Shown here: piece by piece, positions 1 through 64,000 of the stretch | Layout of the letters: each line of letters begins with the position of its first letter | How positions within the stretch are numbered: the first letter of the stretch is position 1 | NCBI GenBank assembly: GCA_001603035.1 | Contig: LVAS01000059.1 | Location: forward strand, 124,001 to 188,000 | DNA length: 64,000 nucleotides | Reading direction: 5' to 3' | Origin: Clostridiales bacterium Firm_13 | Lineage (GTDB): Bacteria; Bacillota; Clostridia; Saccharofermentanales; Saccharofermentanaceae | The notes under the pieces: generated by a model | What the model was told of the DNA's origin: nothing | Database searches by the model: none | What the model saw: the letters and a program-made list of their open reading frames with translations, nothing else | Translations under genes and position numbers: made by a program

Positions 1-2512
1 TTTGATTGCGCTTCTTTTCTTTTCTCACCCCATGTATCGTAAGTGCGAGTGACAATACTGTGAAGACAGCCGTTATTCCGATCAGTGCGATTGCATTCTT
101 CCACACCAGATTCGGGTTATCTCCGCTGATCGCTTCTTTCAGAAAGCCCACGCTGTATGTCATCGGCATAAACGGATAAATAATATTGAAGAACTTGGGC
201 ACCGTCTCCATCGGGAACGTTCCTCCGCATGCGGTAAGTTGCAGGATCAGGAAAAGAATGCACAGGAACTTGCCGACAGAATGCCCGTTGACCATGAGAA
301 ATTGAATGATAGAAAGAGCCGTGATCGAGAATAGCAGGCATCCCGCATAATAGAGCCCTTGATTCGCGACTTTGAGTCCGAGACAAACCTCGATCAAATA
401 GCCCAAAACCAGAGATTGAACCACGGCAAATAGAAAATACAACGCGGTGCGCACAACCTTATGTTCGGAGTTTCTGGACATGAGGCGGAAGATGCCTTCC
501 GTATCCATATAGGTTCCCAGAAAGATCATGAGACCGCCGACCCAGAGAGAAAGAGAGAGAAAATACGGGGCAAAAGCCGTGCCGTAATTCGGGACGGAGT
601 AAACCGGTTTGTTTTCGACCGTCACCGAGTTTTCGACGTAATCAGAAAGACCGTCGAGTTTTTTGACATCGGTCTGCGCCGTAGCCGAGGAGTCCTTAAC
701 CTGATCGAGAGCCGTCGTGAGCCCCGAAGACAATTCATCCGTACCGGCGAGGAGTTTATCGGATCCGTCCGACAATGTCGCGGCTCCGGCGGCGAGTTTA
801 TCGGTGCCGTCCGCAAGTGTACCGGCACCGGTATCCAGTTGGGAAGCTCCGGCGGATAATTCATCCGCGCCGGCCGTGAGTTGTCCTGCACCGGTCGCAA
901 TTCCGTCGACGCCTGAAGACAAAGTCGCGGCTCCGGTCGCAGCGGATTGAAGGCCGCCGTCAAGAGAGGTCGCGCCGGCGGACAGACTCGTCGCACCGGA
1001 AAGGACGGATCCGGCACCGGCGGACAGAGACTGCGACGCAGTCAGAAGAAGGCCGGAGGAAGTGTCAAGTTGAGAAAGTCCGCCGGAAAGGGTATCCGTG
1101 CCGGATTTTAGCGCAGCCGCGCCCTGTTGTGCTTGGAGAAGTCCCGCTTTCAGCTGCGCGAGGCCTCCGTGAATCTGCGGTAATGTCGCGCTGGAATCCG
1201 AAAGTGTCGAAGCGGACGAAGAAAGTGTGGCGGATGCTTGGCGAAGCGCTTCGCCCGCTTGCGTAAGTGCCGTCAGATTGGCGGCTGTATCCGGGGAGGA
1301 CAGAGAAGTCATCAGTCCGGCGAACGAAGAATCAAGCAGGGCTTCCGGATGGTTCGTGCAGTACGTTTCCAGGATTCCGGCTGTCGTTTCTGAGCTCAGT
1401 ATGAAAGCGTCGACAGAATCCGCGTAAGTTGAAAGGCTCGCGGAAAGTGCGAGAGCGCCGTCGGCGAGGGCCTTTGTGCCGTCTGAAATCTTTCCGATAT
1501 CTGCCGTGGACGTCAAAAGTGCGTCCGTTCCGGTAAGAAGGGATGAAATGCCCGTATTCAGCGATACGACCCCTGCGGAGAGCTGCGTCGTCCCGCCGGA
1601 ACAATTCGACATACCCTGACGGAAAGCCGACATATTCTGGGTGAATTGTACGGTTCCCGTCGAGAGCGCGGTCGCACCGTTAACGAGAGCCGCGGCGCCG
1701 GTTTTCAGATTGCCGGAACCTTGCGCAAGTGTTTTTGTCCCGACCGCGAGTGAAGCCGCTCCGCTTTGCGCCGCTTTCGCACCGGCGGAAAGATCACGGA
1801 GTCCGTTATCCAGAGTCAATGCGCCATCCGACAAGTCGGCGGCTCCCGACGCTAAGGAATTCGCCCCAACCGAGGCGGTTTTCGCTCCGTCGGCAAGATC
1901 GCCGGCGCCTTGCGAAAGATCGGCCGCGCCTTTATTGAGATCGGACGCGCCGGTCGAAAGCTGATCTAATCCGTCTGTCAATTCAGACAGTTGATCCGGG
2001 ACACTCGAGAGTTGGGAAGAAAGTTCGACAACCACCTGATTCGCGACTTTTCCGCGGACACTTTCCTCGATCTTACTCACAGCCGACTTAAGAATCTGAC
2101 ACGCGAGGTAGTTTCTTTTTTCATTTCCGGAAAACAGAATTGTCGCGGTCTCTTTCTTTGTCGAGTCCGCGGTGGCCACAGTCTCTGTAAATCCTTCCGG
2201 AATTGTGATCATTCCATAGTACTTACTGTCTTTTGTCCCTTCCAAAGCGGCGCTCTGGTCAGTTACCGTGAAGTCCACACTGCCGTCGTCCGTCAGGTTT
2301 TTGACAATCTCGTCTCCTAAGTTTCTTTCTTCTCCGTTGACCTGTCCGCCTTCATCCAGATTGACGATTGCGACCGGAAGCGTTTCTAAGCGACTGTACG
2401 GATCCCAAAATGCCCCCAGATATAAAGAGCTGTATAGAACGGGGATAATGACAACCCCGATTGTGACCATAATACGTTTGGCCCGTCGAATCGTCTCTTT
2501 CTTTATTCTCAT
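1..2512 (-). CDS. YhgE/Pip family membrane protein, C-terminus cut by window edge
   Basis: One open frame runs leftward from ATG at 2510-2512 (GGAG just upstream at 2521-2526) and leaves the window still open, so about 837 codons are visible. It opens with MRIKKETIRRAKR and a hydrophobic segment (VMVTIGVVIIPVLY-like, residues ~15-31), followed by an extracytoplasmic part. The centre, roughly residues 180-600, is an extraordinarily long run of seven-residue repeats of the type LSxGAxx (LSTGASD, LNKGAAD, LSQGAGD). The visible C-terminal part has several membrane segments (for example APYFLSLSLWVGGLMIFLG). This layout is that of the YhgE/Pip proteins, ABC-2-like membrane proteins linked to phage adsorption in lactococci and to type VII secretion; the role here is not known. 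A TetR regulator lies directly upstream on the same strand. Confidence 0.88.
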   Translation of the reverse strand, partial: MRIKKETIRRAKRIMVTIGVVIIPVLYSSLYLGAFWDPYSRLETLPVAIVNLDEGGQVNGEERNLGDEIVKNLTDDGSVDFTVTDQSAALEGTKDSKYYGMITIPEGFTETVATADSTKKETATILFSGNEKRNYLACQILKSAVSKIEESVRGKVANQVVVELSSQLSSVPDQLSELTDGLDQLSTGASDLNKGAADLSQGAGDLADGAKTASVGANSLASGAADLSDGALTLDNGLRDLSAGAKAAQSGAASLAVGTKTLAQGSGNLKTGAAALVNGATALSTGTVQFTQNMSAFRQGMSNCSGGTTQLSAGVVSLNTGISSLLTGTDALLTSTADIGKISDGTKALADGALALSASLSTYADSVDAFILSSETTAGILETYCTNHPEALLDSSFAGLMTSLSSPDTAANLTALTQAGEALRQASATLSSSASTLSDSSATLPQIHGGLAQLKAGLLQAQQGAAALKSGTDTLSGGLSQLDTSSGLLLTASQSLSAGAGSVLSGATSLSAGATSLDGGLQSAATGAATLSSGVDGIATGAGQLTAGADELSAGASQLDTGAGTLADGTDKLAAGAATLSDGSDKLLAGTDELSSGLTTALDQVKDSSATAQTDVKKLDGLSDYVENSVTVENKPVYSVPNYGTAFAPYFLSLSLWVGGLMIFLGTYMDTEGIFRLMSRNSEHKVVRTALYFLFAVVQSLVLGYLIEVCLGLKVANQGLYYAGCLLFSITALSIIQFLMVNGHSVGKFLCILFLILQLTACGGTFPMETVPKFFNIIYPFMPMTYSVGFLKEAISGDNPNLVWKNAIALIGITAVFTVLSLALTIHGVRKEKKRNQ

Positions 2513-2625
2513 ATTTTCATCTCCTCTTACCGTCTTTGCATCCGTGAGAATAGCACCGGTTCAGTCGGGAGAATATGCGCAATTATGGTCATGAGTATAA
2601 TTTTTATACACTTGTAAAAAACTGT

Positions 2626-2650
2626 ACAAAAAAACGCCGGCTTCGGCGTT
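2626..2650 (-). terminator. Intrinsic terminator after the TetR gene
   Basis: Read on the minus strand, AACGCCG-AAGC-CGGCGTT forms a 7-bp GC-rich stem followed by a run of T. It sits just behind the stop of the TetR gene and in front of the YhgE/Pip gene, so the latter probably has its own promoter in the AT-rich 2521-2625 stretch. Confidence 0.8.
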
Positions 2651-2657
2651 CGGATTT

Positions 2658-3236
2658 TTATCGTTCGCCCTTTTCGAGAGCCGAAAAAAGCTCCAGCGTA
2701 AATTGCCGGCTCTCAATAATCAGAGACTGAATTTTGAGAATCAGAATATTGGGCTCGTCGCCCATACCGGTTCTCGCCCATTGGAGAATGAGTCCGACGA
2801 CACCATATGTATAGAAATCGACAAGGAGATTAATCCCGTCGGTTCTCATCGCCGAGTTCTCGTCTACGCGTGTTACGATTTCCAGAAGAAGTCCGCGCGT
2901 CGAGCGAAAAAGGTCATCCTGAAACCAAGGAAATGCGCTTTGCGTCAGAACGCCCTGATAAAAATGGCGGCTCGCCTTCATCGTCTCAAGGAGTTTGCAC
3001 AACTTTTTGTCCCAGTTTTCGAAGGTCAGATTCTCACGAAATTCACGAATCAATTCCCTCTCGAAGATCCATGTGACCAGCGCGAACTTGTCGGAAAAAT
3101 GGTAATAGAAAGTCTGTCGGTTCACCCCGCAAGCTTCACATATATCCGCTATCGTAATCCGGTCGAAGGAGCGCGATCTGGAAAGACTTTTCAGTGCTTC
3201 CGCCAGCGCGCGCTTTGTGATATCCGAGCTTGACAT
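2658..3236 (-). CDS. TetR/AcrR family transcriptional regulator
   Basis: 192 residues. The N-terminus carries a TetR-type helix-turn-helix (ITIADICEACGVNRQTFYYHF, ~residues 27-47), with the family's typical YYHF ending of the recognition helix. The C-terminal part resembles the TetR_C domain of DhaS/YbiH-like regulators. ATG at 3234-3236 is preceded by GGAGG at good distance. The gene is 24 bp behind the ferredoxin oxidoreductase gamma gene, so it may be partly co-transcribed with that operon. It precedes the YhgE/Pip gene, and TetR regulators next to YhgE/Pip genes usually control them; that link is inferred. The ligand is unknown. Confidence 0.9.
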   Translation of the reverse strand: MSSSDITKRALAEALKSLSRSRSFDRITIADICEACGVNRQTFYYHFSDKFALVTWIFERELIREFRENLTFENWDKKLCKLLETMKASRHFYQGVLTQSAFPWFQDDLFRSTRGLLLEIVTRVDENSAMRTDGINLLVDFYTYGVVGLILQWARTGMGDEPNILILKIQSLIIESRQFTLELFSALEKGER

Positions 3237-3260
3237 GGTCGATCCTCCGAAAAAGAACGA

Positions 3261-3797
3261 TTAAGCAAAGGAAGCGCCCTTATCAAATGCGTCCAGATTG
3301 GCAGGAATCATATGATGCCTTCTCTCGGGGAGAACATCGTAAAGAGCGGCTTCGAAAGAAGAACGACGAAAACAACTTGTCGACGCGGAAAGGCAACCGA
3401 GAAGGACAATCGTGGCATAAGCCATATTCCCGAGTTCATTCGCAATGTCGGAGGATTGAATCGGGATAAATCGGATATCGCTTCGCGTCGGCTTGATCTT
3501 TACAAGAGAGGAGTCGACAATTAGGATTCCGCCCGGCTTCACTTGCTTCTCGAATTTTTCGAGTGAGGGCTGATTCAGCGCGATCAGAACGTCCGCGTCA
3601 TTTATTACGGGAGAGCCGATCGCGGCGTCGGAAATGACAACCGAACAATTCGCCGTTCCGCCTCGCATCTCGGGACCGTATGACGGAAACCAAGATACCT
3701 CGTGCCCTTCGATCAAGGCCGCCTCGGCCGCCATTTTGCCGGCGGAAAGAATCCCTTGTCCGCCGAATCCTGCAATGATAACGGAAAAATCAATCAT
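3261..3797 (-). CDS. 2-oxoacid:ferredoxin oxidoreductase, gamma subunit
   Basis: 178 residues, matching the usual size of a stand-alone gamma subunit (KorC/VorC/PorG type). The N-terminus has the diagnostic GFGGQGILSAGKMAAEAA motif (~residues 10-27) and SYGPEMRGGTANC further on. It is the last of four genes ferredoxin-alpha-beta-gamma, and follows the beta gene by 4 bp. The complex oxidatively decarboxylates a 2-oxoacid to the acyl-CoA, reducing ferredoxin. Substrate (2-oxoglutarate, branched-chain 2-oxoacids or pyruvate) cannot be decided from sequence alone; the four-subunit layout with a short ferredoxin first is common for KorDABC and VorDABC. Confidence 0.93.
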   Translation of the reverse strand: MIDFSVIIAGFGGQGILSAGKMAAEAALIEGHEVSWFPSYGPEMRGGTANCSVVISDAAIGSPVINDADVLIALNQPSLEKFEKQVKPGGILIVDSSLVKIKPTRSDIRFIPIQSSDIANELGNMAYATIVLLGCLSASTSCFRRSSFEAALYDVLPERRHHMIPANLDAFDKGASFA

Positions 3798-3801
3798 CGC
3801 G

Positions 3802-4548
3802 TCACACCTCCAGATCCTTTCCCTTAAAAACGCCCAGCGGGTATTGCGGAATCATCGCCGATTCGAGCCAACGAAGCGACTCAACCGGCTCTTTGCCCCA
3901 GTTCGTCGGGCAGGTCGAAAGAAATTCGACCAGAGAAAAGCCGAGACCTTTCTCTTGTACCGCAAATGCTTTGGCGACCGCTTTCTTGGCTGTCTGGATA
4001 TTCTTGAAATTATTCATGGCGACACGTTCGATATAAACGGCGCCCGGAAGCGTCGCGAGAAGTTCGCTGACATTCATCGGATAACCCTGCAGCGCCGCAT
4101 CTCGGCCGAAAGGCGAAGTCGTTGTCACCTGTCCGAGAAGCGTCGTCGGCGCCATCTGTCCGCTTGTCATACCGTAGATCGCATTGTTAACAAAGAAGAC
4201 GGTGATTCTCTCGCCTCTTGCGGCGGAATGAAGAATCTCCGCAGCGCCGATCGATGCCAGATCCCCGTCGCCTTGGTACGTAAATACGAACTTATCCGGA
4301 TGAACACGCTTGACGCCGGTCGCGACCGCAGGAGCCCGGCCATGTGCCGCCTGCACCATATCGCACGAAAAATACTCGTAATTATTATATGTACATCCGA
4401 CGGAAGAGACACCGATCGTATCGTTCAAGATTCCCTTTTCACACATCGTCTCGGCGATAATTCTGTGAATAATTCCGTGTGTACAGCCGGGGCAATAATG
4501 AAACGGCTTGTCGAGAAGTCCTTCTGTCTTGTCAAACACAATCGCCAT
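3802..4548 (-). CDS. 2-oxoacid:ferredoxin oxidoreductase, beta (TPP-binding) subunit
   Basis: 248 residues. It shows the thiamine-diphosphate binding core of the family: CPGCTHG near residue 19-25, GDGDLASIG (~94-102) with the downstream NNAIYGMTSGQMAPTT, which is typical of KorB/VorB-beta proteins. The alpha gene stop (TAA) directly abuts this ATG, so translation is likely coupled. It forms the catalytic unit together with the alpha subunit and passes electrons to ferredoxin. The protein is cytoplasmic. Confidence 0.94.
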   Translation of the reverse strand: MAIVFDKTEGLLDKPFHYCPGCTHGIIHRIIAETMCEKGILNDTIGVSSVGCTYNNYEYFSCDMVQAAHGRAPAVATGVKRVHPDKFVFTYQGDGDLASIGAAEILHSAARGERITVFFVNNAIYGMTSGQMAPTTLLGQVTTTSPFGRDAALQGYPMNVSELLATLPGAVYIERVAMNNFKNIQTAKKAVAKAFAVQEKGLGFSLVEFLSTCPTNWGKEPVESLRWLESAMIPQYPLGVFKGKDLEV

Positions 4549-5622
4549 TTACTTCGCCTCCCCGTCGTGGATCGCGACGATGCGATCCAATATCTCTTTT
4601 TGCGTGGGCATATTTCCGCCCATGCGGCCAAGGAAATAGACCGGCTTCTGACCGTTCACGGCAAGACGGACATCTTCGACCATCTGCCCCGCGTTCAACT
4701 CGACGTCGAGAAACGCCTTGACGGAAGGAAGCGACGCCGCACGCGCGATTTCGGACGAAGGGAACGGCCAGAGTGTAATCGGACGAACCATGCCGACCTT
4801 AATCCCAAGTTCGGCCGCCTGCCGAATCACATTCTTACATATCCGGCTGCATGTTCCGAACGATGTGATCACAATTTCTGCGTCTTCTACATCCGTCGAC
4901 TCGTAACGGGTCTCCGCTTCGGCAACACGCGCGTATTTGATCTGCAGGTCGTTGTTCTTTCTCTCCAGATCGTCCGGCTCGATATAGATCGACGTAACGG
5001 TATTATGTTCCGTCCGGTCTCCCCGACCGGTCAGAGCCCAAGATTTATCGGTATCCTCTGTCGGTTCGCTCTCGCGGAAAAGAACCGGCTCCATCATCTG
5101 CCCGAGCGTGCCGTCTCCGAGAATCATCACGAGCATGCGATACCGATCCGCCAAATTGAAGGCTTCGACGGTCAATTCATAAAGCTCCTGTATCGATGCG
5201 GGAGCGACGACAATATTCTTATAATCGCCGTGTCCCCCGCCCTTGGTCGCCTGAAAATAGTCGCCCTGCGATGTCTGAATTCCGCCGAGCCCCGGGCCCG
5301 CGCGAACAATATTGACTACAACGGCGGGAAGTTCCGCGCCGGCGATGTAAGAAATACCTTCCTGCTTCAAGCTGATACCGGGCGAGGACGAGGAAGTCAG
5401 AGCACGCGCGCCGGCCGAAGCCGCGCCGTAGACCATATTTATCGCGGAAACCTCGCTTTCCGCCTGGACGAAAGCGCCGCCCACTTCGACCATTCTCTTT
5501 GCCATATAATGCATGATCTCAGTCTGGGGGGTGATCGGATACCCGAAATAATGACGGCATCCCGCTCGGATCGCCGCCTCCGCAATGACTTCATTCCCCT
5601 TCATCAGGACTTTCTTTGCCAT
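4549..5622 (-). CDS. 2-oxoacid:ferredoxin oxidoreductase, alpha subunit
   Basis: 357 residues, the usual length of KorA/VorB alpha subunits. Visible landmarks are the N-terminal GNEVIAEAAIRAGCRHYFGYPITPQTE, typical of the pyrimidine-binding domain, then SSPGISLKQEG and RAGPGLGGIQTSQGDY, and a C-terminal transketolase-C-like domain ending EILDRI. It follows the small ferredoxin gene by 15 bp. Proteins like this are often labelled 3-methyl-2-oxobutanoate dehydrogenase subunit VorB, but 2-oxoglutarate specificity is equally possible. Confidence 0.94.
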   Translation of the reverse strand: MAKKVLMKGNEVIAEAAIRAGCRHYFGYPITPQTEIMHYMAKRMVEVGGAFVQAESEVSAINMVYGAASAGARALTSSSSPGISLKQEGISYIAGAELPAVVVNIVRAGPGLGGIQTSQGDYFQATKGGGHGDYKNIVVAPASIQELYELTVEAFNLADRYRMLVMILGDGTLGQMMEPVLFRESEPTEDTDKSWALTGRGDRTEHNTVTSIYIEPDDLERKNNDLQIKYARVAEAETRYESTDVEDAEIVITSFGTCSRICKNVIRQAAELGIKVGMVRPITLWPFPSSEIARAASLPSVKAFLDVELNAGQMVEDVRLAVNGQKPVYFLGRMGGNMPTQKEILDRIVAIHDGEAK

Positions 5623-5637
5623 CTGTGACGCTCCTTA

Positions 5638-5844
5638 CTACTTCTCAACCGTGATAACAGAATCCGGACATTGAACCGCACAAAAGGTGCAACCGATGCA
5701 AGAACTCTGGTCGGCACAATAAATCGGGTGATATCCCTTACTGTTCAGTCGAGATGTATCCAGTTTCAGGATCTTCTTCGGGCACACCGAAACGCAGAGT
5801 CCACAGCCTTTACAGCGGTCTTCTCGAAAGGACACCTTTGCCAT
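5638..5844 (-). CDS. Ferredoxin-type delta subunit (two 4Fe-4S clusters) of 2-oxoacid oxidoreductase
   Basis: 68 residues with two CxxCxxCxxxCP clusters: CKGCGLCVSVCP (~11-22) and CIGCTFCAVQCP (~49-60). It is the first gene of the operon and would carry electrons from the TPP/FeS core to free ferredoxin. ATG at 5842-5844 is preceded by GGGGGA. The promoter at 5877-5905 lies 30-60 bp upstream. Confidence 0.95.
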   Translation of the reverse strand: MAKVSFREDRCKGCGLCVSVCPKKILKLDTSRLNSKGYHPIYCADQSSCIGCTFCAVQCPDSVITVEK

Positions 5845-5876
5845 GTTTATTCCCCCATTCTCGAACGCATAAAAAG

Positions 5877-5905
5877 ATTATAGCCGTGCATATTTAGAAA
5901 TGCAA
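5877..5905 (-). promoter_or_regulatory. Promoter of the 2-oxoacid:ferredoxin oxidoreductase operon
   Basis: On the minus strand a -35 box TTGCAT (5900-5905) and a perfect -10 box TATAAT (5877-5882) are 17 bp apart, 30-odd bp before the ferredoxin start codon. This separates the operon from bioY upstream. Confidence 0.8.
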
Positions 5906-5968
5906 ACGCGAAAAGGGGTAAGCGGTGCGAAAAGAAGAAGGAAAATGAGCGAAAAAATCAGAATTCAT

Positions 5969-6634
5969 TCATACCCTTTCGGCGTGATTCGAAAGGGTCA
6001 CAGAAGGCCGTGACGAATAGCGGAAACGCCAAAGTCTGCGTGCCAATTCCGCCGACAGAAATGTCAGCGCAATATCTTTTAGAAGATAAGGAGCCGCTCC
6101 GAAAAGAATCGTCGCCAATGCCGTCCCCTTCGTGCCGGCATAACCCGTATACACATTCGACAAGAAGAAAAGGTAGAAAACCCCGAATACATACACGAAG
6201 AAAAGTCCGGAAAGCCCAATCGCGCAAAGCGGAAGATAGCGGGCCGAAATCCCTTTTCCTAAATGCCTCTCATATCGGTCGCTCACCATTCCGGTGATAA
6301 AGGCGGCGGCCGTAAATCCGAGGAGGTAGCCGAACGTGCCCGTAAAAAGATAACCGGGTCCTCCGCCTTGTGAAAAAACGGGTAATCCGAGAAGGCCCAT
6401 CGCAAGATAGAGAAGTTGAGAAAGTGCACCTAAGCGTGCGCCGAGCAATAGCCCGGCGAGTATAGCGACGGTCGTCTGAAAAGTAACGGGAAGAAACGGT
6501 AGCGGGATCGCGATTTTGGCCGCGAGGATCATGAGCACCGTAAAAAGCGGCGTCAGCGTCAGCGCGAGAATTCGGTGTCTTCTCACTCCGATACGATCCT
6601 CGGAGTCCTTGTCATCCCTTTTCACAAAAGCCAT
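5969..6634 (-). CDS. bioY: BioY biotin transporter (ECF S component)
   Basis: 221 residues with about six hydrophobic segments. The segment FLPVTFQTTVAILAGLLLGARLGALSQ followed by YLAMGLLGLPVFSQGGG and GPGYLFTGTFGYLLGF is the BioY signature. BioY is the biotin-binding membrane subunit of an energy-coupling-factor transporter; the ECF ATPases (EcfA/A') and EcfT are not in this window, so it presumably uses a shared housekeeping module. The N-terminus carries a short charged extension (MAFVKRDDKDSEDRIGVRR). Its promoter overlaps two BirA-like half sites, consistent with biotin control. Confidence 0.93.
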   Translation of the reverse strand: MAFVKRDDKDSEDRIGVRRHRILALTLTPLFTVLMILAAKIAIPLPFLPVTFQTTVAILAGLLLGARLGALSQLLYLAMGLLGLPVFSQGGGPGYLFTGTFGYLLGFTAAAFITGMVSDRYERHLGKGISARYLPLCAIGLSGLFFVYVFGVFYLFFLSNVYTGYAGTKGTALATILFGAAPYLLKDIALTFLSAELARRLWRFRYSSRPSVTLSNHAERV

Positions 6635-6659
6635 CTTTCTCCCTCGCTTCCTTTCGTTT

Positions 6660-6689
6660 ATTGTAAACCTTTTTGCTTTATTGTCAACC
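6660..6689 (-). promoter_or_regulatory. bioY promoter with two BirA-like half sites in direct repeat
   Basis: Minus strand: -35 TTGACA (6682-6687), 16-bp spacer, -10 TACAAT (6660-6665). The two boxes are embedded in a direct repeat, GGTTGACAAT and GGTTTACAAT, exactly 20 bp apart. Each resembles one arm of the Bacillota BirA operator (TTGTTAACC-N14-16-GGTTAACAA), but the arms are in direct rather than inverted order. Confidence 0.7.
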
Positions 6690-6757
6690 TTTTCCTGTTA
6701 AGTCCGGCGACATGCCAATCCGTCGGTTCGCCGTTTCCCTCCTCTCTCTTTTTCGTC

Positions 6758-6786
6758 TTGCAAAGAAAGAGCGACTTCGCTATCAT
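6758..6786 (+). promoter_or_regulatory. serS promoter
   Basis: -35 TTGCAA (6758-6763) and -10 TATCAT (6781-6786) with a 17-bp spacer, placed so that transcription would start near 6793, at the head of the T-box leader. Confidence 0.75.
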
Positions 6787-6792
6787 AAGAAA

Positions 6793-7041
6793 CAAGGCAA
6801 TTCACGCCGTTATAGTCTGGCAAAGACGAAGCTATCCGTCTGATGACAGTCCACACAGAGAGCCGGGATTGCTGCGAACCGGTTGGATTGGAGACGTATC
6901 CACTTCCGAGCCGCCGAAGAGATTCGGGAGGGTGCGCCCTTTATCGCGTTTACGAGTGGTCCGACGGTTTGGCGGACAATTTGGGTGGCAACGCGGTTAT
7001 TCCGTCCCATGGGTTTCCCTTGGGGCGGTTTTTGTTTTTCA
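6793..7041 (+). promoter_or_regulatory. T-box riboswitch (tRNA-Ser sensing) upstream of serS
   Basis: The leader has the T-box core GGGTGGCAACGCGG at 6983-6996, a near-consensus antiterminator sequence, followed by a terminator (stem CCGTCCC 7002-7008 / GGGGCGG 7022-7028 and a T run). The stem I region shows the usual ACAGAGAGCCGGG...GAACCGG element near 6853-6882. The acceptor-pairing bulge reads TGGC, which would pair with a GCCA tRNA end; tRNA-Ser has G as discriminator base. A TCC serine codon at 6899-6901 is a candidate specifier, though I could not fold stem I rigorously. Uncharged tRNA-Ser would prevent termination and raise serS expression. Confidence 0.9.
7002..7039 (+). terminator. 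Regulated terminator of the serS T-box
   Basis: CCGTCCC pairs with GGGGCGG (one G-T pair) and is followed by TTTTTGTTTTT. This is the default 'off' structure that competes with the antiterminator formed by the T-box sequence. Confidence 0.85.
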
Positions 7042-7070
7042 CGAAAGAATTTTGAAAGAGAGGCACCGGT

Positions 7071-8360
7071 ATGATTGATATCAACCTAATTCGAAAGGAC
7101 CCCGAAGTTGTCAAGGCATCGATGAAGAAGCGTTTTCAAGAGAAGAAATTCGTTCTCGTCGACGAAGTGATCGATCTCGACAAGGAGTTTCGAGAGACAC
7201 GGACGCGATGCGATTTTCTGCGAAGCCAAAGAAATGCAATCAGCAAAGAGATCGGCAAATTGATGGGATCGGGACGTAGAGAAGAAGCGGAACTCGCCAA
7301 AGCGCAGGTCGGCGAAATGGCCGAAGAGCTTGAGCAATTGGCCGTTCGCGAGACGGAACTTACGGAGCAAATTCGCGTTCGCATGATGCAGATCCCGAAT
7401 ATCCTCGACGAGTCCGTTCCGATCGGACGGGATGATTCGGAAAATGTCGAAGTCGAGCGCTTCGGCGAACCCGCGGTCCCGGAGTACGAGATTCCGTATC
7501 ATGTCGATATTATGGAGAAGTTGAACGGAATCGATCTTGACAGCGCGAGAAAGACCAGCGGGAACGGGTTCTACTACCTGATGGGCGATATCGCCCGCTT
7601 ACATTCCGCTATTCTGTCTTATGCCAGAGACTTTATGATTGATCGGGGCTTCACCTATTGTGTACCCCCTTTCATGATTCGGAGTTCCGTCGTAACCGGC
7701 GTTATGAGTTTTGCCGAAATGGAAAACATGATGTACAAGATCGAAGGCGAGGATCTCTATCTGATCGGTACGAGCGAGCACTCGATGATCGGCAAATTCA
7801 TCGATACGATTCTCGACGAGAGCCGCCTCCCGCAAACACTGACAAGCTATTCTCCTTGTTTCCGAAAGGAAGTCGGCGCGCATGGAATCGAAGAGCGCGG
7901 CGTTTACCGGATCCATCAATTTGAAAAGCAGGAGATGATCGTCGTCTGCAAGCCGGAAGAAAGTAAGGATTGGTTTGTTAAGCTCTACACGAATACGGTC
8001 GATTTCTTCCGGACCCTTGATATTCCGGTACGAACCCTTGAGTGTTGTTCGGGAGATCTAGCCGACCTCAAAGTCAAGAGTATCGACGTTGAGGCGTGGT
8101 CTCCTCGTCAGAAGAAGTACTTTGAAGTCGGAAGCTGCAGTAATCTTGGTGACGCGCAAGCAAGACGTCTCGCCATCCGCGCCAAGGGTAAGGACTCCGG
8201 AACCTATTTCCCTCATACATTAAACAATACGGTCGTTGCGCCGCCGCGTATGCTGATCGCCTTTCTCGAAAACAATATGAACGCCGACGGATCCATCCGA
8301 ATCCCGGAAGCGCTCCGCATTTACATGGGAATGAAGAAGACAATCGATGTTCCCGTTTGA
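7071..8360 (+). CDS. serS: Seryl-tRNA synthetase
   Basis: 429 residues, the normal bacterial length. The first ~110 residues are the coiled-coil arm that binds the long variable arm of tRNA-Ser. The class II catalytic domain follows, with TSEHSMIG, the motif 2 stretch FRKEVGAHG...GVYRIHQFEKQE and the motif 3 region ending NNTVVAPPRMLIAFLENN. It charges tRNA-Ser (and tRNA-Sec where present) in the cytoplasm. Expression is expected to be controlled by the T-box in its 5' leader. Confidence 0.98.
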   Translation: MIDINLIRKDPEVVKASMKKRFQEKKFVLVDEVIDLDKEFRETRTRCDFLRSQRNAISKEIGKLMGSGRREEAELAKAQVGEMAEELEQLAVRETELTEQIRVRMMQIPNILDESVPIGRDDSENVEVERFGEPAVPEYEIPYHVDIMEKLNGIDLDSARKTSGNGFYYLMGDIARLHSAILSYARDFMIDRGFTYCVPPFMIRSSVVTGVMSFAEMENMMYKIEGEDLYLIGTSEHSMIGKFIDTILDESRLPQTLTSYSPCFRKEVGAHGIEERGVYRIHQFEKQEMIVVCKPEESKDWFVKLYTNTVDFFRTLDIPVRTLECCSGDLADLKVKSIDVEAWSPRQKKYFEVGSCSNLGDAQARRLAIRAKGKDSGTYFPHTLNNTVVAPPRMLIAFLENNMNADGSIRIPEALRIYMGMKKTIDVPV

Positions 8361-8385
8361 ATCTCCCATTTTTATTCATTACGCG

Positions 8386-8420
8386 AAAGCCCGGTCGTCC
8401 CAGACGATCGGGCTTTTGTC
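8386..8420 (+). terminator. Terminator after serS, probably bidirectional
   Basis: AAAGCCCGGTCGT (8386-8398) pairs with ACGATCGGGCTTTT (8404-8417) around a 5-nt loop, with one G-T pair, and the arm ends in T. It lies between serS and the convergent gene ending at 8439. Confidence 0.85.
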
Positions 8421-8438
8421 GCTCTACTCTGCCGTCCC

Positions 8439-9293
8439 CTATCCCAGCATCGCCGCCGAGACGAAGACAAGAATTCCGCCGCCGATAAAACTTAGCGCGT
8501 TCGCGGCGAAGGTATAGCCGATGACGGTCAATTTGGGGTACTTCCGAAGCAGAAACAGGTAGGCGATCATCTCCAAAATAAGGATTACCACTTCGACCGG
8601 AATATAAATGAACAACGCAAACATCATGGAAATATTCGTCAGTGCCCACCCAAGCGCAATGGTCAGAAGAATTTGCGTTGCCAGATTGACGAGGACGACC
8701 TTAAGCCAGTTCTTCTTAAAGTCCATTCCGAACGGAATAAAGAGCAGAAGCTCGATAACAAGGGTCGGAATCAACGTCGTAAAAAACTGAATCGCGTATC
8801 TCTCCGCGATTGTCGTCTGCGATACAACACCCGTCTCGCAATCAAAGGAAATCTGTTCGTCAAAAGCGGCCTTTCGAATCTCAGGCGACACAATCACCCG
8901 CAGATCTTCCGTGACGACGATGACCTTGTATGCGTCGGGAACGCCCATATAGCTCACCGTATAGCGAGTCGTACTCACGCCAAAGGCGGCGTCTTGCACC
9001 GGCGATCCATAGAGTCTCGCATGCCAGCCATCGACATTATAGTTGACCAGCTTGGCGAGCATGTCCGGATTATACTGATCCTTTTCGTCGGCGACGGTCT
9101 TCCATGAGCCGCTGTCTTCCTTCCAAAGAATGTCAACATAATATGTGCCGGAAGGCGGATTCGTAAGGTTAACCGTAATCGACGGCTTCGGTCCCATATC
9201 TGCCGAAACGGATTGCCCGAAGAAAAAGAGAACAGAAACCAACATAATCCCTACATAAAGAACACGCGTCCATCGTTTCCTTGATTCGGTCAT
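8439..9293 (-). CDS. Membrane protein of unknown function with an exported N-terminal domain
   Basis: 284 residues, not assigned to a named family. Residues 1-31 look like a cleavable signal peptide (hydrophobic LYVGIMLVSVLFFFG, then SVSA). The mature protein starts DMGPKPSITVNL, a pattern seen in uncharacterised clostridial membrane proteins. Residues ~32-165 form an exported beta-rich domain, and ~165-284 contain four or five membrane segments, with a basic loop KKNWLK between the first two. The ATG at 9291-9293 follows a GGAGG. The gene stands alone between the serS terminator and the repeat array. Confidence 0.75.
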   Translation of the reverse strand: MTESRKRWTRVLYVGIMLVSVLFFFGQSVSADMGPKPSITVNLTNPPSGTYYVDILWKEDSGSWKTVADEKDQYNPDMLAKLVNYNVDGWHARLYGSPVQDAAFGVSTTRYTVSYMGVPDAYKVIVVTEDLRVIVSPEIRKAAFDEQISFDCETGVVSQTTIAERYAIQFFTTLIPTLVIELLLFIPFGMDFKKNWLKVVLVNLATQILLTIALGWALTNISMMFALFIYIPVEVVILILEMIAYLFLLRKYPKLTVIGYTFAANALSFIGGGILVFVSAAMLG

Positions 9294-9334
9294 ACTCCGG
9301 CCTCCTTCTTTGTACGAAATATCCGTTTTTATTC

Positions 9335-9363
9335 AGCATAACAGAAACCAGCCACTTTGTTAA
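9335..9363 (-). promoter_or_regulatory. Promoter of the 8439-9293 gene
   Basis: Minus strand -35 TTAACA (9358-9363) and -10 TATGCT (9335-9340) are 17 bp apart, about 42 bp before the start codon. Confidence 0.6.
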
Positions 9364-9431
9364 CTTTTCTTTACTTTTTCACATATTCATAGCGGATTAG
9401 AATCGGGCATAAAGGCGTGGGGAGAATTGGC

Positions 9432-10760
9432 GACGCGTGAGTGTGTCGATCGCGATTGGATTACCACACTGATCGACGAAAGGTGCATTCTGTGTGGTAA
9501 TCGGCACGGCATAGGCGGCAATCGGAGACGCGTGAGTGCGTCGATCTGGATAAAATTACCACACAGGCCGACGGGAAGTGCATTCTGTGTGGTAATCGGC
9601 ACGGCATAGGCGGCAATCGGAGACGCGTCGGCGTGTCGATCGCGATTGTATTACCACACAGACCGACGAAAGGTGCATTCTGTGTGGTAATCGGCACGGC
9701 ATAGGCGGCAATCGGAGACACGCGAACGCGTCGATCTGGATTAAATTACCACACAGGCCGACGGGAAGTGCATTCTGTGTGGTAATCGGCACAGCATAGG
9801 CGGCAATCGGAGACGCGTGAACGCGTCGATCTGGATAAAATTACCACACAGATTGTTGGAAAGTATGTTCTGTGTGGTAATGGACAGGTGTGGGACGTCA
9901 TCGGAGACGCGTAAGTGCGTCGATCAAGCTTGGATTACCACACAAATCGACGAAAAGCTCATTCTGTGTGGTAATCGGCACGGCATAGGCGGCAATCGGA
10001 GACGCGTGAACTCGTCGATCTGGATAAAATACCACACAGATTGCTGGAAAGTATGTTCTGTGTGGTAATGGACAGGCGTGGATCGTCATCGGAGACGCGT
10101 GAGTGCGACTATCAAGCTTGGATTACCACACAGATCGACGAAAAGCGCATTCTGTGTGGTAATCGGCACGGCATAGGCGGCAATCGGAGACGCGTCGGCG
10201 TGTCGATCGCGATTGGATTACCACACTGATCGACGAAAGGTGCATTCTGTGTGGTAATCGGCACGGCATATGCGGCAATCGGAGACGTGTCGGCGTGTCG
10301 ATCGCGATTGGATTACCACACAGATCGACGAAAGGTGCATTCTGTGTGGTAATTGACAGGCGTGGATCGTCATCGGAGACGCGTAAACGCGTCGATCAAG
10401 CTCAGATTACCACACAGGCCGACGGGAAGTGCATTCTGTGTGGTAATCGGCTTGGCAAATGCTCCATTGGAGACGCGCGAACGCGTCGATCAAGCTCGGA
10501 TTACCTCCAAGATTGGTAGAAGGTGTGATTTTGGAGGTAATCGGCTTGGCTAAGGCTCCATCGGATGCGCGCGAACGCGTCGATCAAGCTCGGATTACCT
10601 CCATGATTGGCAGGAGGTGTGATTTTGGAGGCAAGCGGCTTGGCTATGGCTCCGTCGGAGTCGCATGAACGCGTCGATCAAGCTTGGATTACCTCCAAGA
10701 TTGGCAGAAAGTGTGGTTTTGGAGGTAATCGTCAGCCAAGACCCCTCTTCGGAGACGCGT
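9432..10760. repeat. Tandem array of 14 units of ~95 bp, each with two hairpins; function unknown
   Basis: The whole gap between two minus-strand genes is filled by units starting at 9432, 9527, 9622, 9717, 9812, 9906, 10001, 10094, 10189, 10284, 10378, 10472, 10564 and 10660, ending with a half unit at 10754. Each unit has hairpin A (GACGCG-TGAA-CGCGTC and variants), then hairpin B with 12-14 bp arms (GATTACCACACAGA / TCTGTGTGGTAATC) around a ~16-nt purine-rich loop containing GAAAGGTG or a relative. The last three units carry different but still complementary arms (ATTACCTCCAA / TTGGAGGTAAT). Unit length 92-95 is mostly not a multiple of three, so no frame runs through: the array is not protein-coding. 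Linkers and loops occur in a few shuffled versions. No known repeat class was recognised. Confidence 0.93.
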
Positions 10761-10881
10761 GACCGCCAGCGGTATCGTCTGGTTCTTCTTTCCCCTACCG
10801 CTCCATTGTATGATCGACGTACATGCCGCTCATATTGGCATTGATTAATATCTTGCATCTGAAATAAGAGACTAAAAATGC

Positions 10882-11376
10882 TCAGAGTTCCTTCTCGTAT
10901 GCGACGAAACGATGGCCGTACCTGTCACATTCGGCAATGCTTTTGTATCCTGCCTTGTCATACGTTTGGCAGGCGGGGAGGTTGGCGCGCGCGGCAAGGA
11001 GATGGACGGCGGCGACGCCTCTCTCCTTAAGAAGTCGCTCAATTTTGCCGATCATGTGGCGGGCGAGCCCTTGGCCCTGATAGTCGGGTGCCACGGCTAC
11101 GCGCGCAATTTCGGCGATCTCGGTGCCCCGGAAGGACCAGAATGATAGGTCGTCGAGTTCGTTTTCGGGCACAACGGAGATTGCTCCGATGATATTCGCA
11201 TCCTTGCGAAGTACGAACAAGTTGTCGCCGGCGAGGTCGGATTGGATTTCGTTTTTGCCGGGATAGGAAGCGTCCCAGATGCAATATTCACTGCCGATTA
11301 CTGCACGATACAGTGCCAGGATTTTGTCCGCGTCGTCGAAGCGGGCGACGCCAAAGAGATACGGCAAGTCTGTCAT
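10882..11376 (-). CDS. GNAT family N-acetyltransferase
   Basis: 164 residues, typical of a single GNAT domain. The acetyl-CoA binding motif A is visible as VAPDYQGQGLARHMIGKIE (~residues 92-110), followed by AVHLLAARANLPACQTYDKAGYKSIAECD, the usual motif B. The ATG follows GGAGG. The acceptor substrate cannot be inferred. It lies between the repeat array and a solute-binding lipoprotein gene. Confidence 0.88.
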   Translation of the reverse strand: MTDLPYLFGVARFDDADKILALYRAVIGSEYCIWDASYPGKNEIQSDLAGDNLFVLRKDANIIGAISVVPENELDDLSFWSFRGTEIAEIARVAVAPDYQGQGLARHMIGKIERLLKERGVAAVHLLAARANLPACQTYDKAGYKSIAECDRYGHRFVAYEKEL

Positions 11377-11524
11377 GTTTTCCTCCGCTCGTGAATGTGG
11401 CGCCTTAGCAGTTTACTGTATCTCAGTATACCGAATCGGCAAAGTAGATGCGGGATCAAGGACGGTGTTTTCTCCCGCGAAAATATACACGACCGACCCA
11501 TTGATCACGCATATGACCGGAGGC

Positions 11525-13813
11525 TCAACTCTCGCGCACCATGGTCTCAACACGATTTTGGATAATTTCTGCGGTTTCTGCCGCCGATTTCTGCCCGGAA
11601 AAATAGGCGGCGGCCTCCTCGCGCAGAATTGCCCATATGTCCGCCTGATTATCGGTGGGTGTGCCGCTTAAGGTTTCCAGTAAATTCCGGAATCGTTGTT
11701 CGCTCTCAACGCTCATTTCCGGGTAGGTGGAGTATTCGGGATCTCCCTCCATAAAGGCGGGAAGATTCTCCGCAGCTTGGATTTCCTTGTCAAGAGCCGC
11801 ACGGCTCATCGGAATTCCCCCGACTGATTCCTGTACTTTCGCAGAGAATGCCGTTTGAACAAACTCCCACGCGGCTTCTGAATTCTCCGTACCGCTATAT
11901 ATACTGACTGTTGCCGTGCTTGTCAGCGTTACCCCGTTCCTTTCAGCGGACGGGAATCCTTTGATGCTGGGATTTTCTCCGAATAATTTTTCAAGTGAGA
12001 CATATGAAGTAGGAGAGCTGATCATTCGCAGTTCCATCGCCAACTCGCCGTTTTGGATTAATTCATCGGCGGGGATCACAACCGTCACAGAGTTCTCCTC
12101 TTTCTCCTTTTCGCCGTACTTACCTGCCCATACGAGTAGCGATTCGAAATATGCCGAATTGAAGGAACACTCGCGTTTGTCCCAATCGACAAATGCGTCC
12201 ATGGAGGGCATCACCGCGTCCTCGAATAGATCCATCTGGCTGACTCCATAAAGTGCATATGTATCTTCCGGAAGGCTCTCTGCATATGAGGTAAATTCCT
12301 CCGGGGTCCAGCCAGCGCCGGAGGGAAGTCCGGTTCCTACCATACCGTCAAGTGTTACCGATAGAGGAAGAGTGTAAAGCTTGTCATTTTTTTGGTAAAG
12401 AGATAAAATATTAGACAAAACATTCTCTTTGGAGAAGACAGGATCGTCGGAAACCATGTCCGTCAAATCCATGAGCATTCCCTGTTCTTCTAATGCGGAA
12501 TAGGTGCTGTCCTGATTCCCCCAAATCAGATCCGGCGCATTCCCGCCCAGGATGGCTAAATACAGATCACCCATATCAGAATAATTAACCACTTCGGCGT
12601 AGTACTTCTTATTCGTCACGTTAAAAGCGTCAATCGTATTCTGAAGATCCGTATCCACAGAAATTGAAACCCCGCCGATAACCAAGGTCTTGCGCTCCGC
12701 ATTCTGTGCCTGTGACGTCTGTTCCAAAATAGCCAAATGAAGCTTAGAATCTGCTCCCGACGATCCGACAACGGCGATCGCGGTGTCTGAAAGAAAGGAG
12801 AGTCCGGGCAACCCATAATTATTCCTGTTAATCCCCATATCTCTCCATGTATAGATCTTCTGAGAATCTGTCTTGGAGAATATCTCCAGACCTTCCGAAG
12901 ATATTCCATACAAGTATTCGCCCTTTATCTGGCTATTACCCGAAACGGCCTCGATATTGTAAGTAATCGGATTATCAAGTTTATCTTTTCCCAGCCCTAA
13001 TTCGTACACGGCTATTTCCGTACCGATATCATTTCTCATCGCCAGAAAGACTTGGCCTTCCTTTCTCATCAGTTGTGCTCCGCTTAAGACCTCTTCGTCG
13101 ATTATTCTTGTCGGCGCGGACTGTTCCGGTTCATAAATAAGAACTTCATAATTGAAATAGTCCTTTGTTGCATAAATGTATATATCCCCTTGTTTGTCCA
13201 GCGCGATGCTCATGAATTGTGCAATGTTGGTCTCTATTTGAATTGTTTGGCTCTTGACCATAGTCATCGTGTGCAAATCGACTTTATGTATTGCATAATT
13301 AATTCCCTTTGGCCCAACAGTTTGTGTAAGTATATATAGGTTCCCGGATTCATCATCTGCAAAACACAAAGGTGCTTCCCCTTCCGGTATGACTTCCTTT
13401 ACCGGGGTTGTTCGAATATCCTCCCCCGATTTCCCAACAGAGATGATATATTCCGTGGAATTACTCATTGAATTCTCTTCCGCTGTCATATTCGGATCGG
13501 GTTCACATACGTCCGCAATTATGTATACTTGATTCTGGAAGCCAAAAGAAAATAGTAGCGTTGCAAAATAGTCCTCATTAAAAACAGTATCAAAGTTGAT
13601 CTCCTTGCCGGAATAATAAACGCCTTCTTCCGGTAAATCGGTAGTCGTCGTTCCAGAATTATCGCGAGCACTCTCGTCTCCATTATCACCGTCTTTAAGC
13701 ATGCAACCGGATATGCTGTTTGTTACTATGATCGCGAGGATCAGAATAAGGGTACCCATAAGGGTACCCCTTCTGTTTCGATCGTTCCGTTTTGTACAAT
13801 GGTAACTATTCAT
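11525..13813 (-). CDS. Extracellular solute-binding lipoprotein with a large extra N-terminal domain
   Basis: 762 residues from the ATG at 13811-13813, chosen because GAGGTGG lies just before it; an ATG 12 bp further upstream lacks that. A basic N-terminus, hydrophobic ILILAIIVTNSI and the lipobox ISGC (~residue 37) show a lipoprotein. Residues ~60-370 are beta-rich with repeated short strands, possibly a propeller-like domain. From ~375 (TLVIGGVSISVDTDLQNTIDAFN) to the end it resembles family 1 ABC solute-binding proteins (APDLIWGNQDS, WEFVQTAF). No permease or ATPase is nearby, so it is an orphan receptor. The gene is visibly AT-richer than its neighbours, suggesting acquisition. The signal-peptide DNA contains a perfect 12-bp tandem duplication. 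Confidence 0.85.
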   Translation of the reverse strand: MNSYHCTKRNDRNRRGTLMGTLILILAIIVTNSISGCMLKDGDNGDESARDNSGTTTTDLPEEGVYYSGKEINFDTVFNEDYFATLLFSFGFQNQVYIIADVCEPDPNMTAEENSMSNSTEYIISVGKSGEDIRTTPVKEVIPEGEAPLCFADDESGNLYILTQTVGPKGINYAIHKVDLHTMTMVKSQTIQIETNIAQFMSIALDKQGDIYIYATKDYFNYEVLIYEPEQSAPTRIIDEEVLSGAQLMRKEGQVFLAMRNDIGTEIAVYELGLGKDKLDNPITYNIEAVSGNSQIKGEYLYGISSEGLEIFSKTDSQKIYTWRDMGINRNNYGLPGLSFLSDTAIAVVGSSGADSKLHLAILEQTSQAQNAERKTLVIGGVSISVDTDLQNTIDAFNVTNKKYYAEVVNYSDMGDLYLAILGGNAPDLIWGNQDSTYSALEEQGMLMDLTDMVSDDPVFSKENVLSNILSLYQKNDKLYTLPLSVTLDGMVGTGLPSGAGWTPEEFTSYAESLPEDTYALYGVSQMDLFEDAVMPSMDAFVDWDKRECSFNSAYFESLLVWAGKYGEKEKEENSVTVVIPADELIQNGELAMELRMISSPTSYVSLEKLFGENPSIKGFPSAERNGVTLTSTATVSIYSGTENSEAAWEFVQTAFSAKVQESVGGIPMSRAALDKEIQAAENLPAFMEGDPEYSTYPEMSVESEQRFRNLLETLSGTPTDNQADIWAILREEAAAYFSGQKSAAETAEIIQNRVETMVRES

Positions 13814-13825
13814 GTTCCACCTCAT

Positions 13826-14119
13826 TTAGGCAAGATCGGAAACAAGGAAATACGATGTTGTAATCGGGACATATTTTTTGCTTACTAGTGTTGTTAACGT
13901 ATATGTTCCTGTTGACCAAGAAGAATATGAGGTTCCTAAACTCCCTTGTCCTTGATCAATATACGATATTGTGCTACTTCCCAACGGTGTTCCACTTGAA
14001 TCATAATTAATCGCTTTCCCGGTAACCATAATTGCATGTGCACCTGCTGTGTCATTATGCACAAGAATATCTCCTTGCTTACAATTCGCGTATGCTCGAT
14101 ACTTTGTTGATGTTGTAAT
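13826..14119 (-). pseudogene. C-terminal fragment of a probable NlpC/P60- or CHAP-like cysteine peptidase
   Basis: The frame is open from 14119 but has no ordinary start codon in its first 19 codons; GTG at 14060-14062 follows AAGGAG by 8 nt and could be used, giving 78 residues. The translated text reads YANCKQGDILVHND, then GAHAIMVTG and YIDQGQGS. This order (KxGDILV..., a His in HAIMV, an acidic residue after a turn) resembles the second half of papain-fold cell-wall peptidases, and the Cys-bearing first half is absent. Upstream DNA switches directly into the repeat family at ~14165. It stops 12 bp before the lipoprotein start. I treat it as a gene remnant that might still be translated. 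Confidence 0.5.
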
Positions 14120-14164
14120 TTATATTGTACCACTTACATTTTTATTATTACTAGTGAAAAATAC

Positions 14165-14440
14165 CAAATGCGTTGATCTTTGTTGGATTGCCATATGGAT
14201 CAGCGAAAAGCGCTTTCTGTGTGGTAATCGGTGGTCACGTGGCGGTTATTGTGACGCGTGACCGCGACGATCAAGCTTGGATTACCTCTAAGATTGGCAG
14301 AAGGTGTGATTTTGGAGGTAATCGGCTTGGCTAAGGCTCCATCGGAGACGCGTGAAAGCGTCGAACGCGCCCTGATAACCACGCAGATGGTCTGCATTTT
14401 CTTTCTGTGTGGTAATCGACAGGCGCGCGTTCAATCGCCC
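14165..14440. repeat. Three decayed copies of the two-hairpin repeat family
   Basis: The same unit type as in the 9432-10760 array reappears about 3.4 kb away in the same orientation. The middle copy (~14262-14350), with the arms ATTACCTCTAA / TTGGAGGTAAT and the linker CGGCTTGGCTAAGGCTCCATCGGA, is nearly identical to the unit at ~10495-10570. The flanking two copies have mismatched arms (GATTGCCATATGGA / TCTGTGTGGTAATC; GATAACCACGCAGA / TCTGTGTGGTAATC). Confidence 0.88.
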
Positions 14441-14552
14441 CGATCGCCCACCGCCCCCGAGCGCTGATTGGACTCGCCGGAGCAATTTCTCCGCTGGGCC
14501 TCGCTTCTTGGCGCAGGCCGATATCCCGAATCCCTCGGTGAATCCAGAAAAC
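14441..14552. other. Intergenic stretch without recognisable feature
   Basis: Between the last repeat copy and the SPFH-operon terminator. GC-rich, no gene, promoter or further repeat seen. Confidence 0.6.
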
Positions 14553-14594
14553 AAAAAAAGGCCCCTTCGTCCCGCGAGACAAAGGGGCCTTATT
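14553..14594 (-). terminator. Terminator of the ATPase-Tim44-like-SPFH operon
   Basis: Minus strand: AAGGCCCCTTT pairs with AAGGGGCCTT around a 13-nt loop, followed by TTTTTTTGTTTT. A strong intrinsic terminator 16 bp past the SPFH stop codon. Confidence 0.92.
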
Positions 14595-14609
14595 GGGCTG
14601 ACATTTTGA

Positions 14610-15926
14610 TTAGGGCTGCGGCTTCCCACATTCAGAGCAGAATTTGCCGGTATTTCCGGTCGCGCCGCAAGAGCACGTCCACCCTTCCGAAGGCTTCGGC
14701 TTGCCGCACTCGGCACAGAACTTCCCCGTATTGCCGGTCGCTCCGCACGAGCAGGTCCACCCGGCCGAAGGCTTCGGCTTGCCGCATTCGGCGCAGAACT
14801 TACCTGTATTACCGCTATGCCCGCAAGAGCATGTCCATCCGCCCGCGCTTGCCGCGACGGCTGCCGCTCCGGCGGCGACAGGGGCCGCAGAGGCCGCAGC
14901 AGAGTTCATGGGGTTCGGCATCCCGCCGCCCTGTGCCGCCATATTCAGCATTCCGACTCCGGCAAAACCTGTAACCGCGCCGCTCGCATTGGATCCCGCA
15001 TTCTTATATGCATCCGTCATTCCCATTGTGGCATACGTTGATGCGAGGTCGCCGTCTTTATAATTGCGAATTCTGGTAACTTCGTCGATACGTGCCTGCG
15101 ACTTCTCGTCGGGCGAAACGGGATTGATACCGACGGCGATAATCTCGATTCCGCGATTCTGCATCCAGTCTTCATCAAGAACCGTTTCCAGTTCTTTCTT
15201 GATATCCATCTGATAGGTAGGAATCTGCGAGAAAAAGATATTCTTCCCGCCTTCGCCAAAGCGATTAATCGCGGGGGAAAGCGCGGTCAGGAACTCGGTG
15301 CGCAGTTGTGTGTCTGTGAAGGGGTTCCGATTGAATGTGTCACCGACCGTACCGGAAATATTCTCAAAGAATGTAATCGGGTTCTTGATCTTGTAGGTAT
15401 ATGTGCCGTTGACGCGGATGTTGATACTCTTAAACTCCGGGTCGCGGTACGGAATCGGCGTCGGCGTTCCGAAAGTGTTCCCGGTAATTTCGAGAAGGTT
15501 CACAAAATACACTCGCTGTTCGGAGTTAACTACGCCGGCCGTCTTAAAACGGTCGAGAATGAGGCTCATCGACTTCTTGAAGCCTTCTTTAATGCCTTCA
15601 CTGGCAAGCATGGAAGGTGCCGAGGAAGAATCCCAAACGTAGAGGCCGGGTTCTGTCGTAAAGTCCGTTACCTTTCCGTTGTCCACAAGAAGAAGTGCCG
15701 TCCCTGTCGGAACCGCGATTCGGGAGCCGTTCGTTATGACGTCGGAATCGCCCTTATTGCTGCCGTTCTTGACTTTACGGGCACCTCTCTTAACGAGCGT
15801 ATCGCGATCGAGCGCATCTCCCGTAAAGAACTCCTGATACTGATCCTTGAATACGGAAGAAATCGACTCGGCACCGGCCGAGAAAACATTCTGTGTCGCA
15901 CCTGTTATCGCACTGATAAGTCCCAT
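14610..15926 (-). CDS. SPFH-domain protein with three C-terminal zinc ribbons (YdjI-like)
   Basis: 438 residues. The N-terminal ~300 residues form an SPFH/band-7-like domain of the YdjI type (VPTGTALLLVDNGKVTDFTTEPGLYVWD; RVYFVNLLEITGNTFGTPTPIPYRD). An Ala/Gly-rich linker follows (~315-362). Three near-identical 26-residue repeats at ~363-388, 389-414 and 415-438 each read GWTCSCGxxGNTGKFCxECGKP, with four Cys each, so three tandem zinc ribbons; they are also tandem repeats in the DNA. The start follows AGGAGG. In Bacillus the ydjGHI genes pair an SPFH protein with Tim44-like and zinc-ribbon partners, as here. The role is unproven; envelope-stress or membrane-organising functions are suggested for the family. 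Confidence 0.88.
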   Translation of the reverse strand: MGLISAITGATQNVFSAGAESISSVFKDQYQEFFTGDALDRDTLVKRGARKVKNGSNKGDSDVITNGSRIAVPTGTALLLVDNGKVTDFTTEPGLYVWDSSSAPSMLASEGIKEGFKKSMSLILDRFKTAGVVNSEQRVYFVNLLEITGNTFGTPTPIPYRDPEFKSINIRVNGTYTYKIKNPITFFENISGTVGDTFNRNPFTDTQLRTEFLTALSPAINRFGEGGKNIFFSQIPTYQMDIKKELETVLDEDWMQNRGIEIIAVGINPVSPDEKSQARIDEVTRIRNYKDGDLASTYATMGMTDAYKNAGSNASGAVTGFAGVGMLNMAAQGGGMPNPMNSAAASAAPVAAGAAAVAASAGGWTCSCGHSGNTGKFCAECGKPKPSAGWTCSCGATGNTGKFCAECGKPKPSEGWTCSCGATGNTGKFCSECGKPQP

Positions 15927-15958
15927 TCTTAAGTCCTCCTGCTAAATTGATTGGTTGA

Positions 15959-16792
15959 TCAGCCTTCCCGGATATTATTCAGACGCCACAGCCTCATATC
16001 GACTGTACGGAGAAGCGATCCGCAATAAGGGCATTGCTTCTGTCCCGTACCCGTAACGGGCGCTCCGCAGTTGGGACAGTGAGCCGACAAGGCTGCGACT
16101 CCCGACGCCAGAGACTCTTCGTCAAACACATAGAGTAATTCCGATGTGAATCTTGTCTGACGAATCGTATCCTTGCTTCCGGACACCATATTACCATTTT
16201 GCGTTACATAGTAGAAATATTCAAGAGCTGTCTGCAGCGAGATCGTACAGGTTCCTTCTCTTTTTCGGTATGAAAACAGCCCGGTCCGATGAATGCGCAC
16301 TCTTTCGCAATGTGTAACCGTCCCCGCTCCGGAGGCGCCCGCGTCGAGAACGATCCGGTTAACCAAAGGAGCGGATACCGGAAGCGGAAGTTCGCGATCG
16401 TTCGGAAGTCTTTTAACGACAGCGTCATTGTCAACGCCGGCGATGCCGCCGGATTGGAGGAATTCCGTACTTTCAAGAAGAGTCGATAGACTGACTTCGG
16501 CGGCGGAGATCAGCTCATTTACATTCAGGTCCGGAAAGTCGCGCGCAATATCGTCAAGAAACGCGCCGGAGAGATCGGATACGGAACGGGGTTTCTGCTC
16601 GGAAGCAATTTCGGGGAAAGCCCCGTCGTCGGATAAAAGCTCGCGCGCCACTTCGGCGGCCGTCCTTACCACGGTTGAATTGACCGCTTGTTTTGCCGCC
16701 CGAACGGAGCGCCATATCAGCGTCGCCCCCATAAGAAAAAGAATGAGAACGATTCCAGAGATAACAATTACCGCAATCGCAAATGCACTCAT
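15959..16792 (-). CDS. Membrane-anchored Tim44-like protein with C-terminal zinc ribbon
   Basis: 277 residues. One N-terminal membrane segment (~residues 5-27, IAVIVISGIVLILFLMGATLIW), then a Tim44-like domain (FLDDIARDFPDLNVNEL and following), and near the C-terminus a zinc ribbon CPNCGAPVTGTGQKQCPYCG (~238-257). It starts directly after the stop codon of the ATPase gene (TAG-ATG), and the SPFH gene follows 32 bp later, so the three proteins are probably made together and may form one membrane assembly. Confidence 0.72.
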   Translation of the reverse strand: MSAFAIAVIVISGIVLILFLMGATLIWRSVRAAKQAVNSTVVRTAAEVARELLSDDGAFPEIASEQKPRSVSDLSGAFLDDIARDFPDLNVNELISAAEVSLSTLLESTEFLQSGGIAGVDNDAVVKRLPNDRELPLPVSAPLVNRIVLDAGASGAGTVTHCERVRIHRTGLFSYRKREGTCTISLQTALEYFYYVTQNGNMVSGSKDTIRQTRFTSELLYVFDEESLASGVAALSAHCPNCGAPVTGTGQKQCPYCGSLLRTVDMRLWRLNNIREG

Positions 16793-17530
16793 CTATTCTT
16801 TCTCCCCATCGCCGTAATCATATTGAATTGTCCGTCGCATCCGAAGAAACGGCAAGCCGGAAGGGGTGGTCTCATTCCAGGATAAGGGGAAATTCCGGTG
16901 CATTCCGCACGCAAACGCGATCGGAACGGACAAGAGATCGGAAGCCTCCTTAACGATGGAGGACGACAGAAGAATCTCATCCGGAGTCGTTTCCTCAAGA
17001 AGATTCGTATTGTCGACAAGACCGGTGATCGGAAGTCTTGACGCAAGGGAGAGCTCGCGAGCCATTTGCGCGATTTTGGGTGCGTCCGACGTGAAAGGAC
17101 GCAGCGTATTCACCACCATGAATACACGATAGGAGACAGAAGAAAACCGTGTGTGCATACTGGAAAGTATACGAGCTCCCAAGTCTTCTCCCCCGATATC
17201 GAGAACGGCCATCGTATCCTCATCGTCAAAAACAGAGAATACTTCGCCGGAGACCGAAGGGACGTCGACATTCGTATTCGCGTAATTCGGCGCGATCAAT
17301 CGGATGTTCTCCTTCTCCAGGACCTTGTTGGCGTCTGCGGAACGGAAAAAAGGATTGACGATGTCCATGTCCGCTAAAAGTATCTTTCGCTCCGGACAAA
17401 GGCGCCTGAGTAGGCAGGCAAAATTCACGGAAACCTCGGACTTTCCGCTTCCGTATGCTCCGACAAAAACGTAGATACGGGGCGCCTCGGAGCCGGTAAA
17501 AGAAGTCCACGGATTCGCGGATATGACCAT
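16793..17530 (-). CDS. MinD/ParA-like P-loop ATPase
   Basis: 245 residues from ATG at 17528-17530, preferred because AAAGGA precedes it; an in-frame ATG 75 bp upstream would add a stretch that does not look coding. Walker A is GAYGSGKSE (~residues 23-31), DMDIVNPFF (~53-61) fits the deviant switch region, and AVLDIGGEDLG (~108-118) is Walker B-like. C-terminal: LPITGLVDNTNLLEETTP. Its partners in the operon are a Tim44-like and an SPFH protein, so a membrane-linked ATPase function is inferred. Confidence 0.78.
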   Translation of the reverse strand: MVISANPWTSFTGSEAPRIYVFVGAYGSGKSEVSVNFACLLRRLCPERKILLADMDIVNPFFRSADANKVLEKENIRLIAPNYANTNVDVPSVSGEVFSVFDDEDTMAVLDIGGEDLGARILSSMHTRFSSVSYRVFMVVNTLRPFTSDAPKIAQMARELSLASRLPITGLVDNTNLLEETTPDEILLSSSIVKEASDLLSVPIAFACGMHRNFPLSWNETTPSGLPFLRMRRTIQYDYGDGEKE

Positions 17531-17675
17531 AATGAGAGGTCCTTTCTTGCCGATATGACATTGACGGATTCCTGCGCGTGTAATTAAATAGTAGTTGTCG
17601 GGCAAAGCACAATGTTGCCCCTCGAGTATTTAGAATAACAAACTGTTTTCGATACGTACAGGAGGAAACTGGAGA

Positions 17676-17858
17676 ATGTTCTCATTTTTAAGGCGCCCCC
17701 GGCAAACTGAACTCACCGAAGTCGAACCAATTCCGGTCGCCGGAATCGATCCCGTTATTCTCGCTGTGATTGCTGCGGCCGTGACTCGTTTTCGCGAAGC
17801 GGACGCGACGGTGATTCCCGAGTCGGGATTCATCGTTCGCCGAATTCGCAGAGTCTGA
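17676..17858 (+). CDS. Small protein resembling the C-terminal tail of OadG-like sodium-pump subunits
   Basis: 60 residues, preceded by AGGAGG and GGAG. After a proline-containing linker it reads DPVILAVIAAAVTRFREAD, then SGFIVRRIRRV. A helix of the type P-x-L/V-x-A-V-I-A-A-A followed by F-x-V-R-R-I-R-R ends many OadG-like proteins and small proteins linked to biotin-dependent decarboxylases. No decarboxylase genes are nearby, and there is no membrane segment, so this is only a resemblance. Confidence 0.55.
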   Translation: MFSFLRRPRQTELTEVEPIPVAGIDPVILAVIAAAVTRFREADATVIPESGFIVRRIRRV

Positions 17859-17895
17859 TTCATTCACCGTATGCCTTCGACGTGTCGCGAAAGAT

Positions 17896-17934
17896 AAGGA
17901 GCCGAAAGCCGCTTAACAGCGCTTTCTTTTTGTT
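17896..17934 (+). promoter_or_regulatory. Shine-Dalgarno separated from the apgM start codon by a hairpin
   Basis: AAGGAG (17896-17901) is 33 nt before the ATG, too far for normal initiation. Between them lies a hairpin: GAAAGC (17904-17909), one bulged C, GC, loop TTAACA, GC, GCTTTC (17921-17926), then TTTTTGTT and ATG. With the hairpin folded out, the Shine-Dalgarno is 10 nt from the ATG. The same hairpin plus T run could equally be a weak terminator of the preceding small gene. Confidence 0.55.
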
Positions 17935-19176
17935 ATGAAGTATTTCATTCTGCTCGGAGACGGGATGGCCGATCGGCCGATTCCGGAATTGTCCGGCCAA
18001 ACCCCGCTTGAAGCGGCGGCTACTCCCTATATGGATCAATTAGCATGCAAATCCGTCTGCGGAATGGTGCAGACGGTTCCCGAAGGTGTCGAACCCGGAA
18101 GCGGTCCCGCAAACATGTCGGTCATGGGTTATGACCCGCGTGTCTATTACACCGGCAGATCTCCTCTTGAGGCGTTAAGTCTCGGGATTCGGATGCGTTC
18201 GACGGATATGGCTTTTCGATGCAATCTCGTCAGTCTCGACGGTAACGGAGATACGTATGAAGAGTTGACGATGCTGGACTATTCGGCGGGAGAAATCTCT
18301 ACGGAGGAAGCCGCCGCCTTGATCAAATCGATCGAGGAGACGCTTTCCGAAGAGGATCTGCACTTCTTCGCCGGGAAAAGTTATCGTCACTGTATGATTT
18401 GGGATAAAGGCCCGGGCGGTACGACGTTAACGCCGCCGCACGATATTTCCGGACGACCGATCAAAGAGTATCTCCCGAAAGGCGAAGGAGCCGAGAGAAT
18501 TCTTTGCCTGATGAAGGAGTCCCGAGCGGTTCTTAAGAATCACCCCGTCAATGTCCGTCGGAGAGAGCGGGGACTTCATACGGCCGATTCGATCTGGCTT
18601 TGGGGACAAGGTACCCGACCTTCGATGGCGGACTTTACCGAGAAATACAAAAAACGCGGCGCGGTTATCTCCGCCGTGGATCTGTTATTTGGTCTGGGGC
18701 ATTGTTCGGGCCTGGAAGTCATTGAAGTCGAAGGCGCGACGGGGACACTTGACACAAATTTCTCTGGGAAAGCGGCGGCCGCGATTCGCGGGTTCGAACG
18801 CGGTCTCGACTACATCTATCTTCATGTCGAGGCGCCGGACGAGTGCGGACATCACGGTGATATCGAAGGGAAAGTGTATTCGATCGAAAAAATTGATTCC
18901 GATATTCTCGGTCCTGTCCTCCATTATCTTGAACACAATCGTGAGACGACCGGCGAAGAATATCGAATTCTTATTCTTCCCGATCATCCGACGCCGATAT
19001 CGATTCGGACGCACAGTAACGATCCGGTTCCCTTCTGTCTCTTTTCGAGCGATACCCCGATCGACGGCCCGTCAAGCTATTGCGAAAGGGCTGCGGAAAC
19101 GACGCCTTGGCGCTATTCCTCGGGACCGGATCTGTTTGCCACTTTTATCGGCGATCGCGCGATTCTCGCAAAGTAA
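17935..19176 (+). CDS. apgM: Cofactor-independent phosphoglycerate mutase, archaeal type
   Basis: 413 residues, typical of the ApgM family rather than GpmI (~510). It starts MKYFILLGDGMADRP, with the metal-binding Asp; GSGPANMSVMGYDP carries the catalytic Ser; EAPDECGHHGD and LPDHPTPISIRTHS give the remaining metal ligands. It interconverts 3- and 2-phosphoglycerate in glycolysis. The ATG directly follows a T run, and no Shine-Dalgarno is in the usual place (see the hairpin entry). Convergent with mutS2. Confidence 0.93.
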   Translation: MKYFILLGDGMADRPIPELSGQTPLEAAATPYMDQLACKSVCGMVQTVPEGVEPGSGPANMSVMGYDPRVYYTGRSPLEALSLGIRMRSTDMAFRCNLVSLDGNGDTYEELTMLDYSAGEISTEEAAALIKSIEETLSEEDLHFFAGKSYRHCMIWDKGPGGTTLTPPHDISGRPIKEYLPKGEGAERILCLMKESRAVLKNHPVNVRRRERGLHTADSIWLWGQGTRPSMADFTEKYKKRGAVISAVDLLFGLGHCSGLEVIEVEGATGTLDTNFSGKAAAAIRGFERGLDYIYLHVEAPDECGHHGDIEGKVYSIEKIDSDILGPVLHYLEHNRETTGEEYRILILPDHPTPISIRTHSNDPVPFCLFSSDTPIDGPSSYCERAAETTPWRYSSGPDLFATFIGDRAILAK

Positions 19177-19220
19177 GGCGCAAGGGATCCGCTTGATACC
19201 GGAATTTCGTAGCGCAAGAT

Positions 19221-19241
19221 GCCGAACTTCTACAGTTCGGC
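19221..19241. other. Hairpin spanning the mutS2 stop codon
   Basis: GCCGAACT and AGTTCGGC form an 8-bp stem with a 5-nt loop that holds the mutS2 stop (19230-19232). No T run follows on either side, so it is not a standard terminator; it may protect 3' ends of the convergent apgM and mutS2 mRNAs. Confidence 0.45.
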
Positions 19242-21677
19242 GATCGTCACTCCGTCTTCTCCTTCGCCGAAGGTGCCGAGTCTAAAACGCCGGACGCGAG
19301 GATCTTGCCGCAGGAACTGAGAGACGGCAGAACGAAGAGCACCCGTCCCTTTTCCGTGGACAATACGCACCGTTGCCATCCCGCTTAACGTACAATCGTC
19401 AAGATATCGGTCCAACACGGGGATCGCTTCGTCAACGGTCATCCCCAGAAGTTGAATCTCAGGGAGAATCGTGGACGACTTATTCGTTCTAGTCGTCGAG
19501 CCGTAAATGGGGGGATTGGGAGCGGACCGCGCGTTGCCTTTTTTGGATGGCTTCGTCTTCTCTTTTATCGCCTGCTCATCGGGAATACGAAGATCTGCCG
19601 CTTTGACGTTGACACGCATGGACCCGGCTTGCAATACGCAGACGCCGCGGTTGTCCGGCCCCTTTACTACGGTTCCTACCACATCAAAGGAAGGCGCGTA
19701 ATAGAATCCGCCGACGCGAACCTCATCCGGCTTTTCACCCGGATGCGAAGCGGGGCCTTGGGTCTTGGTCTCCGCAGATAAATCAGAGAGACCGGCACGC
19801 AGATTCTGACGGATTCTTAGGATTTTCTCTTCCGAATCGCGCTTGTTCTTCTCCTTCTCGGCCAATCGCAATTCTCTCAGTAACCGATCGGCTTCCTCCA
19901 ACGCCTCGTCAAGAAGCTCGCGTTTCTCTTCTCTCGCCTGCGCAAGGATGGCGGCTCTCTTTGCTTCCGTCAATTCGCGTTCTTTCCGAAGAAGTTCTTC
20001 CTGCTCTCGGGCATGATCCCGAATTTCTCGAATCTCCTTTTTGAGTTTCTCACTTTCGCGGTTATTCTGCTCCGCCGACGAAAGCAATTCTTCGAACCGC
20101 AATCCTTCCTCCGACAGAAGAGTCTGCGCCGAAGAAATAATATCGTCCGGTAACCCAAGTTTACGGGAGATTAGGAACGCGTTGCTTACGCCGGGCAGTC
20201 CGATCAGGAGCCGGTAGGTCGGCGACAACGTGTCCGCGTCAAATTCGCAGCAGGCGTTCTCAACCCCTTCGGTCTCGATCGCGTAGCCTTTGAGCTCTTT
20301 GTAATGCGTAGTCGCAACGGTGACCGCACCCTGCCGACGTAAATGGTCAAGGATTGCAATCGCCAATGCCGCGCCTTCGGAAGGATCGGTTCCGGAGCCG
20401 AGTTCATCAACTAATACCAGGCTGGAATCACCGGCTTCATGCAGTATCTCGACGAGATTTCTCATATGTGAAGAAAATGTCGAGAGGCTTTGCTCAATGC
20501 TTTGCTCATCTCCGATATCCGCCAAAACGCGGCGAAAAACAGACACTTCCGAATGGTCGAGTGCCGGAATCTGAAGCCCTGCCATTGCCATCAAAGAGAA
20601 CAATCCGCATGTCTTTAAAGAAACGGTTTTGCCTCCTGTGTTCGGTCCGGTTATGACAAGTGTGCGATATTGCGATCCGATCATAAAGTCAATCGGCACG
20701 ACTCGTTCCTTCGGAATGAGCGGATGTCGCGCCTTACGCAGATGGATTCTGCCTTCATCATTCAGAATCGGACGGCTGCCCCGCATTTGAAGAGAAAGAT
20801 TCGCTTTGGCACTCAAAAAATCGATCTCGGACAAGAAATGAAAATCCTGTTCAAGGAGATCCGCATTCTTCGAAACTTCTTCGGATAATCGCGCGAGTAT
20901 TTTCTCGATCTCCTCTTTCTCCTCGGAAAGAAGTTCACGGATTCGGTTATTCGCTTCAACAACGGCCATCGGTTCAATAAAGACGGTCTGTCCTGACGAA
21001 GACGTATCGTGCACGATGCCGGGAATCTCCCCTCGTTTCTCTGATTTAACCGGAACAACATACCTCTCCCCGCGCAAGGTCACCAATTGCTCTTGTAACG
21101 CAGATGCGTGATTGCGAATAATTGAATCGAGCGTATCCCGGACCTTTCCCTGCAATTCACGTATCTTTCTTCTTAATCGGTACAATTCATCGCTGGCGCG
21201 ATCATTGATCTCTTCTTCCGAAAGAATGCAAAAAGAGATATCCTTCTCGAGTTTGGGGATCGGTCGAACCGCGCGAATTCGGATAAAGAGCTCATCGTCG
21301 GCCTTCGCTTCGACTTCGTGTGCGACAGATAAAACGCGCTCGGAAGCGCGAAGAAAGGCGGCAACAGAAAGAAGTGCCTTCTGCGTAAGCCTCGCACCGG
21401 CGGCCGCCATCGAGATCGAAGGTCGAATGTCGAAGAGACCGGAAAGCGGAAGCTGTCCTTGCGACAAGAGGTAACGAACCGCATCGTCCGTTTCTTTCTG
21501 TCTTAACTCGGCGAGTTTGACATCCGAAGTCGGCAAAAGCGATTCGCAAAGCTCTTTTCCGCCTGCGCTTTTGGCTTTCGTGGTCAGTATCGAACGGATT
21601 TTATCGTATTCAAGAACACGAAGAGAGCGGCCGTCAAGAAGGCTCTTTCTCTCTTCTTCTTCAAAAGTCGTATACAT
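19230..21677 (-). CDS. mutS2: Endonuclease MutS2 / ribosome-collision factor
   Basis: 815 residues. The MutS core domain and ATPase are visible: TGPNTGGKTVSLKTCGLFSLMAMAG (Walker A, ~residues 340-365), SSLVLVDELGSGTDPSEGAALA (Walker B) and ATTHYKELK. A long charged coiled coil follows (~520-640), then a KOW-like part, and a C-terminal Smr nuclease domain (LLGMTVDEAIPVLDRYL...VRIVHGKGTGALR). It lacks the MutS mismatch-recognition domain. MutS2 restrains recombination and in Bacillus rescues collided ribosomes. It is the last gene of the uvrB-dnaE-pfkA-pgsA-mutS2 run. Confidence 0.96.
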   Translation of the reverse strand: MYTTFEEEERKSLLDGRSLRVLEYDKIRSILTTKAKSAGGKELCESLLPTSDVKLAELRQKETDDAVRYLLSQGQLPLSGLFDIRPSISMAAAGARLTQKALLSVAAFLRASERVLSVAHEVEAKADDELFIRIRAVRPIPKLEKDISFCILSEEEINDRASDELYRLRRKIRELQGKVRDTLDSIIRNHASALQEQLVTLRGERYVVPVKSEKRGEIPGIVHDTSSSGQTVFIEPMAVVEANNRIRELLSEEKEEIEKILARLSEEVSKNADLLEQDFHFLSEIDFLSAKANLSLQMRGSRPILNDEGRIHLRKARHPLIPKERVVPIDFMIGSQYRTLVITGPNTGGKTVSLKTCGLFSLMAMAGLQIPALDHSEVSVFRRVLADIGDEQSIEQSLSTFSSHMRNLVEILHEAGDSSLVLVDELGSGTDPSEGAALAIAILDHLRRQGAVTVATTHYKELKGYAIETEGVENACCEFDADTLSPTYRLLIGLPGVSNAFLISRKLGLPDDIISSAQTLLSEEGLRFEELLSSAEQNNRESEKLKKEIREIRDHAREQEELLRKERELTEAKRAAILAQAREEKRELLDEALEEADRLLRELRLAEKEKNKRDSEEKILRIRQNLRAGLSDLSAETKTQGPASHPGEKPDEVRVGGFYYAPSFDVVGTVVKGPDNRGVCVLQAGSMRVNVKAADLRIPDEQAIKEKTKPSKKGNARSAPNPPIYGSTTRTNKSSTILPEIQLLGMTVDEAIPVLDRYLDDCTLSGMATVRIVHGKGTGALRSAVSQFLRQDPRVRRFRLGTFGEGEDGVTIAEL

Positions 21678-21688
21678 ACAAATTACCC

Positions 21689-22303
21689 TTATTGATTATC
21701 TCCGGGCTTCTGCGGTACTTCCTCGACGCCTTTTTTCCGGAAGGATTCGGCATCTTTCACGAGCGTAATTCCATATCGGACAGTCGCGTAGGTCGACATA
21801 AGCACAGGAGGGACAAAGATGAAGTCGATCCAGTATCGGCATTCGTACGGCACAAAAAACACAGCGGAGAGCGAGATGACAAAGAGTACCGTCGATACTT
21901 TGCCGTACCATTTGGAATAGACGACAACGCTCTTCTTCTGGAGAAGATACGCACCGCCGAGAAGCATAAGAACTTCTTTGACAATAATAAACACGACGAC
22001 CCAGAGCGGCAGTCGGCCGATCAGGAAAAGCATAAACGCAGCAGTAAACTGGAAGAGCTTATCCACAAAGGGGTCATAAATCTTCCCGAAATCCGAAACC
22101 TGATTATAACGGCGCGCAATAAAACCGTCGGCGGCATCCGTAAGCCAGATGGCGACAAAAAAGCAGAACGCCGTGATACTGTATGTCCGTCCCAGTTGAT
22201 CGGGGCGTCCGCTCAGATAGATAAAAATCGCCATAACCGGAATTGCACAAAGGCGCACGGTCGTAAGGATGTTCGGAATCGTCCATGTTAACTTTAACTT
22301 CAT
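21689..22303 (-). CDS. pgsA: CDP-diacylglycerol-glycerol-3-phosphate 3-phosphatidyltransferase
   Basis: 204 residues with four or more membrane segments. The CDP-alcohol phosphotransferase signature D-x2-DG-x2-AR-x8-G-x3-D-x3-D is complete: DAADGFIARRYNQVSDFG followed by KIYDPFVD (~residues 55-81). N-terminal TIPNILTTVRLCAIPVM is typical of PgsA. It makes phosphatidylglycerol phosphate in the membrane. It sits 7 bp after pfkA and 11 bp before mutS2. Confidence 0.95.
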   Translation of the reverse strand: MKLKLTWTIPNILTTVRLCAIPVMAIFIYLSGRPDQLGRTYSITAFCFFVAIWLTDAADGFIARRYNQVSDFGKIYDPFVDKLFQFTAAFMLFLIGRLPLWVVVFIIVKEVLMLLGGAYLLQKKSVVVYSKWYGKVSTVLFVISLSAVFFVPYECRYWIDFIFVPPVLMSTYATVRYGITLVKDAESFRKKGVEEVPQKPGDNQ

Positions 22304-22310
22304 GTTGCAC

Positions 22311-23363
22311 TCACGAAAGTATCTTTGCTCGTTCCATCTCCGCTTCGGAAATCGTCTTGGTCATTTTGAGACCTTCCTCGATATCGACATCGGTGATCCG
22401 GCCGTCTTTAAAAATCACAAGTCGGTTCAGCCGGCCGCTGTTGATACACTCAACCGCATGCACGCCCATAAGACTTGCCATGGTTCTGTCTCGCAACGTC
22501 GGGCTTCCGCCGCGCTGAAGGTGGCCGAGAATCGTCGGTCGCGACTCGATGCCTGTCGCCTCCTCAATTCTCTCGGCTATGTCAGTCGCCTTCCCCGCAC
22601 CTTCGGCGACAATGACAATATAGTGGTGTTTTCCGGCGTTTCTTCCGTCGAGAATGAGCTTGACGACATCCGTATCGAAATCATACGGATGCTCCGGAAT
22701 CAAAACAACCTCCGCACCGGTCGCAATCCCGACATTCAGCGCGATATACCCCGCCCGGCGTCCCATGACCTCGATAACACTGCATCTTTCATGCGAAGAC
22801 GCCGTATCCCGAAGCTTATCAATCGCCTCCATCGCGGTGTTCATCGCGGTGTCGTACCCGATCGTGTATTCGGTCGACGCGATATCGTTATCGATCGTCC
22901 CGGGAAGTCCGATAACCGGAATCCCGATTCTTGCCAGATCGCGCGCCCCGCGATAGGACCCGTCTCCTCCGATTACGACAAGGACGTCAATCCCGAAAAC
23001 CTTACACATCTTCGCACCTTTCAAAACTCCCTCGGGAGTCTCAAAAGTCTTCGACCGCGCCGTCATCAAAAAGGTTCCGCCGCGCTGGAGCTTCTCGGAT
23101 ACCTCTCTCTTGGTGATCTCTTCGATTTCACCTTTCCAAAGGCCGTGAAAGCCGCGCGTCACACCGAAAACACGATACCCGTAGTGCGCGCCCGCTCTCG
23201 CAACCGCACGGATTGTCGCGTTCATCCCGGGCGCGTCACCTCCGCTTGTAAGGACGCCGATCCCGCGGACCGGAGGAACCTGTGACTGCGGCACATTATC
23301 GTAGTTTTGCGCGATCATACTCTTAAGATTAGGAAGATTGGTGGCACTATATTCATCCAGCAT
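22311..23363 (-). CDS. pfkA: ATP-dependent 6-phosphofructokinase
   Basis: 350 residues, longer than the ~320 of standard PfkA because of a ~32-residue N-terminal extension (MLDEYSATNLPNLKSM...). The extension is supported by AGGAG before the ATG. The core shows GVLTSGGDAPGMNA, GGDGSYRGA (Gly where PPi-type enzymes have Asp, so ATP is expected), PGTIDNDI with the catalytic Asp, and EVMGRRAGYIAL. It phosphorylates fructose 6-phosphate. It has a -10 box of its own upstream. Confidence 0.96.
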   Translation of the reverse strand: MLDEYSATNLPNLKSMIAQNYDNVPQSQVPPVRGIGVLTSGGDAPGMNATIRAVARAGAHYGYRVFGVTRGFHGLWKGEIEEITKREVSEKLQRGGTFLMTARSKTFETPEGVLKGAKMCKVFGIDVLVVIGGDGSYRGARDLARIGIPVIGLPGTIDNDIASTEYTIGYDTAMNTAMEAIDKLRDTASSHERCSVIEVMGRRAGYIALNVGIATGAEVVLIPEHPYDFDTDVVKLILDGRNAGKHHYIVIVAEGAGKATDIAERIEEATGIESRPTILGHLQRGGSPTLRDRTMASLMGVHAVECINSGRLNRLVIFKDGRITDVDIEEGLKMTKTISEAEMERAKILS

Positions 23364-23380
23364 AGAATCTCACTCCTGTC

Positions 23381-23431
23381 ATATCCGAAGGATATTCCGG
23401 GCATCCCGGCAAAAAACTAAAATTCATTATA
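23381..23431 (-). promoter_or_regulatory. Candidate pfkA promoter -10 box and leader hairpins
   Basis: A TATAAT (23426-23431, minus strand) without a convincing -35 lies between dnaE and pfkA. The leader then has two small perfect hairpins, CCGGG-ATG-CCCGG (23397-23409) and ATATCC-TTC-GGATAT (23381-23395), just before the ribosome site. They could modulate pfkA translation. Confidence 0.4.
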
Positions 23432-23460
23432 CAGGTTGGCGAAGAAAAGAAAAAGCAAAT

Positions 23461-26400
23461 TCAGAAAATCGCCATGTTATCACTTCCACAAATTCCGGAC
23501 AATTCACGCAGCACTTCACTGTCGGAATCGACAGAGTAGATTGCGGGCAAGGTTATCCGCTGTCGCGATTCCGAGAGGAAAAGCACCACCGGCATTTCGC
23601 CGTGAAAATATTGAAGCGCGGCAAGAATTCGCCGATAACCCGCATCCTCGGCGGTGCCTTGATAGCGGATACAGAGCCTTGGCACGGTAGGAGGTGCGGA
23701 ATGCGCTTCTGAGGCGGCCTCGGGCGTCTCAGAGGCGACCTCGGGCGCTTCTCGCGATTCCGTCGGGGCATCTGCGCCGTGAGAAGCGGAGGCTGTCGGT
23801 CGGGCTGATTCTGCCTTCTTGTCGGAATTGGCTTTGGGTTCCCCCGCAAATCGTCGAAACGCACCGCGATTACGCGCCGGAGGCAGATCAGAATAAGGTG
23901 CCTCCTTTCGGATCTCCGCGATACTCTCGGCGATCAACTTGGGCGCCTCATCTTCCTTGATGCTCACGCGCCCGCGAATCAGAAGGACACGATTATTCTG
24001 AAGGATCGGGGCATACTGCTTCAGTGTTTGCGGAAAGACGATCACCTCGTAACTTCCCATAATATCTTCCATCTGAAGAAAGGCCATCATCTCTTGCTTC
24101 TTCGTCGTCTTTGTCGTGCGCCCGAGAAGAATTCCCGCCATTGTCACCGTATCCTGGTCCGACAAAATCCGCTCCGCCATAAACTCTTCTTCTCCGGACA
24201 CAGAGAGAAATGCGGAACTGTCGGTATCGGCGCAGGAAGCGATCGCCTCCTTGTATTCTTCCAAAGGATGGCCCGAGACGTATAAGCCTAACATCTCTTT
24301 TTCGAGAGCGAGTTTTTCGGAAAGGCCGAACTCCTCTACCGGAGGATATTCCGGTTCCGCAAGTGTCGGATCCTCTTCCCCGGCAAAACCGAACAGAGAG
24401 AGTTGGCCTTCCATCCGGTTCTTGCGTGAATTGGACAACATTTGCAAATAAGGATCAAGGGCGGCAAGGAGGCGTGCGCGCGGAATCCCGAAGCAGTCGA
24501 GAGCGGATGCCTGAATCAGCGACTCAATCATTTTGCGGTTGATGTCGTATGTGAGGACACGTCTCAAAAAATCGCCGTAAGAACGATATTGCCCGACGGT
24601 ATCTCTCTCGGCGACGATCTGTGCGATCGCGCCTTCGCCGACATTCTTCACGGCTGACAGTCCGATACGAATGCGTTTATCCCCCTCCGTCGAAAACCTC
24701 GTACGACTGCAATTGATGTCCGGCGGCAATACCGATACGCCGACTCTCTTACAACATGCGACATACCAGGCGGTCTGGCTCAAATTGCCGCGGAAACTGT
24801 TGAGAAGCGCCGCCATAAACTCGGTCGGATAATGCAATTTGAGATAAGCGGTGTAGTACCCGACGACGGCGTAGGCGGCCGCGTGTGACTTGTTGAATGC
24901 GTACCCCGCGAACTGTGCGACATCGTTAAAGATCTTAACGGCGACCTGCTCCGGTACCCCTCTTCGGATTGCCCCGTCAACTTCCCTGTCCAGTTCATCT
25001 TTCCCGCCGTATAGAAAGAGCGTCCGATACATCTCCATCATTTGACTGTTCTTCTTGGACATCGCCCGTCGGATATTGTCTGATTGGCCCATCGAAAAAC
25101 CCGCGACATCCCGAACGATCTGCATGGCCTGTTCCTGATAAACCAAGCATCCGTACGTGACATTGAGGATCGGTTCCAACAAGGGATGGTCGTATCGAAT
25201 GGATGACTTATCGTGACGCGCCTTGACATATTGCGGAATCTGCTCCATCGGGCCCGGGCGGTACAGCGAAATCCCCGCAATAATATCCTCGATCGACTCC
25301 GGATTCAGTTCTGTCATAAACGAAGTCATCCCGGCACTTTCAAGCTGAAAAACGCCCTCTGTCTCTCCCCTTCCGATCAGAGCGAATACGTCCGGTTCAT
25401 CCAGCGGTATGGAATCGTAATCGATGGTAATACCACGATTCTCGAAGACCATCTCGGCCGTGTCCCGCATCACGGTTAATGTTCTTAATCCGAGAAAGTC
25501 AAATTTCAGAAGGCCGATCGCCTCCACATTGTTCTTGGCAAACTGTACAACGATCGATTCGTCGTTTCGAGAAAGCGGAGCCAGATCCGTCAGCGGGCAG
25601 CCGGAGATGACGACTCCGGCCGCATGCGTCGACGCATGTCGGGGCATCCCCTCGAAAAGGAGTGCCGTGTCGATCACTTCACGCGAAGGCGCATCCTGGT
25701 CATACATCTTCTTTAAGTCCGGCGATAACGTTAGCGCGGTCGATATCTTCATGCCCGGCGCAAACGGGATCATCTTGGCCAATTTATCACTGTCCGAGTA
25801 CGGTAACTCCAAAGCGCGGGCAACGTCGCGCACACAGGCGCGCGCGGCGAGCGTACCGAAAGTAATAACCTGAGCGACGCGATCCGACCCGTACTTTCTC
25901 GTTACATAATCGATCACTTCCTGCCGCCGTTCATAACAGAAATCAACGTCAAAGTCGGGCATGCTAACTCTTTCGCTGTTCAGGAAACGTTCGAAAATCA
26001 AGTTGTATCGAATCGGATCAATATTCGTGATCGAGAGAACATACGCTACCAAAGATCCCGCGCCGGAACCTCTTCCCGGTCCGACCATAATTTCGTGGTC
26101 ACGGGCATACTTGATGAAGTCCCAAACGATCAGGTAATAATCCGTATACCCCATATCGGAGATTACTTTGAGTTCATACTGCAATCTCTCGTTATATTTT
26201 CTTCGAATCGAATCATCTTCCATCCCGTCGAGACGGCGTTTCAGGCCGGCATCCGCCAAAGAACGGAGGAAAGCAGTGTGATCGTCGAATTCCTCGGGGA
26301 TTTCGAAAACGGGGAGATGAATCTTATCAAAGGTATATCCCGCTTGGCAGCGCTTTGCGATCTCAACCGTGTTATCAATCGCCGACGGGATATGCGGAAA

Positions 26401-27180
26401 AAAGTCTCGCATCTCCTGCTCGGATTTAATGTAGAAATCATCGGTCGGCATCCGCATGCGATCCTTATCCGATATGTGCTTTCCCGTTTGCATACAGAGA
26501 AGAACGTCGTGCGCCTTTGCGTCCTCTTTGCGCATATAGTGGCAATCATTGGTTGCGACAAGCGGTATCCCCGTCTCATTCGATAAGCGAATCAAGTGTT
26601 GATTGACGCGAGCTTGTGCGGGCATGGTATTGCTCTGAATCTCCAAGTAGTAATTCCCGCGTCCGAAAACGCGATCGTACCAAAGCGCCGCATCGCGGGC
26701 TTCGTCCGGCCTATCTCGCATAATTGCTTGCGACACTTCGCCGGCAAGGCAGGCAGACAGCGCAATCAGCCCGCCGCTATATCTCTCCAGCAGTTCGCGA
26801 TCTACCCGCGGCCTGTAATAGAAGCCCTCTGTAAATCCGGCGGAGACCAACCGATTGAGATTGCAAAGACCCTCGTCGTTCGACGCAAGGAGAATGAGAT
26901 GATACGGTTCTCTGTCGGCGGAGCCCTCCTTGTCGAGACGACCTCTCGGCGCGACATAACATTCGCATCCGATAATCGGGTGAAGACCTTCCTTCTGCAT
27001 CATACGATAAAAATCTACGGTTCCATACATGACGCCGTGATCCGTAATCGCGCAGGAATCCATGCCGAGTTCCTTCAGTCGCGCCGCGAGATCCTTGATC
27101 CGGATGGCGCCGTCTAGAAGGCTGAACTCCGTATGCAGATGCAAATGAACAAATCCCGCTCCCGCGGTCTCCTCCGGCAT
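23461..27180 (-). CDS. dnaE: DNA polymerase III alpha subunit
   Basis: 1239 residues. N-terminal PHP domain ([28 protein letters not shown]), then the polymerase core with [24 protein letters not shown] and [12 protein letters not shown] (catalytic Asp pair), a helix-hairpin-helix region, and an OB-fold ([19 protein letters not shown]). A Glu/Ala/Ser-rich linker (~1125-1160) leads to a ~80-residue C-terminal domain typical of long DnaE1-type proteins. It is the replicative polymerase catalytic subunit of this type, or partner of PolC. The start follows AGGAGGAG, 8 bp after uvrB, so it is probably co-transcribed from the LexA-controlled promoter. Confidence 0.96.
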   Translation of the reverse strand: [1239 protein letters not shown]

Positions 27181-27188
27181 AACTCCTC

Positions 27189-29255
27189 CTAATTCTGCTT
27201 TGCGTCGCCCCGGAGCTGACCCCGTATAACGACGAGCATATCTCGAAGTCGGGCCGCTTCCTCAAAATCGAGGTTCTTGGCGGCGTCCTTCATGGACTTT
27301 TCGATTCTCTTCGACAACTTCTGCAATTCCGGAACGGACAATCGCGGCGACTTATTGTCGAGAAGGCCCTCTACCGCAGCTTCGGGAATGCCTTCTTCTT
27401 TGCTTACTTCCTCGATTGTATCCAGTACGCCGCGCACCTCCTTACGAATACTGCGCGGGGTGATTCCGTTCTTCTCATTATAGGCGATTTGGATCTCTCG
27501 GCGACGATTCGTCTCGGAAATTGCGGCAAACATCGAATCCGTAACCGCATCCGCATAAAGGATGACGCGCCCCCGGACATTACGTGCGGCCCGTCCGATA
27601 ATCTGGATCAACGAACGCGTCGAGCGTAAAAAACCTTCCTTGTCCGCATCGAGAATCATAATCAGAGATACTTCCGGAAGATCCAGCCCTTCGCGAAGAA
27701 GGTTGATGCCGACAAGTACGTCAAATTGTCCCTGACGCAAGTCCCGAAGAATCTTCATCCTCTCAACCGTATCGATATCTGAATGGAGGTACTTCACGCG
27801 AATTCCCTCATTGGAAAGAAAAGAAGAGAGATCCTCCGCCATCTTCTTTGTCAATGTAAGGACAAGGGAGCGGTCGCCCGCCTTGGTGTTCTCGCGAATC
27901 TCGGAAAGAATGTCTTCGATCTGCCCTTCGACGGGACGGATCGAAATCTCGGGATCAACCAGACCTGTCGGTCGGATGATCTGTTCGGCGGTTCTTCGGC
28001 TGTGCTCCGCCTCATATCCCGACGGCGTCGCAGATACGAAGAGAGTCTGACCCATTCTCTCTTCAAATTCGGGAAATTGCAGCGGGCGGTTGTCAAACGC
28101 GGACGGCAGGCGAAATCCGTAATCGACAAGGGTTGTCTTTCGCGACCGGTCGCCGTTATACATTGCGCCGATCTGCGAGACCGTCACATGTGATTCATCA
28201 ATCATAAGGAGATAGTCCTTCGGAAAGAAATCCAGCAGCGTATAAGGAGCGGACCCGGGCGATCTCTGCGCGAGATGTCTCGAGTAATTCTCGATGCCCT
28301 TGCAAAATCCGGTCTCACGCAACATCTCAAGGTCATAACGCGTACGCTGTTCCAACCGGTACGCCTCGATGATCTTGCCTTCGTCGCGAAGTACTTGCAG
28401 GCGTTCGTCCAACTCTTCCTCAATCGTCTTCAGCGCCTTCTTCATCTTCTCACTGCTTGTGGCATAGTGCGATGCCGGAAAGATCGCCGTGTAATTGCGA
28501 GCCCATTGCACCTTGCCGGTAATCGAATCCACCTCGGTAATCTTCTCGATCGTATCCCCGAAAAAACTGACGCGCGTCAAGAGCTCCTCCGACGACGCGG
28601 GAAAGATATCGATCGTATCGCCGCGGACGCGGAAGGAACCGCGCCGGAGTTCAAAATCATTCCGGGAATACTGAATGTTAATCAATTCCCGGATGACCTG
28701 ATCTCTATCCTTCTGCATTCCCGGTCGCAGATTGACCATCAAATCGCGATAGTCTTCCGGATCTCCCAAGCCGTAGATGCAGGAAACCGACGCTACAACG
28801 ATCACGTCCCTGCGCTCCAGAAGCGAGGATGTCGCCGAATGTCGCATACGATCGATCTCGTCGTTAATCGCCGAATCCTTCTCAATATATGTATCCGTCG
28901 CCGCTATATACGCCTCCGGCTGGTAGTAGTCATAATAGGAGACAAAAAACTCAACCGCGTTATCCGGGAAGAACGCCTTAAATTCGGCGCAAAGCTGCGC
29001 CGCGAGTGTCTTATTGTGTGCGATGACAAGAGCCGGGCGTTGGAGTCGCTCGATAATATTCGCCATCGTAAATGTCTTGCCTGAGCCTGTCACCCCGAGG
29101 AGAGTCTGGGCCGGAAGTCCCGCGTCAAAGCCCTCGCAGAGACCGTCGATCGCCTGAGGCTGGTCGCCCGTCGGGCGCATATCGCTTGCGAGACGAAAGG
29201 GACGCCCGCCTTCCGGGAAAAGCTCTTGCGTCTTCTGTTCTACATGATCGGACAT
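27189..29255 (-). CDS. uvrB: Excinuclease ABC subunit B
   Basis: 688 residues from ATG at 29253-29255, chosen for the GGAGGTG just upstream; a longer frame upstream has no ribosome site and overlaps the promoter. UvrB marks: [18 protein letters not shown] (Walker A), the beta-hairpin region [27 protein letters not shown] (motif II), [17 protein letters not shown] (motif VI) and the C-terminal UVR motif [26 protein letters not shown]. It is the damage-verifying helicase-like subunit in nucleotide excision repair. Its promoter carries a LexA box. Confidence 0.97.
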
Positions 29256-29274
29256 ACTTTCACCTCCAGAAAAA

Positions 29275-29303
29275 AGTATATCGAAAATAGAACAATTGTT
29301 CAA
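29275..29303 (-). promoter_or_regulatory. uvrB promoter overlapped by a LexA/DinR (SOS) box
   Basis: Minus strand -35 TTGAAC (29298-29303), 17-bp spacer, -10 TATACT (29275-29280). The perfect palindrome GAACAATTGTTC at 29290-29301 fits the Gram-positive LexA core GAAC-N4-GTTC and covers the -35 box and part of the spacer, an ideal repressor position. Confidence 0.87.
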
Positions 29304-29371
29304 TACGTTTCAAAATAGCAATGAACATTCACGAAAACGAGAAATTCCGGATTTTTGCGTACGTTTCAAAA
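29304..29371. repeat. Direct repeat TACGTTTCAAAA in the uvrB-ilvE divergent region
   Basis: The 12-mer TACGTTTCAAAA occurs at 29304-29315 and again at 29360-29371, start-to-start distance 56 bp. The first abuts the uvrB -35 box and the second lies 10 bp before the ilvE TATAAT (29382-29387). They may be binding sites for an unknown regulator. Confidence 0.5.
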
Positions 29372-29381
29372 GAAAGCGTAA

Positions 29382-29387
29382 TATAAT
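29382..29387 (+). promoter_or_regulatory. ilvE -10 box
   Basis: Perfect TATAAT 37 bp before the ilvE start; no good -35 at 17 bp, so activation or an alternative element is possible. Confidence 0.5.
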
Positions 29388-29424
29388 GCTGAAATGAGAT
29401 AAAAATCATAAGGAGGACAAGCCG

Positions 29425-30495
29425 ATGTTTCCCGAAATCTCGGTAACCAGAACCACTTCCCCCAGAACGAAGCCGATCCCGGGGCAATCCCTGCCGTTCG
29501 GGCAATATTTTACCGATCACATGTTCATCATGGATTATGTCGAGGGTCAGGGGTGGATCCATCCTCGCATTGAACCGTACGGTCCGATGATGATCGAGCC
29601 GTCCGCGATGGTTTTTCATTACGGTCAAGCCGTTTTCGAGGGGTTGAAAGCATATCGATGCGCAGACGGATCGATCAACTTGTTTCGTCCCCGACTGAAT
29701 TATGAACGGATTAATCTCTCCGACGAAAGACTTGTCATTCCCCATCTCGACGAGGATTTCTGCGTGTACGCGACGCGCGAACTTGTACGGATTGATCAGG
29801 ATTGGATTCCGTCGGGTGACGGCGAATCACTTTATATTCGCCCGTTTGTCATCGCAACCGATCCTTATCTCGGAGTGCGTCCCGCAAATACATACCGGTT
29901 TATGATCATTCTCTCCCCTTCCGGCGCCTATTATCCGCAGGGAATCAACCCCGTTAAGATCTACGTGGAAGATAAATATGTCCGCGCGGTTCGCGGAGGA
30001 ACAGGATTTACCAAATGCGCCGGCAATTATGCCGCGAGCCTGATCGCGCAGGATATTGCGCACAAGAAAGGGTTTGTCCAGGTTCTCTGGCTTGACGGAA
30101 TCGAGCAGAAATACATAGAAGAAGTCGGGTCGATGAATATACTTTTTGTTATCGACGGCAAACTTGTGACTCCTGCATTAAACGGGAGCATCCTTCCCGG
30201 GATCACACGGCGGTCTTGTATTGAATTCGCGCGATCGATCGGTATGGAAGTCGAAGAAAAGCGAATCTCGATCGACGAGATTATCGACGCGGGAAAGAGC
30301 GGCCGGTTGACGGAGGCATTCGGATCCGGAACGGCGGCGGTTATCTCCCCCGTCGGTGAACTGAAATACGAGGACACGACGCTTACGATCAACGAGAATA
30401 AGATCGGCCCGGTCGCCAGACTCCTCTATGATACGATCACCGGCGTCCAAAGAGGCGTTAAGGAAGATACGCTCGGGTGGACAATCAAAGTCTGA
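29425..30495 (+). CDS. ilvE: Branched-chain amino acid aminotransferase
   Basis: 356 residues, the length of the BCAT type related to eukaryotic enzymes. Fold-type IV PLP protein: VFEGLKAYRCADGSINLFRP near residue 73-92, the PLP lysine in GGTGFTKCAGNYAAS (~192-206), EEVGSMNILFVIDG and SGRLTEAFGSGTAAVISPVG. It transfers amino groups to the 2-oxoacids of leucine, isoleucine and valine, the last step of the pathway encoded at 48.5-55 kb. AAGGAGG precedes the ATG. Confidence 0.96.
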   Translation: MFPEISVTRTTSPRTKPIPGQSLPFGQYFTDHMFIMDYVEGQGWIHPRIEPYGPMMIEPSAMVFHYGQAVFEGLKAYRCADGSINLFRPRLNYERINLSDERLVIPHLDEDFCVYATRELVRIDQDWIPSGDGESLYIRPFVIATDPYLGVRPANTYRFMIILSPSGAYYPQGINPVKIYVEDKYVRAVRGGTGFTKCAGNYAASLIAQDIAHKKGFVQVLWLDGIEQKYIEEVGSMNILFVIDGKLVTPALNGSILPGITRRSCIEFARSIGMEVEEKRISIDEIIDAGKSGRLTEAFGSGTAAVISPVGELKYEDTTLTINENKIGPVARLLYDTITGVQRGVKEDTLGWTIKV

Positions 30496-30512
30496 TTTTT
30501 ATCTTGCGTGAG

Positions 30513-30546
30513 AAATACCCGGCTTTGCGAAAAACCGGGTATTTTT
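30513..30546 (+). terminator. ilvE terminator
   Basis: AAATACCCGG (30513-30522) pairs with CCGGGTATTT (30535-30544), followed by T. Confidence 0.88.
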
Positions 30547-30558
30547 ACGCCTTTTTCT

Positions 30559-30588
30559 TTGCACGGGCTAACCTTTTTCGGTTAGAAT
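30559..30588 (+). promoter_or_regulatory. Promoter of the XRE gene with candidate autoregulatory operator
   Basis: -35 TTGCAC (30559-30564), 18-bp spacer, -10 TAGAAT (30583-30588). An inverted repeat CTAACC (30568-30573) / GGTTAG (30580-30585) overlaps the spacer and -10 box, as expected for an XRE autorepressor site. Confidence 0.5.
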
Positions 30589-30618
30589 TGAGTGATAAAC
30601 GGAAAGGGAGTGCGTGAG

Positions 30619-30813
30619 ATGAACGGCTTTTCCTATCACCGACGCAAAGCGGGATTGACGCAAGCGGAAGCCGCCGATCTTCTCGGTGTCGATCAGACGG
30701 CCGTCTCTTCCTGGGAGTGCGGCAAGAAGTTTCCCCGTTCGAGCAAACTTCTTCATATCGCCGTATATCGATGCGGGGTCGAAGATCTTTTTAGAGAATA
30801 TCCGAAATACTAG
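30619..30813 (+). CDS. Small XRE-family helix-turn-helix regulator
   Basis: 64 residues, a bare HTH domain: FSYHRRKAGLTQAEAADLLG, then VDQTAVSSWECGKKFPRSSKLLHIA. ATG at 30619 is chosen because GGGAG lies 8 nt upstream; a GTG 27 bp earlier is possible. No second domain is present. Its stop codon overlaps the stop of the convergent oxidoreductase on the shared CTAG at 30810-30813. Confidence 0.85.
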   Translation: MNGFSYHRRKAGLTQAEAADLLGVDQTAVSSWECGKKFPRSSKLLHIAVYRCGVEDLFREYPKY

Positions 30814-31856
30814 CCGTTTCTTTCATCCGGGTAGACGATCTTCCATTCACGGCGCAAAGCATCCAGCGTCCCCATGAGTTCGACGGTTTCGTCGAGGGGC
30901 ATGATCGGACTTTCGGTTCTCCCTTCACGAACACAATGAATCAGGTGAAGAGCCTCGTATTGATATCCCGTCGAGAGAAACTCCGGGCTGTACTCCTCCA
31001 CGGCACTCGCCGATACACCGTCGTCGCCAAATTGATACCGTGTCGCGCGATCCGCCATCCAGAAAGATGAAACGCGAATAAATCCCTTGTCGCCCACGAG
31101 TTCAACCGTTTCCGGTAAGGTGCGATCCATCGCGACCGTCGCTTTCGCGGTTCGGAGGTAAGGAGCCAGATTCCCGTTCGCATCGCGGTATCGGAAAAGA
31201 ACGTCAAAGGCGGCGTCGACACCGGTATGTGCTTTGGTAACAAAAGAAAGCATTTGTTCCGGTGCCTCGTGAAAAAAGTGCGAAAAATAGGAAATCGGAT
31301 AAATGCCGAGATCCAGAAGAGCGCCGCCGCCCTTTTCCAGCGCCACGGTTCGCCTGTCGCTCGAAGTCATTAGAGGAATGCCGAAAGAGGCATTCGCCGT
31401 AAGAAGTGTCCCAATTTGTCCCTTCTCAACCCATTCGCGAACTCGCGAAGTTACGGGAAGGAAACGGGTCCACATCGCCTCCATGAGGAAAACACCGCGA
31501 GACCTCGCCGTCGCGACCATTTCTTCCGCTTGGCTTTGGTTTAAAGCGAACGGTTTTTCGCAGAGTACAGGCTTCCCCGCTTTCAGAAAAAGGAGAACTG
31601 CCTCCTTATGCTGTGTATTCAAATTGGCGACATAAACCGCGTCGACATCCGGGTCTTCCGCCAATTCTTCATAGGAATCGTATGTCTTCAGATCCGGAAA
31701 CTCGGAAATGAATTGCGCGGAGAATTGCGCAGCTTTACCGGGCGTTCTCGACGCGGCGGCGTAGAGCGTGGCTTCTTCCGGAATGGCGGCGAGGCCCTTT
31801 GCAAATTGAGCGGCGATCGCGCCGGTACCGGCAATGGCAAATCGAAACTGTTTCAT
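30810..31856 (-). CDS. Gfo/Idh/MocA family oxidoreductase
   Basis: 348 residues from ATG at 31854-31856 (MKQFRFAIAGTGAIAAQFAKGL), the natural Rossmann start; the frame extends further upstream without ribosome site. NAD(P) binding GTGAIA, then the family's CEKPFALNQSQAEEMV (~92-107) with EKP lysine. The C-terminal half is the alpha/beta substrate domain. It follows cellobiose 2-epimerase by 63 bp, so a sugar substrate is likely. The exact reaction is unknown. Confidence 0.9.
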   Translation of the reverse strand: MKQFRFAIAGTGAIAAQFAKGLAAIPEEATLYAAASRTPGKAAQFSAQFISEFPDLKTYDSYEELAEDPDVDAVYVANLNTQHKEAVLLFLKAGKPVLCEKPFALNQSQAEEMVATARSRGVFLMEAMWTRFLPVTSRVREWVEKGQIGTLLTANASFGIPLMTSSDRRTVALEKGGGALLDLGIYPISYFSHFFHEAPEQMLSFVTKAHTGVDAAFDVLFRYRDANGNLAPYLRTAKATVAMDRTLPETVELVGDKGFIRVSSFWMADRATRYQFGDDGVSASAVEEYSPEFLSTGYQYEALHLIHCVREGRTESPIMPLDETVELMGTLDALRREWKIVYPDERNG

Positions 31857-31919
31857 ACTGCATCCCGTTCCTTTCTCTTTATCCGCGCATGTCTTTACGC
31901 TTCGGCAGGATCTTCGCAA

Positions 31920-33101
31920 TTAAGCCGATTGGAATCTCTTCATGATCTCCAAACACATACGTCCGTTGTGATAAGGACATTTCCATGGGCCCGCCAGTTC
32001 TCTTTTCTCGTCATGGGTGCCGTCCTCATATGTCGTCCAGTACCATTCTCCGAGAGGCAGAATGACTTCTGACTCGATGAAGTGAAGTGTCTCACGAAGA
32101 CGTTCAAGATGCGCTTGGGAATCCGGGTGTTTCTGCCAGTCGTTCGCGATCCCGACGACCGTCTCCGCTTGTACCCACCAATCTCTTTGCGTATTGTCCT
32201 TTCCGTCCTCGCATTCGAAATACACGCCGCGCGTTGTATAAGCTCTTCGCATAACATGCGCGTAAAGGGCGCTTGTTACCGGGGCGACATCAGCGGCAAG
32301 TGTCGAATCACCCAAAACAAAAACCGCGCGGTCAATAAGCCACGAAGCCTCTATATCGTGTCCGTATGAATGCAAGTCGAGAATCGGGCGGAGGTCCTTG
32401 TCAAAGAAAACTTCCAGCCGCTCTTTCTCGTCGTTGTACATATCCCGGGCAAGAAGGCGAATGGAAAACGCGAGAGCCTCGCCTACACGCGCATCCGAGG
32501 TCGCCTCATAGAGGACGGTATACGCTTCAAGGATATGAAGAGCGGTATTCATCGTTCGATCGGCGATTACGCCGTTCTCCGACAATTCTTCGTTGCTCAT
32601 CGGGCCGAAATCTCTTGTAAATTGCTCGAGGTAACCTTTCTTGTCACGCCATTTCGTTTCAATCAAAGAAAACAGATCCATCGCGTGATCCAATGCTTCT
32701 TTCTTTCCGGTCGCGAGAAAATATGTCGCGAGCGCATAGATCCCAAAGGCCTGATTGTAGGCATGTTTGAATGTCTGAAGCGGCTTTCCCTCGCCGTCCA
32801 ACATCCAATAGAGGCCGCCGTATTCGGTATCCGTCGCCTTCTCAATCAAGAAGGAATACGCGTGATCCGCCGCTTCGCGATAGATTTCATTTCCGGTTTC
32901 GCGGTAGGCTTCCGAAAAAGTGTAGAGAATTCGAGAGTGAAGAATAATACCTTTTTCATTCAACCGCCGGACTTCTCCGTCGTTTGTGACGAGTCCGTAA
33001 AAACCTCCGTGCTCCCGATCGATCAGACGAAGCCAGAAAGGGAGAATCTCATCCTTCAACATCGCCTCCAGCGTGTCACGTATATCAGATATCGTACGCA
33101 T
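31920..33101 (-). CDS. Cellobiose 2-epimerase (AGE family)
   Basis: 393 residues, an alpha6/alpha6 barrel of the N-acylglucosamine 2-epimerase family. Signatures of cellobiose 2-epimerases are present: HGGFYGLVTNDG (~31-42), RTMNTALHILEAYT, LHSYGHDIEASWL with a catalytic His, QRDWWVQAETVVG and GPWKCPYHNGRMCLEI. It would convert cellobiose to 4-O-glucosyl-mannose in the cytoplasm, the first step of beta-mannan or cellobiose use in anaerobes. A mannosylglucose phosphorylase is not in the window. GGAG precedes the ATG. Confidence 0.88.
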   Translation of the reverse strand: MRTISDIRDTLEAMLKDEILPFWLRLIDREHGGFYGLVTNDGEVRRLNEKGIILHSRILYTFSEAYRETGNEIYREAADHAYSFLIEKATDTEYGGLYWMLDGEGKPLQTFKHAYNQAFGIYALATYFLATGKKEALDHAMDLFSLIETKWRDKKGYLEQFTRDFGPMSNEELSENGVIADRTMNTALHILEAYTVLYEATSDARVGEALAFSIRLLARDMYNDEKERLEVFFDKDLRPILDLHSYGHDIEASWLIDRAVFVLGDSTLAADVAPVTSALYAHVMRRAYTTRGVYFECEDGKDNTQRDWWVQAETVVGIANDWQKHPDSQAHLERLRETLHFIESEVILPLGEWYWTTYEDGTHDEKRELAGPWKCPYHNGRMCLEIMKRFQSA

Positions 33102-33115
33102 GGTTCAACTCCTTC

Positions 33116-33155
33116 TTGTCCGGTATGGACAATATAGTGATTTGTTGCCATTATA
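33116..33155 (-). promoter_or_regulatory. -10 box and leader inverted repeat of the cellobiose 2-epimerase operon
   Basis: TATAAT at 33150-33155 (minus) and, just downstream of the expected start point, an inverted repeat TTGTCC-N5-GGACAA at 33116-33132, immediately before the ribosome site. It could be a repressor site or an mRNA hairpin. No good -35. Confidence 0.45.
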
Positions 33156-33266
33156 GTCGAAAAAGGCGCCGCTTCATCCTCGAAATACAGCGTTGCAAAA
33201 AGTCCGGCAGTTCTCTTTAATTTTTGGGTATAATTCTTATATTATGAACGGAAAGGAATCGGAATA

Positions 33267-33713
33267 ATGACAGACATATCCCCCGAATCCATGAACCGCG
33301 GTCCCGCAAACCTCATCACAGGAGACAGATTCTCCGGAATTGTCATAGCGGATCCCGTCGATACAGAGATGCGATTTGACATCGACGGGGTCGATGTCCT
33401 CCTTACCGTACGCGTCACAAGTCCCCGCGCGGACCGACGTATCGTCGGGCTTCTATTTCAGGTTGCGCGCCCGGTTCGTTTTCGGGTTGACATGCTCATT
33501 CCCGCCGATTGCAGCAACGCGACCGTCTCTTTAAATGACAAAGAACTCCTCCCGTACTTCTCAAACGATGTTCCGGCGGACCCCGAATATGTGATAACGA
33601 CACCCTGTAGCGGAGAAAATAAATACTCGACACTGAGACCGGGCGAATACCAGTCCATTAATTTCAAGTGGGAATCCGGAGATATTCTCAAATACTTTTT
33701 CTATTACGGTTGA
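33267..33713 (+). CDS. Hypothetical protein, predicted all-beta
   Basis: 148 residues, family not recognised. It has no signal peptide, no membrane segment and a beta-rich composition. The end (LRPGEYQSINFKWESGDILKYFFYYG) resembles the last strands of carbohydrate-active beta-sandwich domains, but too weakly for a call. A TATAAT at ~33229-33234 and AAAGGA before the ATG support expression. Its last 10 bp overlap the stop of the convergent M28-like gene. Confidence 0.6.
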   Translation: MTDISPESMNRGPANLITGDRFSGIVIADPVDTEMRFDIDGVDVLLTVRVTSPRADRRIVGLLFQVARPVRFRVDMLIPADCSNATVSLNDKELLPYFSNDVPADPEYVITTPCSGENKYSTLRPGEYQSINFKWESGDILKYFFYYG

Positions 33714-34966
33714 GCGGAGGTCTCCGTCGAAGGACCCGCTTCAGCGGATGCGCTCATCTCGGTGGGCGTCACCTGCGGCGACGGAACGAGAGTGACACCC
33801 TTTTGATAATCACTCTTTGAAACGGCTTCGTGAGACCCCTTCTGGATCGCGCCGAGCAGTATGAACGCGACGGCATTGATTCTCTTTTGGAGTTGTCCCT
33901 CGGTGAGCGATGCGTCCAGGATCTTCGCGGAATCATAATTCGTACCGCGAATCAGCCCGCCGTTCCCTTGCAAATTCAAGTTCCTGGTCTCTTTCATATC
34001 GCTTATGGTCGTATAGTTATAGTCGTAGGATTCGAAGAAAACAACCGGTATCTTCAATTCGTCAAAAGGCACATAGTCCGACTTCGTCAATGTAACTTCG
34101 CGATACACATCCGTCGTCCCGTCCCCGTCGACATCCGTCAAAAGACCGGATTCATTGTAGAGAAGATCTACGCCGTATTTGGAAGACAATTCGGCATCGT
34201 ATACGACGTCATAAGCCTCGTAGAGCTTTCTTCTCTGTTCGTATTTCTGTCCGGACAAAAGGGACGACCAACCCGCGCTCGCATAGAGTTTGTCCCCGGC
34301 GAAAATGCTCTCGACACAATACATCGCGTCCGTTTGGGCTTTCTCCTCGTCGGACATGGAAGCGGTATACGCGCGGGCGCCGGCAAAGGAGTCGCCGCCG
34401 GCGCCGAAGGCGACGAGGACAACATCATAGGGGATTGTCTTCCCCTTCAATTGTTTTGCTAAAGTTAACAGCGCGCCGATACCGGAAGAATTATCCTGAA
34501 TTCCGTCAAAGTCCGGAGCGTTCGCGGAATCCGAGATTCCGAGCGGCGTGTCGTAATGCGCGCCGACAATCACCTCTTTTGTGACGGGCACATAATCGCC
34601 GGTTTCATCCGGTTGCATAAAGCCTTCGCCGGTAATGCGAACGATATAATTCGAAGAAGTGCCGGTTCCGTCAGCCGATGAAAAATCCTGCTTTTCAACG
34701 GTATATCCGAGCTTCTGCAATTCGCCTTCGATGTATTCGCCGGCCGCCTTTTCCTGCTCCGAGTATGCCTTACGGTAAGGGTACTCCGCGGAAATTTGGC
34801 GGGCAATTTGTTCCCCGTAGTCGCCGTAGTCAGCAGGAATTGTCTCATCTTTGTCGTCTTCCAGGCAACCGGAAAGCGCGATCGGGAAAGAAAGCGACAC
34901 GCATAGGAGAAGAACGGGCAAAATGCACTTCCCGCGCAAGCCGACACGATTCGACGAATACCCCAT
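33704..34966 (-). CDS. M28-peptidase-like lipoprotein lacking catalytic residues
   Basis: 420 residues from ATG at 34964-34966 (GGAGG upstream). Hydrophobic stretch and lipobox ALSGC (Cys34) place it on the outer face of the membrane. The M28 fold is clear: GAHYDTP (His137, Asp139) and DNSSGIG (Asp158) are kept. The motif that normally reads FGAEExGLxGS reads FGAGGDSFAGA (Gly190-Gly191), losing both the general-base Glu and a zinc ligand; the last zinc His (SDHxPF) is Tyr298 (SDYVPF). A Ser/Thr/Pro-rich tail ends the protein. It probably binds peptides or glycans rather than cutting them. Start is 14 bp after the 3-dehydroquinate-synthase-like gene. Confidence 0.85.
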   Translation of the reverse strand: MGYSSNRVGLRGKCILPVLLLCVSLSFPIALSGCLEDDKDETIPADYGDYGEQIARQISAEYPYRKAYSEQEKAAGEYIEGELQKLGYTVEKQDFSSADGTGTSSNYIVRITGEGFMQPDETGDYVPVTKEVIVGAHYDTPLGISDSANAPDFDGIQDNSSGIGALLTLAKQLKGKTIPYDVVLVAFGAGGDSFAGARAYTASMSDEEKAQTDAMYCVESIFAGDKLYASAGWSSLLSGQKYEQRRKLYEAYDVVYDAELSSKYGVDLLYNESGLLTDVDGDGTTDVYREVTLTKSDYVPFDELKIPVVFFESYDYNYTTISDMKETRNLNLQGNGGLIRGTNYDSAKILDASLTEGQLQKRINAVAFILLGAIQKGSHEAVSKSDYQKGVTLVPSPQVTPTEMSASAEAGPSTETSAQP

Positions 34967-34980
34967 AACTTTAACCTCCG

Positions 34981-35997
34981 TCAAGTAAGAATCGGCGTGA
35001 GAAGCCGATCAAAGAGAGCCTCAACCTCGGATACCGGAACCGATTGAATCACGGGCCGCCCGGGCTCGGGAAGCGAAACATACGTGAATTTATCTCCGCC
35101 GCCGGACGCCTCACGAAGAATTCGCTTAAGGAGAGTCTCGCGAGTTACGCCGGATACCTCCGTCGGAAGTCCGTATTTCTTATAAAGCGCAAGTACACTC
35201 TCCGAAGAGTAGTGCGCGAGAATGCCGAGCGCAAGGGCTTCGCCGTGGGTGTATTTGAGGAATCGAAAATGACCTTCGATCGCATTCGAGATTTCGTGTC
35301 CGAGAGAAAGATACTGCGTGTTCTTCTCAAACAAAACACGTCGCGCGCGTATGCCCGCATCGATCAGAGCTAACTTGTCGGCGTCCTTTTGTTCCAACTT
35401 AGTAAGAAGAGAAGGATCGGAAAGGAGTCCGTACAAAATCAGTTGCGCATAGCCGTTCGCCTGATATCGTACGGGAAGAGTCCGGAGATAGTCCGTGTCA
35501 ATCACGGAACAATACGGCGTAAACGAAACCCCGATCTGATTCTTGTGACTCATAAAGTTGAGATACGCCTGTTGCGAAACGGAAGAGTCGATCATCGCAA
35601 GAAGTGATGTCGGAACCAAAACGCAGTCGACGCCTCCGTGATACGTCGCGGCGACAAAGGACGCGGCATCCATCACGCCGCCCCCGCCTAACGCGAAAAG
35701 AAGGTCCGCCGAAGAAAACTCCATATCCGTAAGGCGCTCATAAGCCGGTCGAACCGTATCAAATGATTTTGCCGCTTCTCGCGCGTCAACCTGTATGACG
35801 ACCACATCGATGCCCGCGCGTCGGAATTGCGACGAAAAATCGTCCGCATAATAACCGGCGACCTCCCGATCCGTGATAACCGCGACTCGCGCCCGTTCCA
35901 AACGGTCGGCAAAGCGATCAACCAAACGCGTCTGCGCGAATGAGGCGCCGCATTCGACGGGATGGGGTGTACCTGCATGAATACTCTGTAATTCCAT
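34981..35997 (-). CDS. 3-dehydroquinate-synthase-like protein with altered active site
   Basis: 338 residues with the fold of AroB. The NAD site LGGGGVMDAASFVAATY (~103-119) and VPTSLLAMIDSSV (~128-140) are typical. Family residues (Aspergillus DHQS numbering) differ: the GGKT lysine K152 is Gln143; AEVIK has become AQLIL, so zinc ligand E194 is Gln185 and K197 is Leu188; H275 of GHxxGHA is Asn238. H271 (His234) and H287 (His251) remain. Dehydroquinate synthesis is therefore unlikely. It may be a binding protein or have another sugar-like substrate. No shikimate genes are nearby; it heads an operon with the M28-like lipoprotein. Confidence 0.82.
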   Translation of the reverse strand: MELQSIHAGTPHPVECGASFAQTRLVDRFADRLERARVAVITDREVAGYYADDFSSQFRRAGIDVVVIQVDAREAAKSFDTVRPAYERLTDMEFSSADLLFALGGGGVMDAASFVAATYHGGVDCVLVPTSLLAMIDSSVSQQAYLNFMSHKNQIGVSFTPYCSVIDTDYLRTLPVRYQANGYAQLILYGLLSDPSLLTKLEQKDADKLALIDAGIRARRVLFEKNTQYLSLGHEISNAIEGHFRFLKYTHGEALALGILAHYSSESVLALYKKYGLPTEVSGVTRETLLKRILREASGGGDKFTYVSLPEPGRPVIQSVPVSEVEALFDRLLTPILT

Positions 35998-36172
35998 GAT
36001 TCCTCCGTATATCTTTTGCTATCATACCATTTTGAGAACGTGATGTGCATGCTTTTTCGAGGGGAAGAGAAATCAGCATACTGCCCCACTATTTGCGAAT
36101 CAGGCGGCAAAAAGGCCGGAAAACACTGTATCATTTTGTCGAATCGCTTTCAACCGAATATCGGTTTATCTC

Positions 36173-36187
36173 TATCAGTGATATAAT
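36173..36187 (+). promoter_or_regulatory. -10 box overlapped by palindrome TATCAGTGATA
   Basis: TATAAT at 36182-36187 precedes the S11-like gene by 36 bp. The palindrome TATCA-G-TGATA (36173-36183) overlaps it, and CTATCAGTGATA is identical to the core of a Tn10-type tet operator. No tetR-class repressor gene is adjacent, so another regulator or chance is possible. Confidence 0.45.
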
Positions 36188-36222
36188 TAAAACAATCGAA
36201 ATGAAAAGTGCGGAGTGTGCGC

Positions 36223-37608
36223 ATGTCCCTTTCTTCCCGTTCCCGATCCGGGCATTCCCGTCGCAAGTACCGTCTGCTCGCCTGTCTTCTGGCAGGCTTA
36301 TTCTCTGTGCCGGCAGGTTATGTGCACGCCGACATCGACTCCGCTTCCGCCGCCGGGGTCGCAACGCTTACACCGACGACGGCGGAGACCGCCTCCGGGA
36401 CAATGCCGGCAATTACGTTAACCGCGGATCAGGCACTCATCTCTTCGACCGCCAGAGGAATGACGCTTTATCGAAGTTCCGAAGATTTGAAGACAAATAT
36501 TCCCGCGGCATCCAAGCTTATGACCGTCGTTATCGCTCTTGACGCGCTTTCCCTCGATACACAGGTAACCATTTCTAAGGATGTCGAGAAGATCGACGAG
36601 AGTGCCTCATTTCCGCTCTATCTTTCCAAAGGGGAAAAGTGTTCGGTCAAGTATCTTGTAACCGCCGTCCTTTACCGCGATTCCGATGCGGCTGCCAGAT
36701 CGCTCGCCGAGTATATTTCCAACTCAGAGGACAGTTTTGTCGCTCGAATGAACGAGACAGCCAAGACGCTGAACATGACAAATACACGTTTCGCAAATAC
36801 ATCCGGCAATCGGTCGGTCGCCGCAAATTCTTACGAGACATCGGTTCAGTACTCGACTCTCGATGATCTCTCCATCCTTTTCCGATATGCATTAAATAAC
36901 ACGTCCTTCCGCGAGATTTTGACTAAGTACAGGGCAATTATGTTCCAGAATGACGGAACGCCCGTGTCGCTCAGCAATACGCTGGTATCCGCATGGGGAA
37001 TTCAGCAGATCAAGGGGGCCGCCGAATTTACGGGAGACAGCGACGACGATCGCTCCAGTGTCATCGCGCTCGCCTCCGTCGACGACTTTGAAGTGGCGAT
37101 TTTTCTTGTGGGATGCAAAAACGACGAGATTTATCAGAATTTAAGTCATGCTGCGGAAGGGATTTTCGGATTTTACGAAGTATCCAATTTGGTCGAAGCG
37201 GGTGATGCCTATCGTTCGATCACAATTGACGGCATCCCTTCCCCTGTCGACGCGGTATTTCGCAATACCGTACGATACATTCATCCGATCGGGCGAGAAT
37301 ATATCCTTCCCGACACGACCTTTACCCCTTCCAAAGCGCTGACGCTTCCGATTCGCAAAGGCGACCTTCTCGGTCAAGTCAGTTTCTCATTAGAAGACGG
37401 CACGAAGATTGTGACGGAAGTCGCCGCGGCCGACGGCATTTATTCGCAGTCGACCTTTTTTTCCGATACGTATACGCTTCTCCAAAGCAATCGGAATATT
37501 ACCGTAATCCTGATTCTTGCCTCTGCGATTTTCTGTCTTGCCGGGGTTATCCGCATATTTATCTCCATTCGCAAACACCAACGGGTAAGGCGCAGGAGAA
37601 ACGGGTAA
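36223..37608 (+). CDS. S11 (D-Ala-D-Ala carboxypeptidase-like) membrane protein without active-site motifs
   Basis: 461 residues from ATG at 36223 (CGGAG 7 nt upstream). Signal-type N-terminus (LLACLLAGLFSVPAGYVHA), S11-like domain ~65-295, beta-rich PBP5_C-like domain ~305-420, C-terminal membrane helix ~432-450 with a basic tail. All three penicillin-binding motifs are gone: SxxK reads AASK (Ala95 in place of Ser, Lys98 kept), SxN reads RDS (152-154), KTG reads KGA (264-266). Surrounding text such as LAEYISNSEDSFVARMNETAKTLNMTNTRFANTSG is clearly S11. Carboxypeptidase activity is not expected; a scaffold or substrate-binding role in the cell wall is a guess. Confidence 0.88.
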   Translation: MSLSSRSRSGHSRRKYRLLACLLAGLFSVPAGYVHADIDSASAAGVATLTPTTAETASGTMPAITLTADQALISSTARGMTLYRSSEDLKTNIPAASKLMTVVIALDALSLDTQVTISKDVEKIDESASFPLYLSKGEKCSVKYLVTAVLYRDSDAAARSLAEYISNSEDSFVARMNETAKTLNMTNTRFANTSGNRSVAANSYETSVQYSTLDDLSILFRYALNNTSFREILTKYRAIMFQNDGTPVSLSNTLVSAWGIQQIKGAAEFTGDSDDDRSSVIALASVDDFEVAIFLVGCKNDEIYQNLSHAAEGIFGFYEVSNLVEAGDAYRSITIDGIPSPVDAVFRNTVRYIHPIGREYILPDTTFTPSKALTLPIRKGDLLGQVSFSLEDGTKIVTEVAAADGIYSQSTFFSDTYTLLQSNRNITVILILASAIFCLAGVIRIFISIRKHQRVRRRRNG

Positions 37609-37708
37609 CGCCGATCCTTTCTAAACGTATCGCGAGAATTCCCGCATTTCGCAATCAGACGAATTGTGATAACATAAAAAGGTTAAAAATCCGCCTCCGA
37701 GGTGTTAT

Positions 37709-39181
37709 ATGTCAGATACGAATTTCAGCGGCTCCGTCCGGACACGCTTCGCGCCGAGCCCCACCGGTTTTATGCATGTAGGCAATTTGAGAACCGCGCT
37801 TTATGAGTACTTGATTGCCAAGTCAAAGGGCGGCGATTTTGTCCTTCGAATTGAGGATACGGATCAGGAGCGACTGGTTCCCGGAGCCGTCGAGATTATT
37901 CTTCGCACGTTACAGACCGCGGGCCTCATACATGACGAGGGCCCCGATGTCGGAGGTCCTTACGGGCCGTATGTGCAGAGCGAGCGAATGGATCTTTATA
38001 AGCCGTATGCAGAGTCTCTGGTTAAGGCCGGCAAGGCATACTATTGCTTCTGTTCCCGCGAGCGACTGGATGCGCTGCGAGCGGACGGAGTAATCGGATA
38101 TGACCGACACTGCAGAGATTTGGATGCGGAGACGGTCGCTGAACTTCTCGCCGCCGGAACGCCGTATGTCATTCGGCAGAAGATGCCGCTATCCGGACAT
38201 ACGACCTTTTCCGATCGCGTATACGGAGATATTACCGTGCCGAACGAGGAACTCGAAGATCAGATTCTCATTAAGACTGACGGGTTTCCGACGTATAATT
38301 TTGCCAACATCATCGATGATCATCTGATGCGGATCACGCATGTCGTACGAGGCAGTGAATACCTCTCCTCCGCCCCCAAGTATAATTTGTTATACGAGGC
38401 GTTCGGATGGGAGATCCCGGAATATGTTCATCTCCCGTTAATTCAGGGGCGCGGCGAAGACGGCACCGTCTCTAAGCTGTCCAAGCGTCACGGGGCGACC
38501 GGATTCGAAGATCTCGTCCGCGAAGGTTATTTGCCGGAAGCGATCATCAATTACATCGCGCTTCTCGGTTGGTCGCCGGGCGAGACAAGAGAGATCTTCT
38601 CGCTGTCCGAACTTACCGAAGTCTTTTCCGTCGACGGGATCAGTAAGTCTCCGGCGATATTTGATTACGACAAGCTCGCTTGGTTTAACGGCGAGTATAT
38701 TAAGGCGATGTCCGATGAGGAATTTCTTGTCCATGCTCTGCCGTATTTTCACGATCTCTTGCCGGAAAGCGCATCCGCCTATTCCATCATGACGGAAATT
38801 CTGAAACCGCGGATCAATCGCTTTTCGGAGATCCCCGAGAAGCTCGCCTTCCTGCGCGAACTTCCGGATTATGACCCTTCGATATACGAACACAAGAAGA
38901 GTAAGACGACAAAGGAGAGTTCTCTTGCCGTCCTTCCCGAATTAATTCGCGGGATTTCCGCATTGACGCTTTGGGACAAGGAGACTCTTTCCGCCTTTTT
39001 CGGAGATTTCACCGCAGAAAAGGAGCTCAAGAACTCGCAGGTTCTGTGGCCGGTCCGCATCGCGATCTCCGGAACGCTTGTCACACCGGGCGGAGCTCTG
39101 GAGATTCTTCTTATTCTCGGCAAGGAAGAGTCTCTTCGCCGGCTCGAGAGCGGTCGACAACGCCTGCAGCAATCGGTTTGA
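37709..39181 (+). CDS. gltX: Glutamyl-tRNA synthetase
   Basis: 490 residues, normal for bacterial GluRS. Class I signature HVGN in PSPTGFMHVGNLRTAL (~residues 14-29) and the KMSKS equivalent KLSKRHG (~254-260). The zinc-binding knuckle YCFCSRE...YDRHC (~112-135) is intact. Glutaminyl-tRNA synthetase is encoded next, so this enzyme should be specific for tRNA-Glu. GAGGTG precedes the ATG. Confidence 0.97.
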   Translation: MSDTNFSGSVRTRFAPSPTGFMHVGNLRTALYEYLIAKSKGGDFVLRIEDTDQERLVPGAVEIILRTLQTAGLIHDEGPDVGGPYGPYVQSERMDLYKPYAESLVKAGKAYYCFCSRERLDALRADGVIGYDRHCRDLDAETVAELLAAGTPYVIRQKMPLSGHTTFSDRVYGDITVPNEELEDQILIKTDGFPTYNFANIIDDHLMRITHVVRGSEYLSSAPKYNLLYEAFGWEIPEYVHLPLIQGRGEDGTVSKLSKRHGATGFEDLVREGYLPEAIINYIALLGWSPGETREIFSLSELTEVFSVDGISKSPAIFDYDKLAWFNGEYIKAMSDEEFLVHALPYFHDLLPESASAYSIMTEILKPRINRFSEIPEKLAFLRELPDYDPSIYEHKKSKTTKESSLAVLPELIRGISALTLWDKETLSAFFGDFTAEKELKNSQVLWPVRIAISGTLVTPGGALEILLILGKEESLRRLESGRQRLQQSV

Positions 39182-39225
39182 TTATTCTGTCGGCAGTCGA
39201 ACAATCGTAAGATGAGGTGAAAGAT

Positions 39226-40887
39226 ATGAGTGAATCCGCAAGCAATTTTATCCACGATTTTATTGATGAAGATATTCGAGAAGGCGGTCGTTACGAAGGT
39301 ATGAAGGTCCACACACGGTTTCCCCCGGAACCGAACGGCTACCTACATATCGGACATGCCAAAGCCCTTTACATCGATTTTCATACCGCCGAAAAGTACG
39401 GCGGATTATGCAACCTCCGAATGGATGACACAAATCCGACGAAGGAAGACGAAGAGTACGTCGATGCAATTAAAGAAGATATCCATTGGCTCGGCTACGA
39501 CTGGGGCGATCGCTTTTATTATGCTTCGTCCTATTTCGGGCAGATGTATGACTACGCCGAAGAGCTGATTCGAAAGGGACTCGCCTATGTCTGCGAGTTG
39601 ACCGCCGACCAGATGAAGGATATGCGCGGCGATCTGACCAAACCCGCCGTCAGTCCTTTCCGGGACCGGCCGATCGAAGAGAGCCTTGATCTCTTTGCAA
39701 GAATGAGAGCCGGAGAATTCGAAGACGGGCGCATGACATTGCGGGCGCGAATCGATCTTTCTTCCGGGAACTTCAATATGCGCGATCCGGTTATTTACCG
39801 CATTAATCACATGCGTCACCATCAGACAAAGGATACGTGGTGCATTTATCCGATGTATGATTTTGCGCATCCGCTCGAAGATGCGATTGAAGGCATCACA
39901 CACTCTCTCTGCTCACTCGAATTTGAATCGCATCGCCCCCTTTATGACTGGGTGATCGAGAATTGCTCGGTTCCCGCCAAACCGAGACAGATCGAATTTG
40001 CGCGACTCGGAATCAACTACACCGTTCTCTCCAAAAGAAAGCTTCGCAATCTGGTCGAGAACCATCTTGTTTCGGGTTGGGACGATCCTCGGATGCCCAC
40101 CCTTTGCGGACTAAGAAGAAGAGGCTACACGCCCGAATCGATCCGCTCCTTCCATGAACGAAACGGAGTTTCCAAAGTGAACAGCGTCGTCGATTATGCC
40201 TTCTTGGAGCATTGCCTCCGCGAGGACTTAAATCGCACGGCGCGTCGTGTCATGGCGGTCATCGATCCGGTCAAGCTCATCCTCACGAATTATCCGGAAG
40301 ATATGACGGAAACTTTCGAGGTGGAGAACAATCCGGAACGGCCGGAGGACGGTACAAGAATTGTCCGCTTCTCCCGTGAACTCTATATCGAGTCCGACGA
40401 CTTCATGGAGGTACCCGAAAAGAAATTTTTCCGGATGTTCCCCGGAAATGAAGTCCGCCTAAAGTCCGCTTACGTGATCCGGTGTACCGGCTGTGTGCGA
40501 GACGACAGCGGTCGGCTCCTCGAAATTCATGCCGAGTATGATCCGAACAGTCGCGGAGGGAATACGCCGGACGGCAGACGAGTTAAGGCGACGATCCACT
40601 GGGTCGACTCCAAAACTTGTGTCTCAGCGGAAGTCCGGCTGTACGACAGCCTCTTCACCGTAGCGGAACCGGATCTAGCCGATTGTAACTATCTCGATTT
40701 CCTGAATCCCGAATCATTGAAAGTAATGTCGGGGGCAAAGGTTGAGAAATCTCTGGCCGACGCCAAACCAGGCTCGGGATTCCAGTTTCTGCGTTTGGGC
40801 TATTTTTGTGCCGACAGCAAGGACTCATCGCCGGAACGTCTTGTTTTCAACCGTTCCGTTTCATTAAAAGACAGCTATAAGAGCTGA
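39226..40887 (+). CDS. glnS: Glutaminyl-tRNA synthetase
   Basis: 553 residues from ATG at 39226, preferred over an in-frame GTG at 39217 because GAGGTG lies 5-6 nt before it. Class I motifs: PEPNGYLHIGHAKALY (~32-47) and VLSKRKL. C-terminal anticodon-binding beta barrels (LRLKSAYVIRCTGC region). GlnRS is found only in some Bacillota; most rely on the GatCAB amidotransferase. It follows gltX by 44 bp, giving a neat gltX-glnS pair. Confidence 0.96.
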   Translation: MSESASNFIHDFIDEDIREGGRYEGMKVHTRFPPEPNGYLHIGHAKALYIDFHTAEKYGGLCNLRMDDTNPTKEDEEYVDAIKEDIHWLGYDWGDRFYYASSYFGQMYDYAEELIRKGLAYVCELTADQMKDMRGDLTKPAVSPFRDRPIEESLDLFARMRAGEFEDGRMTLRARIDLSSGNFNMRDPVIYRINHMRHHQTKDTWCIYPMYDFAHPLEDAIEGITHSLCSLEFESHRPLYDWVIENCSVPAKPRQIEFARLGINYTVLSKRKLRNLVENHLVSGWDDPRMPTLCGLRRRGYTPESIRSFHERNGVSKVNSVVDYAFLEHCLREDLNRTARRVMAVIDPVKLILTNYPEDMTETFEVENNPERPEDGTRIVRFSRELYIESDDFMEVPEKKFFRMFPGNEVRLKSAYVIRCTGCVRDDSGRLLEIHAEYDPNSRGGNTPDGRRVKATIHWVDSKTCVSAEVRLYDSLFTVAEPDLADCNYLDFLNPESLKVMSGAKVEKSLADAKPGSGFQFLRLGYFCADSKDSSPERLVFNRSVSLKDSYKS

Positions 40888-40909
40888 CTTTTGGGGGGTA
40901 AATCAAACC

Positions 40910-42757
40910 ATGCAAACAACTGACGAGAACAAGAAGAAAGGGAGCCTCGGTTTCTGGCTCTCCCTTCTTCGTTTTCTTATCCTCCCCGCGATCGGAGTTA
41001 TTCTGCTGCAATGCCTGTCGGCGTATCAACAGAATTTTGACGAGTCCGTTTACTATAACGGGAGTTGGTTTACCGGACTCGGAATCCGCTTCATCTGGAA
41101 TTATCTTATCCTTCTGATCCCCTACGCGGTTCTCTACTTTCTGCCGTTTTTCCGATTCACCTCTTTAGCACTTCATTGTGTCGTCACCATTTTCGGACTG
41201 GCCGAGCATTATGTCATTTTGTTCCGGAATACAATTATCTATCCGTGGGATCTCGAGAACTTGGGCCTCGCCGCAAGTGTCGGCTCGACGTATCAATATG
41301 TTATCTCGAAAGAAGTTGTTATCGCCCTGATCCTTTTTGCCGTGATGTGCGGGCTGTCCTTTGTCGGGCGAGACCCGCGACTTCCCGTCATTACAAGAGC
41401 CTCCGTCATCGCCGTTATCCTTGTGGCTAGCGGGCTCTATATCGGCCTTTTTGTGACGAACAAATCGAGTCAATTGAAGGCAAATATCCGATTCTACTAC
41501 ACGCTCGTCAACTATAATTATGAGAACGGCGTTTTGATGAATTTCTGCTATCACTTTCGCTTCCTGATCCACACGCCCCCTTCCGGCTACAACCTTGCGG
41601 ATGAAAAGGCCGCGCTTGAGCAATATGATACCTCGGTAAATTCCGTTGTTCCCGACGGGGAAAAGCCGGATGTAATTATGATAATGAGTGAAGCGTTCTC
41701 CGACCTTCGCGTCATTTCTGACTTTAAGACCAATGAACCTGCGATGCCTTATTGGGATTCTCTTTCGGGGAATAACGTAATTAAGAAGACGCTGCTGACG
41801 TCGGCGTTCGGCGGGAATACCGCGAATTCCGAATTTGAAGTTCTGACCGGGATGTCCATGCAATTTATTTCGTCCGGCACCTATCCTTACAAGCATTACA
41901 TCCGGAATTCGGTCACTTCGATTGCAAGTATTCTGAAAGATAACGGTTACGATACGATTTCCTTTCATCCTTTTGAGGCATCGGGCTGGAATCGCAACAA
42001 AGTCATGCCGCTACTCGGTTTCGACAGTTTTGTCGGCGAAGAGGCTTTTACCGGGACAACCAATTATCGCGGTTATGTAAGCGACATGTCCGCCTACGAT
42101 TATGTAATCAGTCAATATGAGAAACACAAATCGGAGAGCCCCGATACACCGCTTATGGAATATCTGATCACAATTCAGAATCACGGCGGATATGCGGCGG
42201 TGGAGTCGCTCCCCTATTCGATCGTTCCGGATTCTTATGATGCTTACCCGCAGGCGAACCAGTACCTGTCGCTTCTTCATTTGTCGGATGATGCGCTTCA
42301 GAAGTTGATCACATACTTCTCTTCGGTGGATCACCCGACCGTGATTATCTTGTACGGCGATCATCAACCGAATCTTGCCGACGGTTTTCAGGACTATCTT
42401 CACAAAAAAAGTGACGACAATTCGGGATTAAACCGTTATGAGACGAAGCTTTTAGTCTGGGCAAACTATGATATTTCCAAGTCGGAACTGGCGCAGATGG
42501 AAGGAGACGCAATCAGTACGAATTACGTCTCGACCTACCTGTCCGACATTCTCGGAGTTCAGAGGACACCGTTCCAGGGCTTCCTTAAAGAGATGCACAC
42601 AGAGATTTCACTGATGGACGAGAACTATATTGTTGATAAAGACGGAAACGTCTATTCCGCCGACAGCGCCAATCTGCCTGCCTCCATGCAGAGTTGGCTC
42701 AACAAGTATAAACTCTTCCAATACTACCAACTTTACGACGAAACAAAGAATCGATAG
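40910..42757 (+). CDS. LTA synthase family phosphoglycerol transferase
   Basis: 615 residues. Five N-terminal membrane segments within ~residues 15-195, then an extracellular sulfatase-fold domain. Metal and nucleophile motifs of the LtaS family are visible: PDVIMIMSEAFSDL (Glu ligand), GGNTANSEFEVLTG with the catalytic Thr, TIQNHGGY and LYGDHQPNL (Asp-His pair). Such enzymes transfer phosphoglycerol units to lipoteichoic acid or other glycolipids or glycans. The stop lies inside the convergent galM gene, overlapping it by 25 bp. Confidence 0.93.
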   Translation: MQTTDENKKKGSLGFWLSLLRFLILPAIGVILLQCLSAYQQNFDESVYYNGSWFTGLGIRFIWNYLILLIPYAVLYFLPFFRFTSLALHCVVTIFGLAEHYVILFRNTIIYPWDLENLGLAASVGSTYQYVISKEVVIALILFAVMCGLSFVGRDPRLPVITRASVIAVILVASGLYIGLFVTNKSSQLKANIRFYYTLVNYNYENGVLMNFCYHFRFLIHTPPSGYNLADEKAALEQYDTSVNSVVPDGEKPDVIMIMSEAFSDLRVISDFKTNEPAMPYWDSLSGNNVIKKTLLTSAFGGNTANSEFEVLTGMSMQFISSGTYPYKHYIRNSVTSIASILKDNGYDTISFHPFEASGWNRNKVMPLLGFDSFVGEEAFTGTTNYRGYVSDMSAYDYVISQYEKHKSESPDTPLMEYLITIQNHGGYAAVESLPYSIVPDSYDAYPQANQYLSLLHLSDDALQKLITYFSSVDHPTVIILYGDHQPNLADGFQDYLHKKSDDNSGLNRYETKLLVWANYDISKSELAQMEGDAISTNYVSTYLSDILGVQRTPFQGFLKEMHTEISLMDENYIVDKDGNVYSADSANLPASMQSWLNKYKLFQYYQLYDETKNR

Positions 42758-43854
42758 CCCGTGAGATAATATTTCGTCTCTCCGCGTTTAAGAATCGGCG
42801 ACGGAAAGGATGGGTGATGAATCGCATCCGGATAATGCTGCGTCTCAAGACAGACACCGGCATACGGAACGTATTCATTCCCCTTCTTCCCTGTTGTTCC
42901 CTGGGTGTGATTCCCGGTATAGACTTGCAGTCCGGGAAAATTCGTGAGGACTTCCATCGCTCTTCCTGAAAACGGCTCGCGGAGAACCGCCGCACTCCGA
43001 ACCGTAAACGGGTCATCGCCGATGCAATAATTCTGATCTAACCCGCGCGAAGATAAAAGCTGCGGATCCGCAGAAGACATCGTCGGCGCAAGAGGATGCG
43101 GTGTCTCAAAATCAAATATTGTATCTCTCGTATCAGAAAATGTTCCGTCCGGTACATTATCCGGACCTTTGTTGGTCATCTTATGCGTGTTGATCTGCAA
43201 AACATGTCGGCCGACATTCCCGGTATCGTGACCCAGAAGGTTAAAGTACGCGTGGTTTGTCGGCGCGAAGATCGTATCCTGATCCGAAGTTCCGCGGTAT
43301 CCGATCACAAGCGTCATATCCGAAGTCCAGGCGTAGAGAACATCCGCGGATAAATTGCCCGGAAATCCGCAGGTTCCGTCCGGAGAATCCGTATGAAGAA
43401 TGACGGCGTCTCCTTCAATTTCAAAGGAATTCGTAATCCCCGCATCGACGAGGAATTGACTCGCCTCTTCCCTCGAAATGATTTTGCCTTCCCAATACGT
43501 ATTTTGAAATGACCCCGGTCCGCCGTGCAAATTGTTCGGACCGTCATTGGCGGGAAGAACATAGGTCTTCCCGTCCCATTCATATTGCGCGCCGCGAATT
43601 CGATTGGCCGAGCGTCCGACGACAGCGCCGTGGCAAGATCCACTCTCAAGATAATCCCCCAAGGAAGAGAAACCGAGAATCACATCGCCTAAAAAATTCA
43701 GACGGTCTCGCACAAAAATCGATGTGATCGAAGCCCCGTATTCCATCACGGAAAAAAAAGAACCGGAGGGGTGAGTCAGTCGAAAAGTCGATACCTCGCT
43801 GACACACGTTCCGGTTTTGCGTAATCCCGCACAGGGAAAGACATCAACGCACAT
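42733..43854 (-). CDS. galM: Aldose 1-epimerase (galactose mutarotase)
   Basis: 373 residues from ATG at 43852-43854, which follows GGGAGGG; a longer frame upstream lacks a site. Family motifs: NRIRGAQYEWDGK, NNLHGGPGSFQ (His), PTNHAYFNLLGH with catalytic His, and CLETQHYPDAIHH with catalytic Glu near the end. It interconverts alpha and beta anomers of aldoses, feeding glucose or galactose kinases. Confidence 0.95.
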   Translation of the reverse strand: MCVDVFPCAGLRKTGTCVSEVSTFRLTHPSGSFFSVMEYGASITSIFVRDRLNFLGDVILGFSSLGDYLESGSCHGAVVGRSANRIRGAQYEWDGKTYVLPANDGPNNLHGGPGSFQNTYWEGKIISREEASQFLVDAGITNSFEIEGDAVILHTDSPDGTCGFPGNLSADVLYAWTSDMTLVIGYRGTSDQDTIFAPTNHAYFNLLGHDTGNVGRHVLQINTHKMTNKGPDNVPDGTFSDTRDTIFDFETPHPLAPTMSSADPQLLSSRGLDQNYCIGDDPFTVRSAAVLREPFSGRAMEVLTNFPGLQVYTGNHTQGTTGKKGNEYVPYAGVCLETQHYPDAIHHPSFPSPILKRGETKYYLTGYRFFVSS

Positions 43855-43938
43855 AAAAACCCTCCCGAAATCCCCATTGCTCTGGGACACTTACGAGAAA
43901 ATCATATCACAAATCGTTACGCGGCGCGATGTCGTCCT

Positions 43939-46152
43939 TTATTTCTCCGCCGGCTCCGCCGGTATAAATGTTCGCGTATCCAAATCTTCTCGTTTTCTTT
44001 CGTTGGCGAGAACGGCAAATCGGCAAAGTTCCAGTTGACTGTCCAGCTTGATCTTCCCGCGCAGATCCATCTTATGATAGGTTCCGTCCGCGCGCAGAAA
44101 GTGGCTTCGGACTGTATCATTCAATTCAACTTCAAGAACATCAAGAACGCGCTTGCGGCAATCCGGGTCCTCCACAGGAAACAGCAGTTCAATTCGTCGA
44201 TCCAGGTTGCGCGGCATCCAGTCGGCGGAAGAGAGATAGATGTCTTCATATCCCTCGTTGTAAAAATAATAGATTCGGGAATGTTCCAAGAAGCGGCCCG
44301 TAATCGAACGCACGGTAATATTCTCGGACTGTCCCGCCACGCCCGGCTTAAGGCAGCAAATTCCTCGGACAATCAAGTCGATTCGAACGCCCGCCTGCGA
44401 TGCTTCATAGAGTTTGCCGATAATCGCCCCGTCGACGAGTGAGTTTACTTTGGCGACAATGGCCGCCTTCTTCCCGTCACGCGCATTCTGGATTTCACGC
44501 TGAATCCTCTTTTCGAAAAAGGATCGAAGCCAAAGCGGCGCGGGGATTAATCGGCGCCACTCAGGCGGTTCCGCAAAGCCCGACAGCATATTGAAAAACT
44601 CGGAGGCATCGACTCCGAACGGTTCGGAACAGGTGAAAAGCCCCAGATCCGTATAAATCTGCGCCGTTATGTCATTGTAGTTTCCTGTTCCGAGGTGCAG
44701 ATATCGCCGGATTCCGTCATCGTCATTCCGGACGACGAGCGTAATCTTACTGTGCGTTTTGAGTCCGACAAGACCATATATGACATGGCATCCCGCCTTT
44801 TCCAGCATCTTCGCCCAGTTAATGTTGTTCTCTTCATCGAATCGCGCTTTGAGTTCGACAAGAACCATTACCTGCTTTCCGTTTTGTGCGGCTTCCGCAA
44901 GATAGGCAATAATCGGCGAGCGACTGCTCACCCGATACAGAGTCTGCTTGATCGCAAGAACTCTCGGATCCCTCGCCGCTTCGCGGATAAAAGTTACGAC
45001 AGGGTCAAACGTCTCATACGGATGATGGACAAGACGGTCCTTCCGTCGAATCTGCTCGAAAATATTCTCGTCGGAAAACATCGAAGCAGGTTGTGCCTGA
45101 AAAGGCGGATAACAGAGATCCGGGTAATCCGACGAGGTTACCGAATAGAGTTTCATCAGAAAAGTCAGATCAAGCGGGCCGTTCGCGGTGAAGATGTCCT
45201 TGTCCGCGATATTAAGCGATTCGATAAGCCAACTGCGAAGACGTATATCCAGATGATCGTCGAGTTCAAGACGGATAATCTCCCCCCACTGACGAAGCCG
45301 AACCTGTTGTTCGATTTCCTTCAATAGGTCTTCCGCCTCATCCTCGTCTATATCCAGATCGGCATTCCGCATGATCCGATAGAAACCGGATGCGATTACG
45401 CGCGAGCCGTTAAACAGGCTGTCGAGATGCGCCTGAATGATTTGCTCAATCGGGACAAAAGATACGCCTGTTTCGTCGTGAATCTTGAAAAGGCGCGGGA
45501 CTACGGAAGGGATTTGGAGAGTCGCGTATCGCACATTATCCTCCCCTTCTTCTTCCGATGCCGGAGACGGGATCTCCAGAATCGCGCAAAGGTTCAGCCG
45601 GCGGTTATAGATAAGCGGGAACGGCCTCGAAGAGTCCACCGCCATCGGGGTAAGAATCGGATAGAGCGTCGACCGAAAATACTCGTCGGCCAAAGAGATC
45701 GCGCGCGCGTCCAACTCGGCATAATCAAGTATGCGGATATCGCGGGCGCGAAGAGACGGAATCAGGGAACGAGTATACGTCGAATATTGAAGCGCGACAC
45801 TCTGACGAACCTTTTCGGCGATAAGGTCCAACTGCTCCGCGGCGGTAAGTCCGGAGAAGTCCTTCTCGGTATAATTCGCATTCACCATATCTTTTAAGGA
45901 AGCGACCCTTACGACATAAAACTCGTCGAGATTGGACGCTGTTATAGAAAGAAACTTTGCCCTTTCCAAAAGTGGATTTCTCGTATCCCGCGCTTCGGCA
46001 AGTATCCTGTCGTTAAAGTCAAGCCAACTCAGCTCACGATTAATAAACCGTTCGCCGTCCGCCGCGATTCCCGCATTGTCGGACAGCATATGAAGGGTCT
46101 CGAGTTTGGCGGCTTTGGCGAGTTTTTTGGACTTCGTCTTTTTTGTCGTCAT
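43939..46152 (-). CDS. ppk: Polyphosphate kinase
   Basis: 737 residues from ATG at 46150-46152 (GGAG 9 nt upstream). The N-terminal helical domain contains NRELSWLDFNDRILAEARD and LDEFYVVRVASLKD. The catalytic region shows ALKQTLYRVS (as LAIKQTLYRVSSRSPI), VYGLVGLKTHSKITLVVR with the phosphorylated His, and later YLSSADWMPRNLDRRIE. It polymerises phosphate from ATP, reversibly. Its ATG overlaps the ppx stop in ATGA, so the two are translationally coupled. Confidence 0.97.
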   Translation of the reverse strand: MTTKKTKSKKLAKAAKLETLHMLSDNAGIAADGERFINRELSWLDFNDRILAEARDTRNPLLERAKFLSITASNLDEFYVVRVASLKDMVNANYTEKDFSGLTAAEQLDLIAEKVRQSVALQYSTYTRSLIPSLRARDIRILDYAELDARAISLADEYFRSTLYPILTPMAVDSSRPFPLIYNRRLNLCAILEIPSPASEEEGEDNVRYATLQIPSVVPRLFKIHDETGVSFVPIEQIIQAHLDSLFNGSRVIASGFYRIMRNADLDIDEDEAEDLLKEIEQQVRLRQWGEIIRLELDDHLDIRLRSWLIESLNIADKDIFTANGPLDLTFLMKLYSVTSSDYPDLCYPPFQAQPASMFSDENIFEQIRRKDRLVHHPYETFDPVVTFIREAARDPRVLAIKQTLYRVSSRSPIIAYLAEAAQNGKQVMVLVELKARFDEENNINWAKMLEKAGCHVIYGLVGLKTHSKITLVVRNDDDGIRRYLHLGTGNYNDITAQIYTDLGLFTCSEPFGVDASEFFNMLSGFAEPPEWRRLIPAPLWLRSFFEKRIQREIQNARDGKKAAIVAKVNSLVDGAIIGKLYEASQAGVRIDLIVRGICCLKPGVAGQSENITVRSITGRFLEHSRIYYFYNEGYEDIYLSSADWMPRNLDRRIELLFPVEDPDCRKRVLDVLEVELNDTVRSHFLRADGTYHKMDLRGKIKLDSQLELCRFAVLANERKREDLDTRTFIPAEPAEK

Positions 46153-47693
46153 GCGATCGGTCTCCTCTGTTTGAGAACTGGTATGAGTCCGTAAACCTGT
46201 CGGCACAAATCGAGTTTGGTCGCGACGGCCCATTGTTCGTAGGCGAGATCCCCCGTCGTATCGCAAAGGATCTGGAGACTTTCCCCCTGAATCGTCACGG
46301 ATATGTCGTGTACCTTCTGCCGATGAGACGCATCCATCGCGTCGGCCAGTCGGAGGATCGCCGCGATCTTTGCAACCGTAATCTTATGCTCCCGCGACAA
46401 ATACTGAAAATATCGATCGGCATACAAATCGGTCGCGACATAGAAACGCGCCGCGTTCGCAATAATCTCGCGCTCCTCGGCGCTGATGCCGATAATTTCC
46501 GTCGTCTGAATAATGTGATAGGATCTCGTACTGTGATTCGTAACATTAATGTACTTGCCGACCTCGTGAAGAATCGCGGTCAGTTGAAGCAGAAAGCGCT
46601 CCCTCTCATTGAGCCCGTGCATCTTTTTGGTGCTGTCAAAGATCGATAGGGCAAAATCCTCCACCTGCTCGGTATGCTTTCTGTCGAACCGGTAGCGTTT
46701 GGCAATATGTCGAACGGCCGAAAGCGTATCCTGATACGGATCCGACTTCAGTTCAAAACCATACTTCTCGAAGGCGTTCTGAAAAAGAACACCGTCGCAG
46801 AGAGACGCCGCCGGCATATGAATCCCTTCGAGGCCGAGAGAATCCAGTGATTTCTTGATGATTAACGCCGTCGGCAGGAGCAGTTTTGCCGTTGCGGAAG
46901 GAATGTTCCTCATCAAAACCAATTCGGAAGGGCGTGTCTTACGAAGATAGTCGCAGATTTCCAGAAACTTCTTCTTCGGGAGGAAACAAGGTTCTCTCGG
47001 GGATAAGCCGCCCAAATCCTTAATGAATCCGATGTCACTTCCGAACGCGATCATATGTTGGTAGGACACGCCTTTAGGCTCGATCGCATGATAATCATCG
47101 AGGTCATGGGAGATAAACTCCTCAAGGACTTCCGCGTAGTGCGGGGTCTGCTTCTCAAGATCCGAGAGAAGTTCGCTGATTCGAAGAGATCCGAGAAGCA
47201 TGTTTTGGCTGAAAAGAAATTCCGAACGGTCAAATACTGTCGTCTGTATGCTTCCGGCTCCAATGTCGAGAATGAGCGTTCCGGTCTTTATGATGTCCTC
47301 AAATCCGTCCATTCTCTCTTTTACCGCAAGAGTATGGCAGAATCGCTCTTCGGAGTTATCCAGAATACGGACCGTAAGGCCGGTGCGAAGCCGGATCCGC
47401 TCGATTGCGAATTCGCGATTCGCAGCTTCTCGGAAAGCGCTCGTCGCAACACAGATCGTCTCGGACAGGCGGTATTCCTTGAGTTTCAGAACAAAGGCAT
47501 TGAGGATTTCACAGAGTTCGTCAAGTTGTCCGTCCGAAATACGTCCGCACCGATACGTTTCCGCACCGAGCGCGAGAAATCTTCGAGCCGACTCGATCTC
47601 GATCGGTCTCTCCTTCTTGGACAATTGAAACACTTTAAGACGAAGGGACAAAGATCCCAAGTCGATTACCGCTATGGTTTCTTTCGGCGACAT
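46149..47693 (-). CDS. ppx: Ppx/GppA family exopolyphosphatase
   Basis: 514 residues from ATG at 47691-47693, directly after AAGGAGAG; an open frame upstream lacks start signals. The actin-like ATPase-fold N-terminus shows VIDLGSLSLRL (usual GSNS partly changed to GSLS) and LDIGAGSIQTTVF (usual GGGS reads GAGS), with NSEER in place of the usual EEA loop. The C-terminal HD domain has LHEVGKYINVTNHS. It would degrade polyphosphate or pppGpp, opposing ppk directly downstream. Slightly diverged motifs are common in clostridial members. Confidence 0.92.
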   Translation of the reverse strand: MSPKETIAVIDLGSLSLRLKVFQLSKKERPIEIESARRFLALGAETYRCGRISDGQLDELCEILNAFVLKLKEYRLSETICVATSAFREAANREFAIERIRLRTGLTVRILDNSEERFCHTLAVKERMDGFEDIIKTGTLILDIGAGSIQTTVFDRSEFLFSQNMLLGSLRISELLSDLEKQTPHYAEVLEEFISHDLDDYHAIEPKGVSYQHMIAFGSDIGFIKDLGGLSPREPCFLPKKKFLEICDYLRKTRPSELVLMRNIPSATAKLLLPTALIIKKSLDSLGLEGIHMPAASLCDGVLFQNAFEKYGFELKSDPYQDTLSAVRHIAKRYRFDRKHTEQVEDFALSIFDSTKKMHGLNERERFLLQLTAILHEVGKYINVTNHSTRSYHIIQTTEIIGISAEEREIIANAARFYVATDLYADRYFQYLSREHKITVAKIAAILRLADAMDASHRQKVHDISVTIQGESLQILCDTTGDLAYEQWAVATKLDLCRQVYGLIPVLKQRRPIA

Positions 47694-47870
47694 GCTTCTC
47701 TCCTTAGGACGAATCAAGATGTTTTTATTATACAACGGGAAGCAACTCTCTTTGCGCTTCCTTTTGCTTTTTACAATGAATTTACCGAATTGACGGGGCA
47801 AGAGATTCTGAAATGCCGGATTGATCGTATCTTTGCTATAATGAAGACAAAAAAAGAAAGACAGACGACG

Positions 47871-48395
47871 ATGGATAAAGATACAGATTCGAATATCCCC
47901 ACTTCCGATATCCGCGCTTCCCAGGAGGCAATGGAAGGGCGACTGAACGCTCTTCTTCTGGAATTGGCGGAGAAAGACGAGACGCGTTTTCGCGAAATAC
48001 GTTCTCGAGCCGATTCCTATACCGAGCACACCGAAATCGTTATGTATCGTCATACCAACGGTTCCGGTCGATTATTCGGCGGGTCTCTTCTGCAAATGAT
48101 TGACACGGTCGGCGCGATCTGCGCCAGAAGACATGCCGGAACCGAGGTGACGACGGTCGCCATCGACCATCTCAATTTTAAGGCCCCCGCTTCTCTCAAC
48201 TCGACAATTCTTCTGACGGCGGAGATGGAATCCGTGGGACGAACATCCATGAAGGTCGCGGTCCGCACATTCGTTGAGTCGCTCGACGGGTCCAGAGAAG
48301 AGATTAACGTAGCGCACATGACTTTTGTCGCAATCGACAAATTCAACCGTCCGATCGCCGTCCCGAGGCTTAAGGAGCAACTTGCCGCTGAGTAG
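47871..48395 (+). CDS. Acyl-CoA thioesterase (hotdog fold)
   Basis: 174 residues from ATG at 47871; the ATG 30 bp upstream overlaps a TATAAT (47837-47842) and is unlikely, although the ribosome site before 47871 is weak (AGAAAG). A single 4HBT hotdog domain of the YciA/BACH type: MYRHTNGSGRLFGGSLLQMIDTVGAICARRHAG, in which family members usually have N-x-x-G-x-L-F-G-G. It hydrolyses acyl-CoA; chain specificity is unknown. Divergent from ppx. Confidence 0.88.
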   Translation: MDKDTDSNIPTSDIRASQEAMEGRLNALLLELAEKDETRFREIRSRADSYTEHTEIVMYRHTNGSGRLFGGSLLQMIDTVGAICARRHAGTEVTTVAIDHLNFKAPASLNSTILLTAEMESVGRTSMKVAVRTFVESLDGSREEINVAHMTFVAIDKFNRPIAVPRLKEQLAAE

Positions 48396-48423
48396 GCGCC
48401 TTCGCATCGACATCCGGATGAAC

Positions 48424-48466
48424 GAAAGGGCAGTTCGCAATGACATTTTGCGGACTGCCCTTTCTG
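48424..48466. terminator. Hairpin between convergent thioesterase and ilvB genes
   Basis: GAAAGGGCAGTTCGCAA (48424-48440) pairs with TTGCGGACTGCCCTTTC (48448-48464), one mismatch. T runs are short, but its place between two convergent genes suggests a bidirectional terminator. Confidence 0.7.
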
Positions 48467-48490
48467 CTATGTGCTCTTTTCTATTTCTGA

Positions 48491-50188
48491 TTACATTCCC
48501 GGCATAATCATATCCTCGGGGTTTTTGCCCGGCGGAATCATCGGGTAAACCAATTCGTCCACATCAAGCATGACATGAAGTACATATGGCTTATCGTCGG
48601 AAAGCATCGTATCGATCTGGGTCAAGAACTCATTTCTCGTCGTTGCGCGCCCCCCTCGAATCCCGTAAGCGTCCGCAATTTGGATAAAATTCGGATTGCT
48701 GTCCAGAATCGATTGACTGTACCGCTTCCCGTAAAAGAGCTCCTGCCATTGTTTGACCATGCCGAGCTGCTGATTGTCCATGATGATCACTTTGACGTTC
48801 AGACCCAATCGAGAAAGCGGCGCAAACTCCTGTATTGTCATCTGAATACCGCCGTCCCCGACAAAAAGGATAACCGGGCGATCCGGCGCCGCGATCGCAG
48901 CCCCGATTGCGGCGGGAAGCCCGAAGCCCATCGTTCCGAGCCCGCCTGACGTAAGGAAAGATCTCGGCGTTTCGACTCGGAAATACTGCGTCGCAAAAAT
49001 CTGATGTTGTCCAACATCGGTAACAAGAATCGGATTCTTTCCGGCGCAGGCGTCCGATATGGTCCTTACGACCGCTTCGGGTAGAAGCTTATCGTCAAGT
49101 TCCGTCAACTTGTCCGTGAGTTCCCGATACCGTGTTGTCTTTGCGAACAGAGCCGAAAGCCACTCCCGCCAATTCTCCGCATAATTTCCCTCCGGCAAAT
49201 TGTCGAGAATCTTTCGGAAGAAGTTGCCCGCATCGTCTTCGATCTCGACGCTGGTTCTTATATTCTTCCCGATTTCCGCCGGGTCGATGTCGACATGAAT
49301 AACCGTTCGTTCTTTCGCATTGTATTTATCCGGATCTCCGATCAAACGATCGGAGAATCGGCAACCGACAGCCAGAAGAAGGTCGCAATTCCCGATCGCC
49401 GAATTCGCCTGCGGCGTTCCGTGCATACCGACCATTCCAAGGAATTGCGGGTGACTCTCGTCGATAACCCCCTTTGCCATCATCGTTATCGCAATCGGAA
49501 TGCCGGTTCGTTCCGCGAAATTCCGCATCGCTTCACTGGCTCCGTCCGAGATGATGACTCCGCCGCCGACAAGAAGAAGCGGTCGTTTGGCGGCGCGAAG
49601 CGCCGGATAGACATACTGTTCCTGAATCTCGGTGCGTTTCCTCGGCGGGCGATGACGAATCACACCGGCCCCGGATCCGGAATCCGCGGGTATCGGAAGA
49701 GCCATAATATCCTTGGGGACATTCACTAAGACAGGTCCGGGCCTTCCCTCCGTCGTGAGATTCCAAGCCTCTTCCAATGTCGGAAGAAGGTCTTCGGGCT
49801 CCATAACAAGGTAATTGTATTTGGTAATCGGCTGGGTAATACCCGTAATGTCCGCTTCCTGGAAAGCGTCCTTCCCCGTGCAACTTCTCGCCACGGCACC
49901 CGTGATCGCAAAGAGGGGCACCGAATCCAGGCAGGCATCTGCGATTCCGGTGACAAGATTGGTGGCGCCGGGGCCCGAAGTCGCGATCATAACACCGGGT
50001 TTGCCCGTAATCTTGGCGTATCCCTCCGCGGCATGCGCGGCTCCCTGCTCATGTCCGGTCAGAATATGCGGAAAATCCATTTGGTAAATCGCGTCATAGA
50101 GAATGAGGATCGGCCCGCCGGGATACCCGAATGCCGGATCCACACCTTTCCTTTTCAGAAAGGCGATAATCGTCTCTGCTCCGTTCAT
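48491..50188 (-). CDS. ilvB: Acetolactate synthase, large subunit
   Basis: 565 residues. TPP enzyme: the N-terminal Glu of GHEQGAAHAAEGYAKITG, then SGPGATN, FAD-domain text, and the TPP motif GDGGIQMTIQEFAPLSRLGLNVKVIIMDNQ (~437-466). It condenses two pyruvates, or pyruvate plus 2-oxobutyrate, in the first common step of valine and isoleucine synthesis. Last gene of leuC-leuD-leuB-ilvD-ilvB. No regulatory subunit gene (ilvN) follows; the next element is a terminator. AGGAGGAG precedes the ATG. Confidence 0.96.
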   Translation of the reverse strand: MNGAETIIAFLKRKGVDPAFGYPGGPILILYDAIYQMDFPHILTGHEQGAAHAAEGYAKITGKPGVMIATSGPGATNLVTGIADACLDSVPLFAITGAVARSCTGKDAFQEADITGITQPITKYNYLVMEPEDLLPTLEEAWNLTTEGRPGPVLVNVPKDIMALPIPADSGSGAGVIRHRPPRKRTEIQEQYVYPALRAAKRPLLLVGGGVIISDGASEAMRNFAERTGIPIAITMMAKGVIDESHPQFLGMVGMHGTPQANSAIGNCDLLLAVGCRFSDRLIGDPDKYNAKERTVIHVDIDPAEIGKNIRTSVEIEDDAGNFFRKILDNLPEGNYAENWREWLSALFAKTTRYRELTDKLTELDDKLLPEAVVRTISDACAGKNPILVTDVGQHQIFATQYFRVETPRSFLTSGGLGTMGFGLPAAIGAAIAAPDRPVILFVGDGGIQMTIQEFAPLSRLGLNVKVIIMDNQQLGMVKQWQELFYGKRYSQSILDSNPNFIQIADAYGIRGGRATTRNEFLTQIDTMLSDDKPYVLHVMLDVDELVYPMIPPGKNPEDMIMPGM

Positions 50189-50260
50189 TATTTCTCTCCT
50201 CCTATCGGGAAGAGCGCGCCTTTTCTGCGCTCCCTTATCGGTTGTCGTTCTCGGTTCTTT

Positions 50261-51955
50261 TCAAGTCGCGCGCGGGGAAATCCCGCAAACCTTCACATGA
50301 TTCATACTTGCGCCGTTTGCGGCAGAATCGGCCATGTCCTCATAGCGCGCCAGGACTCCCTTTGTATTTCGCTCCGGGACCGGGGCGGCACTTCTCGATT
50401 GAAGAATTTCTTCTTCGACCAGAAGCGCAATCTTTCGGTTCGGAATATCAATCAGAATCCGGTCGCCTTCGTTAACAAAGGCAAGGGGTCCGCCGACCGC
50501 CGCTTCCGGACATATGTGTCCGACGGAGGCGCCTCTTGTCGCGCCGGAGAAACGACCGTCCGTGATCAAAGCCACACTGGTATCAAGCCCCATTCCGGCG
50601 ACGGCGGATGTCGGCGTCAGCATTTCACGCATACCGGGGCCGCCTTTCGGTCCTTCAAATCGAATAACAATGATGTCGCCGGGATTGATCTTCCCGCCGA
50701 ATATTGCCGCCGTGGCGTCTTCTTCCGAGTCGAAAACGCGGGCGGGACCTTCGTGCGAAAGCATCTCGGGTAAAACGGCGCCCTTCTTCACGATCGCGCC
50801 TTCGGGAGCGAGATTGCCCTTCAAAACCGCGAGTCCGCCGTCGACGGCGACGGGATCCGTAATCGGTCGAATCACCTTGCCGTCCGCACCGGGAATTCCG
50901 TTGATTCGCGATGCGATACTGCCGTCGACAGAAGGTTGATCGGTGATAAGAAGACCCGTTTTGGCAAGTTCCGCCAGAACGGCGGAGATGCCTCCGACAT
51001 CGTTCAGATCCGTAATGAAGACGGAACTTGCCGGATTCAGTTTGCAAAGCTGCGGCGTCTCCGACGCAATCTTTGCGATTTCATCGAGTGTCAGCGGGAA
51101 TCCGGCTTCTCTCGCAATCGCGAGCATGTGGAGGACGCTGTTTGTCGATCCGCCGAGTGCCATGTCGACACGCATCGCGTTGCGCACCGAAGATTCGTTC
51201 ATGATCTGACGAGCCGTAATCCCCTCTTCAAGAAGTCGGACGATCGCCATCCCCGTCTCTTTGGCAAGACGTCTCCGCGCCGAAAATACGGCCGGAATCG
51301 TACCGCTGCCCGGAAGCGACATTCCGAGAGCTTCGGTAAGACAGTTCATCGTGTTTGCGGTATACATGCCGGAACAACTGCCGCAAGTCGGACAGCACGC
51401 CTCCTCCATACCGGCCAGCTGCTCCGCGCTTAACGAACCCGCCGCATAACTTCCCGCCGCCTCGAACATTTCGGACAAACCGAAACGCTTCCCTCCATAA
51501 TTTCCCGGAAGCATCGGGCCGCCGGATACAAATATCGAGGGAATGTCGAGCCGCGCCGCCGCCATGAGCATTCCGGGTACAACTTTGTCACAACTCGGAA
51601 TAAAGACGACCGCATCGAGCGGCTGCGCCATCAGAACCAGTTCGCAAGAGTCTGCGATGATGTCGCGACTGACAAGGGAATACTTCATTCCGACATGATT
51701 CATCGCCGTGCCGTCGCATACGGCAATCGCGGGAAACTCGAGAGGGATCGCGCCCGCGGTTCTGATGCCATCCTTCACGGCCTGCGTAAGATCGCGAAGA
51801 TGCATGTGACCGGGCACCAATTCCGAGAAGGAATTCACGACGCCGATCAGTGGGCGCGACAATTCTTCCTTCGTTAATCCAAGAGCATAAAAAAGGGAGC
51901 GGTGAGGCGCGCGAGTGGCCTCTTTAGTCATCTGCGCACTGCGTTCGTTCTTCAT
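50261..51955 (-). CDS. ilvD: Dihydroxy-acid dehydratase
   Basis: 564 residues from ATG at 51953-51955 (CAGGTG upstream), the length of the standard enzyme; a frame extension upstream overlaps leuB. FeS and metal-binding residues appear in [32 protein letters not shown] and [19 protein letters not shown]. It dehydrates dihydroxy acids to the 2-oxoacids of valine and isoleucine. Gap to leuB is 94 bp. Confidence 0.97.
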
Positions 51956-52049
51956 TTTGTTCACCTGCTTTCGAAAATGTCTGTGTATGTCTTTTTGTTC
52001 GAGCGTCCCGTCGAACCTTACCGGGACAAAAGAGCCCTTCCTAGGGGCG

Positions 52050-53153
52050 TCAAACAATAGACAGGATGACCTTCTCCGTCATTTCCTTTGTTCCCAGAAT
52101 AACATTTTCTTCTTCGTAGGCAATGTCCTTCGTACGGTATCCTTCGGAAAGAACCCGAGAGACCGCATTTTCAATGGCTTTCGCTTCGTTTTCAAGCGAG
52201 AAAGACCAGCGCAGCATCATGGCGGCGGAAAGAATCGTCGCAAGGGGATTGGCCAGATTCTTGCCGGCAATATCGGGCGCGGATCCGTGAACCGGCTCAT
52301 ACATTCCCGGTTGTCCCGGTGCGCCGAGTGATGCGGACGGCAGCATGCCAATCGAACCCGTGATCATTCCGGCCTCGTCGGAAAGGATATCGCCGAACAT
52401 ATTCGAGGTGATAATCACATCAAATTCGGACGGCCTTCTGACCAATTGCATCGAGGCGTTGTCGACATACATATATTCCACTTGAACATCTTCGTATTCC
52501 GGATGAAGACGTTCCGTCACTTCACGCCAAAGTCGCGAACTTTCCAGAATGTTGGCTTTGTCGACGATGACCGCACGTCTGTCTCTGCCGCGCGAAAGCG
52601 ATAGTCCCAAACGCACGATGCGCTCGATTTCCAAGACACTGTACGCCTCGGTGTCATACGCTTCTTCGCCCTTTGCGATCCCATCTTGCGTCAGCCCGCC
52701 GTCACGACGGCCGCGATCGCCAAAATAAATACCGCCCGTCAGTTCGCGAACGATCAGAACGTCAATTCCGGAAGAGACGAGATCCTCCTTAAGGGGACTC
52801 GCACCGGCCAGTTGCGGAAAAAGAACTGCGGGGCGTAAGTTGGCATAAAGACCTAAGCCCTCACGAAGACCGAGAAGTGCTTTTTCGGGGCGAGATTTAC
52901 CGGGGAGCGTGTCCCATTTGGGGCCGCCGACCGCTCCGAGTAGCACCGCATCCGCACGCTTGCAAGCCGCCAGCGTCGCCGCAGGCAAAGGGTCGCCTGT
53001 CGCGTCAATCGCGCTGCCGCCCGCCAGAAGCTCGTCGAATCGGAATGTGTGGCCGAATTTTCTTCCGATTTCGAGAAGGACTTCACAAGTACCGTTAACA
53101 ACTTCCGGTCCGATTCCGTCTCCCGGAATCACCGCAATTCTATAATTGCCCAT
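52050..53153 (-). CDS. leuB: 3-isopropylmalate dehydrogenase
   Basis: 367 residues. [14 protein letters not shown] at the start, [50 protein letters not shown] and [29 protein letters not shown] are all canonical LeuB landmarks with the Arg/Tyr/Asp set. NAD-dependent oxidative decarboxylation of 3-isopropylmalate in leucine synthesis. AGGAGG before the ATG, 21 bp after leuD. Confidence 0.97.
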
Positions 53154-53174
53154 TTCTTCCTCCTGGTCAGATTG

Positions 53175-53663
53175 TTATTTTTGTGTGGCGATGTATCCGA
53201 CCAGTCCGTCGGCTTCGATAATTTTCCGAATAAACGCAGGGAACGGCTTCGCTTGAAAGGAAGCACCTGTCGTAACATCCGTAATCGTACCTGTCTCAAA
53301 ATCAATACTGACTTCGTCGCCGTTTTGAATCGCTTCCGCCGCCTCCGTCGATTCGAGTATCGCAAGGCCCATATTGATCGCGTTGCGATAGAAAATACGC
53401 GCAAACGAAGGCGCGATGACACAGGAGATGCCGCTCGCTTTGATCGCGATCGGAGCATGCTCACGGGACGATCCGCATCCGAAATTCTTGCCCGCAACCA
53501 GAATGTCGCCCGGTTGAACGCGCGAGACAAAGGTCGTGTCTATATCCTCCATGCAGTGCTTTGCCAACTCTGAAGGAACCGATGTATTGAGATATCGAGC
53601 GGGAATAATGACATCCGTATCGACATTGTCGCCGTATTTGAACACTTTACCTTTTGCTATCAT
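53175..53663 (-). CDS. leuD: 3-isopropylmalate dehydratase, small subunit
   Basis: 162 residues from the ATG at 53661-53663; an ATG two codons upstream is too near the GGAG. Short LeuD of the type found with the 420-residue LeuC. Signatures: [16 protein letters not shown] and [23 protein letters not shown]. It completes the isomerase active site with LeuC. Confidence 0.96.
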
Positions 53664-53679
53664 AATCATCTCTCCCTTA

Positions 53680-54960
53680 TTACAGTTCGTCCGGACCGGC
53701 GATTCGGCCGAGGATGGCGGATGCCACGGCTACGGGAACACCCGCAAGATAGACTTCCGACTCCGGGTGGCCCATCCGTCCCACAAAATTGCGGTTTGTC
53801 GTCGAGACGCAACGTTCGCCCTTGGCGAGGATACCCATATGGCCGCCGAGGCAAGGGCCGCAGGTTGACGCGGAAACGACGCAATGCGCATCGACGAAAA
53901 TCTTAAGAAGTCCTTCGGCCAGTGCTTCATTCCAGACGCGCTGCGATCCGGGAAGGATAATACACCGCACGCCCTTTTTAACCGTACGTCCGGCAAAGAA
54001 TCTCGCCGCCTCGCGCAGATCTTCAAGGCGACCGTTCGTGCAGGAGCCGATAACCACCTGATCGATCTCGATCGGCTCGAATGTTCCGACCGTGTGCGTA
54101 TTCTCCGGCAGATGCGGAAATGAGACGGTAAGCGGGACATCGGCAAGGTCAATCTGGTAGGTCGACACATATTCGGCGTCAGCGTCAGCCGAAAAAGCGG
54201 TATAGGAGGATGCGGCATACCGATCCGGCGCAAAGGTTCGTATGTATTCGAGGGTCCTTTCATCGACCGGGAAAATCCCGTTCTTTCCCCCCGCTTCAAT
54301 CGCCATGTTGCAGATTGTAAGTCGATCCGCCATGGAAAGATCGGCAACTCCGGGGCCCGTAAACTCCATGGATTCGTAAAGAGCGCCGTCAACGCCGATC
54401 TTTCCGATAATCCAGAGAATCAAATCCTTCCCTGTGACATTTTCGCGGAATTTTCCGGTAAGATCGAAGCGGATGGCTTCGGGTACGCGGAACCAAGTCT
54501 GTCCGGTCGCCATCGCACAAGCCAGATCCGTAGAACCGACGCCTGTCGCAAATGCGCCGAGGGCACCGTAGGTGCATGTGTGAGAATCAGCGCCGATAAT
54601 GGCGTCGCCCGGCGCGACCAGCCCGTTCTCCGGCAGGATAACATGCTCGACGCCCATCTGCGGGTCACCGATCTCGTAATAATTCTCGATTCCCTTTTCT
54701 CTCGCGAACTCCCGGATCTTCTTGCAGTTATCCGCGGACTTAATATCTTTATTCGGAGTAAAGTGGTCCGGCACGATCGCGACACGGCTTTTGTCGAAAA
54801 CGCCGCAGGCACAGGTCTTCGCAAAGACATCAATCGCCGGAGGGGTCGTCACATCATTTCCGAGGACAAGATCCAATCGCGCCTCGATCAGCTGTCCCGC
54901 TTCGACATGGTCAAGTCCCGCGTGCGCCGCGAGAATTTTCTGTGTCATCGTCATTCCCAT
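53680..54960 (-). CDS. leuC: 3-isopropylmalate dehydratase, large subunit
   Basis: 426 residues from ATG at 54958-54960 after GGAGG; the in-frame ATG at 55011 lacks a site. An aconitase-family protein of the shorter type 2 (archaeal/clostridial) class. FeS ligands are in [13 protein letters not shown] and [12 protein letters not shown], and [23 protein letters not shown] is typical. First gene of the branched-chain operon. No T-box, leader peptide or clear promoter was identified upstream. Confidence 0.96.
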
Positions 54961-55100
54961 AGAGAAACCTCCGTAATAGCGGTTGTTTTCCGCTTCAAGT
55001 ATCCTTAGCATACTGATTCACCGGTTGAGACACAAGAGCGCGATCCCATTGTTTTCTTACTGTTTTCTGCTTTTTGAGGACGAAATTCCGCCCTATTTGC

Positions 55101-55106
55101 TATAAT
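55101..55106 (+). promoter_or_regulatory. -10 box of the ABC-F gene
   Basis: Perfect TATAAT 33 bp before the start codon; TTGAGG lies 21 bp upstream, too far to be sure of the -35. Confidence 0.45.
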
Positions 55107-55138
55107 TGTCCCCGACACAGTATCAAGCGGAGGACATC

Positions 55139-57058
55139 ATGCCCCTTTTAAGTATTTCTCAGATATCGAAGAGTTTTCACAATCGCGCCCTCTTTGATCG
55201 CATCGCGTTCTCCGTAGAAGAAGGCGATCGCATCGCGCTGATCGGCGGGAACGGCGCCGGCAAAACAACGTTATTTCATATTGTCGAAGGCAAAGTCGCC
55301 CCGGACGAGGGCACGGTAATCCGGCACGGGCGTGTAATCATCGGATATCTGTCGCAGAGCATGGAGGATGACGATAACGGAAAGAGCCCTTTAAAGAGCC
55401 GTGAAATACTGGATCTGGAAGAACGGATTTTGCGTCTCGAGTCGCAGTTAAGCCATGCCAATCCGGAAGAGACCGCCTCTCTTCTGTCCGAATACGGGCG
55501 CGCTACAGCCGAATACGAGGCGAAGGGCGGATATGATTTTGAGCAGCGGATGCTTGAGGTCCTATCCGGGTTAGGCCTTACATCCGAGGATCTGGCACGG
55601 CCGGTCACCTCGCTTTCCGGAGGCGAACGCATGCGCGTTGCGCTGGCGAGATTGATCGTGCAGCGACCCGACCTCCTCCTTTTGGACGAACCCACGAATC
55701 ACTTGGATACAGGCGCGATGGAATGGCTCGAGGACTATCTGAAGAAATACCCGGGCGCCGTGATGCTCATCTCGCATGATCGGTATTTTATCGACCGAAC
55801 ATCGACTCGAATCCTCGAATTGGAGAACGCGACGATCAAGGAATACCGCGGGAATTACTCGGATTACGTAAGACAAAAGGAACAGTTTATTCGAGACAGC
55901 CGGCAGGCAATCGCGCAACTGGAGCGCGAAGTGGCAAGGCAAGCCGAAGTTACGCAAACTTTACTCTCGCATCGGAAGATGACCTCCTATCACGCGCGCG
56001 AAAAGGTTGTCGCGAAATTATCGGACAAGCTCAAAGCGGAGAAGAGTAAGCTCAGCGGGGGGCCGATGCGCATGAATTTTACATTCGTTCCGGAGAAGCG
56101 AGAGGGGGATCCGGACCGCATCCTTCTTCGGACAAAAGGCCTTTCCAAGTCTTACTCCGACACACCTCTCTTCTCCGATCTCGCACTCGAAATAAAGGCG
56201 TCGGATAAATACGTTCTGTGCGGACCAAACGGTTGCGGCAAGACGACTCTCCTCTCCGTTCTTCTCGGCCAAATCACCGACTTCGAAGGGGATGTAATCA
56301 TCTCGTCAACCGCGGAATTCGGTTATATGGGGCAGTTCGTGCCGTTTGAAGACGAATCAAGAGAGCTGTTAGATGAACTGCTCTCGCGCGCGGAACTGAC
56401 GGAGACGGAAGGCCGTAATCTTCTCGCACGATTTGGTTTTCGCGATATCGATGTCTTCAAGAAGATCTCTGTCCTCTCGGGCGGCGAACGCTCTCGTCTC
56501 TACCTTTGCTGTCTTCTGCAAGAGAGTCCGGACGTGCTCTTCCTCGATGAACCGACAAACCATTTGGATATTCCTTCCAGAGAGATTCTTGAAAACGCAT
56601 TGGCCGACTACACGGGAGCCATTCTTGCCGTAAGCCACGACCGCTATTTCATCGAGAAATGCGCCGCGAAGATCTATGGCTTCATCAACGGAACGGTTCG
56701 CACCTATTCCAATTACGCAGAGTATCGATTCGCCGCCAAATCGGCCGAGTCGGTCTCCCCGCGAACATCCGCCGAGCGAACGCCAAACGAAAAGAAACTG
56801 CCCGTCAAAGCAACCGCGCAGGAATCGACCGAAAGTAAGGGAATCAATCGAGCGAAAGAGCGCCAGAAAGCGGCTCAGAAAAAGGAGCGGGTCCGCGCAA
56901 TCGAACGTCAAATTGAAGAGCAAGAACAGGAGAAGATCCGGCTTGAACTCTCGTTTTCAAAGGATACGCCGCCGGAGACCTATGCGGAATACGCGCAACT
57001 CGATATCGACCTTGCCGCCCTATACGACGAATTGATCCGATTATCCGAAGACGAATAA
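55139..57058 (+). CDS. ABC-F family ATPase
   Basis: 639 residues from ATG at 55139 (GGAGG 5 nt upstream). Two ABC domains without membrane segments: first GGNGAGKTT and LSGGERMRVALARL...LLLLDEPTNHLD, second GPNGCGKTT and LSGGERSRLYLCCL...LFLDEPTNHLD. A linker between them (~245-320) and a charged C-terminal coiled coil (~560-639) are typical of the YdiF/Uup type. ABC-F proteins act on ribosomes, in translation quality control or antibiotic protection; which one cannot be told here. Confidence 0.94.
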   Translation: MPLLSISQISKSFHNRALFDRIAFSVEEGDRIALIGGNGAGKTTLFHIVEGKVAPDEGTVIRHGRVIIGYLSQSMEDDDNGKSPLKSREILDLEERILRLESQLSHANPEETASLLSEYGRATAEYEAKGGYDFEQRMLEVLSGLGLTSEDLARPVTSLSGGERMRVALARLIVQRPDLLLLDEPTNHLDTGAMEWLEDYLKKYPGAVMLISHDRYFIDRTSTRILELENATIKEYRGNYSDYVRQKEQFIRDSRQAIAQLEREVARQAEVTQTLLSHRKMTSYHAREKVVAKLSDKLKAEKSKLSGGPMRMNFTFVPEKREGDPDRILLRTKGLSKSYSDTPLFSDLALEIKASDKYVLCGPNGCGKTTLLSVLLGQITDFEGDVIISSTAEFGYMGQFVPFEDESRELLDELLSRAELTETEGRNLLARFGFRDIDVFKKISVLSGGERSRLYLCCLLQESPDVLFLDEPTNHLDIPSREILENALADYTGAILAVSHDRYFIEKCAAKIYGFINGTVRTYSNYAEYRFAAKSAESVSPRTSAERTPNEKKLPVKATAQESTESKGINRAKERQKAAQKKERVRAIERQIEEQEQEKIRLELSFSKDTPPETYAEYAQLDIDLAALYDELIRLSEDE

Positions 57059-57067
57059 GTCATTTCC

Positions 57068-57118
57068 AAAAGCGCTCCCCCGACAGAACAAATCGTCCGT
57101 CGAGGGAGCGCTTTTGTA
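57068..57118. terminator. Bidirectional terminator between the ABC-F and deacetylase genes
   Basis: AAAAGCGCTCCC (57068-57079) pairs with GGGAGCGCTTTT (57104-57115), with a further inner CGAC/GTCG pairing. T on both ends serves both convergent genes. Confidence 0.9.
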
Positions 57119-57144
57119 TTTCTACAATAATCTCTCTGTGTTCG

Positions 57145-58518
57145 TCAGCTAAATTTCGCGTAGCAATAGAGAACGCCCTGTTCTGCGCCGCCCGGTTGTG
57201 CTTCGAGCAATTCGCTCACCGTCGCAAATCGGAATCCCTTCGCCTTCAATCCGTCGATCATCGCCGCGACCGAATCGACCGTCGCCTGATGAATGTCATG
57301 CAGAAGGACAAGATGGCCGTTCCTTCCGTTCTCGATCACATAATTAGAGATATACTCCGGTGTCTGGTTCGCTTTGACCCAGTCTTGCGGGCAGCTCTCC
57401 GACGACCAGTTCACGCAATAAAGTCCCATGGACTTCGCCACACTGAGGACCGTGTCGTTCTTCGCGCCCGTCGGCGGACGCATCACCTTCGGCGTGTATC
57501 CGGTCGCGTTGAATATGACGTCGTTGGTCTTCTGAAGTTCGCTTCGGATCTGATCCTCGGTAAGCTTCGTCAACGTCGCGTGATCCCAGGTATGATTCCC
57601 GATCTCGTGCCCTTCGTCAACCATCCGCTTAAGAAGCGAGGCGTCAACGTCGGCGGCACATTGTCCGATAACAAAGAAGGTGACATGTACGCCCTTCTCT
57701 TTCAGAACATCCAGCAGTTCGGGTGTCAACGTGCTCGACGGGCCGTCGTCAAAGGTCAAAGCGATGACGGGGTTCTGCGATGACGGCGGCAGGTTGGCAA
57801 GCGACGTCGGATCGGTGTCGACTGCGGAATCCGAAACCGAAGCGACCGACGAGGCGCCGGAATCCGAAGGCACACCGGTAACCGCAGAGGGGTCCGACGC
57901 GACACTGGCGCTCGCATCACTGGATGCGACCGTCGTCATCAAGCCGGGAAGAACGCCCGTCGTCATTGCCGAGGCGCCCGACGGAGAAGATCCGCCGGTG
58001 AAAACAAAATACAGAAGAATCAAAATGACGATAAAGAGCATCGCCGTAATTCCGGTAAGAATACGAATCTGACGATCAAGCGTTCTGGATCGCTGTGACG
58101 GCTGCGACAGCGGATAGGGGCGTTCTTCCTCTGCGGAGTTCGCCGGGGATCTTCGTTCGGCATCGCGGTCGACATACCCGTAAGGGCGTCCTTGTCCAAG
58201 TGAATCCGCAGAAGCGGGTTGACGGGAGCCGGACGACTCTGGATAGACATAGTAACCGTCTCTTCGCACCGGTTGATTCCGATCCTGCATTCCCGTTCGC
58301 GCGGCGTAATTCGGCGTCAAAGAATCGTCGTTCTGCCTTGCTCTCGGAGAGGATTGATACGGTTGCTGCGGTTGGGTCGGGTAAGCGGGCGTTCCCTCAA
58401 CCGGGTGATTCGACTGTGCGGGAGCCGCATCATAATGCGAGACGAAATCCGATTCGGCCCCCTGTCCTCCCGGCGCAATATCGTTAAACGGGAAATCCTG
58501 ATTCCCTCTCTTCTTCAT
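57145..58518 (-). CDS. Membrane-anchored polysaccharide deacetylase
   Basis: 457 residues from ATG at 58516-58518 (AGGAG upstream). Residues 1-150 are a hydrophilic, Pro/Gln/Ser-rich and probably disordered cytoplasmic part. One membrane helix (~152-173) follows, a Ser/Ala/Val/Asp-rich spacer, then a NodB domain (~245-440). Catalytic motifs: ALTFDDGPSS (metal Asp), EIGNHTWDHATL (two His), MRPPTGAKND and LLHDIHQ. Motif 4, usually WSxDxxDW, reads WSSESCPQDW, with Glu for Asp. It probably removes acetyl groups from peptidoglycan or another wall polymer. Confidence 0.92.
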   Translation of the reverse strand: MKKRGNQDFPFNDIAPGGQGAESDFVSHYDAAPAQSNHPVEGTPAYPTQPQQPYQSSPRARQNDDSLTPNYAARTGMQDRNQPVRRDGYYVYPESSGSRQPASADSLGQGRPYGYVDRDAERRSPANSAEEERPYPLSQPSQRSRTLDRQIRILTGITAMLFIVILILLYFVFTGGSSPSGASAMTTGVLPGLMTTVASSDASASVASDPSAVTGVPSDSGASSVASVSDSAVDTDPTSLANLPPSSQNPVIALTFDDGPSSTLTPELLDVLKEKGVHVTFFVIGQCAADVDASLLKRMVDEGHEIGNHTWDHATLTKLTEDQIRSELQKTNDVIFNATGYTPKVMRPPTGAKNDTVLSVAKSMGLYCVNWSSESCPQDWVKANQTPEYISNYVIENGRNGHLVLLHDIHQATVDSVAAMIDGLKAKGFRFATVSELLEAQPGGAEQGVLYCYAKFS

Positions 58519-58594
58519 ACGGTCTCCTATTCGTTGTCGGCTAACGTAACTGTTCCCCGATCCATGAAATGTAAGTGCTGGCATAAGTAAGAAT

Positions 58595-58600
58595 ATTATA
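58595..58600 (-). promoter_or_regulatory. Extended -10 promoter of the deacetylase gene
   Basis: Minus strand TG-T-TATAAT, an extended -10; the -35 is weak. About 75 bp of leader follow. Confidence 0.5.
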
Positions 58601-58623
58601 ACATATCTTCTCGCAAAGACAGC

Positions 58624-58651
58624 AAAAGGCGTGCCGGAAACCCGACACGCC
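58624..58651 (-). terminator. fba terminator
   Basis: Minus strand GGCGTGTCGG pairs with CCGGCACGCC and is followed by TTTTGCT, 26 bp after the fba stop. Confidence 0.85.
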
Positions 58652-58676
58652 CATGAAGTCAAAGGATTCGATCAAA

Positions 58677-59612
58677 TTACGCCTTACCCTCGCATCCCAA
58701 AACAGTCTTGATCTTATGCGCAACCATGCCCTTAACGGCGGTGCGAGCCGGAGCAAGGTACTGGCGGGGATCAAAATGCGACGGGTTGTCGTTGAAATAC
58801 TTGCGGATTGTGCCGGTCATCGCGAGACGGATATCGGAATCGATATTAATCTTGCAGACAGCCATTCTCGCGGCTTCACGAAGCATTTCCTCCGGGATAC
58901 CGATCGCGTCGGGCATCTGTCCGCCGTTCTCATTCACCATCTTCACATACTCCGGAATAACGGAGGACGCGCCGTGGAGAACAATCGGGAAACCGGGAAG
59001 ACGCTTCTCAACTTCGGTAAGGATATCGAAGCGAAGCTGGGGCTTCTGACCGGGCTTGAACTTGAAAGCGCCGTGCGATGTGCCGATCGCGATCGCAAGG
59101 GAATCGCAGCCGGTCCGCTCGACAAAGTCCTGAACCTGTGCGGGATCCGTGTAGGACGCATTCTCGGCGGAAACGTTGACGGCATCTTCAATACCGGCAA
59201 GACGTCCGAGTTCAGCCTCGACGACGACACCGTGCGCGTGGGCATATTCGACTACCTGCTTGGTAAGCGCGACATTGCCTTCATAATCGTGATGAGAACC
59301 GTCGATCATAACGGAGGAGAATCCGCCGTCGATGCAGCTCTTACAGAGTTCAAACGTGTCGCCGTGGTCAAGGTGAAGCGCGATCGGGAGATCCGTTTCG
59401 ATGAGCGCGGCTTCAACGAGCTTGACGAGGTAGGTGTGATTGGCATACTTTCTGGCGCCGGAAGATACCTGAAGAATAAGGGGAGCGTTAAGCTCCTTGC
59501 CGGCTTCCGTGATTCCCTGAATAATTTCCATGTTGTTGACGTTAAAAGCGCCGATCGCGTAACCGCCCTCGTACGCCTTCTTAAACATTTCGGTTGTTGT
59601 AACTAATGGCAT
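58677..59612 (-). CDS. fba: Class II fructose-1,6-bisphosphate aldolase
   Basis: 311 residues. Zinc ligands and active-site residues are visible: LHLDHGDTFE (His), DGSHHDYEGN, EAELGRLAGIED, AIGTSHGAFKF (His) and VLHGASSV (His), then INIDSDIRLA. It splits fructose 1,6-bisphosphate in glycolysis; pfkA is at 22-23 kb. It is a single-gene unit with its own promoter, palindrome and terminator. AAGGAG precedes the ATG. Confidence 0.97.
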   Translation of the reverse strand: MPLVTTTEMFKKAYEGGYAIGAFNVNNMEIIQGITEAGKELNAPLILQVSSGARKYANHTYLVKLVEAALIETDLPIALHLDHGDTFELCKSCIDGGFSSVMIDGSHHDYEGNVALTKQVVEYAHAHGVVVEAELGRLAGIEDAVNVSAENASYTDPAQVQDFVERTGCDSLAIAIGTSHGAFKFKPGQKPQLRFDILTEVEKRLPGFPIVLHGASSVIPEYVKMVNENGGQMPDAIGIPEEMLREAARMAVCKINIDSDIRLAMTGTIRKYFNDNPSHFDPRQYLAPARTAVKGMVAHKIKTVLGCEGKA

Positions 59613-59639
59613 ATTGATTCACTCCTTTGAAAACGTATA

Positions 59640-59657
59640 TGTGACCCGATCGTCACA
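59640..59657 (-). promoter_or_regulatory. Inverted repeat at the fba transcription start
   Basis: TGTGAC-CCGATC-GTCACA has perfect 6-bp arms and begins about where fba transcription should start. It looks like a regulator site; the arms recall Crp or Rex half sites but the spacing (TGTGA-N8-TCACA) fits neither. Confidence 0.5.
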
Positions 59658-59664
59658 CCTAACT

Positions 59665-59694
59665 ATTGTATGATTGAAAACTTGTATTCGTCAA
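59665..59694 (-). promoter_or_regulatory. fba promoter
   Basis: Minus strand -35 TTGACG (59689-59694), 18-bp spacer, -10 TACAAT (59665-59670). Confidence 0.72.
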
Positions 59695-60341
59695 TGTTTT
59701 TCGACGTCGGAAGAGGTCGCATTTTTGATGATTCTGTCCATCTCGTCCTCTGTTTCCTCATGAATCGGCGCGGGCGGCAGGCCGCGGTACATCGCTTGTA
59801 TCATTACGGCTTCACTTTTGAGCCGCAGGAAGTCCGCCATTCCGTCAAGGTCTTTGGATGTTGTCTGATAACAGGCATCGGCTCCGACATCGTCTAAGAT
59901 CAAATATCCGATCGGTCCGTTTCGACTTTGCGCAAAGCTTAGGAGTTGATCCGCCTGATCCGGTTTGCCGTCTCTGCACTCGAAATTTGAGAAAGCGATT
60001 GTAATTTTGCGGAACATATAGCGAAGGATAACCTTCTTTTCGGCATAGTCCAGAGCAACGCGATAGGAAGCGATAAGGAAAGTATGAATGAAAACGAGAA
60101 TCGAAGGAACGAGAATAACGATCGATATGGCGACCATCAGCCACTCGCGCCGAACAAGGGTAAACCCGAAAATCCCCGATATTGAAAGAGCAATAAGTAT
60201 AATTGTGGCGATTCGCCGGCCGAGAATTTGAGATCTTCTCGCGGGAAAACAGCGAACACAATCCGTCGGCAATGTGTCTACCCGCTCGAACTCGCCGTTC
60301 TCATCCGTCATATTCACCGTTTTTTCTTCGCTTGTCTCCAT
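59691..60341 (-). CDS. Small membrane protein with PH-like cytoplasmic domain, function unknown
   Basis: 216 residues from ATG at 60339-60341, right after AGGAG; the frame upstream of it overlaps valS and is not coding. Two adjacent membrane segments (~46-63 and ~67-91) are followed by a ~110-residue domain reading YRVALDYAEKKVILRYMFRKITIAFSNF, which suggests a bacterial PH (YdbS/YcxB-like) fold. It follows valS by 16 bp. No closer function can be given. Confidence 0.7.
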   Translation of the reverse strand: METSEEKTVNMTDENGEFERVDTLPTDCVRCFPARRSQILGRRIATIILIALSISGIFGFTLVRREWLMVAISIVILVPSILVFIHTFLIASYRVALDYAEKKVILRYMFRKITIAFSNFECRDGKPDQADQLLSFAQSRNGPIGYLILDDVGADACYQTTSKDLDGMADFLRLKSEAVMIQAMYRGLPPAPIHEETEDEMDRIIKNATSSDVEKH

Positions 60342-60357
60342 ATTTCTCCTCTTTCGA

Positions 60358-63015
60358 TCATGCATCCAACAGTCGAATTCGCTCAAGAATTCCTGCGTAC
60401 ATCGCGGCATATTTGTCCGCCTTCTCGCGTTCGGCATCGATGACTTTTGCCGGAGCCCGCCCGACAAACTCTTCATTTGAAAGTTTGGAACGGACCCGTT
60501 CGATCTCACGTTCGAGATTCTGCTTTTCTTTGTCGAGGCGGTCGCGCTCTTTTTCGATGTCGATAAGCTCGCCGAGCGGAAAGAACAACTCGCCGCCCGC
60601 AAAGACAGCGACGACAGCCGTCGCGGGAATCTGATCGCGCGACGTTTCTGTCTGTATGTGATTGATTCCGGCAAGTCGGTCGAGAAATGCCTGGCCGTCG
60701 AGGAATAATCGCTCGGTCTCGTCGGAAGAAGTGACGAGAATAGCCGCCGCCTTTTTAGAGGGAGGAACGCCCATATTAACCCGAACATTTCTCACGGCGC
60801 GTATCGCGTCCATCAACATCGATACCTGTCGCTCTTGCTCCGGGAAATCTCTGTCGTCGGAAGGCGCCGGCCATGCTGACACCATGATCGAGGCGACGTC
60901 TTCGGTTCGCGGCAGAGATCGGAAGACCTCTTCGGTTAAAAACGGCATAAAAGGATGCAGAAGTTGCATCGCTTTCGAAAGAACGTCGGTAAGAACAAAC
61001 TTCGCTTCGAGTCGGGAAGGCGAGTTCGCGTCGTAGAGGCGCGCCTTGACAATCTCGATATACCAATCGCAGTATTCTTCCCAAAGAAAACTGTAGATCT
61101 TGGCAAGGGCAACGCCAAACTCAAACTTCTCAAGATTGACCGTGACCTCTCCCGCAACGCGGTTCAGTCTCGAAAGAATCCACTTGTCTTCAACGGTATA
61201 TTTGCCCGGATCGACATCCGCAAAAGAGAGATCGTCTTCACAATTCATCAGAACGAACCGCATCGCGTTCCAGATCTTATTCGAGAAATTCCGTCCCGCT
61301 TCAATCTTGTCTTCCTGAAAACGCTGATCGTTGCCCGGCGCATTCCCCGTAACAAGAGCATATCGCAGCGCATCCGCTCCGTACTTGTCGATCAGAAGCA
61401 GCGGATCCACTCCGTTCCCGAGTGATTTACTCATCTTTCTTCCCTGTGAATCACGAATTATTCCGTGAATCAGAACGTGTGAGAAAGGCGTCTCATCCAT
61501 ACAGGCAATCCCCGAAAAAATCATTCGGGCAACCCAGAAAAAGATAATGTCATAGGCGGTTACAAGAACACTTGTCGGATAGAAATAAGCCAGGTCCTCT
61601 GTCTTATCCGGCCACCCGAGTGTCGAGAACGGCCAGAGTGCCGAGGAAAACCATGTGTCCAGAGTATCTTCGTCCTGATAGAGATTCCCGCCGCCGCATT
61701 TGGCGCAGGATGTCGGAGCCGTCGCACCGACATGTATTTCACCGCAATCGCGGCAATAATACGCCGGAATCCGATGTCCCCACCAAAGCTGACGGGAAAT
61801 GCACCAATCCCGAATATTTTCCATCCAGTTAAAGTAAGTCTTATCAAAGCGCTCGGGGACAAACTTCGTCTCCCCTTCCCGAACCGCACGAATTGCGGGC
61901 TCGGCTAATGGCTTCATCCGGACAAACCACTGAAAGGAGACGCGCGGTTCGACGACGGTTCCGCATCGGTAGCAGGTTCCGACATTATGCGAATGCGGCT
62001 CGATTCGGACCAGATAACCTTCGTTCGAGAGCGCCTCAACAATCTTTGCGCGCGCCTCGTATCGGTCGAGCCCCTCGTAACTGCCGGCGTTCTCATTCAT
62101 ATGACCGTCTTCCGTCATCACGTTGATAACGGGAAGCTGATGACGAAGGCCGACCTCAAAGTCATTCGGGTCGTGTGCCGGAGTAATTTTGACGACACCG
62201 GTGCCGAAGTCTCTTTCGACATATTCATCTGCGATAATCGGTATTTCGCGACCCACGATCGGAAGAAGTACTGATTTGCCGATCAAATGCGCATAACGCG
62301 CATCCTCCGGATGAACCGCGACGGCTGTGTCTCCGAGCAAAGTCTCCGGACGTGTCGTGGCTAAGATCAACTCGCCAGAACCGTCGACCAACGGGTATCG
62401 CAAATGCCAGAAAGAACCGGCCTGTTCCTCGTATTCGACTTCTGCGTCAGAGATGGAAGTAAGACAATGGGGACACCAATTGACGATTCGCTCGCCTCGA
62501 TAGATCAAGCCCTCGTTATAATAACGGATAAAGACCTCTGTAACGGCGTTTGACAGGCCCTCATCCATGGTAAACCGCTCACGTTCCCAATCGCAGGACG
62601 AGCCTAATCGCTTGAGTTGTTCGACGATCCGGCTTCCGTATTCTTCACGCCATTTCCAAGCGCGTTCCATAAATCCATCCCGGCCGAGCGCCTCTTTCGT
62701 CAAGCCTTCTTTCTTCATGGACTCGACAATCTTGGCCTCCGTCGCAATCGCGGCGTGGTCGGTTCCCGGCAGCCAAAGAGCGGAATAACCCTGCATTCTC
62801 TTGAGACGGGTCAGGATGTCCTGAAGGGTATTATCCAGCGCATGGCCCATATGAAGCTGTCCGGTGATATTCGGAGGCGGCATGACAATGCAGAACGGCT
62901 TCTTATTCGGATCCGGGACAGCCCGGAAATAGCCCTTCTCGGTCCAGTCGGCATAAATTCTCTTCTCTGCTTCCGACGGATCGAAGGTTTTGCTCACTTG
63001 GTCGGCTCGAGTCAT
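60358..63015 (-). CDS. valS: Valyl-tRNA synthetase
   Basis: 885 residues. Class I motifs PPPNITGQLHMGHALDNTLQD (~46-66) and GRKMSKSLGNGVDP (~525-538). The editing domain and zinc-type Cys pairs (YYCRDCGE...CAKCGG) are present, and the C-terminus carries the usual coiled-coil arm (LIDIEKERDRLDKEKQNLEREIERVRSKLSN). It charges tRNA-Val. AAGGAG before the ATG. No T-box was found; the gene starts 36 bp behind the acyl-CoA synthetase gene. Confidence 0.97.
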   Translation of the reverse strand: MTRADQVSKTFDPSEAEKRIYADWTEKGYFRAVPDPNKKPFCIVMPPPNITGQLHMGHALDNTLQDILTRLKRMQGYSALWLPGTDHAAIATEAKIVESMKKEGLTKEALGRDGFMERAWKWREEYGSRIVEQLKRLGSSCDWERERFTMDEGLSNAVTEVFIRYYNEGLIYRGERIVNWCPHCLTSISDAEVEYEEQAGSFWHLRYPLVDGSGELILATTRPETLLGDTAVAVHPEDARYAHLIGKSVLLPIVGREIPIIADEYVERDFGTGVVKITPAHDPNDFEVGLRHQLPVINVMTEDGHMNENAGSYEGLDRYEARAKIVEALSNEGYLVRIEPHSHNVGTCYRCGTVVEPRVSFQWFVRMKPLAEPAIRAVREGETKFVPERFDKTYFNWMENIRDWCISRQLWWGHRIPAYYCRDCGEIHVGATAPTSCAKCGGGNLYQDEDTLDTWFSSALWPFSTLGWPDKTEDLAYFYPTSVLVTAYDIIFFWVARMIFSGIACMDETPFSHVLIHGIIRDSQGRKMSKSLGNGVDPLLLIDKYGADALRYALVTGNAPGNDQRFQEDKIEAGRNFSNKIWNAMRFVLMNCEDDLSFADVDPGKYTVEDKWILSRLNRVAGEVTVNLEKFEFGVALAKIYSFLWEEYCDWYIEIVKARLYDANSPSRLEAKFVLTDVLSKAMQLLHPFMPFLTEEVFRSLPRTEDVASIMVSAWPAPSDDRDFPEQERQVSMLMDAIRAVRNVRVNMGVPPSKKAAAILVTSSDETERLFLDGQAFLDRLAGINHIQTETSRDQIPATAVVAVFAGGELFFPLGELIDIEKERDRLDKEKQNLEREIERVRSKLSNEEFVGRAPAKVIDAEREKADKYAAMYAGILERIRLLDA

Positions 63016-63051
63016 AAAGATGCTCCTTCATCGGGATGTCCCGTTCGCGTG

Positions 63052-64000
63052 TTATTTGCTGTCGCGCTCTCGAATCTCAACGCGGCGGATCTTCCCGCTG
63101 ATCGTCTTCGGCAATTCGTCGACATATTCGATTATACGCGGATATTTGTATGGCGCAGTCGTCTTTTTGACATAATTCTGCAATTCTTTGGTCAGTTCGG
63201 GAGTCCCGACAAAACCTTTACACAGAACAATCGTCGCTTTTACCGCAAAACCGCGCTCGGGATCCGGAACTCCCGTCACCGCACACTCGAGTACCGCTTC
63301 GTGCTCCATAAGCGTGCTCTCAACCTCAAAAGGTCCGATGCGATAACCGGAACTCTTAATCACATCGTCGACACGTCCGACATACCAGAGAAAACCCATC
63401 TCGTCGCGGTACGCCGTGTCGCCTGTATGATAAAGGCCGTCGTGCCAGGCGCGATCCGTCGCATCCTGATCCCGGTAATACTGACGGAAGAGCCCGAGCG
63501 GTTTGCCGGCGTCGTACCCGTCCGTACGAATACAGATTTCACCCGTAATTCCGGAAAGCACTTCATCCCCCTTTTCGTCACAGACGACGACCTTATAACC
63601 GGGAGCGGCAAGTCCCATCGAACCGAGTCTCGGCTGCATCCAAGGATATAGCGTCGAGCAGACCAAAGTCGTCTCGGTCTGACCGAATCCTTCGAAAATC
63701 TTATGTCCCGTGTTCCGGAGCCATTGATTGTAGACCTCGGGGTTCAGCGCTTCCCCTGCCGTACAACAGTGCCGAAGACTTGAGAGATCATACGGAGAAA
63801 AATCTTCCTTGATCATAAATCGGTACATTGTGGGCGGCGCACAAAAAGTTGTAACCTTATATTGCGCGATCTTTTCCAGAATATCCACCGCGTGGAACTT
63901 CTCAAAATCATACGTAAATACGGCGGATTCTCCCAACCACTGGCCGTACATCTTTCCCCACAAAGACTTGAGCCAGCCCGTATCGGAAATGGTAAAGTGA
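63052..64000 (-). CDS. Acyl-CoA synthetase / AMP-forming ligase, N-terminus cut by window edge
   Basis: About 316 C-terminal residues are visible; the frame stays open to the right edge, reading [18 protein letters not shown] at the start, so the apparent internal start codon is not the real one. ANL-superfamily motifs: [18 protein letters not shown] (A5), [34 protein letters not shown] (A7-A8) and the acyl-adenylating lysine in [10 protein letters not shown] (A10). The text is closest to medium-chain acyl-CoA ligases of the AcsM3 type. It activates a carboxylic acid with ATP and CoA. Confidence 0.92.

Follow-up and report, generated by a model that had tools for sequence, protein, structure and literature searches.

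The 14-unit tandem array described here is, in our judgment, somewhat more probably than not a cluster of binding sites in double-stranded DNA that forms part of a REPtron-like gene-plus-dyad system, and not an RNA gene. We put at about even the chance of the wider proposal, a new class of gene-plus-repeat system in which each PD-(D/E)XK-like paralogue recognises its own phased dyad, maintains an array of it ahead of its gene and seeds others along the chromosome, with specificities that change rapidly between species. If this is true, the system would be a REPtron analogue without a transposase, and the array in the window (the whole 64,000-nucleotide stretch of DNA that was analysed) would be its dispersed part, carrying dyad types A and B. 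The dispersal of the arrays, the sibling stem types and the tie to a gene family in relatives lay beyond the view of the initial annotation of this DNA.

Structure of the Window Array

The head-to-tail array of 14 units that had been annotated is real, as established by TRF, pattern search and direct reading (Table 1). TRF places it at 9425-10731 with a period of 94-95, and detects inside it a higher-order period of 472 bp (5 units). Shuffles never reproduce the array, and ATTACCACACAGA, allowing up to two mismatches, has 25 matches in the window, where 0.51 would be expected; 100 shuffles gave 2 at most.

Each unit combines a 16-nt small hairpin with a 42-bp dyad. The small hairpin ascribed to every unit is present in 14/14, with its centre 41 bp from that of the dyad in 13 of them; the remaining unit has 40 bp. 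The hairpin centre lies 53-54 bp past the previous dyad centre and 40-41 bp ahead of its own dyad's, such that the distances to the neighbouring dyads correspond to about 3.9 and 5.1 helical turns. The large hairpin that had also been ascribed to each unit needs amendment: all 14 units contain a dyad, but the stem originally quoted occurs in only 11, because units 12-14 carry the type-B stem.

Array 1 sits between two co-directional minus-strand genes, and promoter-like and terminator-like sites around it occur at chance level only. CRISPR, attC and coding identities were rightly set aside at the outset; a CRISPR array is rejected because the linkers of the window array are themselves repeated and are not unique spacers. 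Two neighbouring genes have peculiarities of their own. A 78-bp tandem repeat encodes three near-identical zinc-ribbon-like repeats at the C-terminus of an SPFH/Band 7 protein, and the window SerRS is 74-80% identical to that of many other Clostridia and only 32-35% identical to those of family relatives. This SerRS is possibly a second lineage or a transfer, or the contig may be chimeric. Since its lineage is unlike that of its family, it yielded no synteny with relatives.

Table 1. Positions of the array components, neighbouring genes and other features (window coordinates unless a locus or genome is named).
Feature	Position	Strand	Description
Array 1	9432-10760	+	14 head-to-tail units (92-95 bp), 11 type-A and 3 type-B dyads; TRF and dyad scan
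Type-A block	9460-10447	+	11 dyads ATTACCACACAG-N18-CTGTGTGGTAAT; starts 9460, 9555, 9650, 9745, 9840, 9934, 10028, 10122, 10217, 10312, 10406
Type-B block	10500-10729	+	3 dyads ATTACCTCCAAG-N18-TTTGGAGGTAAT; starts 10500, 10594, 10688
Small hairpins	9432-10675	+	n = 14, consensus GACGCGTGAACGCGTC, one per unit
Array 2	14187-14416	+	Three dyads at 94-bp spacing (14187-14228 A-like; 14281-14322 B; 14375-14416 degenerate A) and two small hairpins (14253, 14347)
284-aa protein gene	8439-9293	-	No Pfam match; start 139 bp from array 1
GNAT acetyltransferase gene	10882-11376	-	Stop about 120 bp from array 1
SerRS gene	7071-8360		
SPFH/Band 7 protein gene	14610-15926		
78-bp tandem repeat	14638-14845		Within the SPFH/Band 7 gene
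Large edge palindrome (approximate)	L025, about 4900-5050; L022, about 3700-3850; L028, about 4280-4370		
Long open frames with nuclease-like domain	G093:C41:993-1280; G070:C27:5800-6144		

A Dyad Superfamily with Several Stem Types

The window belongs to an assembly of 1.68 Mb in 67 contigs that is 81% complete. This genome holds about 15 arrays of the superfamily, scattered over intergenic positions, and the 95-bp unit has 52 matches across more than 10 contigs. Several of these matches lie close to contig ends, and thus the arrays probably break the assembly. The large “hairpin” of the superfamily is a dyad of 38-42 bp that occurs as stem types A, B and C on a common framework. The half-sites are ATTACCACACAG for type A, ATTACCTCCAAG for type B and GTACCTACTAAA for type C, the last read at other loci of the genome. 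All three share the outer TACC/GGTA, and their loops resemble each other, whereas their inner stems are wholly different. Covariation in the A/B/C alignment is 0.485, versus 0.172 +/- 0.017 for shuffled alignments and at most 0.108 when the alignment is slid. Composite blocks are found in which A is followed by B, or in which A occurs with C. A further large palindrome of this genome, GGATCCTCGGGAG(T)AAATTTCTCC...GGAGAAATTTCTCCCGAGGATCC, is often located at array edges.

Arrays Probably Act as DNA Rather Than RNA

Four results support reading the arrays as double-stranded DNA and not as RNA. The initial annotation had read a G-U bias in the small hairpin as a hint of a plus-strand transcript. 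The bias exists in the window alone (9 G-U versus 2 A-C), where the excess arises because related units share a change, but genome-wide the counts are 10 versus 9. Likewise, one-sided changes in the large-stem core over all loci amount to 19 versus 16 cells for G-U by hand count. Single-sided stem changes therefore show no strand bias over all loci, and plus-strand RNA was rejected on this negative genome-wide wobble test. The dyad axis is A/T in 110/110 cells from relatives and 94% A/T over 15 other half-site families. It reads AAAA or TTTT on either strand, as expected of double-stranded DNA and not of an RNA loop. The helix-quantised spacing of the units, which is kept although linkers have diverged, also speaks against a transcript. 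So does the CtsR locus, the one well-resolved comparative case, where the arrays follow a terminator, precede the next promoter and lie outside transcription units.

A structured non-coding RNA made from the plus strand would suit the stable folding and the covariation of the stems. However, the minus strand folds at least equally well relative to its own shuffles (z = -4.4 for the plus strand and -5.9 for the minus strand of a two-unit stretch), and the AAAA and TTTT tracts swap freely at the axis. The Rfam check suggested earlier yielded nothing at gathering threshold for the array (best weak match E = 0.33), which leaves the RNA reading without an Rfam family. We regard this reading as very improbable.

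Dyads Are Spaced by Whole Helical Turns

Neighbouring dyads of the window genome stand 63-64, 84 or 94-95 bp apart, and those of relatives mainly 51-53, 62-63 or 73-75 bp. Spacing values within one locus are not independent; the phasing statistics use one value per half-site family. For 25 array-family spacings, R is 0.69 at 10.5 bp with a best period of 10.4, and 0/100000 jittered spacing sets reach the observed R. The best period is 10.4-10.65 bp, with R about 0.7-0.8 and p about 1e-4 or less. In an independent set, restricting the analysis to arrays of three or more dyads yields R = 0.96 (n = 5), and the phasing p value is only 0.03 when doubtful two-dyad cases are included. Because the unit spacing equals whole helical turns, all dyads are placed on the same face of the DNA, and cooperative binding is possible.

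Conservation and Turnover in Related Genomes

The 95-bp unit has no BLAST match in 57 relatives, and the exact type-A palindrome is absent among 84,980 species genomes, a set from which the window's own records were possibly left out. Two covariance models of the superfamily, R1 and R2, reach further. With R1, members of the superfamily are detected in further genera of the taxonomic family to which the window genome belongs; R2 is positive in 20/115 genomes of that family and in 0/398 others from the phylum (the phylum-wide R2 set holds 399 genomes including that of the window, the sole match there).

In relatives the half-site is TACC-N-ACTAAA, near-invariant except at position 5 (T, C or G), which is identical between both arms in 42/44 dyads. 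The arms are kept while a 145-bp linker has diverged between species (L148/L152 versus L154), and L153/L158 exhibit one base pair that is substituted on both sides. Dyad units in relatives are also found 74 bp apart with diverged linkers.

Turnover is seen between DUF1846 and CtsR, where species with 96-100% identical DUF1846 differ in dyad type or have no dyads. The dyads at this site follow the DUF1846 terminator and precede the CtsR promoter TTGACA, both read from sequence. In these intergenic regions (L205-L212, L216), other species have unrelated dyads of the AGTACGGCTA, CCCAAAT, TGCAATT and GTCCTC types, and some of these dyads also have A/T tracts at the axis.

Array-flanking genes were found to have no common function, and no insertion with target duplication was seen at the arrays. 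A search of viral contigs found no TACCTACTAAA dyads, and the papers listed by a literature search for the half-site letters were all unrelated.

A Nuclease-Like Gene Family Accompanies Dyads in Relatives

In two relatives an array ends directly upstream of a gene whose product is 267 aa long (P0001, P0002). Many genomes of genus g2 encode 7-14 paralogues of the P0001 family. A P0001-like orthologue (at least 56% identity) is present in 6/6 tested g2 genomes with abundant TACCNACTAAA dyads and in 0/10 tested genomes outside the R2 positives, three of which are equally close by DUF1846. By arithmetic this co-occurrence has a chance of 1 in 8008, a value uncorrected for relatedness.

An array of a gene's own dyad type lies upstream of 15/25 family genes and downstream of 1/25; the upstream rule holds for 0 cases in shuffles and 1/207 random windows. 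Among 20 further genes, an independent set examined only once the rule was fixed, 10 have an array upstream and none downstream (p = 2e-4). About half of the family genes have no array by the strict rule. The TCTACTAAA dyad beside one gene of genome G021, when searched genome-wide, is present in 14 copies at 5 loci of G021 and absent from 11 others.

One paralogue in G003 (L232) has a TTTATATCAGGTG-type dyad array downstream of its gene instead of upstream. Genome G006 has TACCCACTAAA dyads (L147), yet TACCTACTAAA dyads stand upstream of its P0001 orthologue, and a second close P0001 orthologue was not found in this genome. The TACCCACTAAA dyads are possibly relics of an older specificity.

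The protein family has no real match in Pfam, NCBIfam or PHROGs, and sequence comparison with the PDB yielded none. The C-terminal half matches the end of the PADLOC candidate PDC-S68 (1e-24), and a paralogue matches HEAT_CxxC_PD-DEXK (2e-8). A structure model of the protein has a pLDDT of 91, and the Foldseek list for this model has mostly restriction-endonuclease-like folds on top, none below E = 0.001. RSKSE, PDF and EH are invariant in the family (E163, PD194, EH209), but conservation does not extend to the canonical K of (D/E)XK. With this residue out of place and no fold match below the E value given above, catalysis is uncertain. The matches that the protein has among viruses, phages and plasmids were set aside as distant domain matches. 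Open frames of about 1212-1221 aa, matching PDC-S68 candidates in length, also contain the domain (Table 1).

Relation of Types A and B to the Gene Family

Type C (TACCTACTAAA) is the half-site found in front of the nuclease-like gene in G006 and G086. Half-sites A and B adjoin such a gene at none of the loci examined; types A and B appear linked to the gene system by their architecture and by the arrays they share with C at other places of the genome. A homologue of the nuclease-like gene is not detectable in the 81% complete assembly of the window genome, and none was found in its sister species or was detectable in G011, though dyads are present there. In G005 the homologue is located at the very start of a contig, a position that fits assembly loss of such loci.

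Proposed Mechanism and Alternatives

Among the three roles offered by the initial annotation, the evidence favours a protein-binding satellite and tells against a structured RNA. Cognate arrays directly in front of nuclease-like genes in relatives make the arrays look like landing sites of a new system of protein and repeats. A dyad consists of two inverted half-sites of 10-12 bp (outer core TACC..GGTA) around an A/T-rich axis, and the nuclease-like protein might bind the dyads beside its gene as a dimer and autoregulate through those upstream. If dyads were nicked or cut, subsequent recombination could expand arrays and seed new ones. Gene and dyads would then resemble a REPtron (RAYT plus REP) in behaviour, with an unrelated enzyme in place of the RAYT. 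Each of the types A, B and C may once have had a cognate protein, which either has been lost or is not included in the incomplete assembly.

The arrays could instead be operators only, bound by a family of DNA-binding proteins that control their own genes and nearby ones, and growing by ordinary duplication, with nothing mobile or cut. Their position directly upstream of presumed regulator genes and just upstream of the CtsR promoter would be natural for operators, and phased dyads suit cooperative binding. We nevertheless consider this unlikely, given that the genes flanking arrays have no common function, that one orthologous site holds unrelated dyad types or none, that composite blocks and up to 14 copies exceed what an operator needs, and that the partner has a nuclease-like domain. 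Unequal crossing-over and slippage could also generate a neutral satellite that no protein binds, and the 472-bp higher-order period does suggest unequal duplication. However, arms that stay constant while the 145-bp linker diverges between species, exact spacing despite diverging linkers, and the tie to one gene family render a neutral origin improbable.

Classical REP/BIME elements moved by RAYT (TnpA_REP, a Y1 transposase) are likewise small, intergenic, species-specific palindromes in mosaic blocks. This explanation is extremely improbable here. Y1_Tnp is absent in 8/10 tested dyad-rich genomes and divergent or fragmentary in the other two, G066 and G086 (PF01797 also has 0 matches in G000), and full-length Y1_Tnp copies sit in genomes that do not have these dyads. 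Moreover, the GTAG or CGTC tag that would adjoin a short-loop stem is missing.

Comparison with Known Systems

Dispersed bacterial extragenic palindromes are today explained mainly by RAYT/HUH transposases. The palindrome family of the present study goes with another type of protein, so far undescribed, that has numerous paralogues in each genome; every paralogue has a site of its own, and the DNA helix sets the array geometry. If our proposal is right, these genomes supply about two dozen natural protein-DNA specificity pairs for study, and the spread and function of palindromic repeats become testable outside REP/RAYT. It would also account for a group of repeats at which assemblies of these gut-type Clostridia are prone to break.

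The arrays share with REP/REPIN/BIME and RAYT systems the use of short, extragenic, species-specific palindromes in mosaic multi-copy arrays, and with REPtrons a dedicated gene next to its cognate repeats (here, in relatives). REP elements carry a GTAG or CGTC tetranucleotide tag at one stem end (PMC3733652). In contrast, the dyad alignments contain no unpaired tag of this kind, the dyads being symmetric (TACC..GGTA), with 14-18 bp between the arms and helically phased spacing. The associated protein, unlike RAYT, is nuclease-like and unrelated to Y1 HUH transposases. Two defining REP/RAYT features are therefore absent, and the system works like a REPtron but is not one. PDC-S68, a PADLOC phage defence candidate encoded by a single gene of about 1200 aa, is homologous over its C-terminal ~120 residues. 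Here, however, the domain resides in a separate protein of ~265 aa that has an N-terminal region of its own and a dyad array upstream of its gene.

Mitochondrial double-hairpin elements have two hairpins per mobile unit, and each unit of the window array likewise has two. The organisms and sequences differ from those of the present arrays, and these elements are not known to have helical phasing or a partner gene. Plasmid iteron and centromere arrays and operator arrays consist of binding-site repeats in helical register that are bound cooperatively. Unlike these, the present arrays are chromosomal, occupy about 15 dispersed sites and mix several dyad types.

Follow-up and report, generated by a model that had tools for sequence, protein, structure and literature searches.

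In REPtrons, REP or REPIN palindromes are partnered by a RAYT protein (TnpA-REP) and palindrome and enzyme co-evolve, the REP enzymes being HUH transposases of the Y1 type that act on folded single-stranded DNA with a GTAG or CGTC tag (PMC8266576, PMC3733652). The array considered here lies in a 64,000-nucleotide stretch of DNA (the window) from Clostridiales bacterium Firm_13, and the family of arrays to which it belongs shares with REPtrons multicopy short palindromes, single, paired or clustered, that occur both beside the gene for a DNA-processing enzyme and away from it, dispersed in the genome. However, the enzyme here is of the PD-(D/E)XK type, there is no GTAG or CGTC foot (the TACC/GGTA ends are inside the palindrome and the flanks vary) and the spacing follows the turns of duplex DNA. 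The genome containing the window, G000 (a Saccharofermentans-like MAG of 1.68 Mb in 67 contigs), which is 80.8% complete, has no match to PF01797 (Y1 HUH transposase), for which control genomes are positive.

In the type III toxin-antitoxin systems ToxIN, CptIN and TenpIN it is as RNA that the repeats function, and the toxin is of the ToxN fold. There as here tandem repeats directly adjoin a nuclease-type gene, but the present arrays are helically phased, are found on either side of the gene and are also dispersed without it. ToxN/AbiQ is not among the listed fold matches of the predicted protein model, PD-(D/E)XK folds being matched instead, though absence from such a list is not proof. Specificity subunits of type I restriction systems vary in their recognition domain with the remainder conserved, and in the present family also the presumed recognition part changes while the rest is conserved; the differences are that no methyltransferase or motor subunit is seen and that the target is a self-encoded array. 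With TnsA of Tn7, which the C-terminal domain matches best in fold (Z 8.4; tied with Bax1), the nuclease fold alone is shared. All 39 of the aligned family members match, in their C-terminal part, the C-terminal nuclease region of the PADLOC candidate defence proteins PDC-S68/S69, but in the PDC-S68 models, which are ~1200 aa long, the nuclease comes last, and a palindrome array is absent from their listed features.

The window array (9430-10770) has 14 tandem units with a spacing of 93-95 bp, each unit of ~95 bp combining a short GACGCG..CGCGTC palindrome with a palindrome of 38 bp, and as a feature without strand it extends from 9432 to 10770. The first of 15 short linker palindromes, likewise without strand, is at 9432..9447, and the distance from their centres is ~41 bp (4 turns) to the large palindrome that follows and ~53 bp (5 turns) to the one that precedes. 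Eleven large palindromes on the forward strand (9462..10445) are A-type, TACCACAC..GTGTGGTA, with starts at 9462, 9557, 9652, 9747, 9842, 9936, 10030, 10124, 10219, 10314 and 10408, and in these units 1-11 the length from TACC to GGTA is a constant 38 bp. The three that follow on the same strand are B-type: TACCTCCAA..TTGGAGGTA at 10502..10539, a decayed TACCTCCAT..TTGGAGGCA at 10596..10633, and TACCTCCAA..TTGGAGGTA again at 10690..10727.

An earlier note on this DNA had proposed a compensatory swap of hairpin arms at this point, and the swap is real: 11 units have TACCACACAG arms and three have TACCTCCAA arms, the middle one of these being decayed. Its observation that the flanking linkers stay of one family across the swap also holds, with the linkers of A and B units being homologous (family D2, 79-82%). 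It was right in its coordinates and general description, but not as to the regularity of the stems, since the full 11-bp stem is present in only ~4 of the 11 A units and the others have 1-3 inner mismatches. The suggestion of a Shine-Dalgarno-like core in the loop has to be abandoned, as the GTG and TTG starts behind the loop motifs open at most 57 codons, and mostly 2-6. Nor is this a CRISPR array, with identical repeats and unique spacers, because the linkers are themselves homologous repeats. The loops and linkers of units 12-14 are closer to those of A units than to those of B units elsewhere in the genome, and so in these units the arms alone were exchanged, with loop and linkers kept A-like.

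A second array, decayed and in the order A/B/A, is 3.5 kb downstream of the main array (14189..14414, forward strand), with palindromes at 14189-14226, 14283-14320 and 14377-14414, a spacing of 94 bp and the same linkers as the main array. The window also has, at 14638-14845, a 78-bp in-frame tandem repeat with zinc-ribbon-like motifs (WTCSCG..GNTGKFCAECG) in an SPFH/Band 7 protein.

The genome as a whole has about 100 such 38-bp palindromes, of three discrete arm types, A, B and C, the third of which, TACCTACTAAA, is common; 116 covariance-model matches are spread over many contigs, a few of them being one palindrome counted on both strands. Units of all three types are 38 bp long (C sometimes 39-40), with identical outer TACC/GGTA and related loops, and stand side by side within single arrays, with hybrid arms in 0 of 87 units. 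A-type arms were found only in G000 among 115 family genomes (none of the 114 others), and none was found in IMG/VR. Many of the arrays are at contig ends (arrays are at or near ends of C41, C66, C17, C16, C11, C3, C12, C60 and C29), and the assembly seems to break at arrays; missing cognate genes may lie in the assembly gaps at these contig ends. A dispersed inverted-repeat block, GGATCCTCGGGAGAAATTT..TTCCGCAGGCGCGAAGCG.., that adjoins arrays in L015, L012, L014, L016 and L019 may be a further repeat family. An Rfam search of the arrays gave no family match, its sole match being to a DUF3800-I RNA (RF02969, 96.5 bits) nearby, at 1531-1638 of L011 on contig C41, ~0.6 kb from an A/C palindrome array.

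What is it that is being conserved? The earlier note took the joint change of the arms as direct evidence for a maintained stem. When representatives of each arm type from several genomes were compared (10 in all, from the TACC superfamily), six pairs were changed on both sides, with all four Watson-Crick pairs at position 5, and the observed covariation was reached by 0 of 500 shuffles. Among 45 units, positions 5-8 are two-sided between types and most inner positions are not. The symmetry of the palindrome arms is under constraint. Within types, all 37 core-arm departures at positions 1-8 are one-sided and none is two-sided, and 15 G.T versus 16 A.C amounts to no wobble bias. Tolerance of G.U on one strand and stepwise compensation are expected of an RNA stem, and as both are absent such a stem is not the best reading; the conserved entity is best read, on present sequence comparisons, as a dyad DNA recognition site existing in discrete versions. 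The stem interpretation is thus partly supported. Arms do switch jointly between types, and symmetry is constrained, but proof of a folded RNA or single-stranded DNA stem this is not, and the independent arm drift that the note itself named as counting against it is what is found within a type, where inner pairs drift separately.

Spacing also bears on this. Centre-to-centre distances are mainly 50-54, 62-64, 72-75, 84-86, 95-96 and 104-107 bp, and the modal spacings of 46 distinct arrays are helically phased (R 0.78 at a period of 10.6 bp, with a 99.9% quantile of 0.52 for a null of jittered values). Expressed in turns, the spacing is nine for the window array and six and eight for other G000 arrays. 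Whole-turn spacing is what proteins binding to a single face of duplex DNA would call for, the phasing implying that it would be double-stranded DNA, bound by protein, that matters here.

In relatives, detection of arrays needed the covariance model, direct DNA search giving none; their arms, in the same palindrome format, are TACC[T/C/G]ACTAAA, TACCGTCCCAA and TACCGGCAAAA. In G002 and G006 palindromes are directly before a gene for a protein of ~270 aa, the two genes being close homologues (56% alike). This gene is multicopy in relatives with arrays flanking it, and for the 54 copies examined an array is often adjacent, with arms differing from gene to gene. By the strict rule of two or more hairpins whose 8-mer arms are identical, which about half of the family loci fail, 65 of 134 gene loci (two sets pooled, a few loci being counted twice) have a same-arm array, every one within 540 bp of the gene. 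The same rule was satisfied by 1 of 20 random stretches, probably mostly coding, and by 0 of 54 dinucleotide shuffles of loci; that all 65 cluster close to the gene is independent of the random control. Fifty-three arrays are upstream of the gene and 12 downstream (43% expected by position), many of the former ending 37-250 bp before it, and arrays at these loci reach 7-15 units. At L165 and L246 like arms flank the family gene on both sides. Solo arrays, away from a family gene, are present in G005, G006 and G009.

A scan of one genome per species turned up matching stretches, at least 588 in number, and the best 80 belong to Lachnospiraceae, Saccharofermentans-like and other Clostridia, Treponema and Fibrobacter. 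Recent transfer of the gene across phyla was considered and is not supported, as the tree groups the phyla. In G000, 80.8% complete as it is, no family protein was found by single-sequence search, by profile or in the loci examined there. A search of plasmids gave only the nuclease domain, inside large ATPases, and one of phages gave a pair of uncultured contigs, of which one covers 77% of the ~270-aa protein. In an empty-site comparison the flanks were without a match in G001.

The ~270-aa protein has no Pfam or NCBIfam family. Four residues, E165, D196, E211 and H212, are invariant in 39 sequences, and the structure prediction (pLDDT 91) shows a PD-(D/E)XK fold at the C-terminus, for which the structure matches, of moderate Z, include TnsA (8.4) and Bax1 (8.3), then VRR_NUC, Hjc and DrdV among others. 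The core fold is that of PD-(D/E)XK enzymes, but with H212-x-G where x-K is usual (E-H-x-G rather than E-x-K). The N-terminal part is predicted (pLDDT 92) as two long helices with a beta-hairpin between them, that is, a coiled coil with a tip, and its structural matches are unspecific coiled coils; an integrase arm-binding domain was entertained for it and rejected, the model being such a coiled coil with a beta-hairpin tip.

At orthologous loci, where several genes occupy one chromosomal place across species with flanks ~70-94% alike, the N-terminal half of the protein changes in step with the arms and the nuclease domain is kept. The ratio of N-terminal to C-terminal identity is 0.82-1.0 when two loci share arms but 0.42-0.89 when their arms differ (p 0.002, each locus contributing one value), same-arm pairs also being closer overall, for which the ratio corrects in part, and arms having been grouped by eye. 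The sharpest dip is in one 20-aa segment by the beta-hairpin tip, where identity is 15-50% in different-arm pairs and 60-95% in same-arm pairs. In Butyrivibrio, L215 and L236, with different arms and flanks 86% alike, have a C-terminal identity of 0.83 and an N-terminal identity of 0.35, the values for L215 and L222, with the same arms, being 0.84 and 0.78; L236 has 35-38% N-terminal identity to L215 and L222 and 83-86% in the nuclease domain, which is thus as close as that of L222. Over 48 loci arm similarity tracks protein identity (Mantel p 0.0005). The C arms of the window's genome, TACCTACTAAA, also stand upstream of the gene in L097/L204, and at that one chromosomal site L203 has TACCGACTAAA and L094 TACCCACTAAA. 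Most likely it is these arms that the neighbouring protein recognises, and swapping them would alter the specificity.

We consider it probable, though well short of certain, that the array is a series of palindromic sites in duplex DNA, lined up along one face of the helix, which the ~270-aa protein family recognises. The N-terminal coiled coil with its beta-hairpin tip would read the DNA, the C-terminal PD-(D/E)XK domain would be the nuclease, and the protein would bind its own array as a dimer on duplex DNA, units 12-14 presumably fitting another cognate protein than units 1-11. From the conserved active site together with the solo arrays we infer an active nuclease whose nicking or cutting of the palindromes would spread the arrays, these growing and moving via break repair and recombination, REPtron-like but with another class of enzyme. 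The solo arrays of G000 would then be non-autonomous copies whose gene was lost or is unassembled. We read this as an enzyme-palindrome pair with switchable specificity, a REPtron-like arrangement as judged from comparative data. The wider proposition, that such self-contained elements are widespread in gut and rumen Bacillota, Treponema and Fibrobacter, with the tip and the arms of the phased array switching together and dozens of matched nuclease-site pairs, is held with less assurance, the balance tilting only slightly towards it.

Would an operator suffice? An active or domesticated PD-(D/E)XK protein could bind the palindromes and control its own gene, with no spreading role, and the upstream position of 53 of 65 arrays, many of which end 37-250 bp ahead of the gene, together with helical phasing suited to cooperative binding, is what this would lead one to see; it is nevertheless unlikely given 12 arrays that are downstream only, arrays as long as 7-15 units, ~100 G000 units without the gene, the solo arrays in three relatives and the invariance of the active-site residues. 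Somewhat more doubtful still is a homing-type selfish nuclease that cuts the arrays of rival cassettes at a shared site, with gene and array being copied in by repair and exchange of specificity driven thereby. Orthologous sites with flanks ~70-90% alike do hold cassettes differing in arms and N-termini, but divergence in place predicts the identical picture, the gene's own array would be a target, and no empty or interrupted target allele was seen. That the units act as RNA or single-stranded DNA hairpins, for instance as a repeat-RNA antitoxin of the neighbouring nuclease in type III fashion, has in its favour the adjoining of tandem repeats and a nuclease-like gene, the strong pairing of the arms and the covariation pointed out in the earlier note; whole-helical-turn spacing, departures within types that neither favour G.U over A.C nor show stepwise compensation, arrays on either side of the gene, no Rfam family match to the array, and a predicted fold that matches PD-(D/E)XK proteins, with ToxN not among the listed matches, make it highly improbable. 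Least credible is tandem-repeat drift, in which unequal crossing over would have multiplied a chance arm variant that has no partner, for while recombination homogenises tandem arrays and the variant is common to the last three units, three discrete arm types recur on many contigs, hybrid arms are absent from all 87 units and other genera have the same format with cognate genes.

If the reading as an enzyme-palindrome pair is correct, what is new is the PD-(D/E)XK gene plus phased palindrome array as a system, the general idea of enzyme-palindrome pairing being already known; no prior description of such a gene with such arrays was found in the open-access literature, which is weak evidence. 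It would be a second, unrelated solution to the role filled by REPtrons, with a small enzyme and its own dispersed palindromes, and one in which a PD-(D/E)XK protein appears to read duplex DNA. The dozens of natural reader-site pairs, some co-located in sister species, would allow a recognition code of the tip to be sought by comparison. Array repeats may account for breaks in genome assemblies such as that of G000. And the compensatory arm swap in the window would have a direct cause, the arms following the specificity of the protein.
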